The notes below the pieces were generated by a model. That model did no database searches, was not told the origin of the DNA, and saw only the letters and a list, made by a program, of their open reading frames with translations. This document shows positions 1 through 64,000 of a stretch of 64,000 bases of DNA, piece after piece. The translations under genes were made by a program, and so were the position numbers. Source of the stretch: Ruminococcaceae bacterium R-25 (GTDB taxonomy: Bacteria; Bacillota; Clostridia; Saccharofermentanales; Saccharofermentanaceae); contig QGFZ01000002.1 of assembly GCA_003149065.1 (NCBI GenBank), forward strand, positions 496,001 through 560,000, given 5' to 3'. The number at the start of each line of letters is the position of its first letter. The stretch's first letter is position 1.

Positions 1-543
1 AAAGTAGGTGATGCGAGGGCTTTGAAAATACCTTCTGATTCCTGTGATGTGGTCCTTCTCATGGGACCTCTCTATCACCTGATGAATCTGTCTGACAGGA
101 TGACTGCAATCCTAGAAGCTTACCGCATTTTAAAGCCCGGTGGACTTTTATTTGCTGCAGGCATCTCCAAATTCAGTTCTGCCACATGGGCATTATCCGT
201 CTATGGAAACGGTGTCGATTTTATCGATGACGATGTCTATATGGATATGCTGAAGCGCGAAATGTCTACGGGCGAGCACATCCGTCCTGAAACTTATCCC
301 AGGATAATCGCAGACGCATACTTCCACACACCGGAAGGACTCTGTTCAGAACTTGCAGACGGCGGCTTTTCTGTTGTTGGCAAGCACGCCGTAGAAGGAT
401 GTATCTGGTTTACTCCTGAGCTCAACAACAAGTGGGAAGATCCCGACAGACGCGCGAGACTTCTTGAGATCCTGCACGCATCTGAGACTGATGATTCGAT
501 GATGGGTATCAGTCCGCATTTCCTGATCGTAGGGAAAAAGTGA
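1..543 (+). CDS. SAM-dependent class I methyltransferase, 5'-truncated
   Basis: The reading frame is open from base 1, so the gene begins before the window. The visible 180 codons are the C-terminal two thirds of a Methyltransf_11-type small-molecule methyltransferase. They show a motif-II/III-like stretch (VGDARALKIPSDSCDVVLL), then YHL, then a post-motif RILKPGGLLF, which is the usual Rossmann strand-4/strand-5 signature. The glycine-rich SAM-binding motif I must lie upstream. The stop codon abuts the next ATG at 544, so the two genes are probably co-transcribed. Substrate unknown. The family call is good; the specific role cannot be inferred. Confidence 0.85.
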   Translation, partial: KVGDARALKIPSDSCDVVLLMGPLYHLMNLSDRMTAILEAYRILKPGGLLFAAGISKFSSATWALSVYGNGVDFIDDDVYMDMLKREMSTGEHIRPETYPRIIADAYFHTPEGLCSELADGGFSVVGKHAVEGCIWFTPELNNKWEDPDRRARLLEILHASETDDSMMGISPHFLIVGKK

Positions 544-819
544 ATGTCAATAATATCGAAAAGCAATAACGGCTGGGAACTGCATACTGTTTCTAACGGA
601 AGTCTCTCTTGTGAGAATTCAAAATTGGACAGCAACGATATAGATATTGTCGAGAAAAAGATCCTGCCGGAATATGGTGAACGAATGAAGAAGGAACATG
701 TATTTGTTTCCTGGGATAATTGGTCCGGTGTATTCATTATGGCTCTTCCGGGATTACATACAGACAACTCAGATAAACTGATTAAAGAGTTATTTGAACG
801 GTTGAGGGATAACTCATGA
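544..819 (+). CDS. Small hypothetical protein (91 aa)
   Basis: A 91-residue acidic, soluble protein with no signal peptide or membrane segment and no domain I recognise. It starts directly after the methyltransferase stop and overlaps the next gene by four bases (ATGA at 816-819), which strongly suggests a real, translationally coupled gene. The centre (VSWDNWSGVFIMALPG) and the C-terminal amphipathic helix (LIKELFERLRDN) look like a small alpha/beta fold. The neighbours, a methyltransferase and a P-loop kinase-like protein, do not fix a function. Confidence 0.7.
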   Translation: MSIISKSNNGWELHTVSNGSLSCENSKLDSNDIDIVEKKILPEYGERMKKEHVFVSWDNWSGVFIMALPGLHTDNSDKLIKELFERLRDNS

Positions 820-1310
820 ACGTAATTGTTATTAACGGCCCGATGGGCATCGGGAAAACAACAGTAGGGACATATATCGCGGATTCAAATCCCGGCACGG
901 CCTTTATTGACGGCGATTGGTGCATGGATCTTCATCCGTTTGTCGGCAATAAAGAAACCAGAGATATGACAGTCAACAATATCCTTCACATGATCAGCAA
1001 TTACAAGGATTGTTCTGTCTGCAAAATGGTAGTTGTTGCGTGGATCATGGATGATGAACAAGTTCGCGAGAACTTAATAAACGGCATCAGAGATATGGGC
1101 TTGAATGTAAAGTCTGTTACTCTTGTAAGTGATGATGAACAGTTAAGAAAACAGTGGGAATCGGATGTCACCTGTCCGTGGCGCACAGAAGAGTGGTTCA
1201 ATGTTTCACTGAAGTCTTTGAAGTATTTTTCGAGCCTGGATGATTGTATATACACGACCGGAAAGTCTGTAGAGTCAGTTGCAGATTTGATTATGAATGG
1301 TATTGATTGA
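816..1310 (+). CDS. P-loop NTPase / kinase-like protein
   Basis: A 164-residue cytoplasmic protein with a textbook Walker A motif at residues 8-16 (GPMGIGKTT) after a hydrophobic beta strand. A D-G-D segment at about 33-35 resembles the acceptor-binding aspartates of small kinases. Length and layout fit the AAA_33/shikimate-kinase-like group of small-molecule or nucleoside kinases, but no substrate motif is recognisable. It overlaps the previous gene by four bases, so the methyltransferase, the 91-aa protein and this gene form one transcription unit. Such trios are often accessory genes; the exact role is unknown. Confidence 0.75.
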   Translation: MNVIVINGPMGIGKTTVGTYIADSNPGTAFIDGDWCMDLHPFVGNKETRDMTVNNILHMISNYKDCSVCKMVVVAWIMDDEQVRENLINGIRDMGLNVKSVTLVSDDEQLRKQWESDVTCPWRTEEWFNVSLKSLKYFSSLDDCIYTTGKSVESVADLIMNGID

Positions 1311-1627
1311 CTAGTGTATTGCGCTGTTGCACATTTTGTAGACGAAAAACGGAAAATCGTCTTCAAAACGTGCAAATTCAAGCGTTTTTGCTCATTCTGT
1401 AGACAAAAATCGTGATATCGTCTACAAAACGTCAACAATAGCCCGGTTGTTTCACATTTTGTATCACGAGAAACGGAAAATCAGTGACTAAAAGTTGAAA
1501 TTGACCCTCATTTCAACTTTTTGTATCACGAAAATCAGAAAAACGGTGACAAAAAGTGAAACAGCTACACTGACTCAAAACTGCAATAAAGAATAAAGGT
1601 TGCCTCGATTTGAGACAACCTTTGTTT
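1311..1627. repeat. Intergenic tandem array of four imperfect stem-loops
   Basis: This 317-base gap holds no gene. It contains four successive imperfect inverted repeats of about 45-52 bases at roughly 1327-1375, 1391-1435, 1449-1500 and 1511-1561. Each left arm carries a TTTTGTA-like core followed by GAC (units 1 and 2) or TCAC (units 3 and 4), a purine-rich loop often containing CGGAAAA, and a complementary right arm. The right arm of unit 3 (1490-1500) is also perfectly complementary over 11 bases to the left arm of unit 4 (1511-1521), so alternative pairings exist. Resembles small palindromic intergenic repeats; function unknown. Confidence 0.7.
1595..1623 (-). terminator. Rho-independent-type terminator of the beta-helix lipoprotein gene
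   Basis: Arms AAAGGTTG (1595-1602) and CAACCTTT (1616-1623), plus three further inner pairs around one mismatch, form a stable hairpin just 3' of the minus-strand lipoprotein gene. On the minus strand the stem is followed by a T-rich stretch (TATTCTTTATT). Confidence 0.65.
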
Positions 1628-3106
1628 TTAAGTAGTAGTTTCGCTTGGTTTTGCGGGAGGCTCACCGCCGTTGCCTCCAGGACCGCCTGACGGAGGATCT
1701 CCCGGAGGGTTCCCTGAAGGCTTCTCGCCTGACGGAGGATCACCGGGGAAGTCACCAGAGGGTTTCTCGCCGTCTGGCTTGCCGCCTGAAGGAGGTTCAC
1801 CGGGCATTCCGTCCGGTTTTCCGGATGATTCTGTTGCTATCGTAATAGCTGTTCCTGTTGAAGATGTGCCCGCTGTGTATTCGGTGCCGCCTACGTAGAG
1901 CTTGTGTCCGTTAAGATCAACCGCATCAGCTTCGCAGGTGAGGCCTGTGATATATGAATCGCCTGTGAGGACCCAGGTGGAACCCTTTTCGATCTCTACA
2001 TAAACTTCGCCTTCGTTGGCTGCGTTTATGGCGCCTGTGTATGTCGTGTTTTCTGAGAGATAGAGGTTAAGCGCGGAGACATTGTCGACTATGATATCGC
2101 CTGTCTGGGCCTGCTTCTTGAGGTAGAGATTTACCTTGCCGCCGTTGGAACCTTCAGAGCCCCAGCCTGCTGCAGCTTCTCTTAAGAAGACGCCGTTTGA
2201 ATCCTGATTTACTATCTCGACATTTTCAAGTGTTATCGTTGTCGCAGTGTTGTTTACGAAGAAGATGTCGCCGTTCTTATTTGTGATCGAGCCGCCACTC
2301 ATCGTGAATTTTGCAAGACCGACAGAAGCGTCGCCGGACATCGACTGGTAGATCATTACCGCATTATAGGAGATGGACTTGTCGCTGTTATGTTTTGTGT
2401 TATTGGCTGTGAGATTTACGTTATTAAGAGTGACTGAGTTCTTGCCTTCTACTACGACACCTTCAGACTGTGTGGATTCCAATGTCGCATTGCTGACTGT
2501 GATGTCTGCTGTGGAGTAGATGGCTGGAGAGCCCGTGCCGTCCGTTACATAAGTTCCGCCGTCAACCGTTACGGTTCCGCCGCCTCGGTCTGATCTGATC
2601 GCTGCAGAAGAATTGCCTGTCGTGTGAATATCGAGATTGGAGGCATTCATCGTACCGCCGCCTGTTGTCATGAGGCCGCCGGAGCAGTTGCCGGAAGTTG
2701 TGATGACGGAATTGCTGATGTTGACCGTCGTGCCGTTCCCGTATGAGAAGACTGCATTGGCGTGTGTGCCGTTTGTATCAACTGCGATTTCTGTGAGTGT
2801 TAATGTGGCGCCGTCGGTCGCGAAAATCGCGGCGTTGTCACCGTAGAAATCCGCTTCATCTCCTGATGCGGAATCACCTGTCTTGGTTACTTTAATGTTT
2901 GAATATTCGGCTGTATTTCCGCTGACTTCGATAGCGTGTTCGCCGTCATTAGCGTTCGTTATTTCTTCGCCAGTTACTACACTGTTAACTGTCGTCGCAG
3001 TAGTTTCTGAAGATTGATTATTTGAAGCAAGACAAGCTGTGACTGATACCGACATCGCAGCGGCAGTGGCTATTGCCAGTATGAGTAGAACCTTTTTCCT
3101 GATCAT
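1628..3106 (-). CDS. Secreted beta-helix lipoprotein with Pro/Gly-rich tail
   Basis: A 492-residue exported protein. Residues 1-24 are a lipoprotein signal peptide ending in VTAC, with the lipidated Cys at 25, followed by a Ser/Thr-rich linker. Residues about 55-410 are repeated short strands rich in T, N, G and V (for example VTVDGGTYV, ITVSNATLES), typical of a right-handed parallel beta-helix as in polymorphic-outer-membrane or pectate-lyase-like proteins. The C-terminal 60 residues are low-complexity repeats of GEKPSG/PPGDPPSGG type, likely a wall-spanning stalk. No catalytic site is recognisable, so adhesion or carbohydrate binding is inference. GGAGG lies upstream of the ATG; a terminator hairpin follows the stop. 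Confidence 0.75.
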   Translation of the reverse strand: MIRKKVLLILAIATAAAMSVSVTACLASNNQSSETTATTVNSVVTGEEITNANDGEHAIEVSGNTAEYSNIKVTKTGDSASGDEADFYGDNAAIFATDGATLTLTEIAVDTNGTHANAVFSYGNGTTVNISNSVITTSGNCSGGLMTTGGGTMNASNLDIHTTGNSSAAIRSDRGGGTVTVDGGTYVTDGTGSPAIYSTADITVSNATLESTQSEGVVVEGKNSVTLNNVNLTANNTKHNSDKSISYNAVMIYQSMSGDASVGLAKFTMSGGSITNKNGDIFFVNNTATTITLENVEIVNQDSNGVFLREAAAGWGSEGSNGGKVNLYLKKQAQTGDIIVDNVSALNLYLSENTTYTGAINAANEGEVYVEIEKGSTWVLTGDSYITGLTCEADAVDLNGHKLYVGGTEYTAGTSSTGTAITIATESSGKPDGMPGEPPSGGKPDGEKPSGDFPGDPPSGEKPSGNPPGDPPSGGPGGNGGEPPAKPSETTT

Positions 3107-3210
3107 TGCATTATTCCTCCTTTTGGGTTCTTTAGCCTAACAATACAGGACTATCCTTAAATGAACCTGAAATGAAGTGTGGCAAATAATGAGGAAACAA
3201 AAACCGGAAA

Positions 3211-4035
3211 TTAATATCCTTTTTCCTTTAATCCCTTTACAACTTCAACATAGAAAGGAACGATATCACTGACTTCGTCATCAGCCGAAGGAGATTTTTT
3301 CGTGAAACGCATACGTCTCATATCGACTACGTCTGCGTGCGAGATGCCTCTGTGAGTAGTAGAAGTGCGCACGCCCTTAAAATCCGCCCAGCGCATTGAA
3401 GCAGTGGAGACCATGCCGTCGTTGTCGCCGTCGAATTTTCTGACCAGAGGATAAGTTAAGCAGAAAACTGAATCGGAAAATGAGCCTTTGACCTTAAAGC
3501 CGTAGCTCTGGCAGAGGATGTTTCCGGGTGTGGGGTTATCGATATTGAACTGCTCGGCAGTCTTTGTTGTCAGGATATCAAAGCATGCCATGCTGTCAGG
3601 ATGCCTGTCGCCTAAGATCCACATCCAGAGATCGTTGCCTTTGGCGGCAGCTTGGACCATCCACTTCGGAGCCTTCATCAGGAAATCAACGGTCTTGGAT
3701 CCGTGGTGCGGCGTATCGATCGTGGTGATGGATGCGATCTTGTCGCTGTAACCGTGATTAAAGAGGTATCTTGATTCGAGGCCGCCTTTGGAATGCGCGA
3801 GGATATTGACCTTGGGCGCACCGGTTATTCGGAGGACCTCGTCGAGGCTTTTAGCGATGATGTCAGCATTGCCTTCGACTGAACCTACGGCGTCCTGGTG
3901 GCCGAAGAAGACGTTGGCGCCGTGCGACTCCAGTGTTTTCGGGATCCTGCCCCAGTAGCACAGGTGCTTTCTGTCACGGAAGCCCATTCCGTGGACCATC
4001 AATAACGGATACTTCAAACTGCAATCGTTATTCAT
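3211..4035 (-). CDS. Alpha/beta-hydrolase, triacylglycerol-lipase-like
   Basis: A 274-residue protein without a signal peptide. It has the lipase oxyanion-hole segment VHGMG (14-18), a nucleophile elbow A-H-S-K-G-G with Ser82, and a following TIDTPHHGS segment, as in bacterial family I lipases and PGAP1-like hydrolases. Candidate acid and base residues lie in the FDGDNDGMVS segment and the HRGISHADVVD segment near the C-terminus. The elbow has Ala instead of the first Gly of G-x-S-x-G, as in some lipases. Lack of an export signal argues for an intracellular esterase or lipase. The substrate is not known. Confidence 0.8.
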   Translation of the reverse strand: MNNDCSLKYPLLMVHGMGFRDRKHLCYWGRIPKTLESHGANVFFGHQDAVGSVEGNADIIAKSLDEVLRITGAPKVNILAHSKGGLESRYLFNHGYSDKIASITTIDTPHHGSKTVDFLMKAPKWMVQAAAKGNDLWMWILGDRHPDSMACFDILTTKTAEQFNIDNPTPGNILCQSYGFKVKGSFSDSVFCLTYPLVRKFDGDNDGMVSTASMRWADFKGVRTSTTHRGISHADVVDMRRMRFTKKSPSADDEVSDIVPFYVEVVKGLKEKGY

Positions 4036-4110
4036 AAAATATCTCTCCCTTAGGTTTCCGGCCTATTTTGGGAGCATATCACTGTATTGTATATTGTTCA
4101 ATACTGAATT

Positions 4111-5310
4111 TTATTTAAGAGCGCTTTTCCTCGAGATTGCCACAACTTTGAGAGCAAGGAAAGCAATAACCAGACCTATTGCAGTGACCGTAAGACTTAC
4201 GATCAGCATGAAGTGGGGACCTTTGATATCAAGCAGTCTTCCGCAGACAAGGCTCGAAAAGACACCGCCTAAAGTTATGGAACAGTTGATATAGGCCTGG
4301 CCCTTTACCTGGTCAAGTCTTGCCATAGTCTGGTTTACGAAATAAGCTCCGGCAGGGATGAAGACTGCATAGGCGAACATCTGCATTGCCTGGCTGATAT
4401 ATACGACGGCCATATTCGGTGCTAACAGCATGAGGAGAGTCTTAATAAGGAAAGCTGTGCCTGAAATAAGAAGGAGATTTTTAACAGAGATCTTCTTCAT
4501 TATCTTATCTATCAGGGCCATGGTAGGGAGCTCTAAAAGTGCTGCGATAAATACGGCAGTTCCCATTTGTGCTTCAGTGCCGCCTAAGGGCGTTATTATC
4601 TGGATCATGTAATCGTTGATCGCATTGTGCGCAAAGAAGAAACATACTGCAGCTGCAACGAAAAGCATGAAGCCGGGATAAGTCTTGATAAAGCTGATGA
4701 GGTTGTTATGCGCGACTTCGTTCTTTTCGAGCTTAGGCGCTTCGACCTTAGGCTTCTTGAAGAAGTACAGTACGACCAGCGCAATAGAAAGGAAGATGAT
4801 GTCTAAGATCATGAGGATGCTTACGCCGAACTTTCCGATCGCTCTTCCCGTAAAGAACGAAGTGACGGCAAATCCGGCAGAGCCGAGGCCTCTTGCAAGG
4901 CCGTAGTAGATATGGCATCCTGCCGCTTCATATTCGAAATACATTGCCGTAATGATCGGCTGGTAGACCATCTGCACCATATAGATCAGCGCGAAGATAA
5001 TGAAGATGACGACTATGCCGTTCTTAATAAGGAGCAGAAGTACTGAACCTATGAGCAGGAGTGCTGTAGATGCCATGGAGACATTGCGGTTGGTAAGCTT
5101 GCCCTGCTTGTCGATAAGGCCGGCAATAAAGGGCTGGAATATAACGGACAGGATATTGGCGAGGGCCAGTGTGATGCCGATAAGAGTGTTTGAGAAACCC
5201 TTTTCGAGCAGGAAAACGGACGCATACGCATGAATGCCGCTATATACGGCAAAGTATGTCGCGTTGATGATGATATATCGTAGTGTCCAGAATTTCTTAG
5301 TGCTTGTCAT
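4111..5310 (-). CDS. MFS transporter (MFS_1-like)
   Basis: A 399-residue polytopic membrane protein with about 12 hydrophobic segments. It has an aromatic N-terminus (FWTLRYIIINATYFAVYSGIHAYASVFL) and a loop 2-3 element GLIDKQGK, which match the MFS_1-like/LacY-type subfamily (PF12832) of proton-coupled sugar or aromatic-acid transporters. A central cytoplasmic loop rich in K and E (KKPKVEAPKLEKNEV) separates the two six-helix halves. It is transcribed singly, tail to head with the lipase. Substrate cannot be told; import or export of an oligosaccharide is a guess. Confidence 0.85.
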   Translation of the reverse strand: MTSTKKFWTLRYIIINATYFAVYSGIHAYASVFLLEKGFSNTLIGITLALANILSVIFQPFIAGLIDKQGKLTNRNVSMASTALLLIGSVLLLLIKNGIVVIFIIFALIYMVQMVYQPIITAMYFEYEAAGCHIYYGLARGLGSAGFAVTSFFTGRAIGKFGVSILMILDIIFLSIALVVLYFFKKPKVEAPKLEKNEVAHNNLISFIKTYPGFMLFVAAAVCFFFAHNAINDYMIQIITPLGGTEAQMGTAVFIAALLELPTMALIDKIMKKISVKNLLLISGTAFLIKTLLMLLAPNMAVVYISQAMQMFAYAVFIPAGAYFVNQTMARLDQVKGQAYINCSITLGGVFSSLVCGRLLDIKGPHFMLIVSLTVTAIGLVIAFLALKVVAISRKSALK

Positions 5311-5432
5311 AAGGAACCGCCGTCTTCAATTTGGCACATTATACTATGCGGGAGTTGTGATTTACTCAATAAGTAAAAAAATGCTAATATATCCAACATA
5401 AATACCCAAAAAAATGTTAATCCGAGGAAAGT

Positions 5433-6473
5433 ATGCAGTATTTGAGATATCTGGGAGAGCTTACATATAATCCGGTCCTGATCTTGTTAATGGCAATATT
5501 GGGCCTGGTACTGTCGACTTTTGTAAAGGGCCTTGTACAGCTTGCCTTTGCAAAGCCCATGGGAATGAAAGTTACGGATATCATGATATTCGGTTTTAAG
5601 TACACCAAGCTCAAAAACGGTAAATGGGAACAGAGAGGAAAAAGGATCGGAATAGGATTACAGGTCGAGACTGCATTTGATCTTGAGCGCGCTGCCAATA
5701 CTGACAGCAAAAAGCTTATTGCCAAAGAAAAGGCTTACATGATCGTAACCTCAATTGTCTGGCTCCTTATCGGAATCGGTGCATTTTGGGGACTTTTGAT
5801 CGCTACTTTCAATGCAGATACTTATCTTCTTGGTTCTGTATATTTCCTTTTGGGATTCTGGCTGTTGCTTTTCCTGATCAGCAGATTCTGTCTTGCTGTT
5901 TCAGTGCTTTCCAAGGTCAATTCCAAAAAGTCTTTAGGAGGATATACCCAGGAAGCATTGAGCATGCTGAGGTCCGGAGTTCCTTTTTCCCAGATGAATC
6001 TTAAGCCCATTAGCGAATTGAATTACAAGAAGGTCTGGGATACGGAAAAGCATATGTATTTCCTCGTTTATTTCGAATACCTGGATGCCAACGGATTCTT
6101 TGACAGAATGCCTGAAGCGGTAGCTGAAGTGGAGAGGACTATGAAACCCAATATGGCAGATTCCAAGATAGTTCTGGGCGTGTGCATGGATCTGGTCTAT
6201 TACTATTCCTACCACAACATCGTTCCGGGCAAGGCTAAGGAATACTACCACAGGATAGTTGACGACATCTCAAAAGATACCGATCCCAACGCAATGTTCG
6301 TAAAGGGCTTCTATGAACTTAACTGCTTCGGCAATGTTGAGGTTGCCAAAAACTGTGCAATAAAGGCGCTGGAAAAGATCGATGATTTCTCTACAGGTGA
6401 CGAGAGGGAATACTGCAGAAAGTGCATTGCAAGGCTCAATCACGCCATAGATAATTTCCCGAAACAAGCCTGA
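5433..6473 (+). CDS. Membrane protein resembling an M50 site-2 protease with the HExxH motif lost
   Basis: A 346-residue protein with hydrophobic segments at about 12-35, 101-125 and 130-155 and a soluble C-terminal 190 residues rich in helices (TPR-like). The N-terminus has the layout of M50-like membrane metalloproteases of Firmicutes: first helix, an amphipathic FxHELGHLxFG segment, then a strand with IFGFKYTKLKNGKW. At the position of HELGH it reads K-G-L-V-Q (32-36), so the zinc site is absent. The family relation is inferred from memory of the pattern, not from a search. It is monocistronic, with TTTACT and TAATAT promoter-like boxes at 5361-5390. Confidence 0.55.
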   Translation: MQYLRYLGELTYNPVLILLMAILGLVLSTFVKGLVQLAFAKPMGMKVTDIMIFGFKYTKLKNGKWEQRGKRIGIGLQVETAFDLERAANTDSKKLIAKEKAYMIVTSIVWLLIGIGAFWGLLIATFNADTYLLGSVYFLLGFWLLLFLISRFCLAVSVLSKVNSKKSLGGYTQEALSMLRSGVPFSQMNLKPISELNYKKVWDTEKHMYFLVYFEYLDANGFFDRMPEAVAEVERTMKPNMADSKIVLGVCMDLVYYYSYHNIVPGKAKEYYHRIVDDISKDTDPNAMFVKGFYELNCFGNVEVAKNCAIKALEKIDDFSTGDEREYCRKCIARLNHAIDNFPKQA

Positions 6474-6671
6474 TAAAGGCCAAATAAGGATTCTGATTCA
6501 GATATATATAGATGTATATCTATGTATATCTATGTATATTTTCATGCCTGTAATCTGATAACCAAAAAAGACTTTGATATTTAACCCAAAACCTTGAAAA
6601 GCATTTCTTATATAAATATTATAGTGGGGTGAATCAGAGGTAATGTGTTTTTTGGATAGCCAGTTGGAGGC
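6474..6671. other. Upstream region of the Na/Pi symporter with a short AT tandem repeat
   Basis: About 200 bases without a gene. Around 6508-6540 the decamer GTATATCTAT is repeated two to three times. A promoter lies at 6594-6622. No further structure was recognised. Confidence 0.4.
6594..6622 (+). promoter_or_regulatory. Sigma-A-type promoter for the Na/Pi symporter gene
   Basis: TTGAAA (6594-6599), a 17-base spacer and TATTAT (6617-6622) make a near-consensus housekeeping promoter about 50 bases upstream of the start codon at 6672. Confidence 0.6.
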
Positions 6672-8405
6672 ATGATTTTTATGGCAGAAGTATGGCCGGC
6701 GTTATTGGGGCTTTGCTCCGGTATGGCCTTGTTCCTGTATAGCGTTAAGATCACCAGTGGAAGCTTACAGGCAATTGCAGGTGAAAAATTAAAGAGTGTC
6801 CTTGCAAAACTCACGGGAAATAGAATAATGGGCGTTCTGGTCGGTGCGGGTATTACCGCATTGATCCAGTCTTCTACCGCAACATCGGTAATGTCGGTAG
6901 GTTTCGTTAATGCCGGACTCATGGACCTTTACCAGGCTTTGTGGGTCATTATGGGTGCCAATATCGGTACAAATATCACCGCACAGATCATCGCTTTCGA
7001 TGTCGGAGCCGTAGCTCCTATCATAGCGTTGCTCGGTACTTTCTTCTGCCTTCTTACAAAGGATAAGAAGCTCCGCAGCATCGGCGAGGCCATTGCGGGA
7101 TTGGGCTTTATCTTCGTCGCGATGTCCCTCATGAAGGATTCAATGGAGCCTTTGAGCAAGATGGATATTGTTAAGGAAACAATGTCTTCTATCAACAACC
7201 CTTTCATTGGAATCATCGTAGGTATCATATTCGTTATCATTATCCAGAGTTCTGCTGCCGGTGTCGGTATGCTCCAGGCTATGGCGATGTCAGCATCCGG
7301 TGCGCAGCTCATGACATTAGACCAGGCAATGTTCATCATCTTCGGTCTTAATATCGGTACATGCGTTACTGCAGTATTCGCATCTATCGGTGGTTCCAGA
7401 AACGCTACGAGAGCCGGTATGCTCCACATGACATTTAACGTTATCGGTACAGTGATCTTTACAGCCGCATATTATGTGCTTCCGATAACAGAGTGGGTAA
7501 GAGCTCTGTCTCCTAACGATGTAGCAAGACAGCTCGCTAACATTCACCTCGTATTTAACCTCGCTTCAACGATCATACTGTTGCCTTTCGGTCAGTACAT
7601 CGTTAAGCTCGTAAAGTTCATCGTACCTGACAAGAAGGGCGGAGATGACAGCGTTTACTGTCTTAAGTACCTCAATCCCAACATGATAAGCAACAACAAC
7701 CAGGTTGGTACTGAAGTCCTGATCGCTGCCCTCTGCAACGAGATCAGCAGAATGCTTGAAATGGCAGGAAACAACGTTCAGAGAAGTATCGAAGCAGTCC
7801 TTGAAAATAACGAGAAGACCCAGCAGGTAATAAACGACACGGAAGAATATGTCGATTACCTGAATAAGGAGATCTCATACTACATTTCACACGCCATGGT
7901 TTTCGACATGTCCGAAAAGCATGCTGTCGCGATGAGCGCTCTGTTTAAGATCACGGGTAACATCGAGCGAATGGGTGACCACGCCATCAACATCTCAGGA
8001 TATGCGAATCTTCTTGAGAAAAAAGGTTTAAAGCTCTCAGACAAAGCAAGAGCGGAAGTAAGCCAGATGGTAGCTACCACCAAAGATGCATATAACATCC
8101 TTTTGGGAAGCAAGCCGGGTTCTGTTCATATCAAGATGGCCCAGATGGAGCAGAAGATCGATGATATGACGGAAGACTACAGAGAGCACCAGTTGGAGAG
8201 ACTTAAGTCAGGCGTCTGCTCAGGTGATGCATGCGTAATCTATTCCGAGATGCTTACAGACTTCGAGCGTTTGGGAGACCACATGTTAAATATCGCTGAA
8301 GCTGCCGCAGAGTCCAAACTCGTTACCTTAAAGCTTCCTGAAGAAGCTCCTGAAGTAGAGAGCAAGGGCAAAGGCAAGGATAAGATCGCTGCAGCCAAGG
8401 CATAA
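6672..8405 (+). CDS. Na+/phosphate symporter (NptA/YjbB family) with PhoU-like domain
   Basis: A 577-residue protein. The N-terminal half (to about 320) has the paired inverted repeats of the Na/Pi cotransporter family, each with a QSS signature (QSSTATS and QSSAAG) and a GANIGT/GLNIGT segment. The C-terminal part (about 340-555) is a helical PhoU-like domain with two ERxGDH repeats (ERMGDH, ERLGDH). It would take up or export phosphate at the membrane with Na+. GGAGG lies 4 bases before the ATG at 6672; an in-frame ATG three codons on is the alternative. A K/A-rich tail ends the protein. Followed by trmL after 48 bases. Confidence 0.9.
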   Translation: MIFMAEVWPALLGLCSGMALFLYSVKITSGSLQAIAGEKLKSVLAKLTGNRIMGVLVGAGITALIQSSTATSVMSVGFVNAGLMDLYQALWVIMGANIGTNITAQIIAFDVGAVAPIIALLGTFFCLLTKDKKLRSIGEAIAGLGFIFVAMSLMKDSMEPLSKMDIVKETMSSINNPFIGIIVGIIFVIIIQSSAAGVGMLQAMAMSASGAQLMTLDQAMFIIFGLNIGTCVTAVFASIGGSRNATRAGMLHMTFNVIGTVIFTAAYYVLPITEWVRALSPNDVARQLANIHLVFNLASTIILLPFGQYIVKLVKFIVPDKKGGDDSVYCLKYLNPNMISNNNQVGTEVLIAALCNEISRMLEMAGNNVQRSIEAVLENNEKTQQVINDTEEYVDYLNKEISYYISHAMVFDMSEKHAVAMSALFKITGNIERMGDHAINISGYANLLEKKGLKLSDKARAEVSQMVATTKDAYNILLGSKPGSVHIKMAQMEQKIDDMTEDYREHQLERLKSGVCSGDACVIYSEMLTDFERLGDHMLNIAEAAAESKLVTLKLPEEAPEVESKGKGKDKIAAAKA

Positions 8406-8453
8406 AAATAGACGGCTATCTATATATCAGACAAAACAGTCCGGAGATATTAA

Positions 8454-9026
8454 ATGAACGAATCAGGAAAAAGCATAGTAAATGTCGTATTGTTTGAACC
8501 GGAAATCCCGCAAAATACCGGTAACATTATGCGCACCTGTGTTGCTACGGGCGCCACGCTCCACATCATTGGACCTGTAGGCTTCGATATAGATAATCCT
8601 GAGTTCAAGAGGGCTTCGACCAACCACATCACATGGGCTGATTATACTTTGTACGATTCCTGGCAGGACTTCTGTGACAAGAATGAAGGCGAGTATTTCT
8701 TCATGACACGTTACGGCAAGGTTCCGCCTTCTTCAATTGATTTCAAGGCTGCTTCAGAAAAGTCTGAGATTTATCTCATATTCGGAAAAGAGAGCACAGG
8801 CATACCCGGCGAGATCTTAAGGGCAAACCTCGACAGGTGCTTCAGGATCCCGATGGCAGCAGACTGCAGATGCCTTAATGTTTCAAACGCAGCTGCAGTA
8901 GCTATTTATGAAGTATTGAGACAGCTTAACTATCCCGGCCTCTCGTTCAAAGAAGAACAGAAGGGCGAGGATTTCTTAGAGCAGAATTATTCCTACGACG
9001 AAACGCTCAGAAGAAAGCGTAAATAA
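8454..9026 (+). CDS. trmL: tRNA (cytidine(34)-2'-O)-methyltransferase
   Basis: A 190-residue SPOUT-class methyltransferase that 2'-O-methylates the wobble nucleotide of tRNA-Leu. It shows the family motifs in order: EPEIPQNTGNIMRTC near the N-terminus, FGKESTGIP in the middle and RCLNVSNAAAVAIYEVLRQ at the C-terminal knot, where SAM binds. Length is slightly above the usual 155-160 residues owing to a C-terminal charged extension (about 165-190). Probably co-transcribed with the symporter. The stop at 9026 directly abuts the convergent minus-strand gene. Confidence 0.93.
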   Translation: MNESGKSIVNVVLFEPEIPQNTGNIMRTCVATGATLHIIGPVGFDIDNPEFKRASTNHITWADYTLYDSWQDFCDKNEGEYFFMTRYGKVPPSSIDFKAASEKSEIYLIFGKESTGIPGEILRANLDRCFRIPMAADCRCLNVSNAAAVAIYEVLRQLNYPGLSFKEEQKGEDFLEQNYSYDETLRRKRK

Positions 9027-9548
9027 TTACTTGTCATTATATATATATGCTACAAGGACTAATATTCCCATAACGATTCCGACGCCGGCTGTAATGAAAC
9101 CTGCGATGCACTTGCCTTTTCCGCCGCAGTCTTTCTTTGTAAGGCCGACGATGGAGAATATGATCGCAAGAATTCCAGGGATCATATTAAAGATCGTTGT
9201 CCAATAAGTTGCAGCAGTAACGATACCGAAGATCATGCCCAAAGTAGCAAAAGTATTGCGCTTGGGCTGCTGGAACGGAGTAATTACAACGGACTGCTGG
9301 TATGCAGGCTGCTGATATACCGGTTGCTGATATACAGGCTGCTGGTAAACAGGCTGGACGGGCTGCGCTGACTGTGTATAAGGCTGCGCAACGATAGGCT
9401 GAATAGGTGCTGCCTGAAATGCATCAGGACCCGGTGCAGGAGCCGGAGCGGGCTCAGAAACAGAAGCTGTCTGGTTTACAGCTGCGCCGCAGTTTGAGCA
9501 GAAAGACTCCCCGTCCTGGATAAAAGAACCACATTGTTCGCAAAACAT
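9027..9548 (-). CDS. Zinc-ribbon membrane protein with YQQP repeats (paralogue 1)
   Basis: A 173-residue protein starting MFCEQCGSF. Two CxxC knuckles at the N-terminus (CEQCG and CSNCG) form a zinc ribbon, followed by an A/P/Q-rich linker with tandem YQQPVYQQP repeats and two hydrophobic helices joined by a KKDCGGKGK loop (DUF4190-like). I chose the ATG at 9548 because GGGGGTAG precedes it; a longer in-frame start at 9581 would add 11 residues before the zinc ribbon. Topology suggests a cytoplasmic ribbon and linker on a two-helix hairpin. Function unknown. Paralogous to the next gene. Confidence 0.8.
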   Translation of the reverse strand: MFCEQCGSFIQDGESFCSNCGAAVNQTASVSEPAPAPAPGPDAFQAAPIQPIVAQPYTQSAQPVQPVYQQPVYQQPVYQQPAYQQSVVITPFQQPKRNTFATLGMIFGIVTAATYWTTIFNMIPGILAIIFSIVGLTKKDCGGKGKCIAGFITAGVGIVMGILVLVAYIYNDK

Positions 9549-9608
9549 ATAATCTACCCCCAAATAAAAAGTGTTTATCAATTAGAGATTGTATCACACA
9601 TAAAAAAA

Positions 9609-9629
9609 GCCCGCATTGATTTTGCGGGC
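9609..9629 (-). terminator. Rho-independent terminator after zinc-ribbon paralogue 2
   Basis: Stem GCCCGC/GCGGGC (9609-9614 with 9624-9629), followed on the minus strand by seven T residues. It lies between the two zinc-ribbon genes, so each is probably its own unit. Confidence 0.8.
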
Positions 9630-9653
9630 CTTTTGAAGTTTTTAAATAAACGA

Positions 9654-10391
9654 TCAGAAATCTACTCTGTAACCGTCGATGTGAAGAACACCAGTTACAT
9701 AGCCGTTTTCTGTATTCAGGTAATCACCGTCGATGTAGAAAGTGTTGGAATCGTTAACTGCTTCGCCTGTGGCACTGACATCCATGATAGATTCCCACTC
9801 TTCGCTCCATGAAGGATCTGAAACGATTGCACTGTAAACCAATCCGTAGTATCCGACTGTGGCAATGACGCCGAGAATTGTTAATATGAGTCCTGCAATA
9901 GCCTTGCCTTTTCCGCCGGCATTCTTCTTTGCGAGTCCTACGATGGAGAAGATCAAGCCGAGAAGGCCCAAAATAGCTGTGGTGAAAATGTTGAATACCG
10001 GAATCCAGAATAAAACAAGAGTGAGGATACCGAATACAAGACCTGCTGTAGCTGCGCCGTTGCCAAGCTTCGCGGGCTTTGCAGATGCTACCTGCTGATA
10101 GACCGGCTGCTGATATACAGGCTGCTGGTAAACGGGCTGAACTGCCTGGGGCTGCTGATATACGGGCTGCTGGTAAACCGGCTGTACGGGTTGTGGCTGT
10201 TGATATACGGGCTGAACCGGCTGAGGTGCAGGTACTGCTGCGGCTACAGGTGCTGCTGCAACGGAAGCAGGTCCGGGTGCGGGAGCAGGTGCAGCTTGCT
10301 GCTGAACTGCAGGCTGAGCTGCGGGTGTGCCGCAGTTAGAACAAAATGACTGTCCGTCAGGAATAAAAGAACCGCATGATTCACAATACAT
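9654..10391 (-). CDS. Zinc-ribbon membrane protein with YQQP repeats (paralogue 2)
   Basis: A 245-residue relative of the adjacent gene: N-terminal double CxxC zinc ribbon (MYCESCGSF, FCSNCGTP), a long P/Q/V/A linker with at least seven QPVYQQP-type repeats, and two transmembrane helices around a KKNAGGKGK loop. Unlike its neighbour it continues with about 55 acidic residues after the last helix (WSEEWESIMDVSATGEAV, TFYIDGDYL), which would form a small extra domain. An AGGAGGGGTAGATT leader precedes the ATG, nearly identical to that of paralogue 1, supporting a recent tandem duplication. Role unknown. Confidence 0.8.
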   Translation of the reverse strand: MYCESCGSFIPDGQSFCSNCGTPAAQPAVQQQAAPAPAPGPASVAAAPVAAAVPAPQPVQPVYQQPQPVQPVYQQPVYQQPQAVQPVYQQPVYQQPVYQQVASAKPAKLGNGAATAGLVFGILTLVLFWIPVFNIFTTAILGLLGLIFSIVGLAKKNAGGKGKAIAGLILTILGVIATVGYYGLVYSAIVSDPSWSEEWESIMDVSATGEAVNDSNTFYIDGDYLNTENGYVTGVLHIDGYRVDF

Positions 10392-10410
10392 AATCTACCC
10401 CTCCTGTTAA

Positions 10411-11157
10411 TTACAATACTTTTTGCAGGAACGCCTGAAGTCTCTCGTTCTGAGGATTCGTGAAGATCTGTTCAGGTGTATTCTCTTCGATGATTTTACC
10501 ACAGTCCATAAATATAACGCGAGTACCGACTTCTCTAGCAAAGCCCATCTCGTGCGTTACGCAGACCATTGTCATTCCGGCCTTTGCGAGGTTCTTCATT
10601 ACTTCGAGAACTTCGCCTACCATCTCAGGATCCAAAGCGCTTGTCGGCTCATCGAAAAGCATTACTTCAGGATCCATCGCAAGAGCTCTGACAATAGCGA
10701 TTCTCTGCTTCTGACCGCCTGAGAGCTGCGAAGGATAAGCGTTAGCACGGTCAGCAAGACCGACTCTGTCTAAAAGGGCAAGAGCTTTTTTCTCTGCTTC
10801 TTCCTTGGAAAGACCATGAAGCTTCATGGGAGCTATAGTCATGTTCCTTAAGATCGTAAGGTGAGGGAAGAGATTAAAATGCTGGAAGACCATTCCCATC
10901 TTCTGTCTGAGCTTATTGATATCAGTCGCAGGTGACATGATATCGCTGCCGTCAAATGTGATGGTGCCGCCTGTAGGGCGCTCTAAAAGATTTAAAGACC
11001 TTAAGAAAGTGGATTTGCCTGAACCTGAAGGTCCGATAACAACTACCACTTCGCCCTTTTTGATGTCAGTAGTGACACCGTCCAAGGCCTTTACTTCACC
11101 ATCGTTATAGTACTTTTTAAGATCCTTTACGGATATGATTACATTATCAGCGCTCAC
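10411..11157 (-). CDS. Polar amino-acid ABC transporter, ATP-binding protein
   Basis: A 248-residue ABC ATPase of the GlnQ/HisP family: Walker [10 protein letters not shown] at 42-50, Q-loop in [12 protein letters not shown], signature LSGGQKQR, Walker [13 protein letters not shown] and the switch His in [10 protein letters not shown] start it at the GTG at 11157, preceded by AAAGGAGG and overlapping the permease stop by 11 bases. The longer reading from 11190 lies inside the permease gene and adds an unrelated N-terminus. It forms an importer with the permease and binding protein upstream. Confidence 0.93.
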
Positions 11158-12016
11158 TGTTCTTGAGCCTCCTTTCGAGCAACGATACAAGCCAGCTGAA
11201 GAACATGACGATCACGAGATAGATGATCGCAACTGCAATGAGCGGCATGAACGCAGAATATGTTCTGGATCTTATGATGTCGCCGCCTTTTGTAAGTTCC
11301 TGGAGTCCGACATAGCCTGATACTGAAGTCTCTTTGATGAGAACGATGAATTCGTTTGCGAGAGCGGGAAGAACGGTCTTAAATGCCTGAGGGATGATGA
11401 TGAAAGCCATTGTCCTTACATAACCGAATCCCAAAGAACGACCTGCTTCGAACTGTCCCTTGTCGACACTCATGATGCCGCCTCTGATGATCTCGGCAAC
11501 GTAAGCACCGGAGTTGATACCGAATGCCAATGTTGCAACGAGGATCTTGTTATTGGATGAAGCGAAAATAACGAAGTAGATGATCATGAGCTGGACTACT
11601 ACAGGAGTTCCTCTGATGACCGTAAGATAGATTCCGCAGAGTTTATAGAAGAAATAGAGGACTGCTTTTCCGAAGCCGCCTTTGAGTTCTTCTTTCAGTG
11701 TGTCATAAGAAGACCTTACGAGCGCTACGATGACACCTAAAACGATACCCAGAAGAACTGCGAAGAATGTAACCTGGAAAGTAACACCCAAGCCTTTGAC
11801 GATATACATGTAACGGCCGTCGGTGATGAAGTTGTTTTCAAAATCGAGCCAGAAGGAGCTCGCAAAGAAAGCGCTTCTGACTGAAGCGATCCATGAAGGA
11901 ATTTCAGCCAAAGGCATAAACAACAAAAAGTAAGCAATGAAAGCCGCCAACGCGATCGCTATGATCACGATAAGCGTGTTTCTGATCTTTGATTTATTAG
12001 ATTTTTTCGCGCTCAT
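11147..12016 (-). CDS. Polar amino-acid ABC transporter, permease protein
   Basis: A 289-residue HisM/GlnP-type permease with an N-terminal extra helix ([18 protein letters not shown]), about five further helices and the cytoplasmic coupling loop [24 protein letters not shown] that docks the ATPase. It has a longer periplasmic-side loop after the first helix than typical 220-residue family members. Middle gene of a binding protein-permease-ATPase operon. A hairpin between the binding-protein gene and this one (12079-12111) probably lowers its expression relative to the binding protein. Confidence 0.92.
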
Positions 12017-12078
12017 TAGATGTCCCTCGGATTTTTAAGTGTCGACCCTTAAAAAATATCCTTAATTATAAATAATGA

Positions 12079-12111
12079 AAGAGCGGAAATACAGACCATA
12101 TTTCCGCTCTT
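12079..12111 (-). terminator. Intercistronic hairpin between binding protein and permease
   Basis: A perfect 12-bp stem (12079-12090 with 12100-12111) with a 9-base loop lies between the binding-protein stop and the permease start. On the minus strand it is followed by a moderately T-rich TCATTATTTATAA. Partial terminator and/or 3'-end mRNA stabiliser, giving more binding protein than permease. Confidence 0.65.
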
Positions 12112-12144
12112 GTGTTGTTTGTTTTCGAATTAGTTTACGAAAGA

Positions 12145-12960
12145 TTATTTGTTTGCTGCTGCAACAAATGCCTTAGCAGGCTCATTGTCGATAACAACTG
12201 CATCGATCTTGCCGGACTGGAGTGCGATGATCGCATCGTTACCCTTTGCGAAACGCTCAACTCTGTCTTCACCGATATCGTCTGTCATGTAGATGTCGCC
12301 TGTTGTACCTGTCTGAACACCAACCTTGTATGTGCCGGAAAGGAGCTTATCTACGTCTGTGATCTCAGAACCTTCAACTACGATAACGGACTGAACGCCT
12401 GTAGCATAAGGTGTAGAGAAGTTAACGGACTTAAGTCTGTCTTCTGTAACTGTCATGCCTGCGCAGCCGATGTCATACTTACCAGCCTGAACGCCTGCGA
12501 TGATGGAATCGAACTCAACGTCTTCGATAACGAGCTCAAGACCGAGCTTGTCAGCAACTGCCTTAGCGATCTCAGGGTCGATGCCAACGATAGCTTCGCC
12601 TTCGTGATACTCATAAGGCTGGAAGAAAGCGTTTGTAGCCATGATGAGCTTGCCCTCTTCGATAGTTGTGAACTCAGGGTATGTGCTCTGTACAGATTCT
12701 TTCTTCTCAATAGTAGCGCCTGCAGGGATGTACTTCTCGATGATGGAAGGAATTGTGCCGTCTTCTGTGAGCTCAGCGAGAGCCTGGTCGATAGCTGCCT
12801 TGAGTCCTTCATTTTCCTTGCTGATTGCCATAGCGTAATCTTCTACTGCATAAGCTGTATCAAGGATCTTGAGGTTCTTCTTGGACTGTCCGCAAGATGT
12901 CATTCCGAGCAAAAGTGCTACAGAAAGGAAAGCTGCTGCGAATCTAGAAAGTGTCTTCAT
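12145..12960 (-). CDS. Polar amino-acid ABC transporter, substrate-binding lipoprotein
   Basis: A 271-residue SBP_bac_3 family protein. The lipoprotein signal peptide ends at GMTSC (Cys23), so it is tethered outside the membrane. Family motifs follow: LIMATNAFFQPYEYHEG, GIDPEIAKAVADKLGLELVIEDVEFDSIIAGVQAGKYDIGCAGMTVTEDR in short succession (the usual ligand-binding core), then VGVQTGTTGD and IDAVVIDNEPA. The ligand is a polar amino acid; which one cannot be read. First gene of the minus-strand operon and the most upstream, with GGAGATTGTT before its ATG. A long antisense open frame here is judged spurious. Confidence 0.93.
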   Translation of the reverse strand: MKTLSRFAAAFLSVALLLGMTSCGQSKKNLKILDTAYAVEDYAMAISKENEGLKAAIDQALAELTEDGTIPSIIEKYIPAGATIEKKESVQSTYPEFTTIEEGKLIMATNAFFQPYEYHEGEAIVGIDPEIAKAVADKLGLELVIEDVEFDSIIAGVQAGKYDIGCAGMTVTEDRLKSVNFSTPYATGVQSVIVVEGSEITDVDKLLSGTYKVGVQTGTTGDIYMTDDIGEDRVERFAKGNDAIIALQSGKIDAVVIDNEPAKAFVAAANK

Positions 12961-13059
12961 AACAATCTCCTTTTGTTATAGTTTGGATATCGGTATCTTA
13001 CGCTATGAAAGGTTATAAGGTATATGCACAAAAACCCTAAAATTTGTGTATTCTTTCGT

Positions 13060-13088
13060 TTGCTCATTAGTCTTTTTTTAAATATAAT
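13060..13088 (+). promoter_or_regulatory. Promoter for the saccharopine-dehydrogenase-family gene
   Basis: TTGCTC (13060-13065), a 17-base spacer and a perfect TATAAT (13083-13088) lie about 40 bases before the ATG at 13127. Confidence 0.55.
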
Positions 13089-13126
13089 AATTTCAGATTT
13101 TTCGGAAAGGTCGTTGGGGATGATCT

Positions 13127-14401
13127 ATGAAGAGGGTATTGATTCTCGGTTGCAATGAATTAACAAAGCGCTTGCTTGCTGAACTTTGCAGGTATCAATC
13201 CTATGTTTCAGGCATTTGTCTGGCTTCCCGTAACAAGGAAGACTGCGATGAATTAAGGGAACTTGCGCTCTCAATGGGCGTCAGAGTAACAACTGCGGGA
13301 ATTGACATGAATAATGTTGAGGGTGCAATGATGATGGTAAGGATCTTTGCACCTGATATAGTCGTAAATCTTCTGCCGCCTGAACTGGCGCTTGCAGCTA
13401 TGGACCTTGCCATCAAGGCAAAGGCAGATTATATTGACGGAACTCTTTTCGGTGTACCCGAATTCCCGTCACCCATCTCGCTCCTGTCAAAGCAGTTCGA
13501 GAAGTTCAAAGATTTCCAGAACAACTGCAAAACAGCTGTATGCGGAACGGGACTTGTTCCCGGCGCTGCCAACACGATAATAAGACATGCCGGCTTATAT
13601 CATTTCAAGAAGATCAAGAGCATCGACATCATCTCCGTATCAGGAGAGGCTAAAGAGACAGCAAAAGGCAGGAAGAAGGACGTAGACACCAATCTCTATT
13701 CCGAAGATATCAAGCCGCCTCTTATCCCGGTCTTGAATGCAGATAATGCCAAGAAAGTCTTCTATATCGAAGAGGGCAAGGTCGTTGAGACCGATCCTCT
13801 GACGATCGAAGGCAAGTCATATTCCGGATCCAAGGTATATCTTGCATCAAGTCCTATGCTTACGGACCTTCTCAAGGAATTTCCTGATGCTATCAACGTC
13901 AGATATTTCAAACCGGGAAGAAAGCCCGCCAAAGAGCATATCCCGCCGCAGAAGAAGATCGATTTCTTAAGAGATATGGGACTTCTGTCAGATAAGCCCG
14001 TCAAGGTCAACAATGTTGAGGTTGCACCTATTGACCTTATCGCTGCCATGCTCCCCAAGATGTCAGAGATCAACAATACAGAAGAGGTCGAAGAGAAGGC
14101 AAAGGGAATGGCTTCCTTTGAGATCTACATCACCGGCCAGAGCAAGACGGAAGACAAGGAAATCACCAAGTTTTACGTTATCCAGGGCGATAATGACGAG
14201 TGCTATGAAAAGTACGACAGCAATGCTTTTGACTATATGAAGGGATCAGCCCTGATCGCCGGTGTCAAGCTCATGTGCAAAGACAAGTGGAAGAAGCCCG
14301 GAGTATTTACTCCCGCTGCTTTCGATTGCGATACATATTACGAGTCCTTTGTAATGGAGGGACTGAAGATTACTGAAGGCGAAGGAAAGCGTTTTAACTG
14401 A
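13127..14401 (+). CDS. Saccharopine dehydrogenase family oxidoreductase
   Basis: A 424-residue protein with an N-terminal Rossmann strand (RVLILGCNELTKRLLAEL), an acidic strand-2 region and an IVVNLLPPELALAAMDLAIKA segment typical of saccharopine dehydrogenase (Sacchrp_dh_NADP). The middle has CGTGLVPGAANTIIRHAG, close to the GFDPGxTN-type turn that binds substrate carboxylates, and a C-terminal Sacchrp_dh_C-like domain. It could act on saccharopine, carboxynorspermidine or a related imino acid; the sequence does not decide. Followed by a diguanylate cyclase 38 bases on, so possibly co-transcribed. Confidence 0.8.
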   Translation: MKRVLILGCNELTKRLLAELCRYQSYVSGICLASRNKEDCDELRELALSMGVRVTTAGIDMNNVEGAMMMVRIFAPDIVVNLLPPELALAAMDLAIKAKADYIDGTLFGVPEFPSPISLLSKQFEKFKDFQNNCKTAVCGTGLVPGAANTIIRHAGLYHFKKIKSIDIISVSGEAKETAKGRKKDVDTNLYSEDIKPPLIPVLNADNAKKVFYIEEGKVVETDPLTIEGKSYSGSKVYLASSPMLTDLLKEFPDAINVRYFKPGRKPAKEHIPPQKKIDFLRDMGLLSDKPVKVNNVEVAPIDLIAAMLPKMSEINNTEEVEEKAKGMASFEIYITGQSKTEDKEITKFYVIQGDNDECYEKYDSNAFDYMKGSALIAGVKLMCKDKWKKPGVFTPAAFDCDTYYESFVMEGLKITEGEGKRFN

Positions 14402-14439
14402 GCGCTTTCCGGACAGATCAATAACCTAAGGAGAAATAA

Positions 14440-15381
14440 ATGGCTGAACACAACTTTTGGCAAGACTTGCAGATCAACGACAATCTCGTAATCGATACGA
14501 TCCGCAGAGACGGAAAGGATACCATTTATTTCAAAGACAAGGATTCAAGATTCATTTGGAATAATGTCATGCACGCCAGGCAGTTCGGTTTGGAAGATCC
14601 TAACAAACTTATAGGAAAGAAGGACACGGATTTCTTTCCGGCTGAATTTGCCGAGAAGGCAAGAGCGCAGGAATTAGAGATCATGAGAACGGGCATCCCC
14701 GTCCTTAATGCCGAAGAAGAACTCTATCTTGATGAAGATACAGTAAAGTACTACAGCGCTTCCAAATATCCCTTATACGACAAGAATAATCAGATCGTAG
14801 GAACATGGGGTATCAGCCGCGATATTACAGAACAGAAGAAACTCGAGTTAGAGCTCGAGCGTTCCTATCACAAGATGGAACTCCTGGCACGTGTTGATGA
14901 CTTAAGCGGCCTTTATAACAGACGTTATTTCTATGAGACTTTGGAAAAGTATGCGAGCCTCTATGAAAAGAGAGCTGACAAGAGCACTTTTGCACTTCTC
15001 GTAGCAGACGTTGACGACATGAAGAACATCAACGAGCTCTATGGCCAGCAGAGCGGCGATAATGTCTTAAGATTTGTTTCAGAACTTCTGCTATCCAATG
15101 TCAGAACAGAAGATACATGCTTCAGAACAGGCGGCGATGAGTTTGCTGTAGTGATCCTTGATATCGATAAGGTCGCAGCAGTAGGCCTTGCCAAGAAGAT
15201 CGTAGAACACATCGCAAGCGAACCTGTGATCCTGGATGACGGCAAGAGAGAAAGAGTTACCATCTCGGCAGGTCTTGCCATGTTCGACAGCGAAGAGCCT
15301 GACCTTTCAGACCTGCTCTCCAGAGCTGAAAGAAAGCTCAACAAGTCCAAAAGAGAAGGAAAGAATAAGATGTCTTTCTGA
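14440..15381 (+). CDS. PAS-GGDEF diguanylate cyclase
   Basis: A 313-residue soluble signalling enzyme. Residues about 20-130 are a PAS domain (DKDSRFIWNNVMHARQFG, GKKDTDFF, GTWGISRDITEQKK), linked by a short coiled coil to a GGDEF domain. The catalytic loop is intact, G-G-D-E-F at 231-235, and an RxxD inhibitory site (RTED, 222-225) sits exactly five residues before it, so it should make c-di-GMP and be product-inhibited. No transmembrane helix: the PAS domain senses a cytoplasmic cue. GGAGAAATAA precedes the ATG. Downstream is the structured segment at 15.5 kb. Confidence 0.92.
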   Translation: MAEHNFWQDLQINDNLVIDTIRRDGKDTIYFKDKDSRFIWNNVMHARQFGLEDPNKLIGKKDTDFFPAEFAEKARAQELEIMRTGIPVLNAEEELYLDEDTVKYYSASKYPLYDKNNQIVGTWGISRDITEQKKLELELERSYHKMELLARVDDLSGLYNRRYFYETLEKYASLYEKRADKSTFALLVADVDDMKNINELYGQQSGDNVLRFVSELLLSNVRTEDTCFRTGGDEFAVVILDIDKVAAVGLAKKIVEHIASEPVILDDGKRERVTISAGLAMFDSEEPDLSDLLSRAERKLNKSKREGKNKMSF

Positions 15382-15499
15382 TCCTGACACAAACAGAAAT
15401 TGTTATTAACGATCCGTCCCTGGTGGCGGAACGTTTACTTTACGGGGTTTATTTCTTTGCATAGTTTTTCTTATTTCAAATCACTATTCATAAATATAT

Positions 15500-15610
15500 A
15501 AAAGGAGTTAAAGTGCTTTTCGGGTAAACGGGTGCAGGCCGGGAGATATCCCGGCCTTGCTTTTGGTGAGGTGACGAAAGGAGGGAAGCAAGGCCGGATA
15601 AGTCCCTTTT
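15500..15610 (+). ncRNA. Putative structured RNA or leader with mutually exclusive hairpins
   Basis: The 272-base gap after the diguanylate cyclase contains a GC-rich block. The segment CCGGCCTTGCTT (15551-15562) can pair with an upstream GGCCGGG arm (hairpin 15536-15557, GATA loop, followed by TTTT) or, over 12 perfect base pairs, with AAGCAAGGCCGG at 15586-15597. A weaker outer stem AAAAGG/CCTTTT (15500-15505 with 15605-15610) could enclose both. This is the layout of a terminator/antiterminator switch or a stable small RNA. I could not match it to a known riboswitch, SRP RNA or 6S RNA. Strand is uncertain because the next gene is on the minus strand. Confidence 0.45.
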
Positions 15611-15653
15611 ACGGAGAAAAATATGGGGTTTGAGCGGGCTGTCCTTGGCCGGT

Positions 15654-15947
15654 TTAAGCTACGCCCTTATCCTTACAATTGATCTGTTCATTAACCCTAT
15701 ATGTATGTGCAGATATAACTGCCGGATTGTTTACGCGCTTTATGGGAGTTACACGGACGGAAGAAGGTATACCTGTCCTTACTGTTCTGGAAAGTGATGC
15801 ATTAACAGAAGTCTTTGCGGGTCTGGAAGGTGCGGAGAGTGCCTTAAGATCTTCATCGTAATCTTTAAAGTAATCGATGCATCCTGAAGCGGCCTTGATA
15901 GTTACGAGGATAAAGAAGAAGAAAACCAACATATCAAACGGTGACAT
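15654..15947 (-). CDS. Small membrane-anchored hypothetical protein (97 aa)
   Basis: Starts at the ATG at 15947, preceded by GGAGGTATTTATT; a TTG five codons upstream overlaps that ribosome-binding site and is rejected. One N-terminal transmembrane segment (MLVFFFFILVTIKAASGCI), then a charged 75-residue tail rich in S, T, R and V, probably cytoplasmic or disordered. No family recognised. It is monocistronic, and the strong ribosome-binding site supports a real gene. Confidence 0.6.
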   Translation of the reverse strand: MSPFDMLVFFFFILVTIKAASGCIDYFKDYDEDLKALSAPSRPAKTSVNASLSRTVRTGIPSSVRVTPIKRVNNPAVISAHTYRVNEQINCKDKGVA

Positions 15948-16048
15948 AATAAATACCTCCAAAAAGATCGTATGTTCTTTGTTGGAGGTACTATATCACG
16001 GTTAAAGTTCCAATAATGGGACTAAAATGCAAAAACAAACAAAAACGA

Positions 16049-16068
16049 ACAAAAATTTGTTTTTGTTC
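16049..16068 (-). terminator. Terminator of deoB-deoC
   Basis: On the minus strand, GAACAAAA pairs with TTTTGTTC across a short loop just after the deoB-deoC stop at 16076 and is followed by long T-rich runs (GTTTTTGTTTGTTTTT). AT-rich stem, but correct position and polarity. Coordinates approximate. Confidence 0.5.
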
Positions 16069-16075
16069 TTGCGGA

Positions 16076-17911
16076 TCAGTTTCCGAGTTTGGATGCACCG
16101 ATCCTGTCAGCGCCGTTTTCGATCATTTCCCTGGCAGATTCTACTGTTCTGATGCCGCCTGCTGCCTTGATCCTTACATCCTCGCTGACATTATTCTTCA
16201 TGAGAACGATATCTTCGACTTTGGCGCCTGCGCTGCCGAAACCTGTCGAAGTCTTAATGAAATCTGCTTTAGCGTCGCTTACTATCCTGCAGAGACGGAT
16301 CTTTTCATCTTCTGTAAGATCGCAGGTCTCAATAATGACCTTAAGGATCGCGCCCTTTTCGTGAACGGCATCCGCGATGAGCTTGATCTCTTCGAAGACT
16401 TCATCGTATCTGCCGGCCTTTACGAAGCCGACATTGATAACCATGTCGATCTCGGATGCGCCATTGTCACAGGCTTCCTTTGCTTCATAGACCTTAGAGC
16501 CTGTTGTGGAATATCCGTTGGGGAATCCGATTACGGTGCAGACTGAGACTCTGCCGTCAGAGAATCTTACTGCATCCTTTACATAGCAGGGAGGGATGCA
16601 GACAGAAGCTGTCTTAAGGGAAGCTGCTCTTTCAATAAGATCTTTGATGTCGTCAGTCGTTGCTGTGGTCTTAAGGTTTGTAAGATCAACATAGCTCATG
16701 ATGTTATCAGGATCAGGCTTGTTTGTATCAGCCGCAGGGCAGAAGTCCCTCTTGTAACTTCTGGACATGAGAGCGGAAAGAACGATTCCTGCGATGTTGT
16801 TAAACCCTGTCAGCTCGCCCATGTTTGAAGGGATCTTGTATCCGTCGCCATAGATGAGGAGCGGGATGCATTCTCTTGAATGATCAGTGGAAGTAGTCGA
16901 AGGATCGCAGCCGTGGTCAGCCGTGATGATGAGAAGGTCATCTTCTTTTAGCTTACTTAAGATAGTGCCCAAAGCATCGTCAAACTCGTGCATTGCGGTA
17001 TTGTAGCCTTCGATATTGTTCCTGTGGCCGTACTTCATGTCGAAGTCGACGAGGTTAGTAAAACAGAGGCCGTTAAAGTCACGGTCCATCATCTCGATGG
17101 TCTTGCTGATGCCTTCTGTGTTGCCCTTGGTGGGATTGGATTCCGTAAGTCCTCTTCCTGCGAAAAGGTCATAGATCTTGCCGATCGAGATAACCTCAAA
17201 ACCTTCGCTCTTTAAGAGGTCGAGCATTGTAGATGATGGAGCGGCAAGAGAGAAATCGTGACGGTTAGCTGTCCTTGTGAAGTTACCGGGTTCACCTACG
17301 AAGGGTCTTGCGATGACTCTGCCGACTGCATTATCTCCGCACATTACTTCACGGGCCTTTTTGCAGACATCGTAGAGTTCTTCAAGAGGGACTACCTCTT
17401 CGTGAGCTGCGATCTGGAGAACGCTGTCTGCTGATGTATAGATGATGAGCTTTCCGGTCTTCATGTGCTCTTCGCCGAAGTCGCGGATGACATCAGTTCC
17501 GCTGTAAGGTTTGTTGCAGAGGAATTCCTTGCCGGTTGCCTTTTCGAGTTCTCTCATGACGTCTTCCGGGAAGCCGTCGGGATATGTGGGCTGGGCCTTG
17601 TCAGAAATGATTCCGGCTATTTCCCAGTGGCCGATCGTGGAATCCTTGCCTGCTGATATCTCTCTTACTCTTGCGTAAGATCCGATAGGAGAGGGAATCG
17701 TTTCCTGGGCTTTTTTATAGTTTAAGATCCTGGGATCGTCTTCGCCGTCGATCGCGAGAAGTCCCATTTTCGCGAGGTTCGGAAAAGCTTCATTTGAATA
17801 GGAGAGTACCGCTGCAAGAGTGTTGCTGCCTTCGTCGCCGAACTTTGCCGCATCAGGCGCGCCGCCGATTCCGAAGCTGTCCAAAACTATCAGAAAAACA
17901 CGTTTAGCCAT
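16076..17911 (-). CDS. deoB-deoC: Fused phosphopentomutase / deoxyribose-phosphate aldolase
   Basis: A 611-residue single frame. Residues 1 to about 395 are a full phosphopentomutase: VLDSFGIGGAPDA with metal-binding Asp11, GKDSTIGHWE (88-97) around the phospho-acceptor, and ITADHGCDPST with the Asp/His metal ligands (332-333). Residues about 405-611 are deoxyribose-phosphate aldolase, with EIDMVINVG (Asp489), the Schiff-base lysine in FIKTSTGF (Lys553) and Lys582 in IKAAGGIRT. The pair converts deoxyribose-1-P to the 5-phosphate and cleaves it to glyceraldehyde-3-P and acetaldehyde, finishing deoxynucleoside catabolism. DeoB and DeoC are usually separate proteins; all catalytic residues look intact. 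DeoC here lacks a start of its own. Confidence 0.93.
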   Translation of the reverse strand: MAKRVFLIVLDSFGIGGAPDAAKFGDEGSNTLAAVLSYSNEAFPNLAKMGLLAIDGEDDPRILNYKKAQETIPSPIGSYARVREISAGKDSTIGHWEIAGIISDKAQPTYPDGFPEDVMRELEKATGKEFLCNKPYSGTDVIRDFGEEHMKTGKLIIYTSADSVLQIAAHEEVVPLEELYDVCKKAREVMCGDNAVGRVIARPFVGEPGNFTRTANRHDFSLAAPSSTMLDLLKSEGFEVISIGKIYDLFAGRGLTESNPTKGNTEGISKTIEMMDRDFNGLCFTNLVDFDMKYGHRNNIEGYNTAMHEFDDALGTILSKLKEDDLLIITADHGCDPSTTSTDHSRECIPLLIYGDGYKIPSNMGELTGFNNIAGIVLSALMSRSYKRDFCPAADTNKPDPDNIMSYVDLTNLKTTATTDDIKDLIERAASLKTASVCIPPCYVKDAVRFSDGRVSVCTVIGFPNGYSTTGSKVYEAKEACDNGASEIDMVINVGFVKAGRYDEVFEEIKLIADAVHEKGAILKVIIETCDLTEDEKIRLCRIVSDAKADFIKTSTGFGSAGAKVEDIVLMKNNVSEDVRIKAAGGIRTVESAREMIENGADRIGASKLGN

Positions 17912-18002
17912 AAAAGCACCCCTTAAATATCGATATATTTATTACTTAAGCAATAATACCATTATGAGAATATCTGTGATATAGTTTGCGGGATATATAG
18001 AA

Positions 18003-19133
18003 ATGAGTGGAATTATGAGTGAAGAGATAACATTTGCAGATCTTGACCTGTCACCTGAGGTAATGGATTCGCTTAAGAAGATGGGCGTTAAAAGGCCCAC
18101 GACTATCCAGCAGAAGGCCATTCCTCTTTTGATGGACAATATCAGCGTTATTGCAAAAGCTCCAACGGGAACAGGAAAGACATTTGCTTTCGGAATCCCG
18201 ATCTTGGAGTACCTTAACCTGGATTCGAAACTGGTCCAGGCATTAATTCTCTGTCCCACAAGAGAATTGGCACTTCAGATCACCACTGAACTTAAGAGCC
18301 TTGCTAAATATATAAAGGGATTCAAGGTTGCAGCGCTTATCGGAGGCCAGAGCATGCGCCTCCAGACCGAAAAGCTCCAGAAAAAGCCCCAGGTCATTGT
18401 TGCAACTCCCGGACGTCTTATCGATATGGCAGGAAGAAAGCTCGTCGATATTTCCGATATCTATACCCTCGTTCTCGATGAAGCAGATGAGATGCTCAAG
18501 ATGGGCTTTATCAATGACATCAGGAAAGTAATGGCCATGACTCCGAAGGATAAGCAGATCGCATTATTCTCCGCAACGATGCCCAGAGAGATACAGAACA
18601 TCACATGGGAATTCATGTCAGATGCTGCCGAGATCGACGTTATGCCCAAGGCTGAAGACCATCCCGACATTGACCAGTTTTTGATCGAGTGTCCCGAAAA
18701 AGATAAGATCAGGACGATCGTACAGATAATGGCAAAAGAAGACATCAGGAAGGCGATCGTTTTCTGCAATACAAAGGTTACGACTTCCAAAGTCGGCGAG
18801 CAGCTGACCCGCGCCGGTGTCTCTGTCAGAGTCCTTCACGGCGATATCGGCCAGGGTACCAGAAATAAGGTAATGGACCAGTACAGGGCAGATAAGTTCG
18901 ATGTTCTCGTTGCAACAGACGTTGTTGCAAGAGGTATCGACGTTGATGATATCGAAGCTGTGTTTAATTTCGATATTCCGAAAGAAAACGAACTCTATCT
19001 TCACAGGATCGGAAGAACTGCCAGGGCAGGAAAATCCGGCAAGGCATTTTCGCTCGTATCTTACATTGAACGTCCCAGGATGGAAGATATAATCAGGTAT
19101 ACAAAGGTTGATCCCAAGCCTTACGAGATCTGA
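18003..19133 (+). CDS. DEAD-box ATP-dependent RNA helicase
   Basis: A 376-residue helicase core with all motifs: Q-motif (F-x-LDLSPEVMDSL, RPTTIQQKAIP), motif I APTGTGKT (53-60), motif Ia PTRELALQ, GG and TPGRLID, motif II DEAD (159-162), motif III SAT, and C-terminal VLHGD, ATDVVARGIDV and HRIGRTARAG. It ends right after motif VI and lacks the basic C-terminal tail or DbpA-type RNA domain, so it is a minimal helicase, likely for ribosome assembly or mRNA turnover. Two in-frame ATGs, 18003 and 18018, are possible; the second has a GAGTGGA about six bases upstream. Divergent from deoB-deoC. Confidence 0.92.
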   Translation: MSGIMSEEITFADLDLSPEVMDSLKKMGVKRPTTIQQKAIPLLMDNISVIAKAPTGTGKTFAFGIPILEYLNLDSKLVQALILCPTRELALQITTELKSLAKYIKGFKVAALIGGQSMRLQTEKLQKKPQVIVATPGRLIDMAGRKLVDISDIYTLVLDEADEMLKMGFINDIRKVMAMTPKDKQIALFSATMPREIQNITWEFMSDAAEIDVMPKAEDHPDIDQFLIECPEKDKIRTIVQIMAKEDIRKAIVFCNTKVTTSKVGEQLTRAGVSVRVLHGDIGQGTRNKVMDQYRADKFDVLVATDVVARGIDVDDIEAVFNFDIPKENELYLHRIGRTARAGKSGKAFSLVSYIERPRMEDIIRYTKVDPKPYEI

Positions 19134-19153
19134 TTATTACCTGTTTTTTGAGA

Positions 19154-20623
19154 TCAGCCCTGCGTCTTGTGGGGCTTTTTGATTATTCCCTTATATGTTG
19201 TAGGAGCGAGGAATACGATGAGCGGCATGAGCTCGAGTCTTCCTGCGAGCATATCAAAGATAAATACCCACTTTGACACACCGCTGAAGAAACTGTAGTT
19301 CTGTGTAGGTCCTACGAGTGACAGACCAGGTCCGATATTGTTAAAAGTTGCAGCGACTGAAGAGAAGACCGTAACAAGGTCATGTCCCTCCAAAGATACG
19401 ATGAACATTGAGGCTGCGAAGATGATCAGGTAGATGAAGAAATAAAGAGCAACGGAATGAACGATGTCGCTGTCTACTGTTTTTCCGTCGATATGGACTT
19501 TCTTAACTGTCTTCGGATGAATGTAAGACTGGATCTCTCTTTTTACCGCCTTAAGCATGATCTGGAATCTTGCGACCTTGATACCGCCGCCGGTGGAACT
19601 TGCGCAGGCGCCTAAGATCATGAGGCCTAACAAAAGAAGCTTTGCGACAGAAGGCCAGAGGTCGAAGTCAGTCGTAGCAAAACCGGTCGTTGTGATTATG
19701 GTCGCAACCTGGAAGAATGAGTGCCTTAATGCTTCTCCGAAATTTCCGTAAAGTCCTCTTACCGAGAAGCAGATTATTGCGGTAACGATGGCGATGACTA
19801 CAAGGTAGCACTTAACCTCGCTCATCTTGAACGCCTTGCCGACCTGCTTCGTGGTTATGTAGTAGTAGAAGTTGAAGTTTGCACCGAACATGATCATGAA
19901 GATCGCAACGATCCACTGGATGTGCGGTGCATAGGAAGCAAAGCTGTCATTTCTTACGCCGAAACCACCCGTACCTGCCGTACCGAATGCGGAGCAGACA
20001 CTGTCAAAGAAAGGCATTCCGCAGACGAAGAGAATAACGATCTCGGTAACTGTAAGTGCCAGATAGATGAGATAGAGCATCTTTGCAGTAGACCTAACTT
20101 TCGGAACGATCTTTCCGACAGTAGGACCGGGGCTTTCTGCTCTCATGAGGTTCATATTGGATCCGCCTGTCATAGGGACTACGGCAAGGAGGAAAACGAG
20201 AACGCCCATGCCGCCGATCCAGTGCGTAAGTGAACGCCACATAAGTGATGTGTGCGACATTGCTTCAACATCTGTGAGGATGCTCGCACCTGTTGTTGAG
20301 AAACCTGAAGCGGTCTCAAAGACAGCATCGGTAAAGGAAGGTATCTCACCTGTAAGGATGAACGGAATGCAGCCCGCGATACTTAAGACTACCCAGGAAA
20401 GAGCTGTTGCGACACAGCCGTCTTTGATAAAGACAGTCATGTTCTTCGGCTTCTTCATTGAGATAAGGAGGCCTAAGATTATATAAGCTGCTGCGCAGAT
20501 AATATAGTAAATGATAAAAGGCCATTCACCGTAAAAGCATCCGCAGACAATGGGCAAGGTCATAAGGCTTCCTTCGATTAGAAGGACCTTGCCCAAGATG
20601 TAAATCAGCATTCTTATGTTCAT
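19154..20623 (-). CDS. trkH: TrkH-type potassium uptake membrane subunit
   Basis: A 489-residue polytopic protein with the four pore-loop repeats of the Trk/Ktr superfamily. Selectivity-filter segments are TASGFSTTGAS, SAFGTAGTGGFG, ATIITTTGFATT and AATFNNIGPG, with PMTGGSNMNLMRAE and IGGMGVLVFLLA as in TrkH. It carries K+ into the cell, gated by TrkA. Its ATG overlaps the trkA stop by four bases (20620-20623), so the two are translationally coupled in the usual trkA-trkH order. Confidence 0.95.
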   Translation of the reverse strand: MNIRMLIYILGKVLLIEGSLMTLPIVCGCFYGEWPFIIYYIICAAAYIILGLLISMKKPKNMTVFIKDGCVATALSWVVLSIAGCIPFILTGEIPSFTDAVFETASGFSTTGASILTDVEAMSHTSLMWRSLTHWIGGMGVLVFLLAVVPMTGGSNMNLMRAESPGPTVGKIVPKVRSTAKMLYLIYLALTVTEIVILFVCGMPFFDSVCSAFGTAGTGGFGVRNDSFASYAPHIQWIVAIFMIMFGANFNFYYYITTKQVGKAFKMSEVKCYLVVIAIVTAIICFSVRGLYGNFGEALRHSFFQVATIITTTGFATTDFDLWPSVAKLLLLGLMILGACASSTGGGIKVARFQIMLKAVKREIQSYIHPKTVKKVHIDGKTVDSDIVHSVALYFFIYLIIFAASMFIVSLEGHDLVTVFSSVAATFNNIGPGLSLVGPTQNYSFFSGVSKWVFIFDMLAGRLELMPLIVFLAPTTYKGIIKKPHKTQG

Positions 20624-21996
20624 TTCAGAATGTCCGTCAAGGTTGTGAAACCTTTATTTTTTGTAACGATCATTACGCTGTCGCCGACCTCGATCGAGTC
20701 GATACCTGTCGGGATGATGATCTTGCCTGAACGGTTGATGAACGCCAAGAGAGTATTAGGCTTAAGCTTCATGTCTTTGAGCTGTCTGCCTGTTGCGTTG
20801 GAGTTTTCCATTACCTTGAACTCGATAGCTTCCGCTCTCTCATCGAAAAGGTGATACATGACTTCAACGTTGCTTCCGATGGATGCCTGTCTTGCACGCG
20901 CATATGTGATGATTGCCTCAGCCGTGATCTGCTTTGGATAGATAACGCTTCCAAGGTCTAAGCGGTTGATAACGTCAGTAAAGCTGATCTTATTGATCTT
21001 GGTTACGGACTTGATGCCCTTGGAGATCTGTCTTGCGAACAGAGCAAGCATGATGTTCTCTTCATCGATGCCTGTCATTGCAACAACGGAATCAACATCT
21101 CTGATGCCTGTCTCTTCGAGGAGGGATTCGTTGATGCCGTCACCGTTGATGATGGTGGCTTTCGGAAGGAGCTCGCTTAATTCGTCACAGCGCTCAGCAT
21201 CTTTTTCGATAATCTTAACATCGATACCTGTCTTGATGAGTTGGTCAGCAAGATAGAAAGCGGATTTACCGCCGCCGATCATGATCGTGCTCCTGACGGA
21301 ATTTGTCTTAAAGCCGATAGACTTAAGGAATGAATGACATTCTTTTCTTGTAGCTACGAAAGAAATGATATCGCCTGCTGAGAGCTCGAAAGCACCGTTA
21401 GGGATAGTTACCTCATCGCCTCTTTCGACACCTACGATGAGGATGCCGTTTGTTATGTTGCTTCCCAAATATGCGACGGTCTTTCCGTCTAAGATATTTC
21501 CTTCAGGGATCTTGATCTTAACGATCTCTGCGCTTCCGTGCGCGAAAGAGTTGATCGAGAGCGCTGCAGGGAGGAAGAGGATACGTGCAGCTTCAACTGC
21601 AGCCTCGTATTCAGGATTAATGATCATCTCCAGACTTAACTTGGATCTGAGATAAGGGATCTCTTTACCGTAGTCAGGATTTCTGACACGCGCGATCGTT
21701 GCAAGGTTCTTGTTGAACTGTTTTGCGATCGTGCAGCAGAGGAGGTTAAGCTCGTCAGATTCCGTAACGGAAATGAAGAGGTCTGCCGAAGCAACTCCTG
21801 CTTCTTCCAATACTCCGTGGCTTGCACCATTACCGATAATACCCATGCAGTCGCACAGGTTTGCAAGTTCTGTAAGGCGGTTTACGTTCTTGTCGATGAT
21901 GACAAGGTCGTGGCCTTCTTCAGCAAGTCTGTTTACAAGCGTATCACCGACTTTGCCGGCGCCTACTACGATGATCTTTAATCCTCTTTTACTCAT
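20620..21996 (-). CDS. trkA: TrkA potassium-channel gating subunit
   Basis: A 458-residue cytoplasmic protein with two tandem RCK modules. The first Rossmann fold starts IIVVGAGKVGDTLVNRLAEEGHDLVIID, the second MIGGGKSAFYLADQL; each is followed by a TrkA_C domain (SAGDIISFVATRKE; SIEVGDSVMIVTKNKG). It binds NAD(H) or other nucleotides and gates TrkH. It starts 5 bases after the CobW-type gene stop, so this K+ system shares a four-gene minus-strand run with the two metal-linked GTPases. Confidence 0.95.
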   Translation of the reverse strand: MSKRGLKIIVVGAGKVGDTLVNRLAEEGHDLVIIDKNVNRLTELANLCDCMGIIGNGASHGVLEEAGVASADLFISVTESDELNLLCCTIAKQFNKNLATIARVRNPDYGKEIPYLRSKLSLEMIINPEYEAAVEAARILFLPAALSINSFAHGSAEIVKIKIPEGNILDGKTVAYLGSNITNGILIVGVERGDEVTIPNGAFELSAGDIISFVATRKECHSFLKSIGFKTNSVRSTIMIGGGKSAFYLADQLIKTGIDVKIIEKDAERCDELSELLPKATIINGDGINESLLEETGIRDVDSVVAMTGIDEENIMLALFARQISKGIKSVTKINKISFTDVINRLDLGSVIYPKQITAEAIITYARARQASIGSNVEVMYHLFDERAEAIEFKVMENSNATGRQLKDMKLKPNTLLAFINRSGKIIIPTGIDSIEVGDSVMIVTKNKGFTTLTDILK

Positions 21997-22001
21997 AGCT
22001 A

Positions 22002-23156
22002 TTAAATCCCAAATAACTCTTTGACAGCGTCCTTCTTAACTCCGGAACCGATAACGACGATCTTGCCTGTTACGTCCGAAGTGCCTGTTCTGACCTCGAC
22101 CTCTTCAGGTACGAAGTCGAAATGGATCCATGATCCGTCTTCGCCGGCAACGATACCCTTTGAACGGAGGACCATGCCGTACTTTTCTGTATCATCCAAT
22201 GCCTTGAGGGCATCTTCGATCTGAGCTTTGGTGAACTTCTTTGATGTTTCGAATCCGATAGAATCGAAAACCTCATCTGCGTGATGATCATGATGGTGGT
22301 GATGATGCTCATGCTCATGCTCATCGTCGTCATCGTCGTGGTCGTGATGATGGTGGTGTTCATGCTCATCGTGGTCATCATCGTCATGGTCGTGGTGGTG
22401 ATGATGGTGCTCATGCTCGTCATCGTCATCATCGTCGTCATCGTGATCATGGTGGTGATGTCTGCACTCTTCGCAATCGCAGTCCTCACCATGGTCGTGA
22501 TGATGGTGTGCATGCTCTAACTCGTGCTGTTCAGCTTCGAGGAGTGCTGCTGCCATATCAGCTGCTGTGAGGGGCTCTTCGATTGCCTTGAGGATCTGAA
22601 CACCTGAGAGGTCATCCCAAGGTGTTGTGATGATCTGTGAGTGATCGTTGATCTCACGGATAAGAGCGATTGCCTGATCGAGCTTTTCCTGTGTGATATT
22701 GCCTGTACGGCTCAAGATGATCGTTCCTGCATACTTGATCTGGTTCTCATAGAATTCCTTGAAGTTCTTAAGATAGATCCTGCACTTGGAAGCGTCGATT
22801 ACTGTGACTGTACCGCAGATCTCAGTTCCCTCAACGCGCTTAACTGCAGCTACTACGTCAGAGAGCTTGCCTACGCCGGAGGGTTCTATCAGGATCCTGT
22901 CAGGTGCGAACTGTTCGATTACATCCTTCAAAGCAGTGCCGAAGTCGCCTACGAGACTGCAGCAGATACAACCGGAATTCATCTCTGTAATGTTGATGCC
23001 TGATTCCTTGAGAAAACCGCCGTCGATACCGATCTGGCCGAACTCATTTTCGATGAGAACTAACTTCTGGCCGTTGTATCCGTCAGCGATAAGCTTCTTG
23101 ATCAATGTTGTCTTGCCTGCTCCCAGAAATCCTGAGAAGATGTCTACTTTTGTCAT
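22002..23156 (-). CDS. CobW/G3E-family GTPase with His/Asp-rich metal-binding loop
   Basis: A 384-residue COG0523 GTPase: Walker A GFLGAGKTT (9-17), the metal-binding CxCC signature in SGCICCSL (61-68), Walker B region RILIEPSGVG, and a C-terminal CobW_C domain (about 295-384). The guanine-specificity position reads SRTGN rather than NKxD. Residues 211-293 are an extraordinary run of His, Asp and Glu, with a CxCxxC cluster (226-231), certainly a metal-buffering loop. Such proteins deliver or insert Zn2+ or Co2+ into client proteins in the cytoplasm. It follows the second CobW-like gene by 23 bases and precedes trkA by 5. Confidence 0.92.
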   Translation of the reverse strand: MTKVDIFSGFLGAGKTTLIKKLIADGYNGQKLVLIENEFGQIGIDGGFLKESGINITEMNSGCICCSLVGDFGTALKDVIEQFAPDRILIEPSGVGKLSDVVAAVKRVEGTEICGTVTVIDASKCRIYLKNFKEFYENQIKYAGTIILSRTGNITQEKLDQAIALIREINDHSQIITTPWDDLSGVQILKAIEEPLTAADMAAALLEAEQHELEHAHHHHDHGEDCDCEECRHHHHDHDDDDDDDDEHEHHHHHHDHDDDDHDEHEHHHHHDHDDDDDEHEHEHHHHHHDHHADEVFDSIGFETSKKFTKAQIEDALKALDDTEKYGMVLRSKGIVAGEDGSWIHFDFVPEEVEVRTGTSDVTGKIVVIGSGVKKDAVKELFGI

Positions 23157-23179
23157 TTAAAATGCCTCTTTTCTATTTG

Positions 23180-24130
23180 TCAGTTAAAATAAATAACTTC
23201 ATTGTCGGGCTTGCTCGTTACCGCGTAATCCTCAACGGTAAGGCAAGGCACGTTGATCTTGCCGCCCTGTCCGTCATCGTCCTCGAAATATCTTACCTGG
23301 CCTGTTACCTTAAGCCACTGGCCGGCAGGGAAGTTGGACTTGTATTCACAGAAGCACAGAACACCCATCATCTGGATGTCAGCTGCGCAGCAGGTATATG
23401 CCTGTCTCTGGAGTACGAAAGCGCGTCCCTGGAATTCCCTCAGGACAACTGCCTGGCCGATGAGGCTGATCCTCTTGCCGTTATAACGGTTCATGTTGTC
23501 CATGGCATCGGTATAGAAAAGACCGAAGTCTTCTGCTGCGATGTGGCAGGGATTCTGCTTGAGGTCAAAGGGAAGATGGTCTTCGATCCTGATGATCTTG
23601 TTGTCCTCACCAAGGAAGTTGATGCTCATACCGGGATTAACGGCCTTGACTGAGCCTCTGAGCTTGGGGATATTGTCCTTTTCTTCATCTACTCTGTTGA
23701 AAATGACCGTATCGCCGTATCTGAAATAGTCGGCAAAGAATGTCTGCATGTTCTTGAAGTATTCGCCGTATGTCGAAGCGTCGATAACGACAATGGATGC
23801 TGCCAATGCCCAACGCTCAGGGACGTCGACTTCCTCGAAAAAGTTAGCAGGGGAGACCGATCCGTTCCATTCGATGAAAACAACACCGGGCTTGTATTTT
23901 TTCTCGATGTCAAAGGTCAGATCCTTGTTGACATCGTCAGTATCGCAATTAATGACTACAGGGTCAGCGCCCTCATAGTTTTCCTTGATGTATTCTTCTT
24001 CGCCTTCCTCGGTGTTGATTACAACGACCTTGCGGTTTTTGAAGTTCTCTCCGCCGATCCAGGAACAGATAACGGAAGTCTTACCGCTGTCCAGGAATCC
24101 TGTGAAAAAATATACAAGACAATCATCCAT
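23180..24130 (-). CDS. CobW-like GTPase fused to a YcgQ/DUF1980-like C-terminal domain
   Basis: A 316-residue protein. Residues 1 to about 195 follow the G3E GTPase plan: Walker A GFLDSGKTS (11-19), a GVVFIEWNG strand, SIVVIDAST and a FNRVDE motif (NRVD for NKxD). The CxCC metal motif is missing: at its place there is only VINCDTDD (59-66). Residues about 215-305 resemble the extracytoplasmic OB-like domain of YcgQ/TIGR03943 proteins, with RAFVLQRQAYTCCAADIQ and the pair Cys247-Cys248. In many Firmicutes CobW, YcgQ and YcgR genes are neighbours; here two of these parts appear joined. Role in metal handling is inferred. Confidence 0.75.
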   Translation of the reverse strand: MDDCLVYFFTGFLDSGKTSVICSWIGGENFKNRKVVVINTEEGEEEYIKENYEGADPVVINCDTDDVNKDLTFDIEKKYKPGVVFIEWNGSVSPANFFEEVDVPERWALAASIVVIDASTYGEYFKNMQTFFADYFRYGDTVIFNRVDEEKDNIPKLRGSVKAVNPGMSINFLGEDNKIIRIEDHLPFDLKQNPCHIAAEDFGLFYTDAMDNMNRYNGKRISLIGQAVVLREFQGRAFVLQRQAYTCCAADIQMMGVLCFCEYKSNFPAGQWLKVTGQVRYFEDDDGQGGKINVPCLTVEDYAVTSKPDNEVIYFN

Positions 24131-24240
24131 AAATAGTGCACCTCTTTTATCAGATAATATTTTGTCCCTGAATTGTTATTATTTCAAGCAAGAAAAAGTA
24201 TAAAATCAATTATCGGTAAATTTGAAATTTTGGAGTTTTA

Positions 24241-25242
24241 ATGAAATCGGTCAAGATCGGTGACATAAAGATAAAGAACCCGATATGCCTCTCTCCGATG
24301 GCAGGTTTTTCGAGCCTGCCGTTCAGGATCATATGCAACGAGATGGGCGCAGGCTACAGCCCGACAGAGCTCGTAAGCGCCAGGTCCATAAGATATAACG
24401 GGATCGACAAGAGCCTGCGCTATATGCGGATCTCGCCTTCTGAAGAAGGGATCACGGCAATACAGCTTTTCGGAAGCGAGGCTGAGGATTTTCAGGCTGC
24501 GATAAGGACGATCATGGCAACTCCGGTCTTGCAGGAAGTCAAGATTATCGATATAAATATGGGCTGCCCGGTCCCCAAGGTCGTTAAGACAGGCTCAGGA
24601 AGCGCTCTTATGGAGGACGCGGCAAGGGCTTCTGCGATTGTCAAAGCGTGCAAAACGACACTTGCAGAACTTTGCCTCAATGTTCCCGTGACTGTGAAAA
24701 CCAGAATCGGATACAATGCCGAGGACAAAGGGAAACCTGATTTTGCAAAAGCGCTTGCCGATGCAGGATGTGATATGATCTGTGTTCACGGAAGGACGAG
24801 ACCCCAGATGTATCACGGCGACAGCTCAAATGAGGCAATTGCCCTCATGAGGGAAGCTGTAAGAGGTTACGATATACCTTTTTTCGCAAACGGCGACATT
24901 ACTGATGTCAGTTCGGCGAAAAAGATCATCGAAGAGACAGGCTGTGACGGCATCATGATCGGCCGTGCGGCAAGGGGAAACCCCTGGATCTTCGAACAGG
25001 TGGCAGCAGGCCTTGCCGGTAAGGAAATGCCGGCATTTCCTGATATCGCAGAACGCAAGAACATGCTTATCAGGGAACTCGAAGGAAGACTTAAATATCT
25101 TCCTGAAGATGTGGCGGTAAGGGAATTTAGAAGCGTGATGCCCTTTTATATCAAGGGCATTCCCGGCTCAGCACAGCTCAAAGTGAAGCTCTGCGGTGCG
25201 ACCGGGGCAGAAGAAGTAAAGGAGATATTGGGAATTGACTAA
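24241..25242 (+). CDS. dusB: tRNA-dihydrouridine synthase
   Basis: A 333-residue FMN enzyme that reduces uridines in the tRNA D-loop. Diagnostic motifs: LSPMAGFSSLPFR (N-terminal FMN strand), DINMGCPVPKVVKTGSGSALM with the catalytic Cys, VTVKTRIGYN, CVHGRTRPQMYHG, FANGDI and GIMIGRAARGNPWIF. The last and the length fit the DusB/Dus_1 clade of Firmicutes. The next gene overlaps its stop. Confidence 0.93.
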   Translation: MKSVKIGDIKIKNPICLSPMAGFSSLPFRIICNEMGAGYSPTELVSARSIRYNGIDKSLRYMRISPSEEGITAIQLFGSEAEDFQAAIRTIMATPVLQEVKIIDINMGCPVPKVVKTGSGSALMEDAARASAIVKACKTTLAELCLNVPVTVKTRIGYNAEDKGKPDFAKALADAGCDMICVHGRTRPQMYHGDSSNEAIALMREAVRGYDIPFFANGDITDVSSAKKIIEETGCDGIMIGRAARGNPWIFEQVAAGLAGKEMPAFPDIAERKNMLIRELEGRLKYLPEDVAVREFRSVMPFYIKGIPGSAQLKVKLCGATGAEEVKEILGID

Positions 25243-25867
25243 TATTGTTTTGACGGTAATAGCGGTTCTGGCCGGAGCGCTCATGTGCTTTGAAGGCTAC
25301 AAGCTGTTCCGTCTGAGCCTCGGCATCGCCGGAGGAGTTGCTGGATTTATCCTGGGCAGGCTCCTTATCAGCGTTACCAACAATATGGGAATGTCATGGA
25401 ATGCCGTCGGAAAGACGGTACTGCTGGTGCTTTTTACGGTTGGCCTCGGAATCCTGGCATTTACGCTGTACATGAAGGCGCTGATAACCATCACGACCAT
25501 AGTTTGCGCATTCTGGTTTTACGATGATTTCGGCTTCCTTTTTGCAAAGATCACAAATAACGGCATGAGGTTCCTCGCCACATACGGAGTGGGTCTTCTG
25601 GTCGGTGCCATAATCGGCATAATCGTCTACTATGCCCAAAAATGGACGATAAGCCTGTTTACGTCCTATGTCGGCGCCAAGGTGATCTCCGCAGTCATGG
25701 CCCCCGCCATCTGGGCAGCGGTTTCATCGGGTGAATATACCGGGATTATCGAGTCGAAAATACTCGGTGCAGACGTCGGACTTAACTATACACTGATAAG
25801 AGTGCTGCTGCTTGTGGCATTTTGTGCGGCAGGTTTTGCAGTTCAGTTGAAAACATCAAGAAAATAG
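25235..25867 (+). CDS. Polytopic membrane protein (TMEM198/DUF4203-like)
   Basis: A 210-residue protein of seven or so hydrophobic segments with glycine-rich helices (GIAGGVAGFILGR, GVGLLVGAIIGIIVYY). This resembles DUF4203/TM7S3-TM198 family proteins of unknown function. I start it at the TTG at 25235, which overlaps the dusB stop and has GGAG about 10 bases upstream; a later ATG (25283) would remove the first helix. No catalytic motif. Probably co-transcribed with dusB. Confidence 0.65.
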   Translation: MTNIVLTVIAVLAGALMCFEGYKLFRLSLGIAGGVAGFILGRLLISVTNNMGMSWNAVGKTVLLVLFTVGLGILAFTLYMKALITITTIVCAFWFYDDFGFLFAKITNNGMRFLATYGVGLLVGAIIGIIVYYAQKWTISLFTSYVGAKVISAVMAPAIWAAVSSGEYTGIIESKILGADVGLNYTLIRVLLLVAFCAAGFAVQLKTSRK

Positions 25868-26236
25868 TATAAAAAATGATTTGACCAAAGACACTATGCT
25901 TGTTAAAATTTGGCTGGATACATATTTACGAATTTGCATCCGGAATAATTAATTACGACAATTTTCTTAATCTATCCCTTATTCCATGTCGAGGGCTTTC
26001 CGATTTAACGGGAAGCCCTCGGCGTGTTATAGGGAATTTTTATTGGTTTGTGACTCCGGTTTTCGAATAGTCACAGTATTCTTCAGCAACTCGAACTCCG
26101 GAAAATTCAAGAAAAAAGTCCGACTATATCGGACAAAAATCCGGAATTTCAGGGCGGGATAAGAAAAATTCCAGAAATAGTTCCGACCGGGTCGGACTTT
26201 TTTCTGGAATTTTTGGAATACCTGACTTAAGAATCT
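25868..26236. other. Intergenic region with a cluster of hairpins between convergent genes
   Basis: These 369 bases carry no gene. They hold four inverted repeats: 25990-26021 (GC-rich stem CGAGGGCTT/AAGCCCTCG), 26049-26075 (TGTGACT/AGTCACA), 26097-26145 (outer TCCGGA arms around an inner GTCCGA/TCGGAC hairpin) and 26164-26214 (long stem). The first may end the dusB unit; the last sits at the 3' end of the convergent dehydrogenase gene. TCCGGA/TCCGAC elements recur in the last two. Confidence 0.6.
26164..26214 (-). terminator. Long-stem terminator of the D-2-hydroxyacid dehydrogenase gene
   Basis: A 24-base arm (26164-26187) pairs with 26191-26214 with only a few mismatches around a CGG loop; A-rich and T-rich flanks make it potentially bidirectional. 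Correctly placed after the minus-strand stop at 26237. Confidence 0.65.
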
Positions 26237-27208
26237 TTAGTTAACTTGATTGATCGGCTTCCCGGACAGGAATGCCTTGAGGTTCTCGGCGGCTATGTCG
26301 ATCAGGCGGATCCTGGTCTCGACAGGAGTCCAGGCGGTGTGAGGGGTGATCACACAGTGGGGAGCGCCGAGGAGCGGGTTATCGGGGAGCATCGGCTCGA
26401 CGCAGACGACATCACAGCCAAAACCGCCCAAAAGTCCGCTGTCCAATGCTTTGCGGACATCTGTCTCATTAATGACAGGACCTCTTGCAACGTTAAGGAG
26501 AATGGCGCCGGGCTTGAAAAGAGCCAGGGATTTTTCGTTGATCATCTCTCTTGTCTCATCTGTCAGAGGGCAGTGAAGGGAGACGACATCGGCGTTTTTG
26601 ACACCTTCTTCAAACTCCAGGCATCTGACTGTGCAGTCACCGATATCGACCAGGGTGCCGATCAAGGACTTTTTGTGAGGAGTAGCCGTTACATACATGC
26701 CGAATGCGGATGCCATCCGGGCGACTCTCTGGCCGATCTTTCCGAGACCGATAATGTGAAGTGTCTTGCCGCAAAGCTCAGTTAAGGGTGCCTTGAAATA
26801 GCAGAACTGAGGGCATCTGCACCATTCACCGTCCATGACGGATGCTGAATGGAGGCCTACGAGGTTCGTGAGCTCTAAAAGGAGTGCCATGGTCATCTGG
26901 GCTGTTGCAAAAGTCGCATATTCGGGGACGTTGGTGACAACGACGCCGTGTTCTTTCGCGGCTTTAAGATCGACTACATTGTAGCCTGTGGCGAGGACTC
27001 CGATGTATTTGAGGTCAGGGAGTTTGTCAAAAGCTTCCCTGTCAAAGACGGTCTTGTTGGTGATGGCGCACTCTGCGCCCTGCATTCTTTCGATCAGCTG
27101 GTCTTTGGAAGTAGTGTCATAAGCTGTGACTTCACCCAGTGTTTCCAGTGCGCCCCAGGTGATGTCGCCCGGGTTTGCGGCTGAGCCGTCAAGGATCACT
27201 ATTTTCAT
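26237..27208 (-). CDS. D-2-hydroxyacid dehydrogenase (glycerate/hydroxypyruvate type)
   Basis: A 323-residue NAD(P)-dependent dehydrogenase. The catalytic domain begins KIVILDGSAANPGD; the nucleotide-binding core has GKTLHIIGLGKIGQRVARMA, the catalytic Arg in LLNVARGPVINE, the Glu in the following helix region and the His in PHTAWTPVETR. It best resembles glycerate dehydrogenase/hydroxypyruvate reductases of Firmicutes. I use the ATG at 27208 because GGAGGACAAAAGT precedes it; the upstream start at 27235 adds nine unlikely residues. Monocistronic. Confidence 0.9.
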   Translation of the reverse strand: MKIVILDGSAANPGDITWGALETLGEVTAYDTTSKDQLIERMQGAECAITNKTVFDREAFDKLPDLKYIGVLATGYNVVDLKAAKEHGVVVTNVPEYATFATAQMTMALLLELTNLVGLHSASVMDGEWCRCPQFCYFKAPLTELCGKTLHIIGLGKIGQRVARMASAFGMYVTATPHKKSLIGTLVDIGDCTVRCLEFEEGVKNADVVSLHCPLTDETREMINEKSLALFKPGAILLNVARGPVINETDVRKALDSGLLGGFGCDVVCVEPMLPDNPLLGAPHCVITPHTAWTPVETRIRLIDIAAENLKAFLSGKPINQVN

Positions 27209-27309
27209 ACTTTTGTCCTCCACGATAATTTGCACTAATTGTAGCAGTAAAAAACAGCAATAAGAGTGGTAATGTTATATCAGAATCCAATAAAAGGCGG
27301 ACTTAACTT

Positions 27310-28380
27310 ATGTATATCATCTGTTACGGCAAATCTCCCAAAGCCCTGGAAACCGGAAAGCAGCTTATCGACGATATTGGCGGACGATATGTTACCGGAA
27401 CTGAGCTTATGACCGGAAGCTTTGTCGTGGCACAGGGGGAAGTCAGCTGCGCAATTGCCATGGTACTGCCTTTGGAGGCAGCAATTAAGGCGATGGAAGA
27501 GACTGTGACTGATAAGACACGAGGTCTCCCTGTTATCGCAGTATCTCCTGAAGGCAGGTATGCCGCTATTCTTAGACGCGGAAACAAGCCTTATGACAAA
27601 GGCTGCGATGATGTTTATTCCGCCATCGTAAAGTCGCTCGGCTCGTTCTGTTTTTCGAGCTTTGAAGGCAAAGCGGGGATCACCGGCGATCTGACAAATC
27701 TCGTGTCACGATTCGGGATGTCTGTTAACGATGAGGGTGTTTTCGAAAAGATGAACTCAAAGATCAGGTCGGGCGAAAAAGTCGATGTCTATACGGATCT
27801 GCCGATCGTGTTTGCCGATCCCGTGATCGATCCGATGACCTATTCGCTCCACACATATCCTTATGATATGAGAGAGGATTTCATCAAGCAGTATAAGGCT
27901 GCAAAAGAGGGAAAGATCCAGCCATCTGTCTTTATCACATGCACTTATCTGGGCGAGGAAGAGGACACATCCAATCTGATCCTTGTGCCGAAGATATTAA
28001 GTCTCGGATTGGAGATCAAGACCAAGACAGATCCCGGTTACTGCGCTCCTGCGATCAGAAAATCCCTTATCAACCACCTGCTTAATCCTAAGGCGGTATC
28101 AAAGGTTGCAGCAGCATATTCAGCCAGGGAAAGCGAGCTCGTTAAGGGCATCGCTGAAGAGCTCGGTTCGGAGGTCGTATCCTTTGATTCCGAGAAGATC
28201 GCCAAGACAAAAGTGCCCATGGAGATGACTTTCTCGCCGGAAAAGAAGACCGATTCGGCAACTGCATTAGCGCTCCTTGCGAGCCAGGCGGGAACTGTCC
28301 TTATCAGGAGATCGACCTCTGCTCAGGGTCTGGTCTTTTCAGTGGCAGAGAGCAGGACGAGCATCATTTTGCCGGAATAA
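27310..28380 (+). CDS. CbiG-like protein (cobalt-precorrin-5A hydrolase-like), orphan
   Basis: A 356-residue soluble protein. Its N-terminal half has the CbiG_N-like pattern LPLEAAIKAMEETVTDKTRGLPVIAVSPEGRYAAILR, where an acidic/glycine strand follows a helix. The C-terminal third (LGLEIKTKTDPGYCAPAIRKSLINHLL, then VKGIAEELGSEVVSFDSEKI) resembles the CbiG_C domain that recognises the precorrin. No other cobalamin gene lies nearby. The hallmark LLSGHxGGAN and GVGCR motifs of true CbiG are not evident, so this may be a diverged relative with another role. Family call tentative. Confidence 0.5.
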   Translation: MYIICYGKSPKALETGKQLIDDIGGRYVTGTELMTGSFVVAQGEVSCAIAMVLPLEAAIKAMEETVTDKTRGLPVIAVSPEGRYAAILRRGNKPYDKGCDDVYSAIVKSLGSFCFSSFEGKAGITGDLTNLVSRFGMSVNDEGVFEKMNSKIRSGEKVDVYTDLPIVFADPVIDPMTYSLHTYPYDMREDFIKQYKAAKEGKIQPSVFITCTYLGEEEDTSNLILVPKILSLGLEIKTKTDPGYCAPAIRKSLINHLLNPKAVSKVAAAYSARESELVKGIAEELGSEVVSFDSEKIAKTKVPMEMTFSPEKKTDSATALALLASQAGTVLIRRSTSAQGLVFSVAESRTSIILPE

Positions 28381-28393
28381 CAGCAAAGTAGGA

Positions 28394-28399
28394 TATAAT
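28394..28399 (+). promoter_or_regulatory. -10 box upstream of a Thr-rich lipoprotein gene
   Basis: A perfect TATAAT at 28394-28399 lies about 90 bases upstream of the start at 28487. The best -35 match, TTGCCG at 28369-28374, is 19 bases away and falls in the end of the previous gene. Confidence 0.35.
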
Positions 28400-28486
28400 A
28401 GAGATGTTAGGCATTTATGCCGCCCGGAACTTAAGTTAAATGAATTAACGATATTAGAATATGAATAAGGTTTGGAGGTAAGAGTA

Positions 28487-29524
28487 ATGATGAGATTTGA
28501 AGGAAATAAACTCGTAGCTTTATTGCTTTCAGCTGGCATGGCAACGACATTTCTTGCCGCTTGTTCGATCAACACCGACAAATTGGGCGAGGGCATAAGC
28601 GAACTGGGAAATGCTTTTGTTACTGAGACTGAAACTACAGTAACCCAGGCTCCCGAGACTTCAGAGACTGAAACAACTGTTGCCACGGAGACTTCAGAAG
28701 CACCTGCAGAGACAACTCCCGTAGCAACTCCGACACCGTCTGCAACACCTCTCCCGCAGCGTGTCGATTTCTCGAACTTAACGGATATCCAGCTTAACGA
28801 TACTTTCACTGTATCGACAGAGGATTTCAGCGAGAGCTCTTATGTTGACGGTACGGAAGTCCTGCTCGCCAAGTTCGAAGGAACAAGATTTGTCGTATCA
28901 AGAGCTTCAAATGAAACGGTCGCAAATTCTATCAACCTGATCGTAAACGGTTTCTACAATGAAGCTGCCGGTGCTTACAGCCGTGTATATTCCAAGGCAA
29001 AGGCAGAATATGATCTCAAGGGAACTATCGAGAGCCCTTATAATGTCGTAGTTGATTTCCAGTACACGACAAACGGCAGAGCATTGTCCGTACTCATGGT
29101 TTATGACATATCCGGAGTTGAGGAAGACAAGACTACTGTGATCGATTTCGCAAGCTTCGACATGCTTTCCGGTCAGTACATCACATTCAATACAGTCTGC
29201 AAGGACCCTGCAGGACTCGAAAAAGCACTTAGATCAGGACTTGCAAACTCACTTAAGGTACAGCCCAAGCCCACAGAGACTGATGCTGTAGCTGAGACAG
29301 AGGCAACAACAGAGACCACGGCAGCACAGGCTGTTAAGACTCCCGCTGCAGAAGACTTTGATGCGATCTATATCGCACCCGGTCCTGCAACGACAGATGC
29401 TGCAAGCAATTCTTTTGCCACTGTCTATGGAATAGCAGGCGGCAAGGTATACCGTACGGTCATCGACATGAATGCTTATGCTGATTTCCTGAACCGTTAC
29501 GGAGCATCGCTCTTCATCGCATAA
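28487..29524 (+). CDS. Hypothetical lipoprotein with Thr/Glu-rich linkers
   Basis: A 345-residue exported protein starting MMRFEGNKLV, with a signal peptide and the lipidated Cys at 26 (FLAAC). A low-complexity T/E/A/P linker covers about residues 45-95, followed by a globular domain (about 95-250) of alternating strands and helices (VVDFQYTTNGRALSVLMVYDISG) that looks like a DUF3298-type or NTF2-like sensor fold but is not identified. A second Thr-rich insert follows at about 255-290. GGAGGTAAGAGTA precedes the ATG at 28487; the longer TTG start overlaps that site. Function unknown. Confidence 0.7.
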   Translation: MMRFEGNKLVALLLSAGMATTFLAACSINTDKLGEGISELGNAFVTETETTVTQAPETSETETTVATETSEAPAETTPVATPTPSATPLPQRVDFSNLTDIQLNDTFTVSTEDFSESSYVDGTEVLLAKFEGTRFVVSRASNETVANSINLIVNGFYNEAAGAYSRVYSKAKAEYDLKGTIESPYNVVVDFQYTTNGRALSVLMVYDISGVEEDKTTVIDFASFDMLSGQYITFNTVCKDPAGLEKALRSGLANSLKVQPKPTETDAVAETEATTETTAAQAVKTPAAEDFDAIYIAPGPATTDAASNSFATVYGIAGGKVYRTVIDMNAYADFLNRYGASLFIA

Positions 29525-29572
29525 CGCAAATTTTACGAATTGCATAAAAACAGCTTATAAACATTGAACATA

Positions 29573-29601
29573 TGCACGGAACCAGATTGAAGTTCCGTGC
29601 A
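29573..29601 (+). terminator. Hairpin between two lipoprotein genes
   Basis: A perfect 10-bp stem (TGCACGGAAC with GTTCCGTGCA) and a 9-base loop lie 50 bases after the lipoprotein stop. The following bases are only weakly T-rich (TTGTGTTATAAAATG), so it may be a terminator or an operator-like element for the next gene. Confidence 0.4.
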
Positions 29602-29667
29602 TTGTGTTATAAAATGCTTTACATTAAAAAGTCAAAAAATATTATGAGAATATGAGAGGATAAGAGG

Positions 29668-31074
29668 ATGAAGAAAAACAAGCTTATTGCTTTGTTCCTG
29701 TCTTCGGTCATGGCGGCTGGCGCCGTTGCTTCCTGCAATTCGACTATAACTTCTGATGATACAGATCCGACTACCGCAACAACCGCTGCTGCGACACAGG
29801 CGACAACCGCTACTACTGAAGCGCCTCCGGATCTGGAAGGATTTAAGGAGCTTACTGTTGCTGAAGTTACAGATAAGAACGACGGCAAGATAACGATCTA
29901 TGCTCACAATTCCGAATTTATCGCCCTGGTCGAAAAGTATGCCGGCCTCACATCGGACGATTACGATCTCGTTGAAGTATCCAATAACAGCACTGCATAT
30001 CAGGAAAAGCTAGATGCCGTCCTGTCTGACGGAAACAATGCGCCTGACATCTTCACCTGTGATGCTGCTTATGCCAGAAAATACATGGCTTCAGACAACA
30101 CTATTGCCGTAAACGATCTCGGAATCGATTACGCTGAGTGTAGGAACATGTTCAACTACACACTGAGATTTGCGAGCGATGACGACAACGTTATCAAGGG
30201 CCTTGCGTGGAAGGCAACACCCTGCGGCGTTTTCTACGAGAGATCTGTTGCAGAGCAGTATCTTGGAACTTCTGATCCGAACGAGCTCGCAGCATCTTTT
30301 GCCACATGGGACAAAGTCATGGAATCCGCGAGGAAGGTCAATACCGCTTCAGGCGGAAAGGTTAAGCTTATCGGCGGATTTACCGAGATCTTTGAGCCTT
30401 ATGTCGGCACAAAGGGCAGCAAGTGGATCATGGACGGAAGGCTGAACTACGATACCAGCATCGAAAACTTTTTCGACTACGCAAAGACACTTTATACCGA
30501 AGATCTGACTTTCAAGGCCGAGCAGTGGTCAAAGCCCTGGACAACAAAGATGTCCGACAGGACAGTCGTTTCATACTGGGGATCTCTGCAGTTTGCAAAA
30601 TACCAGCTGGCTTTAAATCCCGGTGAGGGAACAACAGTAAATCCCACTTCCGGCGACTGGGGACTTACCACAGCACCTGTAAGCTATTACAGCGGCGGTA
30701 CATGGGTAATGGCATCAAAGTATTGCGACAAGAAGGCAACTTCAGGTGACATTATCAGAGCTGTCTGCATCAATGAAGATAACCAGAAGGACATGCTCGG
30801 AAACGGCGAGTTTGTAAATAACATCAAGCTCATTACATCAGCTGCTGCAGACGATAAGTTTGCCTTTGAATGGCTTGGCGGACAGAATCCTTATCCGATA
30901 CTTCTGGACAGTGCAATGAAAGCTGATGCTTCTTTCGTTGTGGCTGATGAGGACAAATACAACCAGACATATAAGGCTGTTGTAGGTACCTATGCCGAAG
31001 GTTCATTCAAGACTGTAAAGGATGCCAAGGACGCATTCGAAAAGAAGCTCAAGGACGACGGCCTGCTAAGCTGA
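29668..31074 (+). CDS. Extracellular solute-binding protein, family 1 (carbohydrate type)
   Basis: A 468-residue lipoprotein: signal peptide with Cys23 (GAVASC), a Thr/Ala-rich linker to about residue 52, then a family-1 periplasmic-binding fold (ITIYAHNSEFIALVEKYAG, DAVLSDGNNAPDIFTCDAAYARKYM, WGSLQFAKYQLAL, GGTWVMASKYCDKK). It probably captures a sugar or oligosaccharide at the cell surface. No permease or ATPase genes adjoin it, so it would work with a transporter encoded elsewhere. Its position just upstream of the two GH94 phosphorylases suggests, but does not prove, a cello-oligosaccharide ligand. A terminator follows. Confidence 0.88.
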   Translation: MKKNKLIALFLSSVMAAGAVASCNSTITSDDTDPTTATTAAATQATTATTEAPPDLEGFKELTVAEVTDKNDGKITIYAHNSEFIALVEKYAGLTSDDYDLVEVSNNSTAYQEKLDAVLSDGNNAPDIFTCDAAYARKYMASDNTIAVNDLGIDYAECRNMFNYTLRFASDDDNVIKGLAWKATPCGVFYERSVAEQYLGTSDPNELAASFATWDKVMESARKVNTASGGKVKLIGGFTEIFEPYVGTKGSKWIMDGRLNYDTSIENFFDYAKTLYTEDLTFKAEQWSKPWTTKMSDRTVVSYWGSLQFAKYQLALNPGEGTTVNPTSGDWGLTTAPVSYYSGGTWVMASKYCDKKATSGDIIRAVCINEDNQKDMLGNGEFVNNIKLITSAAADDKFAFEWLGGQNPYPILLDSAMKADASFVVADEDKYNQTYKAVVGTYAEGSFKTVKDAKDAFEKKLKDDGLLS

Positions 31075-31107
31075 CCTGCGTCGAAGATTTTCAGAAAAAC
31101 AATATGG

Positions 31108-31143
31108 AGGGTCATCTCAAAATAATTGGGATGACCCTTTTTT
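31108..31143 (+). terminator. Rho-independent terminator after the solute-binding protein gene
   Basis: AGGGTCATC (31108-31116) pairs with GATGACCCT (31130-31138), followed by six T residues. Separates the binding-protein gene from the GH94 genes. Confidence 0.85.
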
Positions 31144-31228
31144 ACAGGTTTCAGACAATCTTGAATGCTAATGGTCAAAGAACCACATAAATTTGATATA
31201 AGACATAGAATGTTTATATTTCGTTTGG

Positions 31229-31261
31229 TTCAAAACCATTTTCGGATAGTGTAAAATGGTT
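31229..31261 (+). promoter_or_regulatory. Promoter with overlapping operator-like palindrome for cellobiose phosphorylase
   Basis: TTCAAA (31229-31234), a 17-base spacer and TAAAAT (31252-31257) form a plausible promoter 40 bases before the ATG. A perfect 9-bp inverted repeat, AACCATTTT (31234-31242) and AAAATGGTT (31253-31261), spans the spacer and covers the -10 box. This is the geometry expected of a repressor operator. Confidence 0.5.
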
Positions 31262-31296
31262 AGGTCTTTATTATTAATAATGCGGAGGCTTTAAAA

Positions 31297-33786
31297 ATGA
31301 AATTCGGGCATTTCGACGATTCAAGAAAAGAATACGTTATCAACACTCCAAGAACACCTTATCCCTGGATCAACTACCTGGGAAATCAGGGATTCTTCTC
31401 ACTTATTTCCAACACAGCTGGCGGTTACAGCTTCTACAAGGATGCAAGACTCAGAAGAATCACACGTTACCGCTACAACAATGTGCCTTTGGACATGGGC
31501 GGCCGTTATTTCTACATCAATGACAACGGCACAGTCTGGAATCCCGGCTGGTCTCCGGTAAAGACCGAACTTGATGAATATGAGTGCCGCCACGGTATGG
31601 GCTACACCATCATCAAGGGTAAGAAGAACGGCCTTAAGGCTGAAGTTACTTTTTTCGTTCCCCAGAACTACGACGGTGAAGTTCAGCAGGTAGTTCTCAC
31701 AAACGAAGGCACAGAAGCTAAGAGCTTCTCCATTTTCTCCATCGCTGAATGGTGCCTCTGGGATGCTCAGGATGACTGCACAAACTTCCAGAGAAACTTC
31801 TCAACAGGCCGTGTTGAGATCGAAGGCTCCACAATCTATCACGTAACAGAATACAGAGACAGACGTAATCACTATGCTTTCTACACAGTAAACGACGAGA
31901 TCGACGGTTACGATACAGACCGTGATGCATTCCTCGGCAGCATCTACAACGGCTGGGACAACCCGGAGACAGTTAAGGCAGACAAGCCTTCCAATTCTTT
32001 CGCTGACGGCTGGTCACCTGTAGCTTCACACTACAAGAAGGTTACTCTCGCACCCGGCGAATCCAAGACATTGATCTACATCTTAGGCTATGCTGAGAAC
32101 CCTCAGGACAAGAAGTTCGCAGCAGAAAAGCCTGCTAACCTCCTTACAAGAGAGACATGGGTCCTCAACAAGGAGAAGGCTTATGCCATGATCGACAAGT
32201 ACAACACACCTGAGAAGGTTGCTGCAGGTCTTGAAGAACTCAAGACAACATGGAACAACCTCCTCTCGATCTTCAAGGTTGACACACCTGATGACAAGGT
32301 CAACCGTATGGTAAATATCTGGAACCAGTATCAGTGCATGGTTACATTCAACCTCTCACGTTCTGCTTCCTACTTCGAATCCGGAATCGGCAGAGGTATG
32401 GGCTTCAGAGATTCCAACCAGGATATCTTAGGATTTGTACACCAGATCCCTGAGCGTGCAAGAGAAAGACTCATCGATATTGCTTCAACACAGCTTTCTG
32501 ACGGCGGATGCTATCACCAGTATCAGCCTCTTACAAAGAAAGGTAATGCAGATATCGGCGGCGACTTCTCCGATGACCCGCTCTGGATGATCCTTTCCGT
32601 TGCAGCTTATATCAAGGAAACAGGTGACTGGGGCATCCTCGACGCTAATGTTCCTTTCGATGACGATCCGGAAGGAAAGCACACAATGCTCGAGCACCTG
32701 GATGTTTCCTTCTATCACATCGTTAACAACTTAGGACCTCACGGACTTCCTCTCGCAATGCGTGCTGACTGGAACGACTGTATCAACCTTTCCTGCTTCT
32801 CTGACACACCCGGTGAGTCTTTCCAGACATACACCAACCCCAAGTTTAAGGCAGAGGGCGGTTACTCCAAGGTTGCTGAGTCTGCATTCGTTGCAGCGCT
32901 CTTCACATACACAGGTCCTGCTTATGTCGGTATCCTGGAGCACCTTGGCAAGGCTGATGAAGCTGCAAAGGCTCAGGCTGAGATCGATAAGATGAAGAAG
33001 AATACTATGGAATCTGCTTTCGACGGCGACTGGTTCATCAGAGCTTATGACGCAAACGGCGAAAAGATGGGCTCCAAGGAATGCGAAGAGGGTAAGATCT
33101 TCATCGAACCCCAGGGCTTCGCTGTTATGTCTGAGATCGGTAAGGATGTCGGCGCTGACATCAAGACATTGAACTCCATTGACAAGTATCTCAACTGCGA
33201 GTTCGGTCTCGTTCTCAACAACCCCGCATACACTAAGTACTATATCCAGTACGGTGAGATCTCCACATATCCGGGCGGATACAAGGAGAACGCCGGTATC
33301 TTCACACACAACAACGCATGGATCATCTGCGCAGAAGCTTATGCCGGCAGAGGAGACAAGGCTTTCGAGTACTATTCAAAGATCGCTCCTGCATTTACTG
33401 AAGAGACATCTGATATCCACAAGACAGAACCTTATGTTTACGGTCAGATGATTGGCGGTAAGGATGCCAAGAACTTCGGTCAGGGCAAGAACTCCTGGCT
33501 CACAGGTACAGCAGCTTGGAACATGGTTGCTATTTCCCAGTACATCCTCGGCGTTAAGCCTGAGTTCGACGGCCTCAGAGTAGATCCTTCAATCCCCGCA
33601 GCTTGGGATGGATTTACTGCTACACGTCAGTTCAGAGGCGACACATACGAGATCACGATCAAGAATCCTGATCACGTAAACAAGGGCGTCAAGTCACTTA
33701 CTGTTGACGGCGTTGCTGTTGACGGCTGCATCGTTCCTGTTGCAGGCGACGGCAAGTCTCACAAGGTCGAGGTAGTGCTTGGCTAA
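31297..33786 (+). CDS. cbp: Cellobiose phosphorylase (GH94)
   Basis: An 829-residue cytoplasmic enzyme that splits cellobiose with phosphate into glucose-1-phosphate and glucose. It matches the cellobiose-phosphorylase clade along its length: [15 protein letters not shown] at the start, [41 protein letters not shown], and [12 protein letters not shown]. The general-acid Asp is at 491 in RADWNDC, in line with Asp490 of the Cellvibrio gilvus enzyme. Length is normal (about 810-830). No signal peptide. GGAGG lies upstream. Codon use is strongly biased (CTC, GGC, AAG, few rare codons), as in highly expressed genes, so cellobiose is likely a major energy source. Confidence 0.95.
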
Positions 33787-33825
33787 TATCGATAATCAAG
33801 TCGGTAATTTATTGTCAGTTTAAGC

Positions 33826-33862
33826 AAGACCCCGTGGTTTATTGACCGTGGGGTTCCTTGCT
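33826..33862 (+). other. Intercistronic hairpin between the two GH94 genes
   Basis: ACCCCGTGG and CCGTGGGGT pair over nine positions (two G-T wobbles) around a TTTATTGA loop, extended by CAAG/CTTG. No T-run follows, so it is more likely an mRNA-processing or stabilising stem, or a leaky terminator, than a full stop. Confidence 0.5.
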
Positions 33863-33904
33863 GAAATACAGAAAAAAAGAAATACATTCTCATGGAGGAT
33901 CAAC

Positions 33905-36892
33905 ATGGGTTACATTGGTGAAAAAGCAAGAGGCGAAAGACTTCCCGCAAAAGAACTGTTACTCGATAAGTTCGGCGATACGATCGTAGCAGGAGGCGTC
34001 TCAGCCCAGTATGTTCGTTTTGGAAAGAATCCTGTCGTTATCGGTATTTCCGGTCTTAAATTCGACAGCATGGCAGTTAACATCTTAGCTTCTGATGATG
34101 TCGTTTTCGAGCAGTTTACTGCAATGATCAACAACGGATACAGCATCCTTATCGTCAGAAACGAAGACGATTTCAGAGCATTTACGGAAAAGGACGGCAA
34201 CCTCGCTGAAGCTAAATTCAGTGAAGCAGTTCTTAACAGATGCGCAGAGCTCATCAAGAGTACGGATGCATGGGGCGGAAAGCTTGCGACAAACGGCGAA
34301 CTTGCTTTTGATCCTTCCACACCTTCACCCGGACCTCACTACTATACAAATATGCTCATCGGTAACCGTATCGACTTCGACTTCCCGTTGCAGTCAACAC
34401 CGAAGAGCACTGTCGACAGCTTGGGCGGCGGTTCGTTCAGATCACATGCTGATACACAGGTTCTTGCAACCAGATGGGACTATCTCCCTGAAGAGAACGG
34501 TTTCCCTGCAAACAGACAGTTCTATCTTGTCGAGAACGGCAAGAAGATCTTCTGGTCGGGTGATGCTGTTGCAGAAGGCCTCGAAAAGATCCGCACAGTA
34601 CATTCACAGAACAGAACAACTATAAGCTATGAGCTTTCCTGCGGTCTTAAGATCAAGAGAACTATCTTCATCGTTCCCCAGAGAGAAGGCATGCCGGTAG
34701 CTTCCGAAGCACAGCTCATCGATATCGAGAATACGACATCTGAAGACAAGGATCTGAGGATCGTCTGCACAGGTATGTTCGGTACAAAGCAGACACATGC
34801 TCTTTCCGAAGACGTTATCTTCACAACAGTTGTCGGAGAGTCACAGGTATTCTTCGATGAGAATAATGATATCCGTGCGGTATCTGCAGATCCCAACCCG
34901 AAGTGGACAAAGGGCGATATCAGATTCAACGAGACAGTAGTCCATACTGCAGACGGAGATTTCTTCCCGGATCAGTACAGCGTAAGATATGCTGATTTCG
35001 TAGGTTCAGGAAGCCTTTCAAATCCTGAATTCATTTATCCTCTCGCATCCAGACCTTCCAGAAAGGGACCGGGATTCTTCGCTACATCCACACCTTTCAC
35101 GGTCAAGGCAAACGGCACTGTCCGCGTTGATAGCGTTACATGCCTTTCTTCTGACTGCGTAAACGAGAACTTCGTAGTCGACAAGACACCTGCTGAAGAA
35201 GCAGAGGCAGTAGCTAACTACATCAAGGATCCCGCTAACCTCGCTAAGGATCTCCAGGATGTTATCGACTTCACAGGCAAGTATGCGGGCTACATGAAGA
35301 TCGAGCACGAGGACCAGAACTTCGAAGCTTATGTAAATAACAACCTTCCTTTCCAGGTCTTCTACCAGACATTCGTATCCAGATCTTTGGACTGGACACA
35401 GAAGGGTTACCGTGAGATCGGCTTCAGAGAGATCCAGGACATCTTCGCTTCCATGTACTATTTCGCAGGCATGGGCAATACGGAATTCGTTAAGAAGATG
35501 CTCGCAGGATGGATCGAAAACGTTTACGAAGACGGTTACACAAACCACAACTTCTACTGGATCGGAAAAGAACCCGGCTGGTGGTCAGATGACGGCCTCT
35601 GGCTCCTGCAGGCATTAGACAGATATCTCGGCCTTACAGACGATTATGCATTCCTCGAAGAGGAGTTCGTAATGGCAGGCACCAAGGAAAAGAAGACTGA
35701 TGCAGGCGTTAAGAGAAAGCTCAAGGATACGATCAAGGCTATCCTCATGTACAGCGGCAGGATCTCTTTGGGCAAGCACGGCATCCCGCTCATCGACAGA
35801 GCTGACTGGAACGACTGCTTGAGAGTCGATCCTGACTGTATCTCCGGTAAGGATAAGGTAGCTGAATACAAAGAGCAGATCGCTGCTGCAGGCAAGGCAT
35901 ACGGCGAAGTTCCTTACGATTCAGAGTTCTCCGAATCCGTAATGAACGGCTTCCTTCTTAAGGTTGCATTGGATGCTGCACAGACAATGTTCAGAAAGAT
36001 CGGCGACCCTGCAGCTGATGATATGAAGCAGCTCTCAGACAAGCTCGCTGAAAATCTCAGAAAGTTCTGCTGGAAGGATGACTTCTACTGCAGAGTCCTC
36101 TTCAACAGAAAGGACAGAACAGACATCTCTTATCTCGGTGCAAAGGGCGACGGCCTTGCTGTAGAAGCAGGACATCCCGGTACATACTTCCTCAACAGCT
36201 TCTCCTGGTCACTCCTGGCCGGCGTTGCTTCCGAGGAAGAGATCAACACGATGCTCGATTCACTCGACAAGTACCTGAAGACACCTTACGGCTTCAGACT
36301 TTGTTCCACAGTAGATTATCCGAGGATCGCACCTAAGATCGACGTAGCACTCTACTATCCCGGTGACCGTGAGAACGGCGGTGTATTCAAGCACGCAAAC
36401 ATGATGGCATGCTCTGCTATGCTCGGCGCCGCAAAGACAGTTAAGGATGAGTCACTTGCTTCAAGACTTGCTGATACAGCTTACTGGATCATTGATAAGA
36501 TCTTACCTTTCAATACATTGAAGTCACCTTTCGTTACATGCGGTAACCCCAGATGGTGCACACAGTACAACAACAGCCAGACAGGCGAGAACATCGGACC
36601 TACATTGTCCGGTACTTCCACATGGCTCCTTCTCTCACTCTTCCAGTGCTTCGGCGTTGAGTTTACGAGCGAGGGATTAAGAGTTGAACCTATCCTCAGA
36701 CAGACTGACAGAAAGCTTGATGTTAAGGTTTCCGTCTGCGGAACAACTTACGATATCCATATCACTAAGCCTGAGGGCTTTATCCGTGCACAGGACGGCA
36801 TAAAGGTATCCCTTGACGGCGCTGCAGTAGAGGGCACACTCCTTCCTGTTGCAACAGACGGCAAGACACATCAGGTTGAAATCAGCTTCTAA
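33905..36892 (+). CDS. cdp: Cellodextrin phosphorylase (GH94)
   Basis: A 995-residue cytoplasmic GH94 enzyme that phosphorolyses longer cello-oligosaccharides, releasing glucose-1-phosphate and the shortened chain. It tracks the Clostridium thermocellum cellodextrin phosphorylase throughout: PGPHYYTNMLIGNR, TPKSTVDSLGGGSFRSHADTQVLATR, NGFPANRQFYL, GYREIGFREIQDIFASMYYF, NHNFYWIGKEPG, and the catalytic Asp634 in DRADWNDC. Length fits that clade (about 980-1000). I start at the ATG at 33905 after GGAGGATCAAC; the frame open from 33842 adds an unconserved 21 residues. Works with cellobiose phosphorylase just upstream. Confidence 0.95.
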   Translation: MGYIGEKARGERLPAKELLLDKFGDTIVAGGVSAQYVRFGKNPVVIGISGLKFDSMAVNILASDDVVFEQFTAMINNGYSILIVRNEDDFRAFTEKDGNLAEAKFSEAVLNRCAELIKSTDAWGGKLATNGELAFDPSTPSPGPHYYTNMLIGNRIDFDFPLQSTPKSTVDSLGGGSFRSHADTQVLATRWDYLPEENGFPANRQFYLVENGKKIFWSGDAVAEGLEKIRTVHSQNRTTISYELSCGLKIKRTIFIVPQREGMPVASEAQLIDIENTTSEDKDLRIVCTGMFGTKQTHALSEDVIFTTVVGESQVFFDENNDIRAVSADPNPKWTKGDIRFNETVVHTADGDFFPDQYSVRYADFVGSGSLSNPEFIYPLASRPSRKGPGFFATSTPFTVKANGTVRVDSVTCLSSDCVNENFVVDKTPAEEAEAVANYIKDPANLAKDLQDVIDFTGKYAGYMKIEHEDQNFEAYVNNNLPFQVFYQTFVSRSLDWTQKGYREIGFREIQDIFASMYYFAGMGNTEFVKKMLAGWIENVYEDGYTNHNFYWIGKEPGWWSDDGLWLLQALDRYLGLTDDYAFLEEEFVMAGTKEKKTDAGVKRKLKDTIKAILMYSGRISLGKHGIPLIDRADWNDCLRVDPDCISGKDKVAEYKEQIAAAGKAYGEVPYDSEFSESVMNGFLLKVALDAAQTMFRKIGDPAADDMKQLSDKLAENLRKFCWKDDFYCRVLFNRKDRTDISYLGAKGDGLAVEAGHPGTYFLNSFSWSLLAGVASEEEINTMLDSLDKYLKTPYGFRLCSTVDYPRIAPKIDVALYYPGDRENGGVFKHANMMACSAMLGAAKTVKDESLASRLADTAYWIIDKILPFNTLKSPFVTCGNPRWCTQYNNSQTGENIGPTLSGTSTWLLLSLFQCFGVEFTSEGLRVEPILRQTDRKLDVKVSVCGTTYDIHITKPEGFIRAQDGIKVSLDGAAVEGTLLPVATDGKTHQVEISF

Positions 36893-36918
36893 GTGGATTA
36901 ACCGGAGGTAATAGAAAA

Positions 36919-37851
36919 ATGCCTTTTTCGAGCGTCTTTTTATCAGAGATCGTAAAAGCCTATAACCTTGAGGTCGTTTACGATTCAGGAGATATCGAAT
37001 CCAGGAGGATCTGCGTAGCCGACGTCACGAGACCCGGCTTGCAGCTCGCCGGATATTACGATCATTTTGGTCCCGACAGAATCCAGATGATCGGTAACAT
37101 GGAACATGCATACTTGGATAATCTCTCTCCCGAAGAGAGGGCTAAGTCTGTTTCTGCTCTTTTCGAAAAGAATATCCCTGCGCTTATCGTTACCCGTGAC
37201 CATAAGGTCCACAAGGAGATCCTTGATGCTGCAAGAAAGTATCAGACTCCGGTATTAAGAACTTCACAGGCCACATCAGATTTCTCTTCAGAACTTGTTA
37301 AATATCTCAAGATGGAATTAGCTCCCCGTGTTTCCATGCACGGCGTTCTTGTCGAGGTTAACGGTGAAGGTATCCTGATCTTAGGCGAATCCGGTGTAGG
37401 TAAATCAGAAACTGCATTGGAGATCGTAAAAAGAGGTCATAGACTTATTGCCGATGACCAGATCGAGATAAGAAAAGTATCTGAGACTACGCTCCTTGGA
37501 AGAGCTCCGGATGTTATCAAGCACCTTATCGAGATCCGCGGCATCGGTATCCTGGACGTTAAGGAACTCTACGGTGTATCCGCTGTAAAGCAGCAGGAAA
37601 ATATCGACTTCGTAATCAACCTTGAACTTTGGGATGAGAAGAAGACATACGACAGATTAGGTCTTACAGAAGAGACCTACGATATCCTCGGAATCCAGGT
37701 TCCTTCAGTTACTATCCCTGTAGGACCCGGACGTAACCTCGCGATCATCGTTGAGGCTGCAGCTATCAACTACAGAGTCAAGAAGATGGGTTATAACGCT
37801 GCTCAGGATCTTGTATCCAGAGTATTCCCCGGAAAGTCTCTGGATGGCTGA
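36919..37851 (+). CDS. hprK: HPr kinase/phosphorylase
   Basis: A 310-residue bifunctional enzyme that phosphorylates or dephosphorylates Ser46 of HPr and so controls carbon catabolite repression with CcpA. Walker A is GESGVGKS at 156-163, followed by LIADDQIEIR and the HprK signature GIGILDVKELYGVSAV; the N-terminal HprK_N domain begins SSVFLSEIVKAYNLEVVY. It starts 27 bases after cdp, so it might be co-expressed with the phosphorylases. Its stop overlaps murB by eight bases. Confidence 0.96.
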   Translation: MPFSSVFLSEIVKAYNLEVVYDSGDIESRRICVADVTRPGLQLAGYYDHFGPDRIQMIGNMEHAYLDNLSPEERAKSVSALFEKNIPALIVTRDHKVHKEILDAARKYQTPVLRTSQATSDFSSELVKYLKMELAPRVSMHGVLVEVNGEGILILGESGVGKSETALEIVKRGHRLIADDQIEIRKVSETTLLGRAPDVIKHLIEIRGIGILDVKELYGVSAVKQQENIDFVINLELWDEKKTYDRLGLTEETYDILGIQVPSVTIPVGPGRNLAIIVEAAAINYRVKKMGYNAAQDLVSRVFPGKSLDG

Positions 37852-38761
37852 TATCACAATATTGGAAAACGTCCCGCTTGCGGGATACTCAACATTCAGA
37901 TGCGGCGGCCCGGCAAAGTTTTTCGCTGAGCCGGCGACAGGTGATGAAGTAGCACGTTTATTCAGACTGGCAGGAGAGGTGAACTGGGACGTATTCGTTC
38001 TTGGCAACGGTTCCAACTGCCTTATCTCCGACGAAGGTTTTGACGGTCTCGTTATAAGGATCGGCAAAAACATGAGCGAATTATCTTCCGAAGAATCAGA
38101 AGACGGCAGGGTAAAGATAACTGCAGGCGCAGGTCTTTCTTATGCAAGATTCGGAAACTACTGTACGGAATTGTCACTTACGGGTGCCGAGTTTGCATGC
38201 GGTATCCCGGGTTCATGCGGCGGCGCTGTATTCATGAATGCCGGAGCCTACGGCGGAGAGACAAAAGATTTCATAACAAAAGTAACTTATTGGGATGGGC
38301 AGGCCATCCGGACTATAGACGGCAGTGAATGTGATTTCGGCTACAGAACGAGTCTTTTCGAAAAGCTGAATTCCGAAGGAAAGACTGCCGTTATCTTAGG
38401 CTTTGAAGCGATCCTTTCAAAAGGCGATAAGGATGAGATAACCGCAAAGGTCGATGACTTAAGGAGCAGAAGGACAGCGAGCCAGCCTCTGGATGTTCCT
38501 TCCGCAGGTTCCACATTTAAGAGACCTGAAGGGTATTTTGCGGCCAGACTCATCGAAGATGCAGGTCTTAAGGGCTTTGCATTGGATGATTCCGGAGCAC
38601 AGGTATCACCCAAACATGCCGGTTTTATAGTAAATAACGGAGGCACAGCAAAGGCTTCCGATATCATTAGACTTATAGATTATGTGGTGGAAAAAGTATT
38701 CGAAAACTCAGGCGTGAGGCTTGAGAAAGAAGTAAGACTGGTTGGTAACTTCGGAGGCTAG
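37844..38761 (+). CDS. murB: UDP-N-acetylenolpyruvoylglucosamine reductase
   Basis: A 305-residue FAD enzyme of peptidoglycan precursor synthesis, reducing UDP-GlcNAc-enolpyruvate to UDP-MurNAc. Motifs: GYSTFRCGGPAKFFAEP, VLGNGSNCLISDEGFDGLVIRIG (FAD binding), GIPGSCGGAVFMNAGAYGGE, a FGYRTSLF segment and SAGSTFKRPEGYFAARLIEDAGLKG with the proton-donor Ser, type II (no Tyr-loop). I start at 37844, overlapping hprK by eight bases; the 5'-extended frame lies entirely in hprK. Overlaps rapZ at its stop. Confidence 0.95.
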   Translation: MADITILENVPLAGYSTFRCGGPAKFFAEPATGDEVARLFRLAGEVNWDVFVLGNGSNCLISDEGFDGLVIRIGKNMSELSSEESEDGRVKITAGAGLSYARFGNYCTELSLTGAEFACGIPGSCGGAVFMNAGAYGGETKDFITKVTYWDGQAIRTIDGSECDFGYRTSLFEKLNSEGKTAVILGFEAILSKGDKDEITAKVDDLRSRRTASQPLDVPSAGSTFKRPEGYFAARLIEDAGLKGFALDDSGAQVSPKHAGFIVNNGGTAKASDIIRLIDYVVEKVFENSGVRLEKEVRLVGNFGG

Positions 38762-38763
38762 TG

Positions 38764-39669
38764 ATGGAACTGTTATTTCTTACCGGAATGAGCGGCGCAG
38801 GTAAGAGTGCCGCGGTAAGGTATTTGGAAGACTGCGGATATTTCTGTATGGATAATGTTCCGCCTTATGTTTTGCCTGACCTTGTAAAGAGCTTTTTCAG
38901 GGGCAGGAACGGCGAGGGTTTCTCGACACCGAAACTCGCATTTGTTGTCGACATCAGATCACAGGAATACCTGGACGGATTTGATGAGGCTTTAGCGCTT
39001 ATCGATGAAGAAGTAGGATGCCCTTATAAGGTTATATTCCTTGAAGCTTCAGACCAGGTACTCATCAGCAGATACCAGCAGACGAGAAGAAAACATCCTT
39101 TGGCAGGCAAGAAGGGATCTCTCACACTTGCTCTTTCCGAAGAAAGAAAGATGCTCGAAGATATTAGAGCGATCGCAACTGTTGTCATTGACACATCGCT
39201 CCTGTCAGATGCCGAGCTCTGCAAAGCAATAGGCGACATTATCAAGAGCTCAGATACACAGAGCATCCTTGTTGTGGTCGAATCATTCGGATTTAAATAC
39301 GGACTTCCTGTCGACTGCGACTATGTATTTGATGTAAGATTCCTTCCCAACCCGTTCTATCTGCCTCAACTCAGAAATTACACAGGTAAAGACGAGCAGA
39401 TAGCCAATTACCTTGACGGTTTTTCTGAGACCGCCGAGTTCAACTACATGACATCCGAGCTCTTAAGATTCGTAATTCCTTACTATGAAAAGGAAGGAAA
39501 GGGCAGCGTTCATATCGGAATCGGCTGCACTGGCGGAAGACACAGATCCGTATACTGCACGGAGACGATCGCGAAGATGTTAGGTGAACGTGGCATCAAG
39601 TGCATAATCTCACACAGAGACATCGATAAAGAACCGCACAGATATACCAAGAAGGCGGATGAACTCTGA
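38764..39669 (+). CDS. rapZ: RNase adapter / UDP-GlcNAc-sensing P-loop protein RapZ (YvcJ)
   Basis: A 301-residue P-loop protein. Walker A is GMSGAGKS (8-15), and the conserved C-terminal domain has DVRFLPNPFYLPQLR and IGIGCTGGRHRSVYCTE. In Gram-positives (YvcJ) it hydrolyses nucleotides and affects competence and cell-wall sugar metabolism; in E. coli it controls glmS through small RNAs. GGAGG at 38753-38757 favours the ATG at 38764 over the GTG at 38761. Clustered with murB and whiA as usual in Clostridia, though yvcK, often between rapZ and whiA, is absent. Confidence 0.94.
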   Translation: MELLFLTGMSGAGKSAAVRYLEDCGYFCMDNVPPYVLPDLVKSFFRGRNGEGFSTPKLAFVVDIRSQEYLDGFDEALALIDEEVGCPYKVIFLEASDQVLISRYQQTRRKHPLAGKKGSLTLALSEERKMLEDIRAIATVVIDTSLLSDAELCKAIGDIIKSSDTQSILVVVESFGFKYGLPVDCDYVFDVRFLPNPFYLPQLRNYTGKDEQIANYLDGFSETAEFNYMTSELLRFVIPYYEKEGKGSVHIGIGCTGGRHRSVYCTETIAKMLGERGIKCIISHRDIDKEPHRYTKKADEL

Positions 39670-40526
39670 TGGAAGACAGTTTTTCTGTCAAAGTTAAGCT
39701 CGAGACGGCGACCAAGGCCGTTAAAAAGCCTATTCAGAGGCAGACTGCTTTGTGCGGTCTGTTCTTAAGCCAGAGCAGCGTTAAGGGTTCGGCAAAGATA
39801 ATAAGGATCCCTGAAAGGCTCGCCGAACTGACTGTGCAGTTATTTGAGGCTGAGCATATTGAGTGCACTTATTCAAAAGGTAAGATTATTTTAAAAGATA
39901 TATATACTTCTAATCTGTGGGAGCGATGTGAGGAACTCCTGTCGGGTTTTGCAAACGGCGACCTGTCGGTAGAAGATGCAAGAAGATTCTTAAGAGGCGC
40001 TTTCTGGGGTTGCGGCTATTGTTCTGACCCCAATAACGGCTACAGAATAGAATTTGTTGTTCACGAGCTTGAAAATGCCACGCTTATATCAGCGGCTTTG
40101 GATGTCCTTAAGATAAAGCATATCAGGACGCAGAGAAAAGGCTCATATGCTTTATATTTTAAAAACGGCGACGATGTTTCTGACTTCTTAAGCTATATAG
40201 GAAGTCCTTCGGCGATGATGGAATTTGAAAATGTCAGAGCGCAGAAGGACGTCAACAGCCAGGTAACGAGAGCAGTCAACTGCGATGAGGGCAATACCAA
40301 AAGGCAGGCAGAAGCAGCTGCCCAGAGAAACGAACTTATTACCAAAGTAATGGAATCAGGCTTGGCGGGTAAGCTCCCGCCTGAGCTCCGTGAGGCTGCA
40401 AAAGCCCATATGGAAAACCCCGGTGCATCTCTTGCAGAACTCGGTGCCATGATGGACCCTCCAATCGGAAAATCGGGCATGAGACACCGTCTTGATAAGA
40501 TCGCGGAATTCGCAAACAGCCTCTGA
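39669..40526 (+). CDS. whiA: WhiA DNA-binding protein
   Basis: A 285-residue WhiA-family protein: an N-terminal degenerate LAGLIDADG-like domain (FLRGAFWGCGYCSDPNNGYRIEF, then HELENATLISAALDVLKIKHI) and a C-terminal helix-turn-helix (LGAMMDPPIGKSGMRHRLDKIAEFA). In Firmicutes it influences chromosome segregation, cell division and cell-wall homeostasis. The start codon shares one base with the rapZ stop, so hprK-murB-rapZ-whiA is one tightly packed operon. A weak hairpin follows. Confidence 0.95.
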   Translation: MEDSFSVKVKLETATKAVKKPIQRQTALCGLFLSQSSVKGSAKIIRIPERLAELTVQLFEAEHIECTYSKGKIILKDIYTSNLWERCEELLSGFANGDLSVEDARRFLRGAFWGCGYCSDPNNGYRIEFVVHELENATLISAALDVLKIKHIRTQRKGSYALYFKNGDDVSDFLSYIGSPSAMMEFENVRAQKDVNSQVTRAVNCDEGNTKRQAEAAAQRNELITKVMESGLAGKLPPELREAAKAHMENPGASLAELGAMMDPPIGKSGMRHRLDKIAEFANSL

Positions 40527-40537
40527 AAGAATCAAAA

Positions 40538-40568
40538 AAGCCTTATTTTCTAAAGCCAGGTAAGGTTG
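40538..40568 (+). terminator. Weak terminator-like hairpin after whiA
   Basis: AAGCCTTA (40538-40545) pairs with TAAGGTTG over eight positions with one G-T wobble; the following GTTTGAC is only slightly T-rich. Confidence 0.35.
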
Positions 40569-40583
40569 TTTGACACTCAAAGT

Positions 40584-40612
40584 TTGAGATTAAATTACAG
40601 CCGTGTTACAAT
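40584..40612 (+). promoter_or_regulatory. Promoter for the beta-propeller membrane protein gene
   Basis: TTGAGA (40584-40589), a 17-base spacer and TACAAT (40607-40612) lie 43 bases before the ATG at 40655. Confidence 0.5.
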
Positions 40613-40654
40613 AAGCGTTAACTTTTCGCGGAAAGGAACATTGCGAGGAACATT

Positions 40655-42535
40655 ATGCAGCGCGGTGACCAATACATCGAGCCTGATAATAGTTATTACA
40701 GACCGTCGAGGGATCCTAATGAAGGTACCATGACTCTTGTAGTCGTGATCACTCTTTTGTTTGTCTGCCTGACGGGTGTTCTTGCTGCAGTCTACTTTAA
40801 AAAGATCACTACTAAAGAGACTCTCGCAAATATCGATACAACGGACCAGTCCGGTTATATTTCGATAGCATCTCCTACGCCTACTCCGATTCCGCCTATA
40901 GAGCCCTATCAGAATCCGATCCTTTATCCCGGTCTTGCAAACGTTAACATCAACAAAGACCTCGCTATAGATCCTAATGCCAATCCTGCTGCAAGAGGCA
41001 TCACTCAGACCGTAATGATGAACAGGCAGTTCGTTGAAGGCGATTATGTCAGGCAGAAGCCTATCTTCATGACAGACCCTGTATTCTACGGATCCATTCC
41101 CGGAATCCTCACATACAGAGGAAACAATTTCAGAAATTGCGCTTCTTTCGGTTACACGAATATCTACAGAGGTGCTCTGACACAGAGATGGGAATTCAAC
41201 GGGATTGGCAAGAAATTAGCTTCCACACAGAACTTTGAATGGTCCGGCGTAAGGTGGACAGGTCAGCCCCTGGTTGCCGAGTGGCCTTTGGAGATCCGTG
41301 CACAGATGAATCTCAACGATACTGCAAAGCATCAGCAGGTATTAAGGGAAGTCATCATTGCGGCATTAGATGGTAAGATCTACTTCTTCAACATCTTAAA
41401 CGGTGAGAAGACAAGAGAGCCTATTAATGTCGGCGCATCCATCAAGGGAACACCTGCTCTTGACCCTCGTGGCTATCCTATCATCTATGTAGGACAGACG
41501 GATAACAACGGCGGAACCAATTTCGGCCTTTATGCTTATTCATTGCTCGACGGTTCTCTGCTCTTCATGTATGACGGTTCTGATGACGGCGCATACAGAA
41601 GCAACTGGAATGCTTTCGACTCATCACCTATCATCGACGGCGCTACAGATACTCTTATCTGGCCATGCGAGAACGGTTATATCTACACATTTGACCTTAA
41701 TACCCAGTACACATACGGTGGTGCTACTATCTCCATGTCACCTGTTGTTACCGGTTATAAGTACATGTTCAACGACAATGTAAGCTCGAGAATGGGCGTT
41801 GAGAGCTCGATCGCAGTTTACGGCAATTACGGATACTTTGTAGACAACACGATGAACCTGTGCTGCCTTGACCTCAATACTTTCAAGATGGTATGGACTG
41901 TTGTTCTGGGCGATGACTCGGATATCACACCTCTTATAAATGAGGAGAACGGTATCCCTTATGTCTATGTCGGAACCGAAGTCGATAACCAGGGCGGCAA
42001 GGGTGAGTACTGCGGCGCAGCATATATCTACAAGATCAACGGCCTTACAGGTAAGGTCGAATGGCAGACGTCCGAATCATGCCACACATTTAACGGCGAA
42101 TCTTCTGACAATGACCAGAGCGGCGGATGCTTCGGCAACCCTGTAATGGGCAAAGGAAAGATCTCAAACCTTGTAATATTCTCATTTAGTATGACAAGCG
42201 GCCTTGCAAGCGGCAATAAACTTGTTGCATATGACAAGGATTTAGGTACCAAGGTTTGGGAATATAATATGAACATCTATTCGTACAGCTCACCTGTTGA
42301 TTTCTACGATTCAGAGGGGCATGCATACATCATCATCTGCGATTCGATCGGACAGATCCATATGATCAACGCAGAAGACGGAAAGAGAATTACGTACATA
42401 CAGACCAAGAAGAACGTCGGACTTGAGAGCCAGACTTCTTCAGGTGTAAGTATTGAAGCTTCTCCGATCGTATACGAAGGTATGCTTGTTGTAGGAACAA
42501 CATCCGGAAGCATTTTCGGAATAGCGGTTGAGTAA
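40655..42535 (+). CDS. Membrane-anchored PQQ-like beta-propeller protein
   Basis: A 626-residue protein. A short cytoplasmic N-terminus, one transmembrane helix (about 26-48, MTLVVVITLLFVCLTGVLAAVYF) and a Pro/Thr linker (SPTPTPIPP) lead to a large extracytoplasmic domain. Repeats such as EVIIAALDGKIYFFN, WPCENGYIYTFDLNTQ, GYFVDNTMNLCCLDLNTFKMVWTV and HMINAEDGKRI are PQQ-type blades (x-DxxTGxxxW-like). There are no quinoprotein catalytic residues, so it is likely a structural or scaffold protein comparable to BamB-like or outer-surface propellers. Followed by a small unknown gene after 9 bases. Confidence 0.8.
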   Translation: MQRGDQYIEPDNSYYRPSRDPNEGTMTLVVVITLLFVCLTGVLAAVYFKKITTKETLANIDTTDQSGYISIASPTPTPIPPIEPYQNPILYPGLANVNINKDLAIDPNANPAARGITQTVMMNRQFVEGDYVRQKPIFMTDPVFYGSIPGILTYRGNNFRNCASFGYTNIYRGALTQRWEFNGIGKKLASTQNFEWSGVRWTGQPLVAEWPLEIRAQMNLNDTAKHQQVLREVIIAALDGKIYFFNILNGEKTREPINVGASIKGTPALDPRGYPIIYVGQTDNNGGTNFGLYAYSLLDGSLLFMYDGSDDGAYRSNWNAFDSSPIIDGATDTLIWPCENGYIYTFDLNTQYTYGGATISMSPVVTGYKYMFNDNVSSRMGVESSIAVYGNYGYFVDNTMNLCCLDLNTFKMVWTVVLGDDSDITPLINEENGIPYVYVGTEVDNQGGKGEYCGAAYIYKINGLTGKVEWQTSESCHTFNGESSDNDQSGGCFGNPVMGKGKISNLVIFSFSMTSGLASGNKLVAYDKDLGTKVWEYNMNIYSYSSPVDFYDSEGHAYIIICDSIGQIHMINAEDGKRITYIQTKKNVGLESQTSSGVSIEASPIVYEGMLVVGTTSGSIFGIAVE

Positions 42536-42544
42536 GGAGCAATA

Positions 42545-42955
42545 ATGGACTTTAATAAAGCATACGAATCCATAGCTGTCTTAGAGGTCGAGATAAGGAC
42601 CTTTGCAAACGAGGGATATGCGGTGAAGTATGACTTTGGACGTAAAGTCATTTCCTGGCGCGACAATTACATGTGGAATAATAATTTCACCAGAGCCATC
42701 GGCGATGAAAAGATGGCCCTTATCAGAGAAAAACTCCCGGAATCAGGCATGCTCGAGTGGATGAAGGGCTATGAGATGGGAATGACTGATGAGTTCGGCG
42801 ACAAGACCGTGATCCCGGGCGAGTGGAGCATCAAGGTGGAATTTACCGATAAGACCACTATGAAGGCGGGCGCTGAGCAGCATTTCCCGAAAAAGTGGAA
42901 GAATCTCAAGAGCTTGATCGAGCAGACCACAGGGTGCAGCTTCCTGCTCAGATAA
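42545..42955 (+). CDS. Hypothetical protein (136 aa)
   Basis: A 136-residue soluble protein with no signal peptide or membrane segment. It has a mixed alpha/beta look with Trp/Tyr-rich central strands (WRDNYMWNNNFTRAIGD; MLEWMKGYEMGMTDEFGD; GEWSIKVEFTDKTTMKAG). GGAGCAATA precedes the ATG, 9 bases after the propeller gene, so it is likely in the same operon. No family recognised; the fold may be a small ligand-binding or protein-interaction domain. A terminator follows 30 bases on. Confidence 0.7.
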   Translation: MDFNKAYESIAVLEVEIRTFANEGYAVKYDFGRKVISWRDNYMWNNNFTRAIGDEKMALIREKLPESGMLEWMKGYEMGMTDEFGDKTVIPGEWSIKVEFTDKTTMKAGAEQHFPKKWKNLKSLIEQTTGCSFLLR

Positions 42956-42986
42956 TAGAGAAATAGCGGAGATTTAGAGGTGTGAC

Positions 42987-43013
42987 AGCAGGCGTGGGGC
43001 CTGCTTTTATTAT
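42987..43013 (+). terminator. Rho-independent terminator
   Basis: AGCAGGC and GCCTGCT form a 7-bp stem with a GTGG loop (42987-43004), followed by TTTATTATTT. Confidence 0.75.
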
Positions 43014-43106
43014 TTATATAGTCTGTTTTGTTCAGATGTGATAAAATTCATTAATATGCTCGGGGACTATGTCCGCGGGAATATGGAAGATAAAAGGAGT
43101 AATATT

Positions 43107-43715
43107 TTGGATTATCTGGAAGGACTGTTACTTGGTAGATTATGGAGCGATACGGATTACGAGAACCGTAAGCATTTTGGTTTGTTCGTTCTGTATGGCC
43201 TTTTGGTTGATGCGATAATCCTCTATATCTACATTCTCGAGAGAGGACTTTTGGGCTTCGGCAATATAGGACCTATCCATATTGCTGTTTTCGTACTTCT
43301 CTTTTTGGCAAATCCTTTTATCTGCTTCAGGTATTACCGAATGCCCTGGTGGGGCAAGATAATGATTTTATTGGTGAAGATCTTCAAATCTTATTTGATC
43401 ATCAGCTATACGGTCAGTCTGCTCCTTCCCAGACTCAACGTCAGAGTTGACGGTCTTCAGGATTATTTAATCAGCTACCTTAACCAGACGCTTGAGAAAT
43501 ATACCGAGAAATTCGCAGCAACTGCGGGCTCGTTTTCAACAGTCGTAGGTGTTCTTGCAGGCGGCGTTCATGTAGTCGGAGTCGTACTGCTCTATATATT
43601 GGCAGCTATCGTCATCCCCAGCCTTATCTATCTGGCAGTAAAGCTCGTACAGCTGGCTTGGGACTGGGTCGTAAATATGCTTATCATCAAGAGGTTTTTC
43701 CCTCAGCGAAAATAA
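43107..43715 (+). CDS. Polytopic membrane protein, unknown function
   Basis: About 202 residues with four or five hydrophobic segments: FGLFVLYGLLVDAIILYIYIL, IGPIHIAVFVLLFLANPFI, KIMILLVKIFKSYLIISYTVSLL, a VGVLAGGVHVVGVVLLYILAAIVIP pair and a final KLVQLAWDWV helix. I prefer the TTG at 43107 because AAAGGAG lies seven bases upstream; ATG 43083 and GTG 43038 are in-frame alternatives with poorer sites. No family recognised. Followed after 18 bases by the nucleoside kinase. Confidence 0.65.
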   Translation: MDYLEGLLLGRLWSDTDYENRKHFGLFVLYGLLVDAIILYIYILERGLLGFGNIGPIHIAVFVLLFLANPFICFRYYRMPWWGKIMILLVKIFKSYLIISYTVSLLLPRLNVRVDGLQDYLISYLNQTLEKYTEKFAATAGSFSTVVGVLAGGVHVVGVVLLYILAAIVIPSLIYLAVKLVQLAWDWVVNMLIIKRFFPQRK

Positions 43716-43733
43716 GGAGCTTTAGGAGGCTAT

Positions 43734-44744
43734 ATGGCAGAGCTTAGAGACAGAATAGACATAACAGTTGAAGAGCTCGAGGAATCCCTCGGTGCCGTCA
43801 GACTTCCCCGCTTCATTGCTGAATCCGAGCAGAATTTTGTCGGAAGGATAGATTCCATCTGCGATGAGATATGCTCTGACCAAAATAAGAGGGCTATATT
43901 CGTATCAGGCCCTACCTCTTCGGGTAAGACGACTTTCACGTTAAGGCTCTCAAATACGATCAACAGCAGGGGCAGAAAAGCTGTTCACTTATCCCTTGAC
44001 GATTATTACAACATCACTGAGCTCAGGTTCGATAAGGAGGGCAGACCCGATTTTGAGACCATAGACGCGTTGGATGTTGACAGGATCCAGAGAGATATCA
44101 AGGCTCTTCTTAACGGAGAGACGGTTATTCCGCCTTTCTTTGATTTCAACATCAGACAGCAGATGGAAGGCGATCCTTCGAATGCCATCTGTTTAGGTGA
44201 TGACGGCGTTCTCGTCGTTGAAGGCCTCCACGGTTTATCACCCAGGATCTCAGGCGAATGCCCTGCGGAGAAGTGCTCGAAAGTATTCATCATGCCTTAC
44301 GGCAATGTTTACTGCGACTCAAAGCTCATGGACAGCAATGAGATAAGGCTCCTTCGAAGAATAATCAGGGATTACCGCCACAGAAGTGCACATGCGCTCG
44401 CAACGATCGATTACTGGCCGATGATCCAGAAGTCAGAAGAGCAGTATTACGAAGAATACCTTACATGCGCCGACTATCACGTCAATTCGTTCCTGGCATA
44501 CGAGAGCCTCATAGTAGCTCCGATGGCAATGGGAGATATCAGCGAAGCGTTGGATAAGGCCCTCAAGGGTTCGATCGAACCTTCGGTATTCATGGAGAAG
44601 TCACCTTCAGGGAAACCTTTTGCTGACCTCTCAACAGCACTTGTTAAGGCAAATAAACTTATGGGACATCTGGGAAAGATCCCGGTCATAAGTCCCGAGC
44701 AGGTTCCCGCTGAATCCATATTGAACGAATTCATCGGATCCTGA
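43734..44744 (+). CDS. Uridine kinase-family nucleoside kinase
   Basis: A 336-residue kinase of the phosphoribulokinase/uridine kinase family: Walker A GPTSSGKTT (59-67), then LSLDDYYN (the conserved Asp-Asp-Tyr-Tyr of uridine kinases), FETIDALDVD, PPFFDFNIRQQ and LVVEGLHGLSP. The core is longer than Udk (about 210 residues), with extra N- and C-terminal helices as in the TGS-associated or standalone nucleoside kinases of Clostridia. Likely phosphorylates uridine or another nucleoside for salvage. Followed by metA after 27 bases. Confidence 0.88.
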   Translation: MAELRDRIDITVEELEESLGAVRLPRFIAESEQNFVGRIDSICDEICSDQNKRAIFVSGPTSSGKTTFTLRLSNTINSRGRKAVHLSLDDYYNITELRFDKEGRPDFETIDALDVDRIQRDIKALLNGETVIPPFFDFNIRQQMEGDPSNAICLGDDGVLVVEGLHGLSPRISGECPAEKCSKVFIMPYGNVYCDSKLMDSNEIRLLRRIIRDYRHRSAHALATIDYWPMIQKSEEQYYEEYLTCADYHVNSFLAYESLIVAPMAMGDISEALDKALKGSIEPSVFMEKSPSGKPFADLSTALVKANKLMGHLGKIPVISPEQVPAESILNEFIGS

Positions 44745-44771
44745 TCATCGAAATAGATAAGGAGGCAGAAA

Positions 44772-45746
44772 ATGCCTATCAGAATAGCAGACAATCTTCC
44801 GGCAAGGCACATCCTTGAACAGGAAAGAATTTTCGTTATGGAGGAAAACAGGGCCCTGTCCCAGGATATCCGTCCTATCAGGATCCTTATCCTCAATCTC
44901 ATGCCCGACAAATCCACGACAGAGACACAGCTCTTAAGGGCTCTGTCGAATTCCCCCATCCAGGTGGATGTCGAGCTCTTATTTACCAAGACACACCAGT
45001 CGAAAAATACTCCCGAAGAGTATCTGTTAAAGTTCTATAAGACTTTCTCTGATGTAAAAGACGAGTTCTTCGACGGCATGATAATAACAGGCGCTCCTGT
45101 TGAAAAGCTGCCTTTTGAAGAGGTCGATTACTGGCCTGAATTAGTTGAGATCATGGAATGGAGCAAGACCCATGTCTATTCGACCCTGCATCTCTGCTGG
45201 GGCGCTTTTGCAGGGCTTTATTACCATTACGGTATCCCTAAGATCGTTCTGGATAAAAAAGTCTTCGGTGTTTTCGAGCACTCAATGACATGGTCAAGGC
45301 CCGTAAAGCTCTTCAGAGGCTTTGACGATATCTTCTATGTTCCTCATTCACGCTACACCGAAGTAAGAAGGGAAGACGTCGAAAAGAGGTCAGACTTAAG
45401 GATCCTTTCCGAATCCGAAGAGTGCGGTATCTATGCGATATCAGACCTTCACGGCAGACAGTTCTTCATCACGGGACACTCCGAGTACGACAGGGACACA
45501 CTGGACAGGGAATACAGAAGAGATATGGCAGCAGGCTTAGGCGACGTCGATGTTCCAAAGAATTACTATATCGATGACGATCCTTCCAAAGGTCCTCTTC
45601 TCAGATGGAGATCTTCTGCGACATTAATGTATACAAACTGGCTCAACTATTACGTATATCAGGAGACTCCTTTTGATATCAGCTCGATCAAGAGCATTAG
45701 AAATGAAGATCTGGAGCCTAACAGAGACTTGGAGAAAAATGGCTGA
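44772..45746 (+). CDS. metA: Homoserine O-acetyltransferase of the MetA family
   Basis: A 324-residue enzyme acylating L-homoserine in the first step of methionine synthesis. The nucleophile is Cys142 in TLHLCWGAF, and the His lies in [14 protein letters not shown]. Residue 111 is Glu ([12 protein letters not shown]). Work on this family shows that Glu at 111 gives acetyl-CoA use, whereas Gly (E. coli) gives succinyl-CoA use, so the product should be O-acetylhomoserine despite the common succinyltransferase name. GGAGGCAGAAA precedes the ATG. Overlaps nnrD by eight bases. Confidence 0.93.
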
Positions 45747-46626
45747 AGCAGTTAACCTTACAAAAGAATTGATCTCGGGATTTGAACCCCAAAGACCTGA
45801 AGACGGACATAAGAACACGTTCGGAACCGCGCTTATCTGCGCAGGGTCGGAATATATGTCCGGTGCTGCCGTAATGGCTACGGGTGCCGCTTTAAGAACA
45901 GGCGCGGGCCTTGTCAGGGTCTTCTCCGAAGATAAGACGCTTGATGCGGTAAGAATCGCAGAGCCCTGCGCGCTCCTCTCGTTAAGGCCTGATGAGACGG
46001 CTGACCTTTTAAGAAAGGCAAAAGAGCTCTGCAAGAGTTCTTCTGCCGTCCTTATCGGCTCCGGAATTCCTGAGGATCAGATGGATCTTGAATTCCTTAT
46101 CTGCCGTTTTCTCGAAAACGCTGATAACGTAGTCCTCGATGCAGGAGCCCTTATGTCAAAGCCCGATGCATGGGGAAGGATCGCAGAATGCCTTAAGGCT
46201 AGGAAAGTTCCTGCAGTATTAACTCCACACATTGGAGAGTTCGCAAGGCTCATCAGGCTCTCCAAGTCCGAAGTTATCGAAAAGGCTGAGGACCTCGCTT
46301 TGGGATTTGCAAAGGATACAAACTCTGTGGTCGTTCTTAAGAGCGCCAGGACGCTTATAGCAACACCTGACGGAAAGCTCTATGTCAACGATGCTCCAAA
46401 CAGCGGACTTGCAAAGGGAGGCTCGGGTGATGTGCTGGCGGGACTTCTTACGGGATTCCTTGCACAGGGAATGGAGCCTTACAAGGCAGCATGCTCTGCT
46501 GTTTATATTCACTCGAAGGCGGGGGAAGCGGCAGCAAATGAAGTCGGAACCAGAGCAATGCTCCCGGCAGATCTTATAGTTTATTTGCCCGGCGCTTATA
46601 TGGATGCCGGATGGGGGCATGAGTGA
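45739..46626 (+). CDS. nnrD: ADP-dependent NAD(P)H-hydrate dehydratase
   Basis: A 295-residue ribokinase-like enzyme that dehydrates S-NAD(P)HX, repairing damaged nicotinamide cofactors. Motifs: [37 protein letters not shown] in short blocks, [18 protein letters not shown] and the catalytic [24 protein letters not shown]. It is the dehydratase half only: the NnrE epimerase domain often fused in front is absent. I start at 45739, overlapping metA; the upstream extension lies within metA. Coupled to alr by a four-base overlap. Confidence 0.93.
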
Positions 46627-47771
46627 TGACTGAGAATTCTTTAGGCTTTAGCAATTACGACCGTTCATGCGTTGAGATCGATCTCGATGCATTGAAGCAT
46701 AATTTCGAAGAGATCAAAAAGGCAACGGCTCCCGGCACGGGCATTTTGGCTGTCGTAAAGGCAGATGCTTACGGACACGGCGCGATCGAGATCGCGAAGA
46801 CCCTTATCGATTCGGGTGCTGCCGGACTTTGCCTTGCTACTATCGATGAAGCAGTCGAGCTTAGAAAGCACGGCATTGAAGTTCCCATGTTGACTTTAGG
46901 ATTTACCGATCCTGTCAGATTCAAGGATGCGGTAAAGTATGATGTCGAGCAGTCCGTTTATTCTTATGAGATCGCCAAGGCATTGTCCGATGAGGCTTTA
47001 GCCCAGGGAAAGACATGCAAGATACATATCAAACTCGATACAGGCATGGGAAGGATCGGATTTAAGACTGACGGCTCCGAGACTGAAGAGATCGTTAAGG
47101 CCTGCACTCTGCCTGGTATTGAGCCTTATGGTGTTTTTTCGCATTTTGCAGTAGCAGATACTGATGATGACAAATATACAAAAGAGCAGTTCGACCGTTT
47201 CATGAATCAGATCGGCGAGCTCGAAGCAAAGGGGATCCGCTTTACAAAGAGACATATCTGCAACAGTGCAGGCATATTGAGATTCCCCGAGATGCACCTT
47301 GACCTTGTAAGGGCAGGCATCATCTTATATGGCCTTATGCCGCCCGGATGCCCTGAGCCTGTGACCAAGGTGGACTTAAAGCCTGTCATGAACTGGTATG
47401 CAAAGGTCATTCACGTTAAGACGATCCCTGTCGGTGCTACCGTAAGCTATGGCAGACACTTTACTGCCGAAAGACCTACCGAGGTCACTACTGTAGGCAT
47501 CGGATATGCAGACGGCCTTTCGAGGAGACTTTCCAATGGCTTTGAGCTGGTAATCGGCGGAAAGAAGTGCCCCATTATCGGCAATATCTGCATGGATATG
47601 TGCATGGTGGATACGACTGATCTCGATGTAAGACCCCGGGTAGGCGATAAGGTTACGGTTTTCGGAAGTGCAAGATCTGCTGACGAACTTGCCGATGCAT
47701 TGGGTACGATCAACTACGAGATTACCTGCGACGTTGGCAAAAGAGTCAGAAGACTCTATGTCGGAGGCTGA
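46623..47771 (+). CDS. alr: Alanine racemase
   Basis: A 382-residue PLP enzyme making D-alanine for peptidoglycan. The PLP lysine lies in ILAVVKADAYGHG (Lys46), and the catalytic Tyr in ATVSYGRHF, with the usual TTVGIGYADGLSRRLS and MDMCMVDTT in the beta-domain. The first codon may be the GTG at 46623 or the ATG at 46626; both overlap nnrD. The nnrD-alr pairing is common in Firmicutes. After it comes a separate promoter for secY. Confidence 0.95.
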   Translation: MMTENSLGFSNYDRSCVEIDLDALKHNFEEIKKATAPGTGILAVVKADAYGHGAIEIAKTLIDSGAAGLCLATIDEAVELRKHGIEVPMLTLGFTDPVRFKDAVKYDVEQSVYSYEIAKALSDEALAQGKTCKIHIKLDTGMGRIGFKTDGSETEEIVKACTLPGIEPYGVFSHFAVADTDDDKYTKEQFDRFMNQIGELEAKGIRFTKRHICNSAGILRFPEMHLDLVRAGIILYGLMPPGCPEPVTKVDLKPVMNWYAKVIHVKTIPVGATVSYGRHFTAERPTEVTTVGIGYADGLSRRLSNGFELVIGGKKCPIIGNICMDMCMVDTTDLDVRPRVGDKVTVFGSARSADELADALGTINYEITCDVGKRVRRLYVGG

Positions 47772-47803
47772 TTTTTTTACCTATATTATTTAAAAGTTAC
47801 TCG

Positions 47804-47832
47804 GTGAAAAACGCGCAGATATGCGCTATAAT
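47804..47832 (+). promoter_or_regulatory. Promoter for the secY-adk-map-infA operon
   Basis: A perfect TATAAT (47827-47832) lies about 38 bases before the secY start, with GTGAAA (47804-47809) at 17-base spacing. It replaces the read-through from ribosomal genes that normally drives secY. Confidence 0.55.
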
Positions 47833-47870
47833 ACTTACGCTATTTTTTATGCCAAGGAGAATGCCCATTA

Positions 47871-49187
47871 ATGGAAGATACATTGCGTGAAAGCCTTAAG
47901 ACACCGGAGATAAAGAAGAAGATACTCTTTTCCTTCCTTATCGTCTCGATCCTCTGCCTTCTCACGATCATCCCGATCCCGGGTCTCAGTCACTCTGCTG
48001 CTACAGCAAAGATTGACGATTGGGGCAGCGTCGGAACCGTAATCGACATCTTATCCTGCGGAGCACTTTCAAATGCTTCTATCGTAAGCCTTGGCATTTT
48101 CCCGTTCCTCGTAGCTTCCATCATCATGCAGATCGTAACTTTGGCAGTTCCGAAGCTCAGAAATCTCGCTCAGATGGGCGGTGAGGGAACAAAACTCATC
48201 ACAAAATATACAAGGATCGCATCCCTTATCGGTGCAGGCGTTTTCGCTGCCCTTTACTGCCTCGGCATGAAGGATACAGTCGTAAACAACATCAATTTCT
48301 GGGTAGCGATCGTTCTTTGCGGAGTAACAGTTGCTATCGGCGCAGCTTTCTGCGGCTGGTGCGTTGAACTCCTTAACACCAAGGGAATCGGCGACGGAAT
48401 GACGATCATCATTCTTGCCGGCATCATCCATAACATTCCCCACGATCTCCTGATGCCTTACTTCGAAGCATATGAATTCGGTATCGGCTGGGCACTTCTT
48501 TACATGATCATGGGAATCCTTTTGGCAATCGGCGCGCTCATTCTCGCAATCCTCTTTAACCTTGGCGAAAAGAAACTCAGGATCATCTTCTCAAAGAGAA
48601 CTGTAGGAATGAAGCAGTACGGCATGCAGAACCAGGTTCTTCCCCTCAAGGTCACACAGGCCGGAATCACACCTGTTATCTATGCACTCACAGTCTGCAT
48701 GTTTGTTCCTTCGATCCTCACAATGATCGCACCCGGATCTGACAATGTATGGTTTGCAGGCGCAAGAAATTTCCCTACAAGCGTAATGTTCATTCCTTTC
48801 TACGTTATCTTCCTGGTTTTCTTCGCTTATGTTTTCGCATTGATGCAGTTCAATCCTTACGATCTCTCTAAGCAGATCAAGGAGAACGCAGGTTATATCC
48901 AGGGCTTAAAACCCGGCAAGGCAACATCCCAGTACCTTATGGCTGTTTACAGCAACCTCAACAGTGCTGACTGTGCTTACCTTATCCTCGTCTGCATCAT
49001 TCCTATCATCCTGAGTTTTATTCCCGGACTTTCACACATTGCATTCTCCGGTATCGGTCTTGTTCTTTTAGCAGGCGGTTTCATCGAAATGAAGACTCTC
49101 CTCGATAATCTCCTCAAGGCTGAAGAAGACAAGCTCAAGCAGGCAGGCAAAGATAAGAAGCGCAGCAAGAATTACAACAAAAAGTAA
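47871..49187 (+). CDS. secY: Protein translocase subunit SecY
   Basis: A 438-residue, ten-helix channel protein of the Sec translocase. Typical features: IPGLSHSAAT near the plug, IMQIVTLAVP, the GIGDGMTIIILAGI helix, KQYGMQNQVLPLKVTQAGITPVIYA in blocks, and a C-terminal segment QFNPYDLSKQIKENAGYIQGLKPGKATSQYL. It is led by its own promoter after alr, not by rplO as in the classic spc operon. AAGGAGAATGCCCATTA precedes the ATG. Followed by adk after 12 bases. Confidence 0.94.
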   Translation: MEDTLRESLKTPEIKKKILFSFLIVSILCLLTIIPIPGLSHSAATAKIDDWGSVGTVIDILSCGALSNASIVSLGIFPFLVASIIMQIVTLAVPKLRNLAQMGGEGTKLITKYTRIASLIGAGVFAALYCLGMKDTVVNNINFWVAIVLCGVTVAIGAAFCGWCVELLNTKGIGDGMTIIILAGIIHNIPHDLLMPYFEAYEFGIGWALLYMIMGILLAIGALILAILFNLGEKKLRIIFSKRTVGMKQYGMQNQVLPLKVTQAGITPVIYALTVCMFVPSILTMIAPGSDNVWFAGARNFPTSVMFIPFYVIFLVFFAYVFALMQFNPYDLSKQIKENAGYIQGLKPGKATSQYLMAVYSNLNSADCAYLILVCIIPIILSFIPGLSHIAFSGIGLVLLAGGFIEMKTLLDNLLKAEEDKLKQAGKDKKRSKNYNKK

Positions 49188-49199
49188 GGGAGGCAGTTT

Positions 49200-49853
49200 A
49201 TGAATCTCATTATCTTAGGCGCACCCGGTTCCGGAAAAGGAACATCAGCAACAGTATTAAGAGAGAATTATTCACTCGCTCATATCTCCACAGGCGATCT
49301 GTTCAGATATAACATCAAGGAGAACACTCCTCTCGGAATCGAAGCAAAGTCTTATATCGACAAGGGAGCTTTGGTTCCTGATGACGTAACCATCAGAATG
49401 GTTGAAGACCGTTTGAACAACCCCGACTGCGAAAAGGGTTATATCCTTGACGGTTTCCCGAGAAACATCGCCCAGGCTGAAGCACTCGATAAGATGCTCG
49501 CAGCAAAGGGTTCAAAGATCGACGCAGTAGTCTATGTAAAGTGCGATGACGAGGTCATCATGGACAGAGTTACAACAAGACGTGTCTGCGAGAAGTGCGG
49601 CGCAAGCTTCAATGTTAAGTACATGCCCACAAAGGTTGAGGGCATCTGCGATGTCTGCGGCGGCAACGTAATCCAGAGATCTGACGATAATCCGGAGACA
49701 GTTGCAAAGAGACTTGAGACATACAGAGTAAACACACAGCCCCTTATCGATTTCTACAATGAGAGAGGAATCATCGTTGAGGGCAACAATAACGTCGACT
49801 CCAAGACCTGCATCGAGTCTATTGAAGCAGGCCTTAAGAAACTCGGACTTTAA
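49200..49853 (+). CDS. adk: Adenylate kinase (zinc-LID type)
   Basis: A 217-residue long-form adenylate kinase, interconverting ATP+AMP and 2 ADP. Walker A GAPGSGKGT near residue 7, AMP-binding STGDLFR and DGFPRNIAQAE, and a LID domain with four Cys (CEKCGASF and CDVCGG) that bind structural zinc, as in Gram-positive enzymes. Normal secY-adk-map order. Confidence 0.96.
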   Translation: MNLIILGAPGSGKGTSATVLRENYSLAHISTGDLFRYNIKENTPLGIEAKSYIDKGALVPDDVTIRMVEDRLNNPDCEKGYILDGFPRNIAQAEALDKMLAAKGSKIDAVVYVKCDDEVIMDRVTTRRVCEKCGASFNVKYMPTKVEGICDVCGGNVIQRSDDNPETVAKRLETYRVNTQPLIDFYNERGIIVEGNNNVDSKTCIESIEAGLKKLGL

Positions 49854-49873
49854 TTTAGAAATCAGGTATATAA

Positions 49874-50644
49874 ATGGTAGAGATCCTTACCAACGAAGAA
49901 TTCGAAAAGATGAAGGCCGCAGGAAAGATCCTGCAGCATGTTTTCAAGGCATGCCGCGATGAGATCAAGCCCGGCATCTCCACACATGATGTCGATAAGC
50001 TCTGCTATGACATCATAAGAAGCTACGATGCCATTCCTTCATTCCTCAATTACGGACAGCCGCCGTTCCCCGGAACGATCTGCGCTTCCGTTAACGATGA
50101 AGTCGTTCACGGCATCCCGAGAAAGAACAGAATTCTGGAAGAAGGCGACATCCTTTCCGTTGACGTCGGCGCGATCCTTGACGGTTACCAGTCAGACGCA
50201 TGCAGAACATACATGGTCGGCGAAGTAGCTCCTGAAGTAAAAGATCTCGTTGAGCGCACGGAAAAGTCCTTCTGGATCGGCCTTGAATATGCCAAAGTCG
50301 GCATGAGGACAGGCGATATCGGACATGCTATCCAGGAATACTGCGAAGGCTTCGGTTACGGAGTAGTAAGAGAACTCACAGGTCACGGAATCGGAACAAC
50401 GATGCACCAGGATCCAGACGTTCCCAACTACGGAAGACCGGGACACGGCTATAAACTTAAAAAGGGTATGGCAATCTGCATCGAACCGATGATAACATTG
50501 GGTACACGTGAGATTGAGATCCTGGATGACAGGTGGACGATAGTTACACAGGACGGCAAGCCTGCCAGCCACTATGAGAATACGATTTTAATTACGGATG
50601 AGGGTCCGTATTTGACAACCTATGACTATGAGGAGGGTTTTTAA
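49874..50644 (+). CDS. map: Methionine aminopeptidase, type I
   Basis: A 256-residue metalloprotease removing N-terminal Met from nascent proteins. The five metal ligands are visible in [22 protein letters not shown] (two Asp), [12 protein letters not shown] (His), CIEPM (Glu) and [12 protein letters not shown] (Glu). Its stop shares a base with the infA start (TAATG). The small KOW-domain gene found between map and infA in many Firmicutes is absent. Confidence 0.96.
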
Positions 50645-50871
50645 TGGCGAAGGAAGATGTTATTGAAGTACTGGGAGTAGTTGATGAAGCATTGCCCAAT
50701 GCAATGTTCAAGGTAAAGCTCGACAGCGGACACATTGTTCTTGCTCATTTGTCAGGAAAGCTTAGACAGAATTACATCAAGATTCTTCCGGGCGACAAGG
50801 TAACAATGGAGATCTCGCCATACGATCTTTCCAGAGGCAGAATCACCTGGAGAGGCGAGAAGAAAAAATAA
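50644..50871 (+). CDS. infA: Translation initiation factor IF-1
   Basis: A 75-residue OB-fold protein binding the ribosomal A-site during initiation. Normal length and sequence ([32 protein letters not shown]). Its stop is only two bases from the ATG of an AT-rich glycerophosphotransferase-like gene rather than near rpmJ, which is its usual neighbour and lies almost 4 kb further on. Confidence 0.96.
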
Positions 50872-50873
50872 TT

Positions 50874-52130
50874 ATGCGGTTTATCGAATGTATCGAAAAC
50901 TTATATATTGATCCAGCAACCGGGAGCATGTTGTTTTCTGTGTTGCTGGGTATTTTTATTTCTTCCGGTTTTTTTTTAAGATTATTATTGATTAAAATTA
51001 AAACAATTTTAGGTGGAAAAACCACTATTAAACCTGAAAAGCATAGTAAGTTTCTAATATACGCAGATGACAAGCGGTATTGGAACAACTTTATGCCAAT
51101 TTTGAAAGAGTTTGAACGCAGGAAAATTGAAGTCTCTTTTTGGACATCGTCAGAAGATGACCCTGTTTTTTCACAAGTGTATAACTATGTACATCCCGTT
51201 TTTATTGGAAATGGAAACAAGGCATTCTTAAAGCTGAATGCTGCTAAAGCCGATATTTTGTTATCTACTACACCTGGTTTGGATGTTTTGCAGTGGAAAA
51301 GATCAAAGGAAGTAAAAAAATATGTCCATTTTTTCCATGATGCCAGTACTGCTTTATTCTATAGAATGTTTCAAATTGATTTTTATGATGTTTTACTGAC
51401 GGTTTCTGATTTTCAAACTGAAGAAGTCAGAAGAATTGAAAAAATGCGTGGAATACCCAATAAAGAGATAAAAGTGGTTGGACTACCCTATTTTGATGAG
51501 CTTAAAAAAAAACTGGAAAACACAAAGAAGCCACAGAAATCCAATAAAGTCATTTTAATAGCACCTTCATGGGGAAAATCCTGTTTGTTGTATACATTAG
51601 GAGAGAAATTATTCGACAGAATAATTGAAAGTGGATATGATATAGTTTTTCGTCCACACCCACAATCCTATACAGCTGATAAAGAAATAATAGAGCAAAT
51701 ACGTACTAAATATGCTAATTGCTATAATTTCTCTTGGAATACTGACAATGATAATTTTGAGATATTGAACAAAGCGGATTTATTAATTAGTGACTTTTCT
51801 GGCATTATTTTTGACTTTGTTTTAATCTTTGGAAAACCTGTAATGTATGCATCTGTGAATGGTTTTGATAATAGCATATATGATAGTGCTTGGATAGATG
51901 AAAAACTTTGGAACTTTAAAGTCCTTCCTACTATTGGCTGTGAAATATCCAAAGAAAACATGCCTAATCTAAAAAGAACTATTGATGAAATATTATACAG
52001 TAATAGATTTGAACAAGGAATTAAGAGCGCACGGGATTACGCATGGAAGAACCAGGGACATGCTGCGGAAACTATTGTTGATTATCTTGTGAATCTTCAG
52101 TCAGATATTTCCAAACAAGTAGAGGCATAA
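50874..52130 (+). CDS. Membrane-anchored CDP-glycerol glycerophosphotransferase-like protein
   Basis: A 418-residue protein. Residues 11-18 (YIDPATGS) lead into one transmembrane helix (about 19-41), followed by a cytoplasmic GT-B-fold domain of the Glyphos_transf (TagB/TagF) family. Hallmarks are KYVHFFHDASTALFYR, VVGLPYFDEL, the R-P-H-P motif (260-263) with VILIAPSWG before it, and ISDFSGIIFDF (Asp307), equivalent to the SDYSS motif that helps bind the CDP-polyol. It would transfer glycerol-phosphate or a related unit to a membrane-linked glycan. It starts 2 bases after infA and is followed 2 bases later by the YidC-sulfatase fusion. Family good, substrate unknown. Confidence 0.82.
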   Translation: MRFIECIENLYIDPATGSMLFSVLLGIFISSGFFLRLLLIKIKTILGGKTTIKPEKHSKFLIYADDKRYWNNFMPILKEFERRKIEVSFWTSSEDDPVFSQVYNYVHPVFIGNGNKAFLKLNAAKADILLSTTPGLDVLQWKRSKEVKKYVHFFHDASTALFYRMFQIDFYDVLLTVSDFQTEEVRRIEKMRGIPNKEIKVVGLPYFDELKKKLENTKKPQKSNKVILIAPSWGKSCLLYTLGEKLFDRIIESGYDIVFRPHPQSYTADKEIIEQIRTKYANCYNFSWNTDNDNFEILNKADLLISDFSGIIFDFVLIFGKPVMYASVNGFDNSIYDSAWIDEKLWNFKVLPTIGCEISKENMPNLKRTIDEILYSNRFEQGIKSARDYAWKNQGHAAETIVDYLVNLQSDISKQVEA

Positions 52131-52132
52131 AC

Positions 52133-54718
52133 ATGATTCTGTTGAATGCTTTATGGAACATCATAATTGCTCCTCTAGAACTGGTTTTTGAGGTTATTTT
52201 TGTTTTTGCATATAAGATTACTAACAGTGAATTGATAGCAATTATTCTTTTGAGCCTTGTTGTAAGCACCTTGGTTCTGCCTCTTTATATGAAGGCTGAG
52301 CGTATTGAGATGGAAGAACAAAAGAAAGAAAAAGAACTATCTCGTTGGGTTTCTCATATCAAAAAGTGTTTTCGTGGTGATGAACGATATATGACACTTA
52401 ATGCATATTATCGTGAGAATCAATACAATCCTATATATCAGCTTAAGAGTTCGATTTCAATTTTACTTCAAATCCCGTTTTTTCTGGCAGCTTATAATTT
52501 TTTAGGAAATTATGCGTCTGATGAATTTTTAAGTAAGCCGGATGGTTTTTTTACCATAGGCAGTATAAGTGTTAATGTGTTGCCAATATTGATGACAATG
52601 ATTAATCTGGTTGCAACATTTATTTACACAAAAGGTCTTCCTGTCAGAAAGATTTTAAGATCTCTGATTCTCCCATTAGTATTCTTAGTGCTTTTGTATA
52701 ACTCGCCTTGTGCTCTTGTTATATATTGGACAATGAACAATATATATTCATTGATTAAGATAATAATTATTAAGTTTGTAAGCGAAAATAAGCACAACCC
52801 GGATTTGAATTTACAAAATAAGCGCAGGACAGAATCAGGTAAATGTATTAACAGGATAAATTCATTTTTTGATCAGAAGCCCCAAACGGCATGTTTTGTT
52901 TTGCCAATGATGTTTATGTCGGTATTTACAGGTTTCTTGATTCCGCTTGATTATCTTAGTGCTTCTCCGGAAGAATTTATTAATGCTACTAATCCTCAGA
53001 ATCCGCTTTTGTATTTATTATCGACAGTGTTTGTGTCAATAGGATTCTTTACTCTTTGGCCTGCAGTGTTTTATTTCCTGGCAAACAACAAGATAAAACA
53101 CATAATGGCTGCAACAGCAATCGGCGGTTCTGTTTTCTCCGCGATTAATTATTTATTTGGTGCAGATACAGGAACAATTAATACGGTTTTGGTGTTTGAT
53201 CAGGCACCAAGTTATACGTTGTTGCAGAAAACTCTAAATATTTGTCTGCTTGTGCTTATAGTAACAGCAGTCTTTTTCCTGTATAGATTCAAAAAGTCAA
53301 TTAGTGTGTTTTTTATAGCGACGATTCTTACAACTGTTTCTATATCAGTGATAAACGCAAAGAAGACAAATGATTCGTACCAATCAGTTATTAATCATAT
53401 AGATGACTTCAGGGAAGAAAAGGAGCCCAGAATCACTTTGTCTGCAAATGGGTATAACGTAATGGTCATTATGCTTGACAGAGGTTCTTCAGAATTAGTT
53501 CCTTACGTGTTTAATGAATTTCCTGAGATTAAGAATAAGTTTGACGGTTTTGTATTTTATCCTAACAGCACGTCATTTGGGATTAAGACTCTACATGCTT
53601 CTTCTGCATTATTTGGCGGATATGAGTACACGCCGGAACGAATTGATGAAAGAGCAAATGAGTCTTTGAAGGATAAACATGATGAATCACTAAAAGTATT
53701 GCCAAAACTATTTAGTGATCAAGGATATAATACAACTTTAATGGATCTTCCATATCCTGGTTGGACTCAAACGGGTGATTACTCTGCTTTTTCAGACATT
53801 GGTAATTGTGAGACGTATCACGCAGTAGATTATTTCAACAAAGAAAGCGAAATATATATCAATACCGAAAACCGAAGGAATCGCAACTTGTTTTTGTACA
53901 GTGTTTTCAGATGTGTTCCTACGTGTTTTAAGGAAATAATCTATGACAACGGATATTATCTTTGGTCCAATAAAGATGCATATGATGCATCAGAGATTTT
54001 GCCGAATTATAAAGTTTTGGAGAATCTTGATGACATGACTTATATTGATAATGAATCTGATGGAAGTCTGTTTGTGATCGATAATGAGACTACACACGAT
54101 ATTCAACGGCTTAAAAATTTTAACCCATATGAAGTCTTTCCGGCCGATGAGGATTTTGAGGGTTATTATATATCTGATGGTAACAAAGAAATCTATTTAG
54201 AAACGTGGTTGCAAACTGCAACATATGAAAGCACAGTAGCCGCCTTAAGAGAATTGGGCAATTATTTTGATTATTTGAGAAGCTGCGGAATATACGATAA
54301 TTCCCGAATTATCGTTGTCAGCGATCATGGAATTGATTTAGACATTCATAAAGAATTGTCTTTGGATGATATCAGCGCCGAGTATTTTAATTGTATGTTT
54401 TTTATCAAAGATTTTGATTCATCCGGGTATAAAACGGATTATACGTTTATGACAAATGCTGATGTTCCTACTGTAGCAACAAAAGGAATTATAAATAATC
54501 CGGTCAATCCGTATACTGGAAAGCCAATTAATTCTGATCTGAAATATTCCGATCTATATATTGGATATAGTCTTACTTTCGACAGAAGGCTTTGGAATCC
54601 CGATGTAAACACCGGAAACACATTTTTTTATGATCAGAACTTCGCTTGGTACAAATTAATCAATGAAAATGTGTTTATAAGAGAAAACTGGGTTAAGGTA
54701 GAAAAACCCGGTGATTAA
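52133..54718 (+). CDS. YidC/Oxa1-like domain fused to an alkaline-phosphatase-superfamily (sulfatase/LTA-synthase-like) domain
   Basis: An 861-residue membrane protein. Residues 1 to about 218 follow the YidC/Oxa1 plan: first helices, VLPLYMK (48-54), a charged hairpin (55-100), then ISILLQIPFFLAAYNFL and two more helices ending LVIYWTMNNIYSLIK. The groove Arg expected about five residues before the LPL motif is Ser45. Residues about 250-405 add four or five helices. From about 440 comes an extracytoplasmic alkaline-phosphatase fold: VMVIMLDRGSS (Asp449), candidate nucleophile Thr486 in SFGIKTLHASSALFGG, ETTHDI (His656) and VVSDHGID (Asp731, His732). Likely adds or moves phosphoglycerol, phosphoethanolamine or sulfate groups on a surface polymer. 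The fusion is unusual. Confidence 0.8.
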   Translation: MILLNALWNIIIAPLELVFEVIFVFAYKITNSELIAIILLSLVVSTLVLPLYMKAERIEMEEQKKEKELSRWVSHIKKCFRGDERYMTLNAYYRENQYNPIYQLKSSISILLQIPFFLAAYNFLGNYASDEFLSKPDGFFTIGSISVNVLPILMTMINLVATFIYTKGLPVRKILRSLILPLVFLVLLYNSPCALVIYWTMNNIYSLIKIIIIKFVSENKHNPDLNLQNKRRTESGKCINRINSFFDQKPQTACFVLPMMFMSVFTGFLIPLDYLSASPEEFINATNPQNPLLYLLSTVFVSIGFFTLWPAVFYFLANNKIKHIMAATAIGGSVFSAINYLFGADTGTINTVLVFDQAPSYTLLQKTLNICLLVLIVTAVFFLYRFKKSISVFFIATILTTVSISVINAKKTNDSYQSVINHIDDFREEKEPRITLSANGYNVMVIMLDRGSSELVPYVFNEFPEIKNKFDGFVFYPNSTSFGIKTLHASSALFGGYEYTPERIDERANESLKDKHDESLKVLPKLFSDQGYNTTLMDLPYPGWTQTGDYSAFSDIGNCETYHAVDYFNKESEIYINTENRRNRNLFLYSVFRCVPTCFKEIIYDNGYYLWSNKDAYDASEILPNYKVLENLDDMTYIDNESDGSLFVIDNETTHDIQRLKNFNPYEVFPADEDFEGYYISDGNKEIYLETWLQTATYESTVAALRELGNYFDYLRSCGIYDNSRIIVVSDHGIDLDIHKELSLDDISAEYFNCMFFIKDFDSSGYKTDYTFMTNADVPTVATKGIINNPVNPYTGKPINSDLKYSDLYIGYSLTFDRRLWNPDVNTGNTFFYDQNFAWYKLINENVFIRENWVKVEKPGD

Positions 54719-54731
54719 GGACAAAAATCAG

Positions 54732-54759
54732 TTGAAAACCAAATAGATTCTGCTATAAT
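54732..54759 (+). promoter_or_regulatory. Strong promoter restarting the ribosomal operon after the insert
   Basis: TTGAAA (54732-54737), a 16-base spacer and TATAAT (54754-54759) with an extended -10 TGC directly before it. It lies 13 bases after the stop of the inserted fusion gene and about 70 bases before rpmJ, so rpmJ-rpsM-rpsK-rpsD-rpoA-rplQ need not depend on transcription through the insert. Confidence 0.75.
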
Positions 54760-54827
54760 AGTTCAGCATGCGCTCAAAAGGCGCCTGTATTTGTTGTGGA
54801 AAAATAACAGCAACAGGAGGTACTAAT

Positions 54828-54941
54828 ATGAAAGTACGACCGTCAGTAAAGCCGATGTGCGAAAAGTGCAAGATCATTCGCAGAAACGGCAAAGTTATGG
54901 TCATTTGTTCCGACCCTAAGCATAAGCAGAGACAGGGTTAA
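54828..54941 (+). CDS. rpmJ: Ribosomal protein bL36
   Basis: A 37-residue protein, full length for bL36, beginning [14 protein letters not shown]. The zinc ligands are Cys11, Cys14, Cys27 and His32 (C+ form). AGGAGGTACTAAT precedes the ATG. It normally follows infA directly; here it is separated from infA by the 3.9-kb insert and has its own promoter. Confidence 0.95.
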
Positions 54942-55163
54942 GACAATTGACGGGCTTTCGTATGTGCAGAATTAGCCCTGCCGAATGAAGACGAGAGCCG
55001 CGGGATAAAAGCTCCTTCCCGCACCAGTATCTATTTAATAAAAGAAGTAATCATATTTACTCACCGTTACCGAGAGGGCGGCTGCTCCCTAACCCGGAGT
55101 TCCTTGACTTACGTGTGTCTAATAGAGATTAATACCACTTTATCCAATACGGAGGTACATTAA
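54942..55163 (+). promoter_or_regulatory. Long structured leader between rpmJ and rpsM
   Basis: A 222-base untranslated stretch, where rpmJ and rpsM are usually 15-30 bases apart. It contains several potential hairpins, including GCGGGA/TCCCGC (55000-55005 with 55017-55022), AGTAA/TTACT around 55051-55065 and an AGGG/CCCT stem around 55076-55090, before GGAGGTACATTAA at the rpsM start. It could be an autoregulatory leader for a ribosomal protein (S4 is encoded in this operon), but no known motif was matched. Confidence 0.4.
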
Positions 55164-55532
55164 ATGGCTCGTATAGCCGGCGTAGATTTACCGAATGATA
55201 AGAGAATTGAAATCGCTCTTACGTACATTTACGGAATCGGAAGAACAAGTGCAGACGAGATTATTGCCCAGACAGGCATCAATCCCGATACACGTGTCAA
55301 GGATTTAACAGAGGATGAGGTTGCGAAGATCCGTGACCAGATCGAAAACAATTACAAGGTTGAGGGTGACCTCAAGAGAGAAGTACAGTCTAACATTAAG
55401 AGACTTTCTGATATCGGCTGCCTCCGCGGCCGTCGCCACAGACTGGGACTCCCTGTAAGAGGCCAGCGTACAAAGACTAATGCTCGTACCCGTAAGGGAC
55501 CTAAGCATACAGTTGCTGGTAAGAAGAAGTAA
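55164..55532 (+). CDS. rpsM: Ribosomal protein uS13
   Basis: A 122-residue small-subunit head protein. It has the N-terminal [26 protein letters not shown] in its usual form, the [28 protein letters not shown] region in blocks near the C-terminus and a basic tail (GKKK). Normal length. Seventeen bases separate it from rpsK. Confidence 0.97.
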
Positions 55533-55548
55533 GGTGAGGTGAGTCAAA

Positions 55549-55938
55549 ATGGCACAGAAGAAAAGCTTAAGACCCAGAAGAAGTGAGCGTAAGAACGTCG
55601 TAGACGGTCAGGCTCATATTCATGCTACATTCAACAATACAATCGTTACAATTACCGACAAGCAGGGAAACACAATTTCCTGGGCTTCTGCAGGTATGGA
55701 CGCCAAGGGTTCACGTAAGGGCACGAGCTATGCAGCTCAGGTTGCTTCCGAGAAGGCTGCTAAGGCAGCTTGCGATCATGGCATGAAGACTGTTGATGTT
55801 TATGTTAAGGGACCCGGATCCGGACGTGAGTCCGCAGTAAGAGCCCTCGAGACAGCAGGCCTCAGAGTCACAATGATCAAGGACGTAACACCGGTACCTC
55901 ACAATGGTTGCCGCCCTCCTAAGAGAAGAAGAGTTTAA
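55549..55938 (+). CDS. rpsK: Ribosomal protein uS11
   Basis: A 129-residue platform protein, with conserved [50 protein letters not shown] and the terminal [13 protein letters not shown]. Normal length and place in the alpha operon. Confidence 0.97.
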
Positions 55939-55983
55939 TCTTCGCTTGGCAGAATACTTAGTATAGAAAAGAGGAATATAGCA

Positions 55984-56583
55984 ATGGCTAGAGATATGAC
56001 ACCTGTCCTTAAGAAGTGCAGAGCCCTCGGTATTGAGCCTGCTTTCTTGGGAGTAGAGAAGAAAGAATCTAAAAAGCATGGTGCATCCAGACCCCGCAAG
56101 ATCAGCGAGTACGGCATGCAGCTTAAGGAAAAGCAGAAGGCAAAGTTTATTTACGGCGTTCTCGAGAAGCCTTTCAGAAATTACTATGAGAAGGCTCAGA
56201 AGCTCAAGTATGGTACAACCGGTGAAAACCTCATGATCCTTCTTGAGACAAGACTTGACAACGTTTTATTCAGAATGGGTTTTGCCCGCACAAGAGATGA
56301 AGCAAGACAGATCGTAAGCCACAGAGGAGTTAAGGTTAACGGCAAGATCGTTAATATCCCTTCTTTTGCGGTAAAGGTTGGCGATGCAATTGAGATCAAG
56401 GAAGGCGCTAAGTCTTCTCAGAGATTCAAGGACATTATCGAAGTAACAGGTTCAAGAGCAACACCTGCATGGGTTGAAGCAGACAACGACAAGCTCTGCG
56501 GCAAGATCCTTGCAATGCCTACAAGAGATCAGATCGAAGTACCTGTTAACGAAGTTGCAATCGTCGAGTTGTATTCTAAGTAA
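55984..56583 (+). CDS. rpsD: Ribosomal protein uS4
   Basis: A 199-residue S4 with an S4 RNA-binding domain (TRLDNVLFRMGFARTRDEAR, VSHRGVKVNGK). The N-terminus (MARDMTPVLKKCRALGIEPAF) carries a single Cys, so it lacks the four-Cys zinc knuckle: the C-minus form. In the alpha operon between rpsK and rpoA, as in Clostridia. Candidate autoregulator of this operon. Confidence 0.96.
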   Translation: MARDMTPVLKKCRALGIEPAFLGVEKKESKKHGASRPRKISEYGMQLKEKQKAKFIYGVLEKPFRNYYEKAQKLKYGTTGENLMILLETRLDNVLFRMGFARTRDEARQIVSHRGVKVNGKIVNIPSFAVKVGDAIEIKEGAKSSQRFKDIIEVTGSRATPAWVEADNDKLCGKILAMPTRDQIEVPVNEVAIVELYSK

Positions 56584-56630
56584 TAACATCCGGATCGCAA
56601 GATTTTTGAAATTCTTTAGGAGGAACAAAC

Positions 56631-57581
56631 ATGATGGAAATCAGCCAGCCGACCGTTAAGTGCGTTGAGACCAACGAGGATAAGTCCTACGGCAAATATA
56701 CCATCGCCCCGCTCGAGCGTGGATTCGGTACTACTCTCGGAAACTCACTCCGCAGAGTACTCCTTTCTTCACTTTCCGGCGCGGCAGTAACATCTATCAA
56801 GATCGAAAAGATTAAGCATGAGTTCTCCACTGTTCCGGGTATTATCGAGGATATGACGGAAGTTATCCTTAATATCAAGGGTATCCGTGCTAAGCTTCAC
56901 AACGAGTCCAATATCGTAAGCATCAGCGTCGCTAAGGGCAGAACCGGCGAACTTACAGCTGGTGACATCGTTCACGGACCCGAAGTAGAGATCATGAATC
57001 CTGATCACGTTATCGCTCACCTCAATGGCAGTGACGACGTTTTCATGGAATTCACACTCAGCAAGGGCAGAGGATACAACACAGCAGAGCAGAATAAGCC
57101 CGCTAAGCAGGTTATCGGTGTAATCCCGATCGATTCCATCTTCACACCTGTTAAGAAGGCTAACTACAAGGTTGAGAACACACGTGTAGGCGCTAGAACA
57201 GACTACGATGCACTTACACTCGAGGTTTGGACAGACGGAACAATTGATGTTGATGAGGCTCTTTCCTCAGCAGCTAATTGCCTGATCGAGCACCTCAAGT
57301 TCTTCACAGCTCTTGCAGATACGGATTCAGCTCCGAGCTTCAAGAACATCGAAGAGAGCGGCGAGCACGATTCAAAGCTTTCCGGTGTAATTGAGGATAT
57401 GGATTTCTCAGTACGTACATACAACTGTCTCAAGAGAGCACAGATCAACACAGTTGGTGATCTTGTTGCACGTTCAATGGACGAGATGATCAAGGTAAGA
57501 AACCTTGGTAAGAAGTCCCTCGAAGAAATCATCGAGAAGCTTGAAGACATGGGTCTGCACTTGAGAGAAGCAGAAGATTAA
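56631..57581 (+). CDS. rpoA: RNA polymerase subunit alpha
   Basis: A 316-residue alpha subunit. The N-terminal dimerisation domain (about 1-230) has APLERGFGTTLGNSLRRVLLSS, and the C-terminal domain (about 245-312) has the RTYNCLKRAQINTVGDL, VRNLGKKSLEEI helix-hairpin that binds UP elements and activators. GGAGGAACAAAC precedes tandem ATGs at 56631 and 56634. Confidence 0.97.
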   Translation: MMEISQPTVKCVETNEDKSYGKYTIAPLERGFGTTLGNSLRRVLLSSLSGAAVTSIKIEKIKHEFSTVPGIIEDMTEVILNIKGIRAKLHNESNIVSISVAKGRTGELTAGDIVHGPEVEIMNPDHVIAHLNGSDDVFMEFTLSKGRGYNTAEQNKPAKQVIGVIPIDSIFTPVKKANYKVENTRVGARTDYDALTLEVWTDGTIDVDEALSSAANCLIEHLKFFTALADTDSAPSFKNIEESGEHDSKLSGVIEDMDFSVRTYNCLKRAQINTVGDLVARSMDEMIKVRNLGKKSLEEIIEKLEDMGLHLREAED

Positions 57582-57601
57582 GGTTATTGGAGGATATATA
57601 A

Positions 57602-58123
57602 ATGCCTAACAGAAAATTCGGCCGTGCTTCAGATCAGCGTGCTGCAATTCTGAAGAACCAGGTCACAACATTGATTATAAACGGCAAGGTTGAGACAACC
57701 GTTGCACGTGCTAAGGAGATCAGCGCTATCGTTGAGAAGCTCGTATCTTCCGCAGTTAAGGAACAGGACAACTACACAACAAAGGAAATCACAGTTTCCG
57801 CAGCTAAGCTCGACGGTAAGGGCAAGAAGGTCTTAAAGACAAAGACTTCCAAGGCTGGCGCTAAGTACGAAGTAGTTGACCGTGAAGTTAAGACAAAGAC
57901 AGTTCAGGTTGATAACCCTTCACGTCTTGCAGCAAGAAAAGCAATGATCAAGTGGGTTAACAAGAGCCACGATGCAGAGGGCAACATCATCAATCCCGTT
58001 AACAAGATCTTTGATGATATCGCACCTAAGTATGCAAGCAGAAACGGTGGTTACACAAGAATCATCCGTTTGGGCGCAAGACGCGGTGACGGCGCAGAGA
58101 TGGCTATCTTGGAGTTCGTGTAA
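57602..58123 (+). CDS. rplQ: Ribosomal protein bL17, long form
   Basis: A 173-residue L17, against about 113-130 in most bacteria. The core is clear at both ends: [22 protein letters not shown] at the start and [35 protein letters not shown] at the end. The extra sequence lies about residues 54-105 ([20 protein letters not shown] and following), a Lys/Thr/Val-rich insert between the normal helices, plus a short AEGNI insert near 126. Last ribosomal gene of the operon; a terminator follows. Confidence 0.93.
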
Positions 58124-58165
58124 TATTACACAAATATAACGAGAAAATTTAATTGTCAATCAGTT

Positions 58166-58199
58166 ACGGGGAAAGGTTTACATCTTTCCCCGTTCTCTT
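58166..58199 (+). terminator. Rho-independent terminator of the alpha operon
   Basis: ACGGGGAAAG (58166-58175) and CTTTCCCCGT (58184-58193) form a perfect 10-bp stem, followed by TCTCTTT. Placed between rplQ and the ECF transporter genes, it likely limits their read-through. Confidence 0.8.
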
Positions 58200-58236
58200 T
58201 AAAATGTTGCTAATCATTTCCATGGAGATATAAGAG

Positions 58237-60042
58237 TTGCCTGAAGATTCAAACAAGATAGAGATAAAGGATGTTGTCTTCTCATACGACCTTTCGGATG
58301 ACACATCCGGGAAAGCGCCAAGGCGTGCCCTTGACGGTATTTCGGTTTCTATCGAAAAAGGTTCTTATACAGCAATCTTAGGCAGCAACGGTTCAGGAAA
58401 ATCGACACTCGCAAAGATCATCGATATATTGGAAGTTCCCGACAGCGGCAAGGTGGTTATTTTCGGAAAAGACGCCGGAGATGACGACAGATTCTGGGAG
58501 ATAAGGGAACACTGTTGCTGTGTTTTTCAGAATCCCGACAACCAGATCGTCGGAACCATGATCGAAGAAGACGTGGCTTTCGGACCTGAGAACTTAGGGA
58601 TCCCCAACCCCGAATTAAGAGAACGTGTAGACCAGGCACTTAAAGATGTCGGTCTTTATGAATACAGGCACAAAGAGACAATGGCCTTATCAGGCGGCCA
58701 GAAACAGAAGCTTGCGATAGCAGGCGCCCTTGCTATGAGGCCGGATATCCTTATTCTGGACGAAGCGACAGCAATGCTCGATCCTTCCAGCAGAGACGAT
58801 TTCCTCGAACTCGTCGAGAAGATGCGTATCGAAAAAGGCCTTACATTAATTACGATCACACATGACATGACCGAAGCTTTAAGATGCGATAAGATCGTTA
58901 TCGTCCACAAAGGCAAGGTCGCTTTAGAAGGTACGCCCGAAGAGATCTTCTTATCAGATGACCTCTGGAAGTACGGACTTAAAAGACCCGTTAAGATCAA
59001 TTTTGCTTTTGAGATAGCAAAGCTTACGGGAAGCACCCTTACAAAAGAAGACTTAAAGAGCAACGAGACTCTCATTGCAAGCCTTATTAAGATGCTTAAA
59101 AAGCCCGGTTTAAATGCACCGGAAAATGTCAGGGTCGACAGGACTGAAGCTGATGAGAACGACATCATCATGTCCGTGAAGGGCCTTTCATATGTTTACC
59201 CGGGGAGCGATACCAAAGCTATAGAAGATATCAATCTGGATATCAGAAGGGGCGAAGTATTAGGCATCGTAGGCGAGAGCGGATGCGGCAAGACCACATT
59301 GATCTCTCACATGAATGCGATCTTAAGACCCCAGACAGGTGATGTCATAATCCACACAAAAGACGGTGACTTATCCTGCAGCAATAAAAAACACACCATG
59401 ACGATAAGACAGAATGTCGGACTCGTTTTCCAGTATCCCGAATACCAGCTTTTCGAAGAGACCGTATATAAAGACATCGCATACGGACTTAAGAAGATGA
59501 ATGTCTCAAAGGAAGAGCAGAAGGAATTAATAAACGATGCCGCTTCAAAAGTAGGTCTTACGGAAAGAGAACTCAATTCTTCACCTTTCGAATTATCAGG
59601 CGGACAAAAAAGGCGCGCCGCAATGGCCGGCGTCCTTGTAATGAAGCCCGGCATACTCGTATTGGACGAACCTGCATCAGGCCTTGATCCTAAGGGCAGA
59701 CAGGAGATGTTCGCGATAATAAAGGGGCTCCGCGACAGCGGGACTACGATAATACTCGTATCGCACAACATGGACGAGGCTGCTGTAAACTGCGACAGGA
59801 TCTGCCTTATCGATAACGGCAAGATCAAGGCAGTCGGCAAGCCTTCCGAATTATTCGTAAAACCTTTAGCTGATGAACTGAAGATCCAGCTCCCCAGGAT
59901 CACGAGATTTTCGGCAGTCTTAAGGACTGAATTGGAAGAGATATATCCTGATATCAAATTCAACGGCAATTACTTTAATCCCGAAAAGGAAGCTAAAGTG
60001 ATCGTTGATGCCGTATGCAAGGCGGGTGATGCAAATGCTTAA
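58237..60042 (+). CDS. ecfA: Energy-coupling factor transporter ATPase, EcfA1-EcfA2 fusion
   Basis: A 601-residue protein with two complete ABC ATPase domains in one chain. The first has Walker A GSNGSGKST (49-57), signature LSGGQKQK and ILDEATAMLDP. The second has Walker A GESGCGKTT (346-354), signature LSGGQKRR and VLDEPASGLDP. These correspond to EcfA1 and EcfA2, normally two genes in this position, joined by a linker around residues 275-315. They energise ECF vitamin or metal importers with EcfT and separate S-components. The start is TTG at 58237 after GGAGATATAAGAG. Overlaps ecfT. Confidence 0.93.
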   Translation: MPEDSNKIEIKDVVFSYDLSDDTSGKAPRRALDGISVSIEKGSYTAILGSNGSGKSTLAKIIDILEVPDSGKVVIFGKDAGDDDRFWEIREHCCCVFQNPDNQIVGTMIEEDVAFGPENLGIPNPELRERVDQALKDVGLYEYRHKETMALSGGQKQKLAIAGALAMRPDILILDEATAMLDPSSRDDFLELVEKMRIEKGLTLITITHDMTEALRCDKIVIVHKGKVALEGTPEEIFLSDDLWKYGLKRPVKINFAFEIAKLTGSTLTKEDLKSNETLIASLIKMLKKPGLNAPENVRVDRTEADENDIIMSVKGLSYVYPGSDTKAIEDINLDIRRGEVLGIVGESGCGKTTLISHMNAILRPQTGDVIIHTKDGDLSCSNKKHTMTIRQNVGLVFQYPEYQLFEETVYKDIAYGLKKMNVSKEEQKELINDAASKVGLTERELNSSPFELSGGQKRRAAMAGVLVMKPGILVLDEPASGLDPKGRQEMFAIIKGLRDSGTTIILVSHNMDEAAVNCDRICLIDNGKIKAVGKPSELFVKPLADELKIQLPRITRFSAVLRTELEEIYPDIKFNGNYFNPEKEAKVIVDAVCKAGDANA

Positions 60043-60844
60043 TAACGTAAGCTTAGGCAGATATTATCCCGCTCATTCATTCCTTCATGATACGGATCCG
60101 AGAGTAAAGACAATCCTTTACATGATCTATCTTGTTGCGATCTTTATCATCAAGGAACCAATTGCTATAGGCGTTCTGGGACTGATAATAATTTTGCAGC
60201 TCATGATGGCAAAGATCACTATAGGCATCTTATGGTCTACCGTAAAGCCCATAATCCCTCTCGCTTTGTTCATCTTTGTGATCAATGTATTCACGATCAA
60301 ACAGGGAGATGTATTGTTCTCCTGGAAGTTTATAACTATAACAGGTTATGGCTTGGCGAGAGCGGCGATAATGGCGGTAAGGCTTATTTTCCTTATCATC
60401 TCGACGAGTATTCTTCTTACACTGACGACTACGCCTCTTAAGATGAGTGATGCGCTCGAAAAGCTTTTCGCACCGTTGCAGATAATCAAGGTGCCGGTCC
60501 ACGAGATGGCCATGATGATGTCCATCGCATTAAGATTCATTCCGACGCTTGCAGCCGAGACCGAAAAGATCATGAAGGCACAGCAGTCGAGAGGTGCGGA
60601 TTACGACACGGGTTCATTCATAAACAAAGTAAAAGGTTATATCACAGTCCTGATCCCGCTGTTTGTTTCCAGCTTCAGAAGAGCTGACGAACTTGCAGTA
60701 GCGATGGATGCGAGATGTTATAAAGGCGGCAAGGGAAGGACCAAGCTCAATCCGTTGAAGTTGACATTAAAAGATGTTCTTTGCGGAATATTCCTTACTC
60801 TTTTAGCGGTACTTGTCGTCGTTATTGATTTGTCTTTGAGATAA
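60035..60844 (+). CDS. ecfT: Energy-coupling factor transporter transmembrane protein EcfT
   Basis: A 269-residue CbiQ/EcfT-family membrane protein with four to five helices and the long coupling helices carrying QQSRGADY and the SFRRADELAVAMDARCYKGGKGRT segment that contacts the two ATPase halves. I use the ATG at 60035 (MLNNVSLGRYYP), overlapping the fused ecfA by eight bases; 60029 and 60005 are in-frame alternatives. The second family motif reads A-R-C rather than the usual A-R-G. Substrate is set by S-components encoded elsewhere. Confidence 0.92.
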   Translation: MLNNVSLGRYYPAHSFLHDTDPRVKTILYMIYLVAIFIIKEPIAIGVLGLIIILQLMMAKITIGILWSTVKPIIPLALFIFVINVFTIKQGDVLFSWKFITITGYGLARAAIMAVRLIFLIISTSILLTLTTTPLKMSDALEKLFAPLQIIKVPVHEMAMMMSIALRFIPTLAAETEKIMKAQQSRGADYDTGSFINKVKGYITVLIPLFVSSFRRADELAVAMDARCYKGGKGRTKLNPLKLTLKDVLCGIFLTLLAVLVVVIDLSLR

Positions 60845-60903
60845 GTTTCTTGCTGTGTTAGAATGCAAGTTGCTAACAATATAGCGAAAGGTTGGAATAA
60901 CTA

Positions 60904-61881
60904 ATGGGTTACTATTGCGGAATCGACTTAGGCGGTACGAACATCAAAGCCGGTATTGTAGACGGTGAAGGAAAGCTCCTCAACAAGCTGTCTATCAAGA
61001 CAAGAGCCGAGAGATCCATGGAAGAGATCATCCACGATATGGGTCAGCTTGCAGTTGACGCTATCAAGGATGCAGGTCTTGAAGTAAAGGATATCGAGTG
61101 CATCGGTATCGGTTCACCCGGAACACCTGATAACGAAGAAGGACTTCTCGTTTATTCAAGCAACCTTCCTTTCAACAAAGCTCCTATGAGAAAGCTCATA
61201 AGGGAAGTCGTTGACCTCCCCGTATATATCGATAATGACGCTAACTGCGCAGCAATGGCAGAAGCTGTTGCAGGTGCGGCAAAGGGCGCTAAGGACTCTG
61301 TTACTATCACATTGGGAACAGGCGTAGGCGCAGGCGTCATTGTTAACGGCAGAATCTTCTCCGGTTTCAACCAGGCAGGTTCCGAGTTCGGCCACACTGT
61401 CCTCGTATCCGGCGGTGTTCAGTGCGGATGCGGCAGAAAAGGCTGCTTCGAGCAGTATGCATCAGCTACGGCTCTCGCAAGAATGACAAGAGAAGCTGCA
61501 GAGGCAAATCCTGATTCTCTCCTCAACAAGGTTAAGGAAGAATTCGGTGAGTGGAATGCGCAGATCGCTTTCGTAGCTATGAAGCAGGGCGACAAGGTTG
61601 CAGCAGAGGTCGTAGACAGCTACACAGATTATCTTGCTGACGGTCTCGCAAATGCTATCAACGCATTCATGCCTGAGATCCTCGTTGTAGGCGGCGGTGT
61701 CTGCAATGAAGGTGATCCGCTCCTCATTCCCATGCGTGAGAAGACAATGTCACGTCCTTATTTCGGACCCGGAGTCGCTAAGACCCGCATCGAGCTCGCT
61801 CAGATGGGCAACGATGCAGGTATCGTAGGCGCTGCCATGATGGGCAAGTCCTGCGTAGACGACGGCAAGAACGGCAAGTAA
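60904..61881 (+). CDS. glcK: ROK-family glucokinase
   Basis: A 325-residue sugar kinase. ATP-binding GIDLGGTNIKAGIV at the N-terminus, IDNDANCAAMAEAV with the catalytic Asp, TLGTGVGAGVI, and the ROK zinc motif CGCGRKGCFEQYASA. It phosphorylates glucose released, for example, by the two GH94 phosphorylases at 31-37 kb, and in Firmicutes also feeds catabolite repression. Own weak promoter-like sequence upstream (TTGCTG at 60850). Followed by truA after 9 bases. Confidence 0.94.
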   Translation: MGYYCGIDLGGTNIKAGIVDGEGKLLNKLSIKTRAERSMEEIIHDMGQLAVDAIKDAGLEVKDIECIGIGSPGTPDNEEGLLVYSSNLPFNKAPMRKLIREVVDLPVYIDNDANCAAMAEAVAGAAKGAKDSVTITLGTGVGAGVIVNGRIFSGFNQAGSEFGHTVLVSGGVQCGCGRKGCFEQYASATALARMTREAAEANPDSLLNKVKEEFGEWNAQIAFVAMKQGDKVAAEVVDSYTDYLADGLANAINAFMPEILVVGGGVCNEGDPLLIPMREKTMSRPYFGPGVAKTRIELAQMGNDAGIVGAAMMGKSCVDDGKNGK

Positions 61882-61890
61882 TATTCCGCC

Positions 61891-62634
61891 ATGCCCAGAA
61901 TAGCCTTCATAACCGAATTTGACGGTACGGATTTTGCCGGATTCCAGTCACAGGAAAATGCGAGGGCTGTTCAGGATGTCCTGGAAAAGGCATTAGAAGA
62001 ACTTTATAAAACAAAGATCAGACTTACGGGATGCTCCAGAACTGACGCAGGTGTGCATGCAAAATGCCACCTGAGCCACGCGGATGTCCCATTTGTTATT
62101 CCTGAAGATAAATTCCCGCTCGCTATGAATGCTTTGCTGCCCGATGATGTTGCGGTAAAGAAGTCGTTCTATGTGGATGATGATTTCTCCGCACGCTTCG
62201 ACATTAAGGGCAAGAGGTATATCTACAGGATCTATTCTTCTCCCACAAGAAGTCCTTTGCTGGACAGGACTTCCTACTATTGTCCTGTTCTTCCTGATAT
62301 CGCGAAAATGCAGGCCGCCGCTTCATATTTTGCAGGCGAGCACGATTTCGCAGCTTTCTGCGCAACGGGCGGGTCGCAAAAGACCACTGTAAGAAGGCTT
62401 TTCGGTGTTAAGGTCGAAGCAAAAGGCGAAGACCCTTGCATGATCGAGATCGAAGTATCCGGCGAGGCATTCCTCTATAACATGGTCCGCATTATCGCAG
62501 GCACTTTGCTTTATGTGGGACAGGGCAAGATAGATCCTTCTGAGGTCGCTTCGATCATTGAGGGCGGCGACAGGTCCATGGCAGGCAAAACCCTGCCCGC
62601 AAAAGGCTTAACTCTCGAAGAAGTATTCATCTGA
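61891..62634 (+). CDS. truA: tRNA pseudouridine(38-40) synthase
   Basis: A 247-residue TruA enzyme. The catalytic Asp lies in GCSRTDAGVHAKCH; other marks are EFDGTDFAGFQ at the N-terminus, FSARFDIKGKRYIYRI and the C-terminal FLYNMVRIIAGTLLYVG. Modifies the anticodon stem of many tRNAs. Normal length. In Clostridia truA often follows ecfT; here glcK is in between. Confidence 0.95.
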   Translation: MPRIAFITEFDGTDFAGFQSQENARAVQDVLEKALEELYKTKIRLTGCSRTDAGVHAKCHLSHADVPFVIPEDKFPLAMNALLPDDVAVKKSFYVDDDFSARFDIKGKRYIYRIYSSPTRSPLLDRTSYYCPVLPDIAKMQAAASYFAGEHDFAAFCATGGSQKTTVRRLFGVKVEAKGEDPCMIEIEVSGEAFLYNMVRIIAGTLLYVGQGKIDPSEVASIIEGGDRSMAGKTLPAKGLTLEEVFI

Positions 62635-62662
62635 ACGTGCCCCCTGACAGGTACGATTCTTA

Positions 62663-62691
62663 TTAATAAAAAATCCCTAAGGTGATATAAT
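62663..62691 (+). promoter_or_regulatory. Extended -10 promoter for the nfeD-SPFH operon, followed by a leader hairpin
   Basis: TTAATA (62663-62668), a 17-base spacer and TATAAT (62686-62691) with TGA before it. Directly downstream, AATGCGGG and CCCGCATT (about 62698-62724), flanked by ATTCAAA/TTTGAAT arms, form a strong hairpin in the 5' untranslated region. Confidence 0.55.
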
Positions 62692-62746
62692 TATTCAAAT
62701 GCGGGCCGGAATACCCGCATTAATTTGAATAGGGAGGATTAAAGAA

Positions 62747-63187
62747 ATGATCAGTTGGTGGGTTATATGGCTCGTCATCGCAATCATTATGCTGATCATC
62801 GAGATAGCGACCACCGGTCTTGCTACGCTCTGGTTTGCCGTAGGCGCCGTTGTGGCAATGATCATGGACCTTTGTGGCGCTCCGCTCGCAGCACAGATCA
62901 TAGTGATGGCGTTAGTGTCCATTGTATGCTTCATACTTTGCATGATCTGGGTCAAGCCAAAGCTTGAGACGCTTCGTAAGAAGAATGTCCAAAGAACAAA
63001 TGCTGACCGGTTGATCGGAAGGGAAGGCATCGTGATCGTGCCGCTGAATGCCGCAGAAGGCAAAGGCCAGGTCAAAGTTGACGGCCAGGTATGGAGTGCC
63101 AAAGCAGGAGAAGACTTCAAGGAAGGCACGAAGATCACAGTAAAATCAATTGAAGGCGTAAAGCTCGTAATCGAGCGCGCAGTTTAA
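62747..63187 (+). CDS. NfeD family membrane protein
   Basis: A 146-residue NfeD1b-type protein: hydrophobic segments at about 5-25, 28-45 and 48-68, then a C-terminal OB-fold domain (NADRLIGREGIVIVPLNAAEGKGQVKVDG, in blocks). Such proteins pair with an SPFH/stomatin protein in membrane microdomains, and that gene follows 18 bases on. Confidence 0.93.
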   Translation: MISWWVIWLVIAIIMLIIEIATTGLATLWFAVGAVVAMIMDLCGAPLAAQIIVMALVSIVCFILCMIWVKPKLETLRKKNVQRTNADRLIGREGIVIVPLNAAEGKGQVKVDGQVWSAKAGEDFKEGTKITVKSIEGVKLVIERAV

Positions 63188-63205
63188 AAGGGGAGGAATA
63201 GTTTT

Positions 63206-64000
63206 ATGTTACCTATCATTGGAGCAGCCGGAGACACATTAGCAGGAATTACAGGAGTAGCTATCGGAATCATCATTATCCTGGTACTCATCATTCCCAA
63301 TATCAAGATCGTACCTCAGGCTACAACATTCATCATCGAGCGTCTCGGCACATACAGAACAACATGGGAGACGGGCTTCCATATGAAAGTCCCTTTCATC
63401 GACCGTGTCGCAAAGAAGATCTCATTGAAGGAAAAGGTTGCAGACTTCGCACCGCAGGCCGTTATCACAAAGGATAACGTTACAATGCAGATCGATACGG
63501 TCCTTTTCTATCAGATCGTAGATCCTAAGCTTTATACATACGGAATCGAGCGTCCTATCGTTGCTATCGAAAATCTCTCCGCAACAACGCTCCGTAACAT
63601 CATCGGTGACCTGGAACTTGACCAGACACTCACATCAAGAGACATCATCAACACAAGAATGAGAGAGATCCTTGATGAAGCTACAGACCCTTGGGGAATC
63701 AAGGTCAACCGTGTAGAGCTTAAGAACATCATCCCGCCTAAGGAAATCCAGGCAGCGATGGAAAAGCAGATGAAGGCTGAGCGTGAAAAGAGAGAAAAGA
63801 TCCTGATCGCAGAAGGTGAAAAGGAATCTGCAATCAGAGTCGCAGAAGGTGAAAAGGAAGCAGCTATCTTAAGAGCAGAAGCTAAGAAGCAGGCTGCAAT
63901 CAAGGAAGCTGAAGGTCAGGCACAGGCTATCCTCGCAGTACAGGAAGCTACAGCTAAGGGTCTTCAGATGATCAAGGACGTAGGCGCTGATGACGGACTT
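63206..64000 (+). CDS. SPFH/stomatin-like protein (QmcA/flotillin-like), 3'-truncated
   Basis: The gene begins with ATG at 63206 after GGGGAGGAATAGTTTT and runs off the window, giving 265 codons. One N-terminal membrane helix (ITGVAIGIIIILVLIIPNI) is followed by a band-7 domain (VPQATTFIIERLGTYRTTW, FHMKVPFIDRV, DNVTMQIDTVLFYQIVDP, MREILDEATDPWGIKVNRVEL) and then a coiled coil of E/A/K heptads (EGEKESAIRVAEGEKEAAIL). It oligomerises at the membrane and partners the NfeD protein upstream. Confidence 0.95.
   Translation, partial: MLPIIGAAGDTLAGITGVAIGIIIILVLIIPNIKIVPQATTFIIERLGTYRTTWETGFHMKVPFIDRVAKKISLKEKVADFAPQAVITKDNVTMQIDTVLFYQIVDPKLYTYGIERPIVAIENLSATTLRNIIGDLELDQTLTSRDIINTRMREILDEATDPWGIKVNRVELKNIIPPKEIQAAMEKQMKAEREKREKILIAEGEKESAIRVAEGEKEAAILRAEAKKQAAIKEAEGQAQAILAVQEATAKGLQMIKDVGADDGL

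Follow-up and report, generated by a model that had tools for sequence, protein, structure and literature searches.

We have found that in Ruminococcaceae bacterium R-25 a YidC fold and an LtaS-type enzyme are joined in a single membrane protein. The gene, which we call FUS, is located at 52133..54718 (+) of the stretch of 64,000 nucleotides analyzed here (the window, to which coordinates without a locus or contig label refer), and codes for 861 residues comprising a YidC-fold domain, a five-helix membrane domain and an LtaS-type catalytic domain (open reading frame, Pfam and AlphaFold2). Beside it lies a partner gene with a PF04464 domain, here called TAG. Our preferred interpretation, to which we give an even chance of being right, is that FUS is a membrane transferase of the LtaS/EptA/YejM type with an extra N-terminal domain derived from YidC, which works with TAG in the decoration of surface glycans. 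In the predicted model a full YidC comes first in the chain, and after it a full transferase made of five helices and an outer domain. The FUS family are large membrane proteins of rumen and gut Clostridia that genome pipelines presumably label as 'YidC/Oxa1 family insertase'.

FUS is one intact open frame of 861 codons, from the ATG at 52133 to the TAA ending at 54718. Dozens of full-length homologs without internal stops were detected in other genomes, and the dN/dS against an 88% identical homolog (locus L007) was 0.19; the three domains taken separately gave 0.21, 0.22 and 0.15. On these grounds we rejected a frame artefact joining two genes, and the claim of the sequence-only reading that one chain of 861 residues joins both domains is upheld. 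The AlphaFold model of the whole chain, which that reading had proposed as a check, had a mean pLDDT of 89.6 and a pTM of 0.81 (alignment of 81 sequences).

The first 220 residues (52133..52792, +) have the YidC/Oxa1 fold by Pfam, AlphaFold2, Foldseek and a profile search of the PDB (E 8e-16). In the model they comprise an amphipathic helix (2-30), TM1 (33-47), the C1 hairpin (49-95), TM2 (100-127), TM3 (149-165), TM4 (171-188) and TM5 (193-220). The Pfam family 60KD_IMP (PF02096) was matched at residues 35-214 with an E of 8e-21 (75.1 bits vs. a cut-off of 35), and the NCBIfam model of the YidC C-terminal part (TIGR03592) gave 63.3 bits, below its cut-off of 84.3. Residues 1-225 modelled alone reached a pLDDT of 91 and retrieved eight Foldseek matches with E<0.001, all of them YidC (3wo6, 3wo7, 6al2, 3wvf, 6y86), with probability 1.00 and query TM scores of 0.53-0.66. 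The five-helix YidC-like domain that had been proposed for residues 1-220 is therefore confirmed by profile and by structure, YidC being the only confident match. The fused domains formed one clade in the tree, apart from the housekeeping YidC and with support of 100/100, which indicates a single origin; one canonical row (L173) is probably in a wrong frame, and the fusion clade is unaffected by it. Conserved residues specific to the fusions include Glu20, Ser41, Tyr52, Asn148, Asn158, Tyr165, Asn202 and Lys209. The genome to which the window belongs (3.07 Mb in 7 contigs) carries three fusions and one canonical YidC, a separate copy located at rnpA-yidC-jag. With the canonical gene elsewhere, the possibility that FUS was the housekeeping YidC with an odd tail was rejected.

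After the YidC part comes a second membrane domain (residues 253-423; 52889..53401, +), with helices at 253-277, 292-316, 319-341, 363-383 and 387-423 according to AlphaFold2 secondary structure and hydropathy; the several further helices that had been predicted are thus five. In known YidC proteins the C-terminal end of the domain is cytoplasmic. If the YidC part of FUS ends there too, the five additional helices would place the catalytic domain outside the cytoplasm.

This presumably extracytoplasmic domain spans residues 430-861 (53420..54715, +) and belongs to the alkaline-phosphatase superfamily, as had been read from the sequence, the closest structures being LtaS, LtaP and PbgA together with sulfatases. 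With the whole FUS model, Foldseek retrieved sulfatases, LtaP, LtaS and PbgA/YejM at E values of ~1e-7, in a list that also included phosphonate monoester hydrolase and MCR-1. By the profile search of the PDB the sequence is only remotely similar to LtaS/LtaP (E 0.0075), and the viral structure library gave matches only to sulfatase-like proteins of giant viruses. The Pfam Sulfatase profile (PF00884), which had been anticipated as support, matched residues 442-737 with an E of 9.5e-4, below the cut-off of 25 bits; the support therefore holds through the profile match itself, the two FUS paralogs of the same genome that pass the cut-off and the LtaS-type structure matches, and falls short for the window protein taken singly. 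No protein beyond the fusion paralogs exceeded the PF00884 cut-off in this genome, so that no ordinary LtaS was detected in it. In 291 Clostridia genomes searched at E 1e-15 the C-terminal part was never detected without the YidC part, and a split ancestor was therefore not found.

The catalytic residues are invariant in 81 of 81 relatives. They are Asp449 (53477..53479, +), proposed as metal ligand and paired with Glu255 of Staphylococcus aureus LtaS by order and by the PF00884 alignment; Thr486 (53588..53590, +), the proposed nucleophile (Thr300 in LtaS); His655 (54095..54097, +), a proposed substrate histidine (His416 in LtaS); and the pair Asp731-His732 (54323..54328, +), proposed metal ligands (Asp475-His476 in LtaS). 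The pairing of residues between FUS and LtaS rests on order, invariance and profile alignment. Among the candidates named in the sequence-only reading, Asp449, Thr486, Asp731 and His732 stand, and His656 has to be replaced by its neighbor His655. In LtaS, Mn is held by Glu255, Thr300, Asp475 and His476, and His416 contacts the substrate (PMC9131456); the active-site residues of YejM include Asp268 (PMC7576196).

TAG (50874..52130, +) codes for 418 residues, with a YIDPATGSML motif at the N-terminus and a single hydrophobic helix ahead of the PF04464 domain (CDP-glycerol glycerophosphotransferase-like). The domain scored 47.9 bits (cut-off 22.1), but it covers only positions 132-293 of the 367 of the profile; a full-length PF04464 member elsewhere in the genome scored 310 bits. 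The motif, in the form YIDPxTGxML, and one conserved hydrophobic (anchor) helix were present in 58 of 58 TAG homologs. One homolog (L095, 11535-13700) is of 721 residues, with ~300 extra C-terminal residues that have no Pfam match. The TAG-FUS pair sits inside a ribosomal-protein operon (50644-54941), between infA (50644..50871, +; PF01176), whose stop is followed by the TAG start after 2 nt, and rpmJ (54828..54941, +; PF00444). At L007 the pair occupies the same place, after map. A putative sigma-70-like promoter, TTGAAA-16-TATAAT (11 of 12 positions, by consensus match only), lies between FUS and rpmJ (54732..54759, +), and Rfam gave no match in the window.

The window also contains the following genes. 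A chain of 611 residues (16076-17911, -) combines two enzymes that break down deoxynucleosides, a phosphopentomutase (Metalloenzyme, PF01676) and a DeoC-family aldolase (PF01791). A CobW/G3E GTPase (22002-23156, -) has a very long His/Asp-rich insert with HHHH and DDDD runs, likely a metal-binding stretch. An adjacent pair of GH94-type phosphorylase genes (31297-36892, +) codes for 829 and 1016 residues, the second one matching only the catalytic domain model, and a secreted repeat-like protein of 492 residues with a Gly/Pro-rich tail (1628-3106, -) has no Pfam match.

FUS was detected in 73 of the 85 species of the genus, with a median of 4 matches per positive genome and at least 11 in some. 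Beyond the genus it was found in 16 of 299 genomes of one family, probably Lachnospiraceae because the majority of the distant named relatives bear that name, in 9 of 291 genomes across the class and, in the phylum sample, in one further family. Phage or plasmid carriage was rejected, as the phage, plasmid and IMG/VR collections contained no match. TAG depends on FUS across the genomes of the genus: of the 73 genomes with fusions, 71 had a strong TAG homolog (E<1e-90), and the 12 without fusions had none (Fisher p 7e-13, although the species are related members of one genus and the counts are not independent). Five of these 12 had only weak PF04464 relatives (~1e-30), and two genomes (G292 and G241) had FUS and no TAG. 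The search for this architecture beside glycerophosphotransferase-type genes, which the sequence-only reading had also proposed, was positive: in 35 of 55 FUS arrays TAG is the immediate same-strand neighbor, often with an overlap of the gene ends, in layouts (T for TAG, F for FUS) such as TF, FT, TFF, TFTF and longer tandems; the other 20 have no adjacent TAG. The distances of TAG correlated with those of the YidC part (partial correlation 0.49) and of the catalytic part (0.41) to a similar degree, and so give no sign of which FUS domain TAG touches.

Genes for activated donors of small phospho- or phosphono-groups are linked to FUS. Within loci of up to 20 kb, 15 of 49 contained CDP-choline-type genes (choline kinase, a LicC-like cytidylyltransferase and a BCCT or EamA transporter) or phosphonate genes (PEP mutase, phosphonopyruvate decarboxylase, a PhnW-type aminotransferase, Fe-ADH and a cytidylyltransferase). 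We estimate that one or two such loci would be expected by chance, given the few genes of this kind per genome of 2-3 Mb. In 11 of the 15 a donor-type gene (LicD in L119) was the very next open reading frame, on the same strand in 8 of these 11. The clearest arrangement is that of another genome of the genus (G135, locus L091), where CMP-phosphonate genes lie between FUS and TAG in one operon, in the order FUS, NTPt/Cyt/PEP-mutase, Fe-ADH, phosphonopyruvate decarboxylase and TAG, all on one strand and with overlaps or short gaps between neighbors. At L119 a choline kinase/cytidylyltransferase gene and a BCCT transporter gene precede TAG-FUS-TAG-FUS, and the order at L126 is FUS-LicC-LicA-EamA. 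No donor-activation gene is found beside FUS at the locus of the window itself. The same genome has PEP mutase, a PhnW-type aminotransferase, two NTP transferases and LicD at ~875-890 kb of contig C1 (L142), and a TagD-like/SDR gene beside the full PF04464 gene at 751-754 kb of the same contig (L141). The former of these two L141 genes (14990-16186 of that locus) codes for a short-chain dehydrogenase joined in one chain with a TagD-like cytidylyltransferase, and together they likely represent a CDP-polyol pathway. Single proteins of ~590-605 residues with a winged helix, a LicC-like cytidylyltransferase and a choline kinase were also seen beside fusion loci (L098 7512-9284, L107 15188-17005, L119 1551-3329 and L127 3925-5706); the DNA-binding part suggests self-regulation.

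With these elements we propose a scheme in which the direction of the reaction, the lipid intermediate and the task of the YidC domain are what we infer. TAG, anchored in the membrane by its YIDPxTGxML helix, would transfer in the cytoplasm a phospho- or phosphono-alcohol from a CDP- or CMP-activated donor to a lipid, the candidate groups being phosphocholine-like ones, aminoethyl- or hydroxyethyl-phosphonate and perhaps glycerol phosphate. The membrane part of FUS would hand the loaded lipid to the outer domain, where Thr486, with a metal held by Asp449, Asp731 and His732, would accept the group and transfer it to a glycan that has been exported. As for the YidC domain, it would no longer act as a general insertase, its groove having been repurposed, most likely to hold the TAG anchor helix or the lipid-linked donor. 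Against the scheme speak the locus of the window, with its lack of a neighboring donor gene, the 20 arrays with no TAG next to them, the two genomes that have FUS and no TAG, and the fact that phosphocholine already has a known route in cytoplasmic LicD-type transfer.

In the outer domains of LtaS and EptA a threonine takes the group from a lipid, and the source of the group in both is ordinary phospholipids, so that a lipid made by TAG is not required by the chemistry. FUS could accordingly be an LtaS-like phosphoglycerol polymerase or transferase that uses phosphatidylglycerol directly and makes or caps a glycerol-phosphate polymer, with TAG making the primer and the YidC domain as a structural addition. 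LtaS and LtaP are among the top structure matches, the partner is a PF04464 protein, no other PF00884 protein of the genome is over the cut-off, and the TagD-like/SDR gene stands beside a full PF04464 gene elsewhere. We consider it rather unlikely all the same, as the neighbors in relatives are choline-type or phosphonate activation genes and not glycerol-phosphate ones, and the many divergent copies of FUS per genome suit varied small decorations better than one polymer. The sequence-only reading had suggested a new use of the YidC fold, for example as a groove that hands a lipid-linked polyol-phosphate chain to the catalytic domain. Its setting, surface glycans instead of general insertion, agrees with the PF04464 partner, the donor genes and the separate canonical YidC; the polymer itself fares worse, the neighbors indicating single CDP/CMP-activated groups (choline-type and phosphonates) more than a polymer.

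The groove of the YidC domain has lost its charge. Codon 45 (52265..52267, +) is a Ser at the site of Arg366 of Escherichia coli YidC (PMC8920935). Of 41 fusion domains, 32 have Asn, 7 have Ser and 2 have Gln at this site, and none has Lys or Arg (0/41), whereas Lys or Arg is found in 29 of 29 canonical clostridial YidCs. The positive groove charge is described in all YidC homologs, where it keeps the groove hydrated; in E. coli the Arg can be dispensable if residue 517 is aromatic or polar, and in YidC2 of Streptococcus mutans it is essential although a Trp is present at the matching site (PMC8920935). The fusions keep an aromatic pair in TM5, Tyr198-Trp199, at the 516-517 site, and the loss of charge alone is therefore no proof of lost insertase activity. 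The loss fits a changed use of the domain, without indicating which. We regard as unlikely that the domain is still an insertase, dedicated to the TAG anchor helix or to the membrane helices of FUS itself, with an independent C-terminal enzyme: the positive charge is gone in all 41 members compared, the S. mutans precedent goes against it, and a fixed covalent link to one enzyme would be odd for a catalytic insertase, even if the whole fold is kept (C1 hairpin and Tyr198-Trp199 included), the E. coli precedent allows for it, the one anchor helix of TAG is conserved in 58 of 58, and among the three parts of FUS the YidC part varies least over 36 fusion-partner pairs (mean difference 0.40; middle part 0.68, catalytic part 0.53). 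A hydrolytic outer domain, which would take off or edit phospho-substituents installed by TAG or LicD in the manner of a phosphocholine esterase, is very improbable, since the invariant Thr is that of LtaS/EptA and not the Cys/Ser of formylglycine sulfatases, the ten-helix membrane part is typical of lipid-using transferases and TAG never occurs without FUS in the genus, which would be odd if FUS only undid its work, despite PF00884 members being mostly hydrolases and sulfatases and phosphonate monoester hydrolase appearing among the top structure matches.

The transferase working with TAG that we favor resembles several known systems. As in FUS, five membrane helices in LtaS and LtaP precede an outer domain of the alkaline-phosphatase superfamily, which has an Asp/Glu, Thr and Asp-His metal site and a substrate His; FUS differs in its extra N-terminal YidC domain, remote sequence, choline/phosphonate context and PF04464 partner. 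The phosphoethanolamine transferases EptA/MCR-1 and YejM/PbgA also combine a membrane domain with an outer domain and a Thr nucleophile, but they serve lipid A or cardiolipin functions of Gram negatives and have neither a YidC domain nor a nucleotide-activated donor pathway. With the insertases YidC, SpoIIIJ and YidC2 (Oxa1 superfamily) the head of FUS shares the complete five-helix fold, the C1 hairpin and a PF02096 match over the cut-off; unlike them, it lacks the groove charge, is fused to an enzyme, is present in many copies beside the canonical YidC and forms a separate clade. In the LicD and phosphonyl-tailoring (Pnt) pathways CDP-choline or CMP-phosphonate feeds the decoration of surface glycans, and the same activation genes adjoin FUS in 15 of the 49 loci, that of the window not among them; LicD, however, is a single transferase of another fold acting on the cytoplasmic side, whereas the FUS system would use a PF04464 protein and an outer transferase. 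Three-component glycan decoration consists of a lipid-linked sugar synthase, a flippase and an outer GT-C transferase. By analogy only, TAG and FUS would follow the same logic of loading a lipid inside, moving it and transferring outside, with a phospho-group in the place of the sugar and the mover and the outer enzyme in one chain.

We found no description of the union of YidC with an LtaS-type enzyme, or of the TAG partner, in the open-licence full-text literature, nor any relevant open-licence paper that links YidC to sulfatases, teichoic acids, CDP-glycerol or phosphonates. Both superfamilies were already known; it is their union that is new to the literature searched, and the YidC domain is really unusual on a transferase of the LtaS/EptA type. 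As a tentative extension, the YidC-derived domain might act as the transmembrane carrier of a lipid-linked donor of phospho- or phosphono-groups and, with TAG and the outer enzyme, constitute a two-gene machine not described before, by which these Clostridia would carry out the last, so far missing, steps of phosphonate and phosphocholine surface decoration. The Oxa1/YidC fold is known from protein insertases, and a stable, single-origin and multi-copy family in which this fold is joined to a surface-polymer enzyme, with the groove charge lost, would extend the range of the fold. The known route for phosphocholine is cytoplasmic LicD-type transfer, and the gene company of FUS suggests a non-LicD route of phosphocholine decoration in bacteria of the gut and rumen. 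A 2019 survey (PMC6697681) called the late steps of phosphonyl tailoring enigmatic, and the same gene company makes FUS a testable candidate for them.
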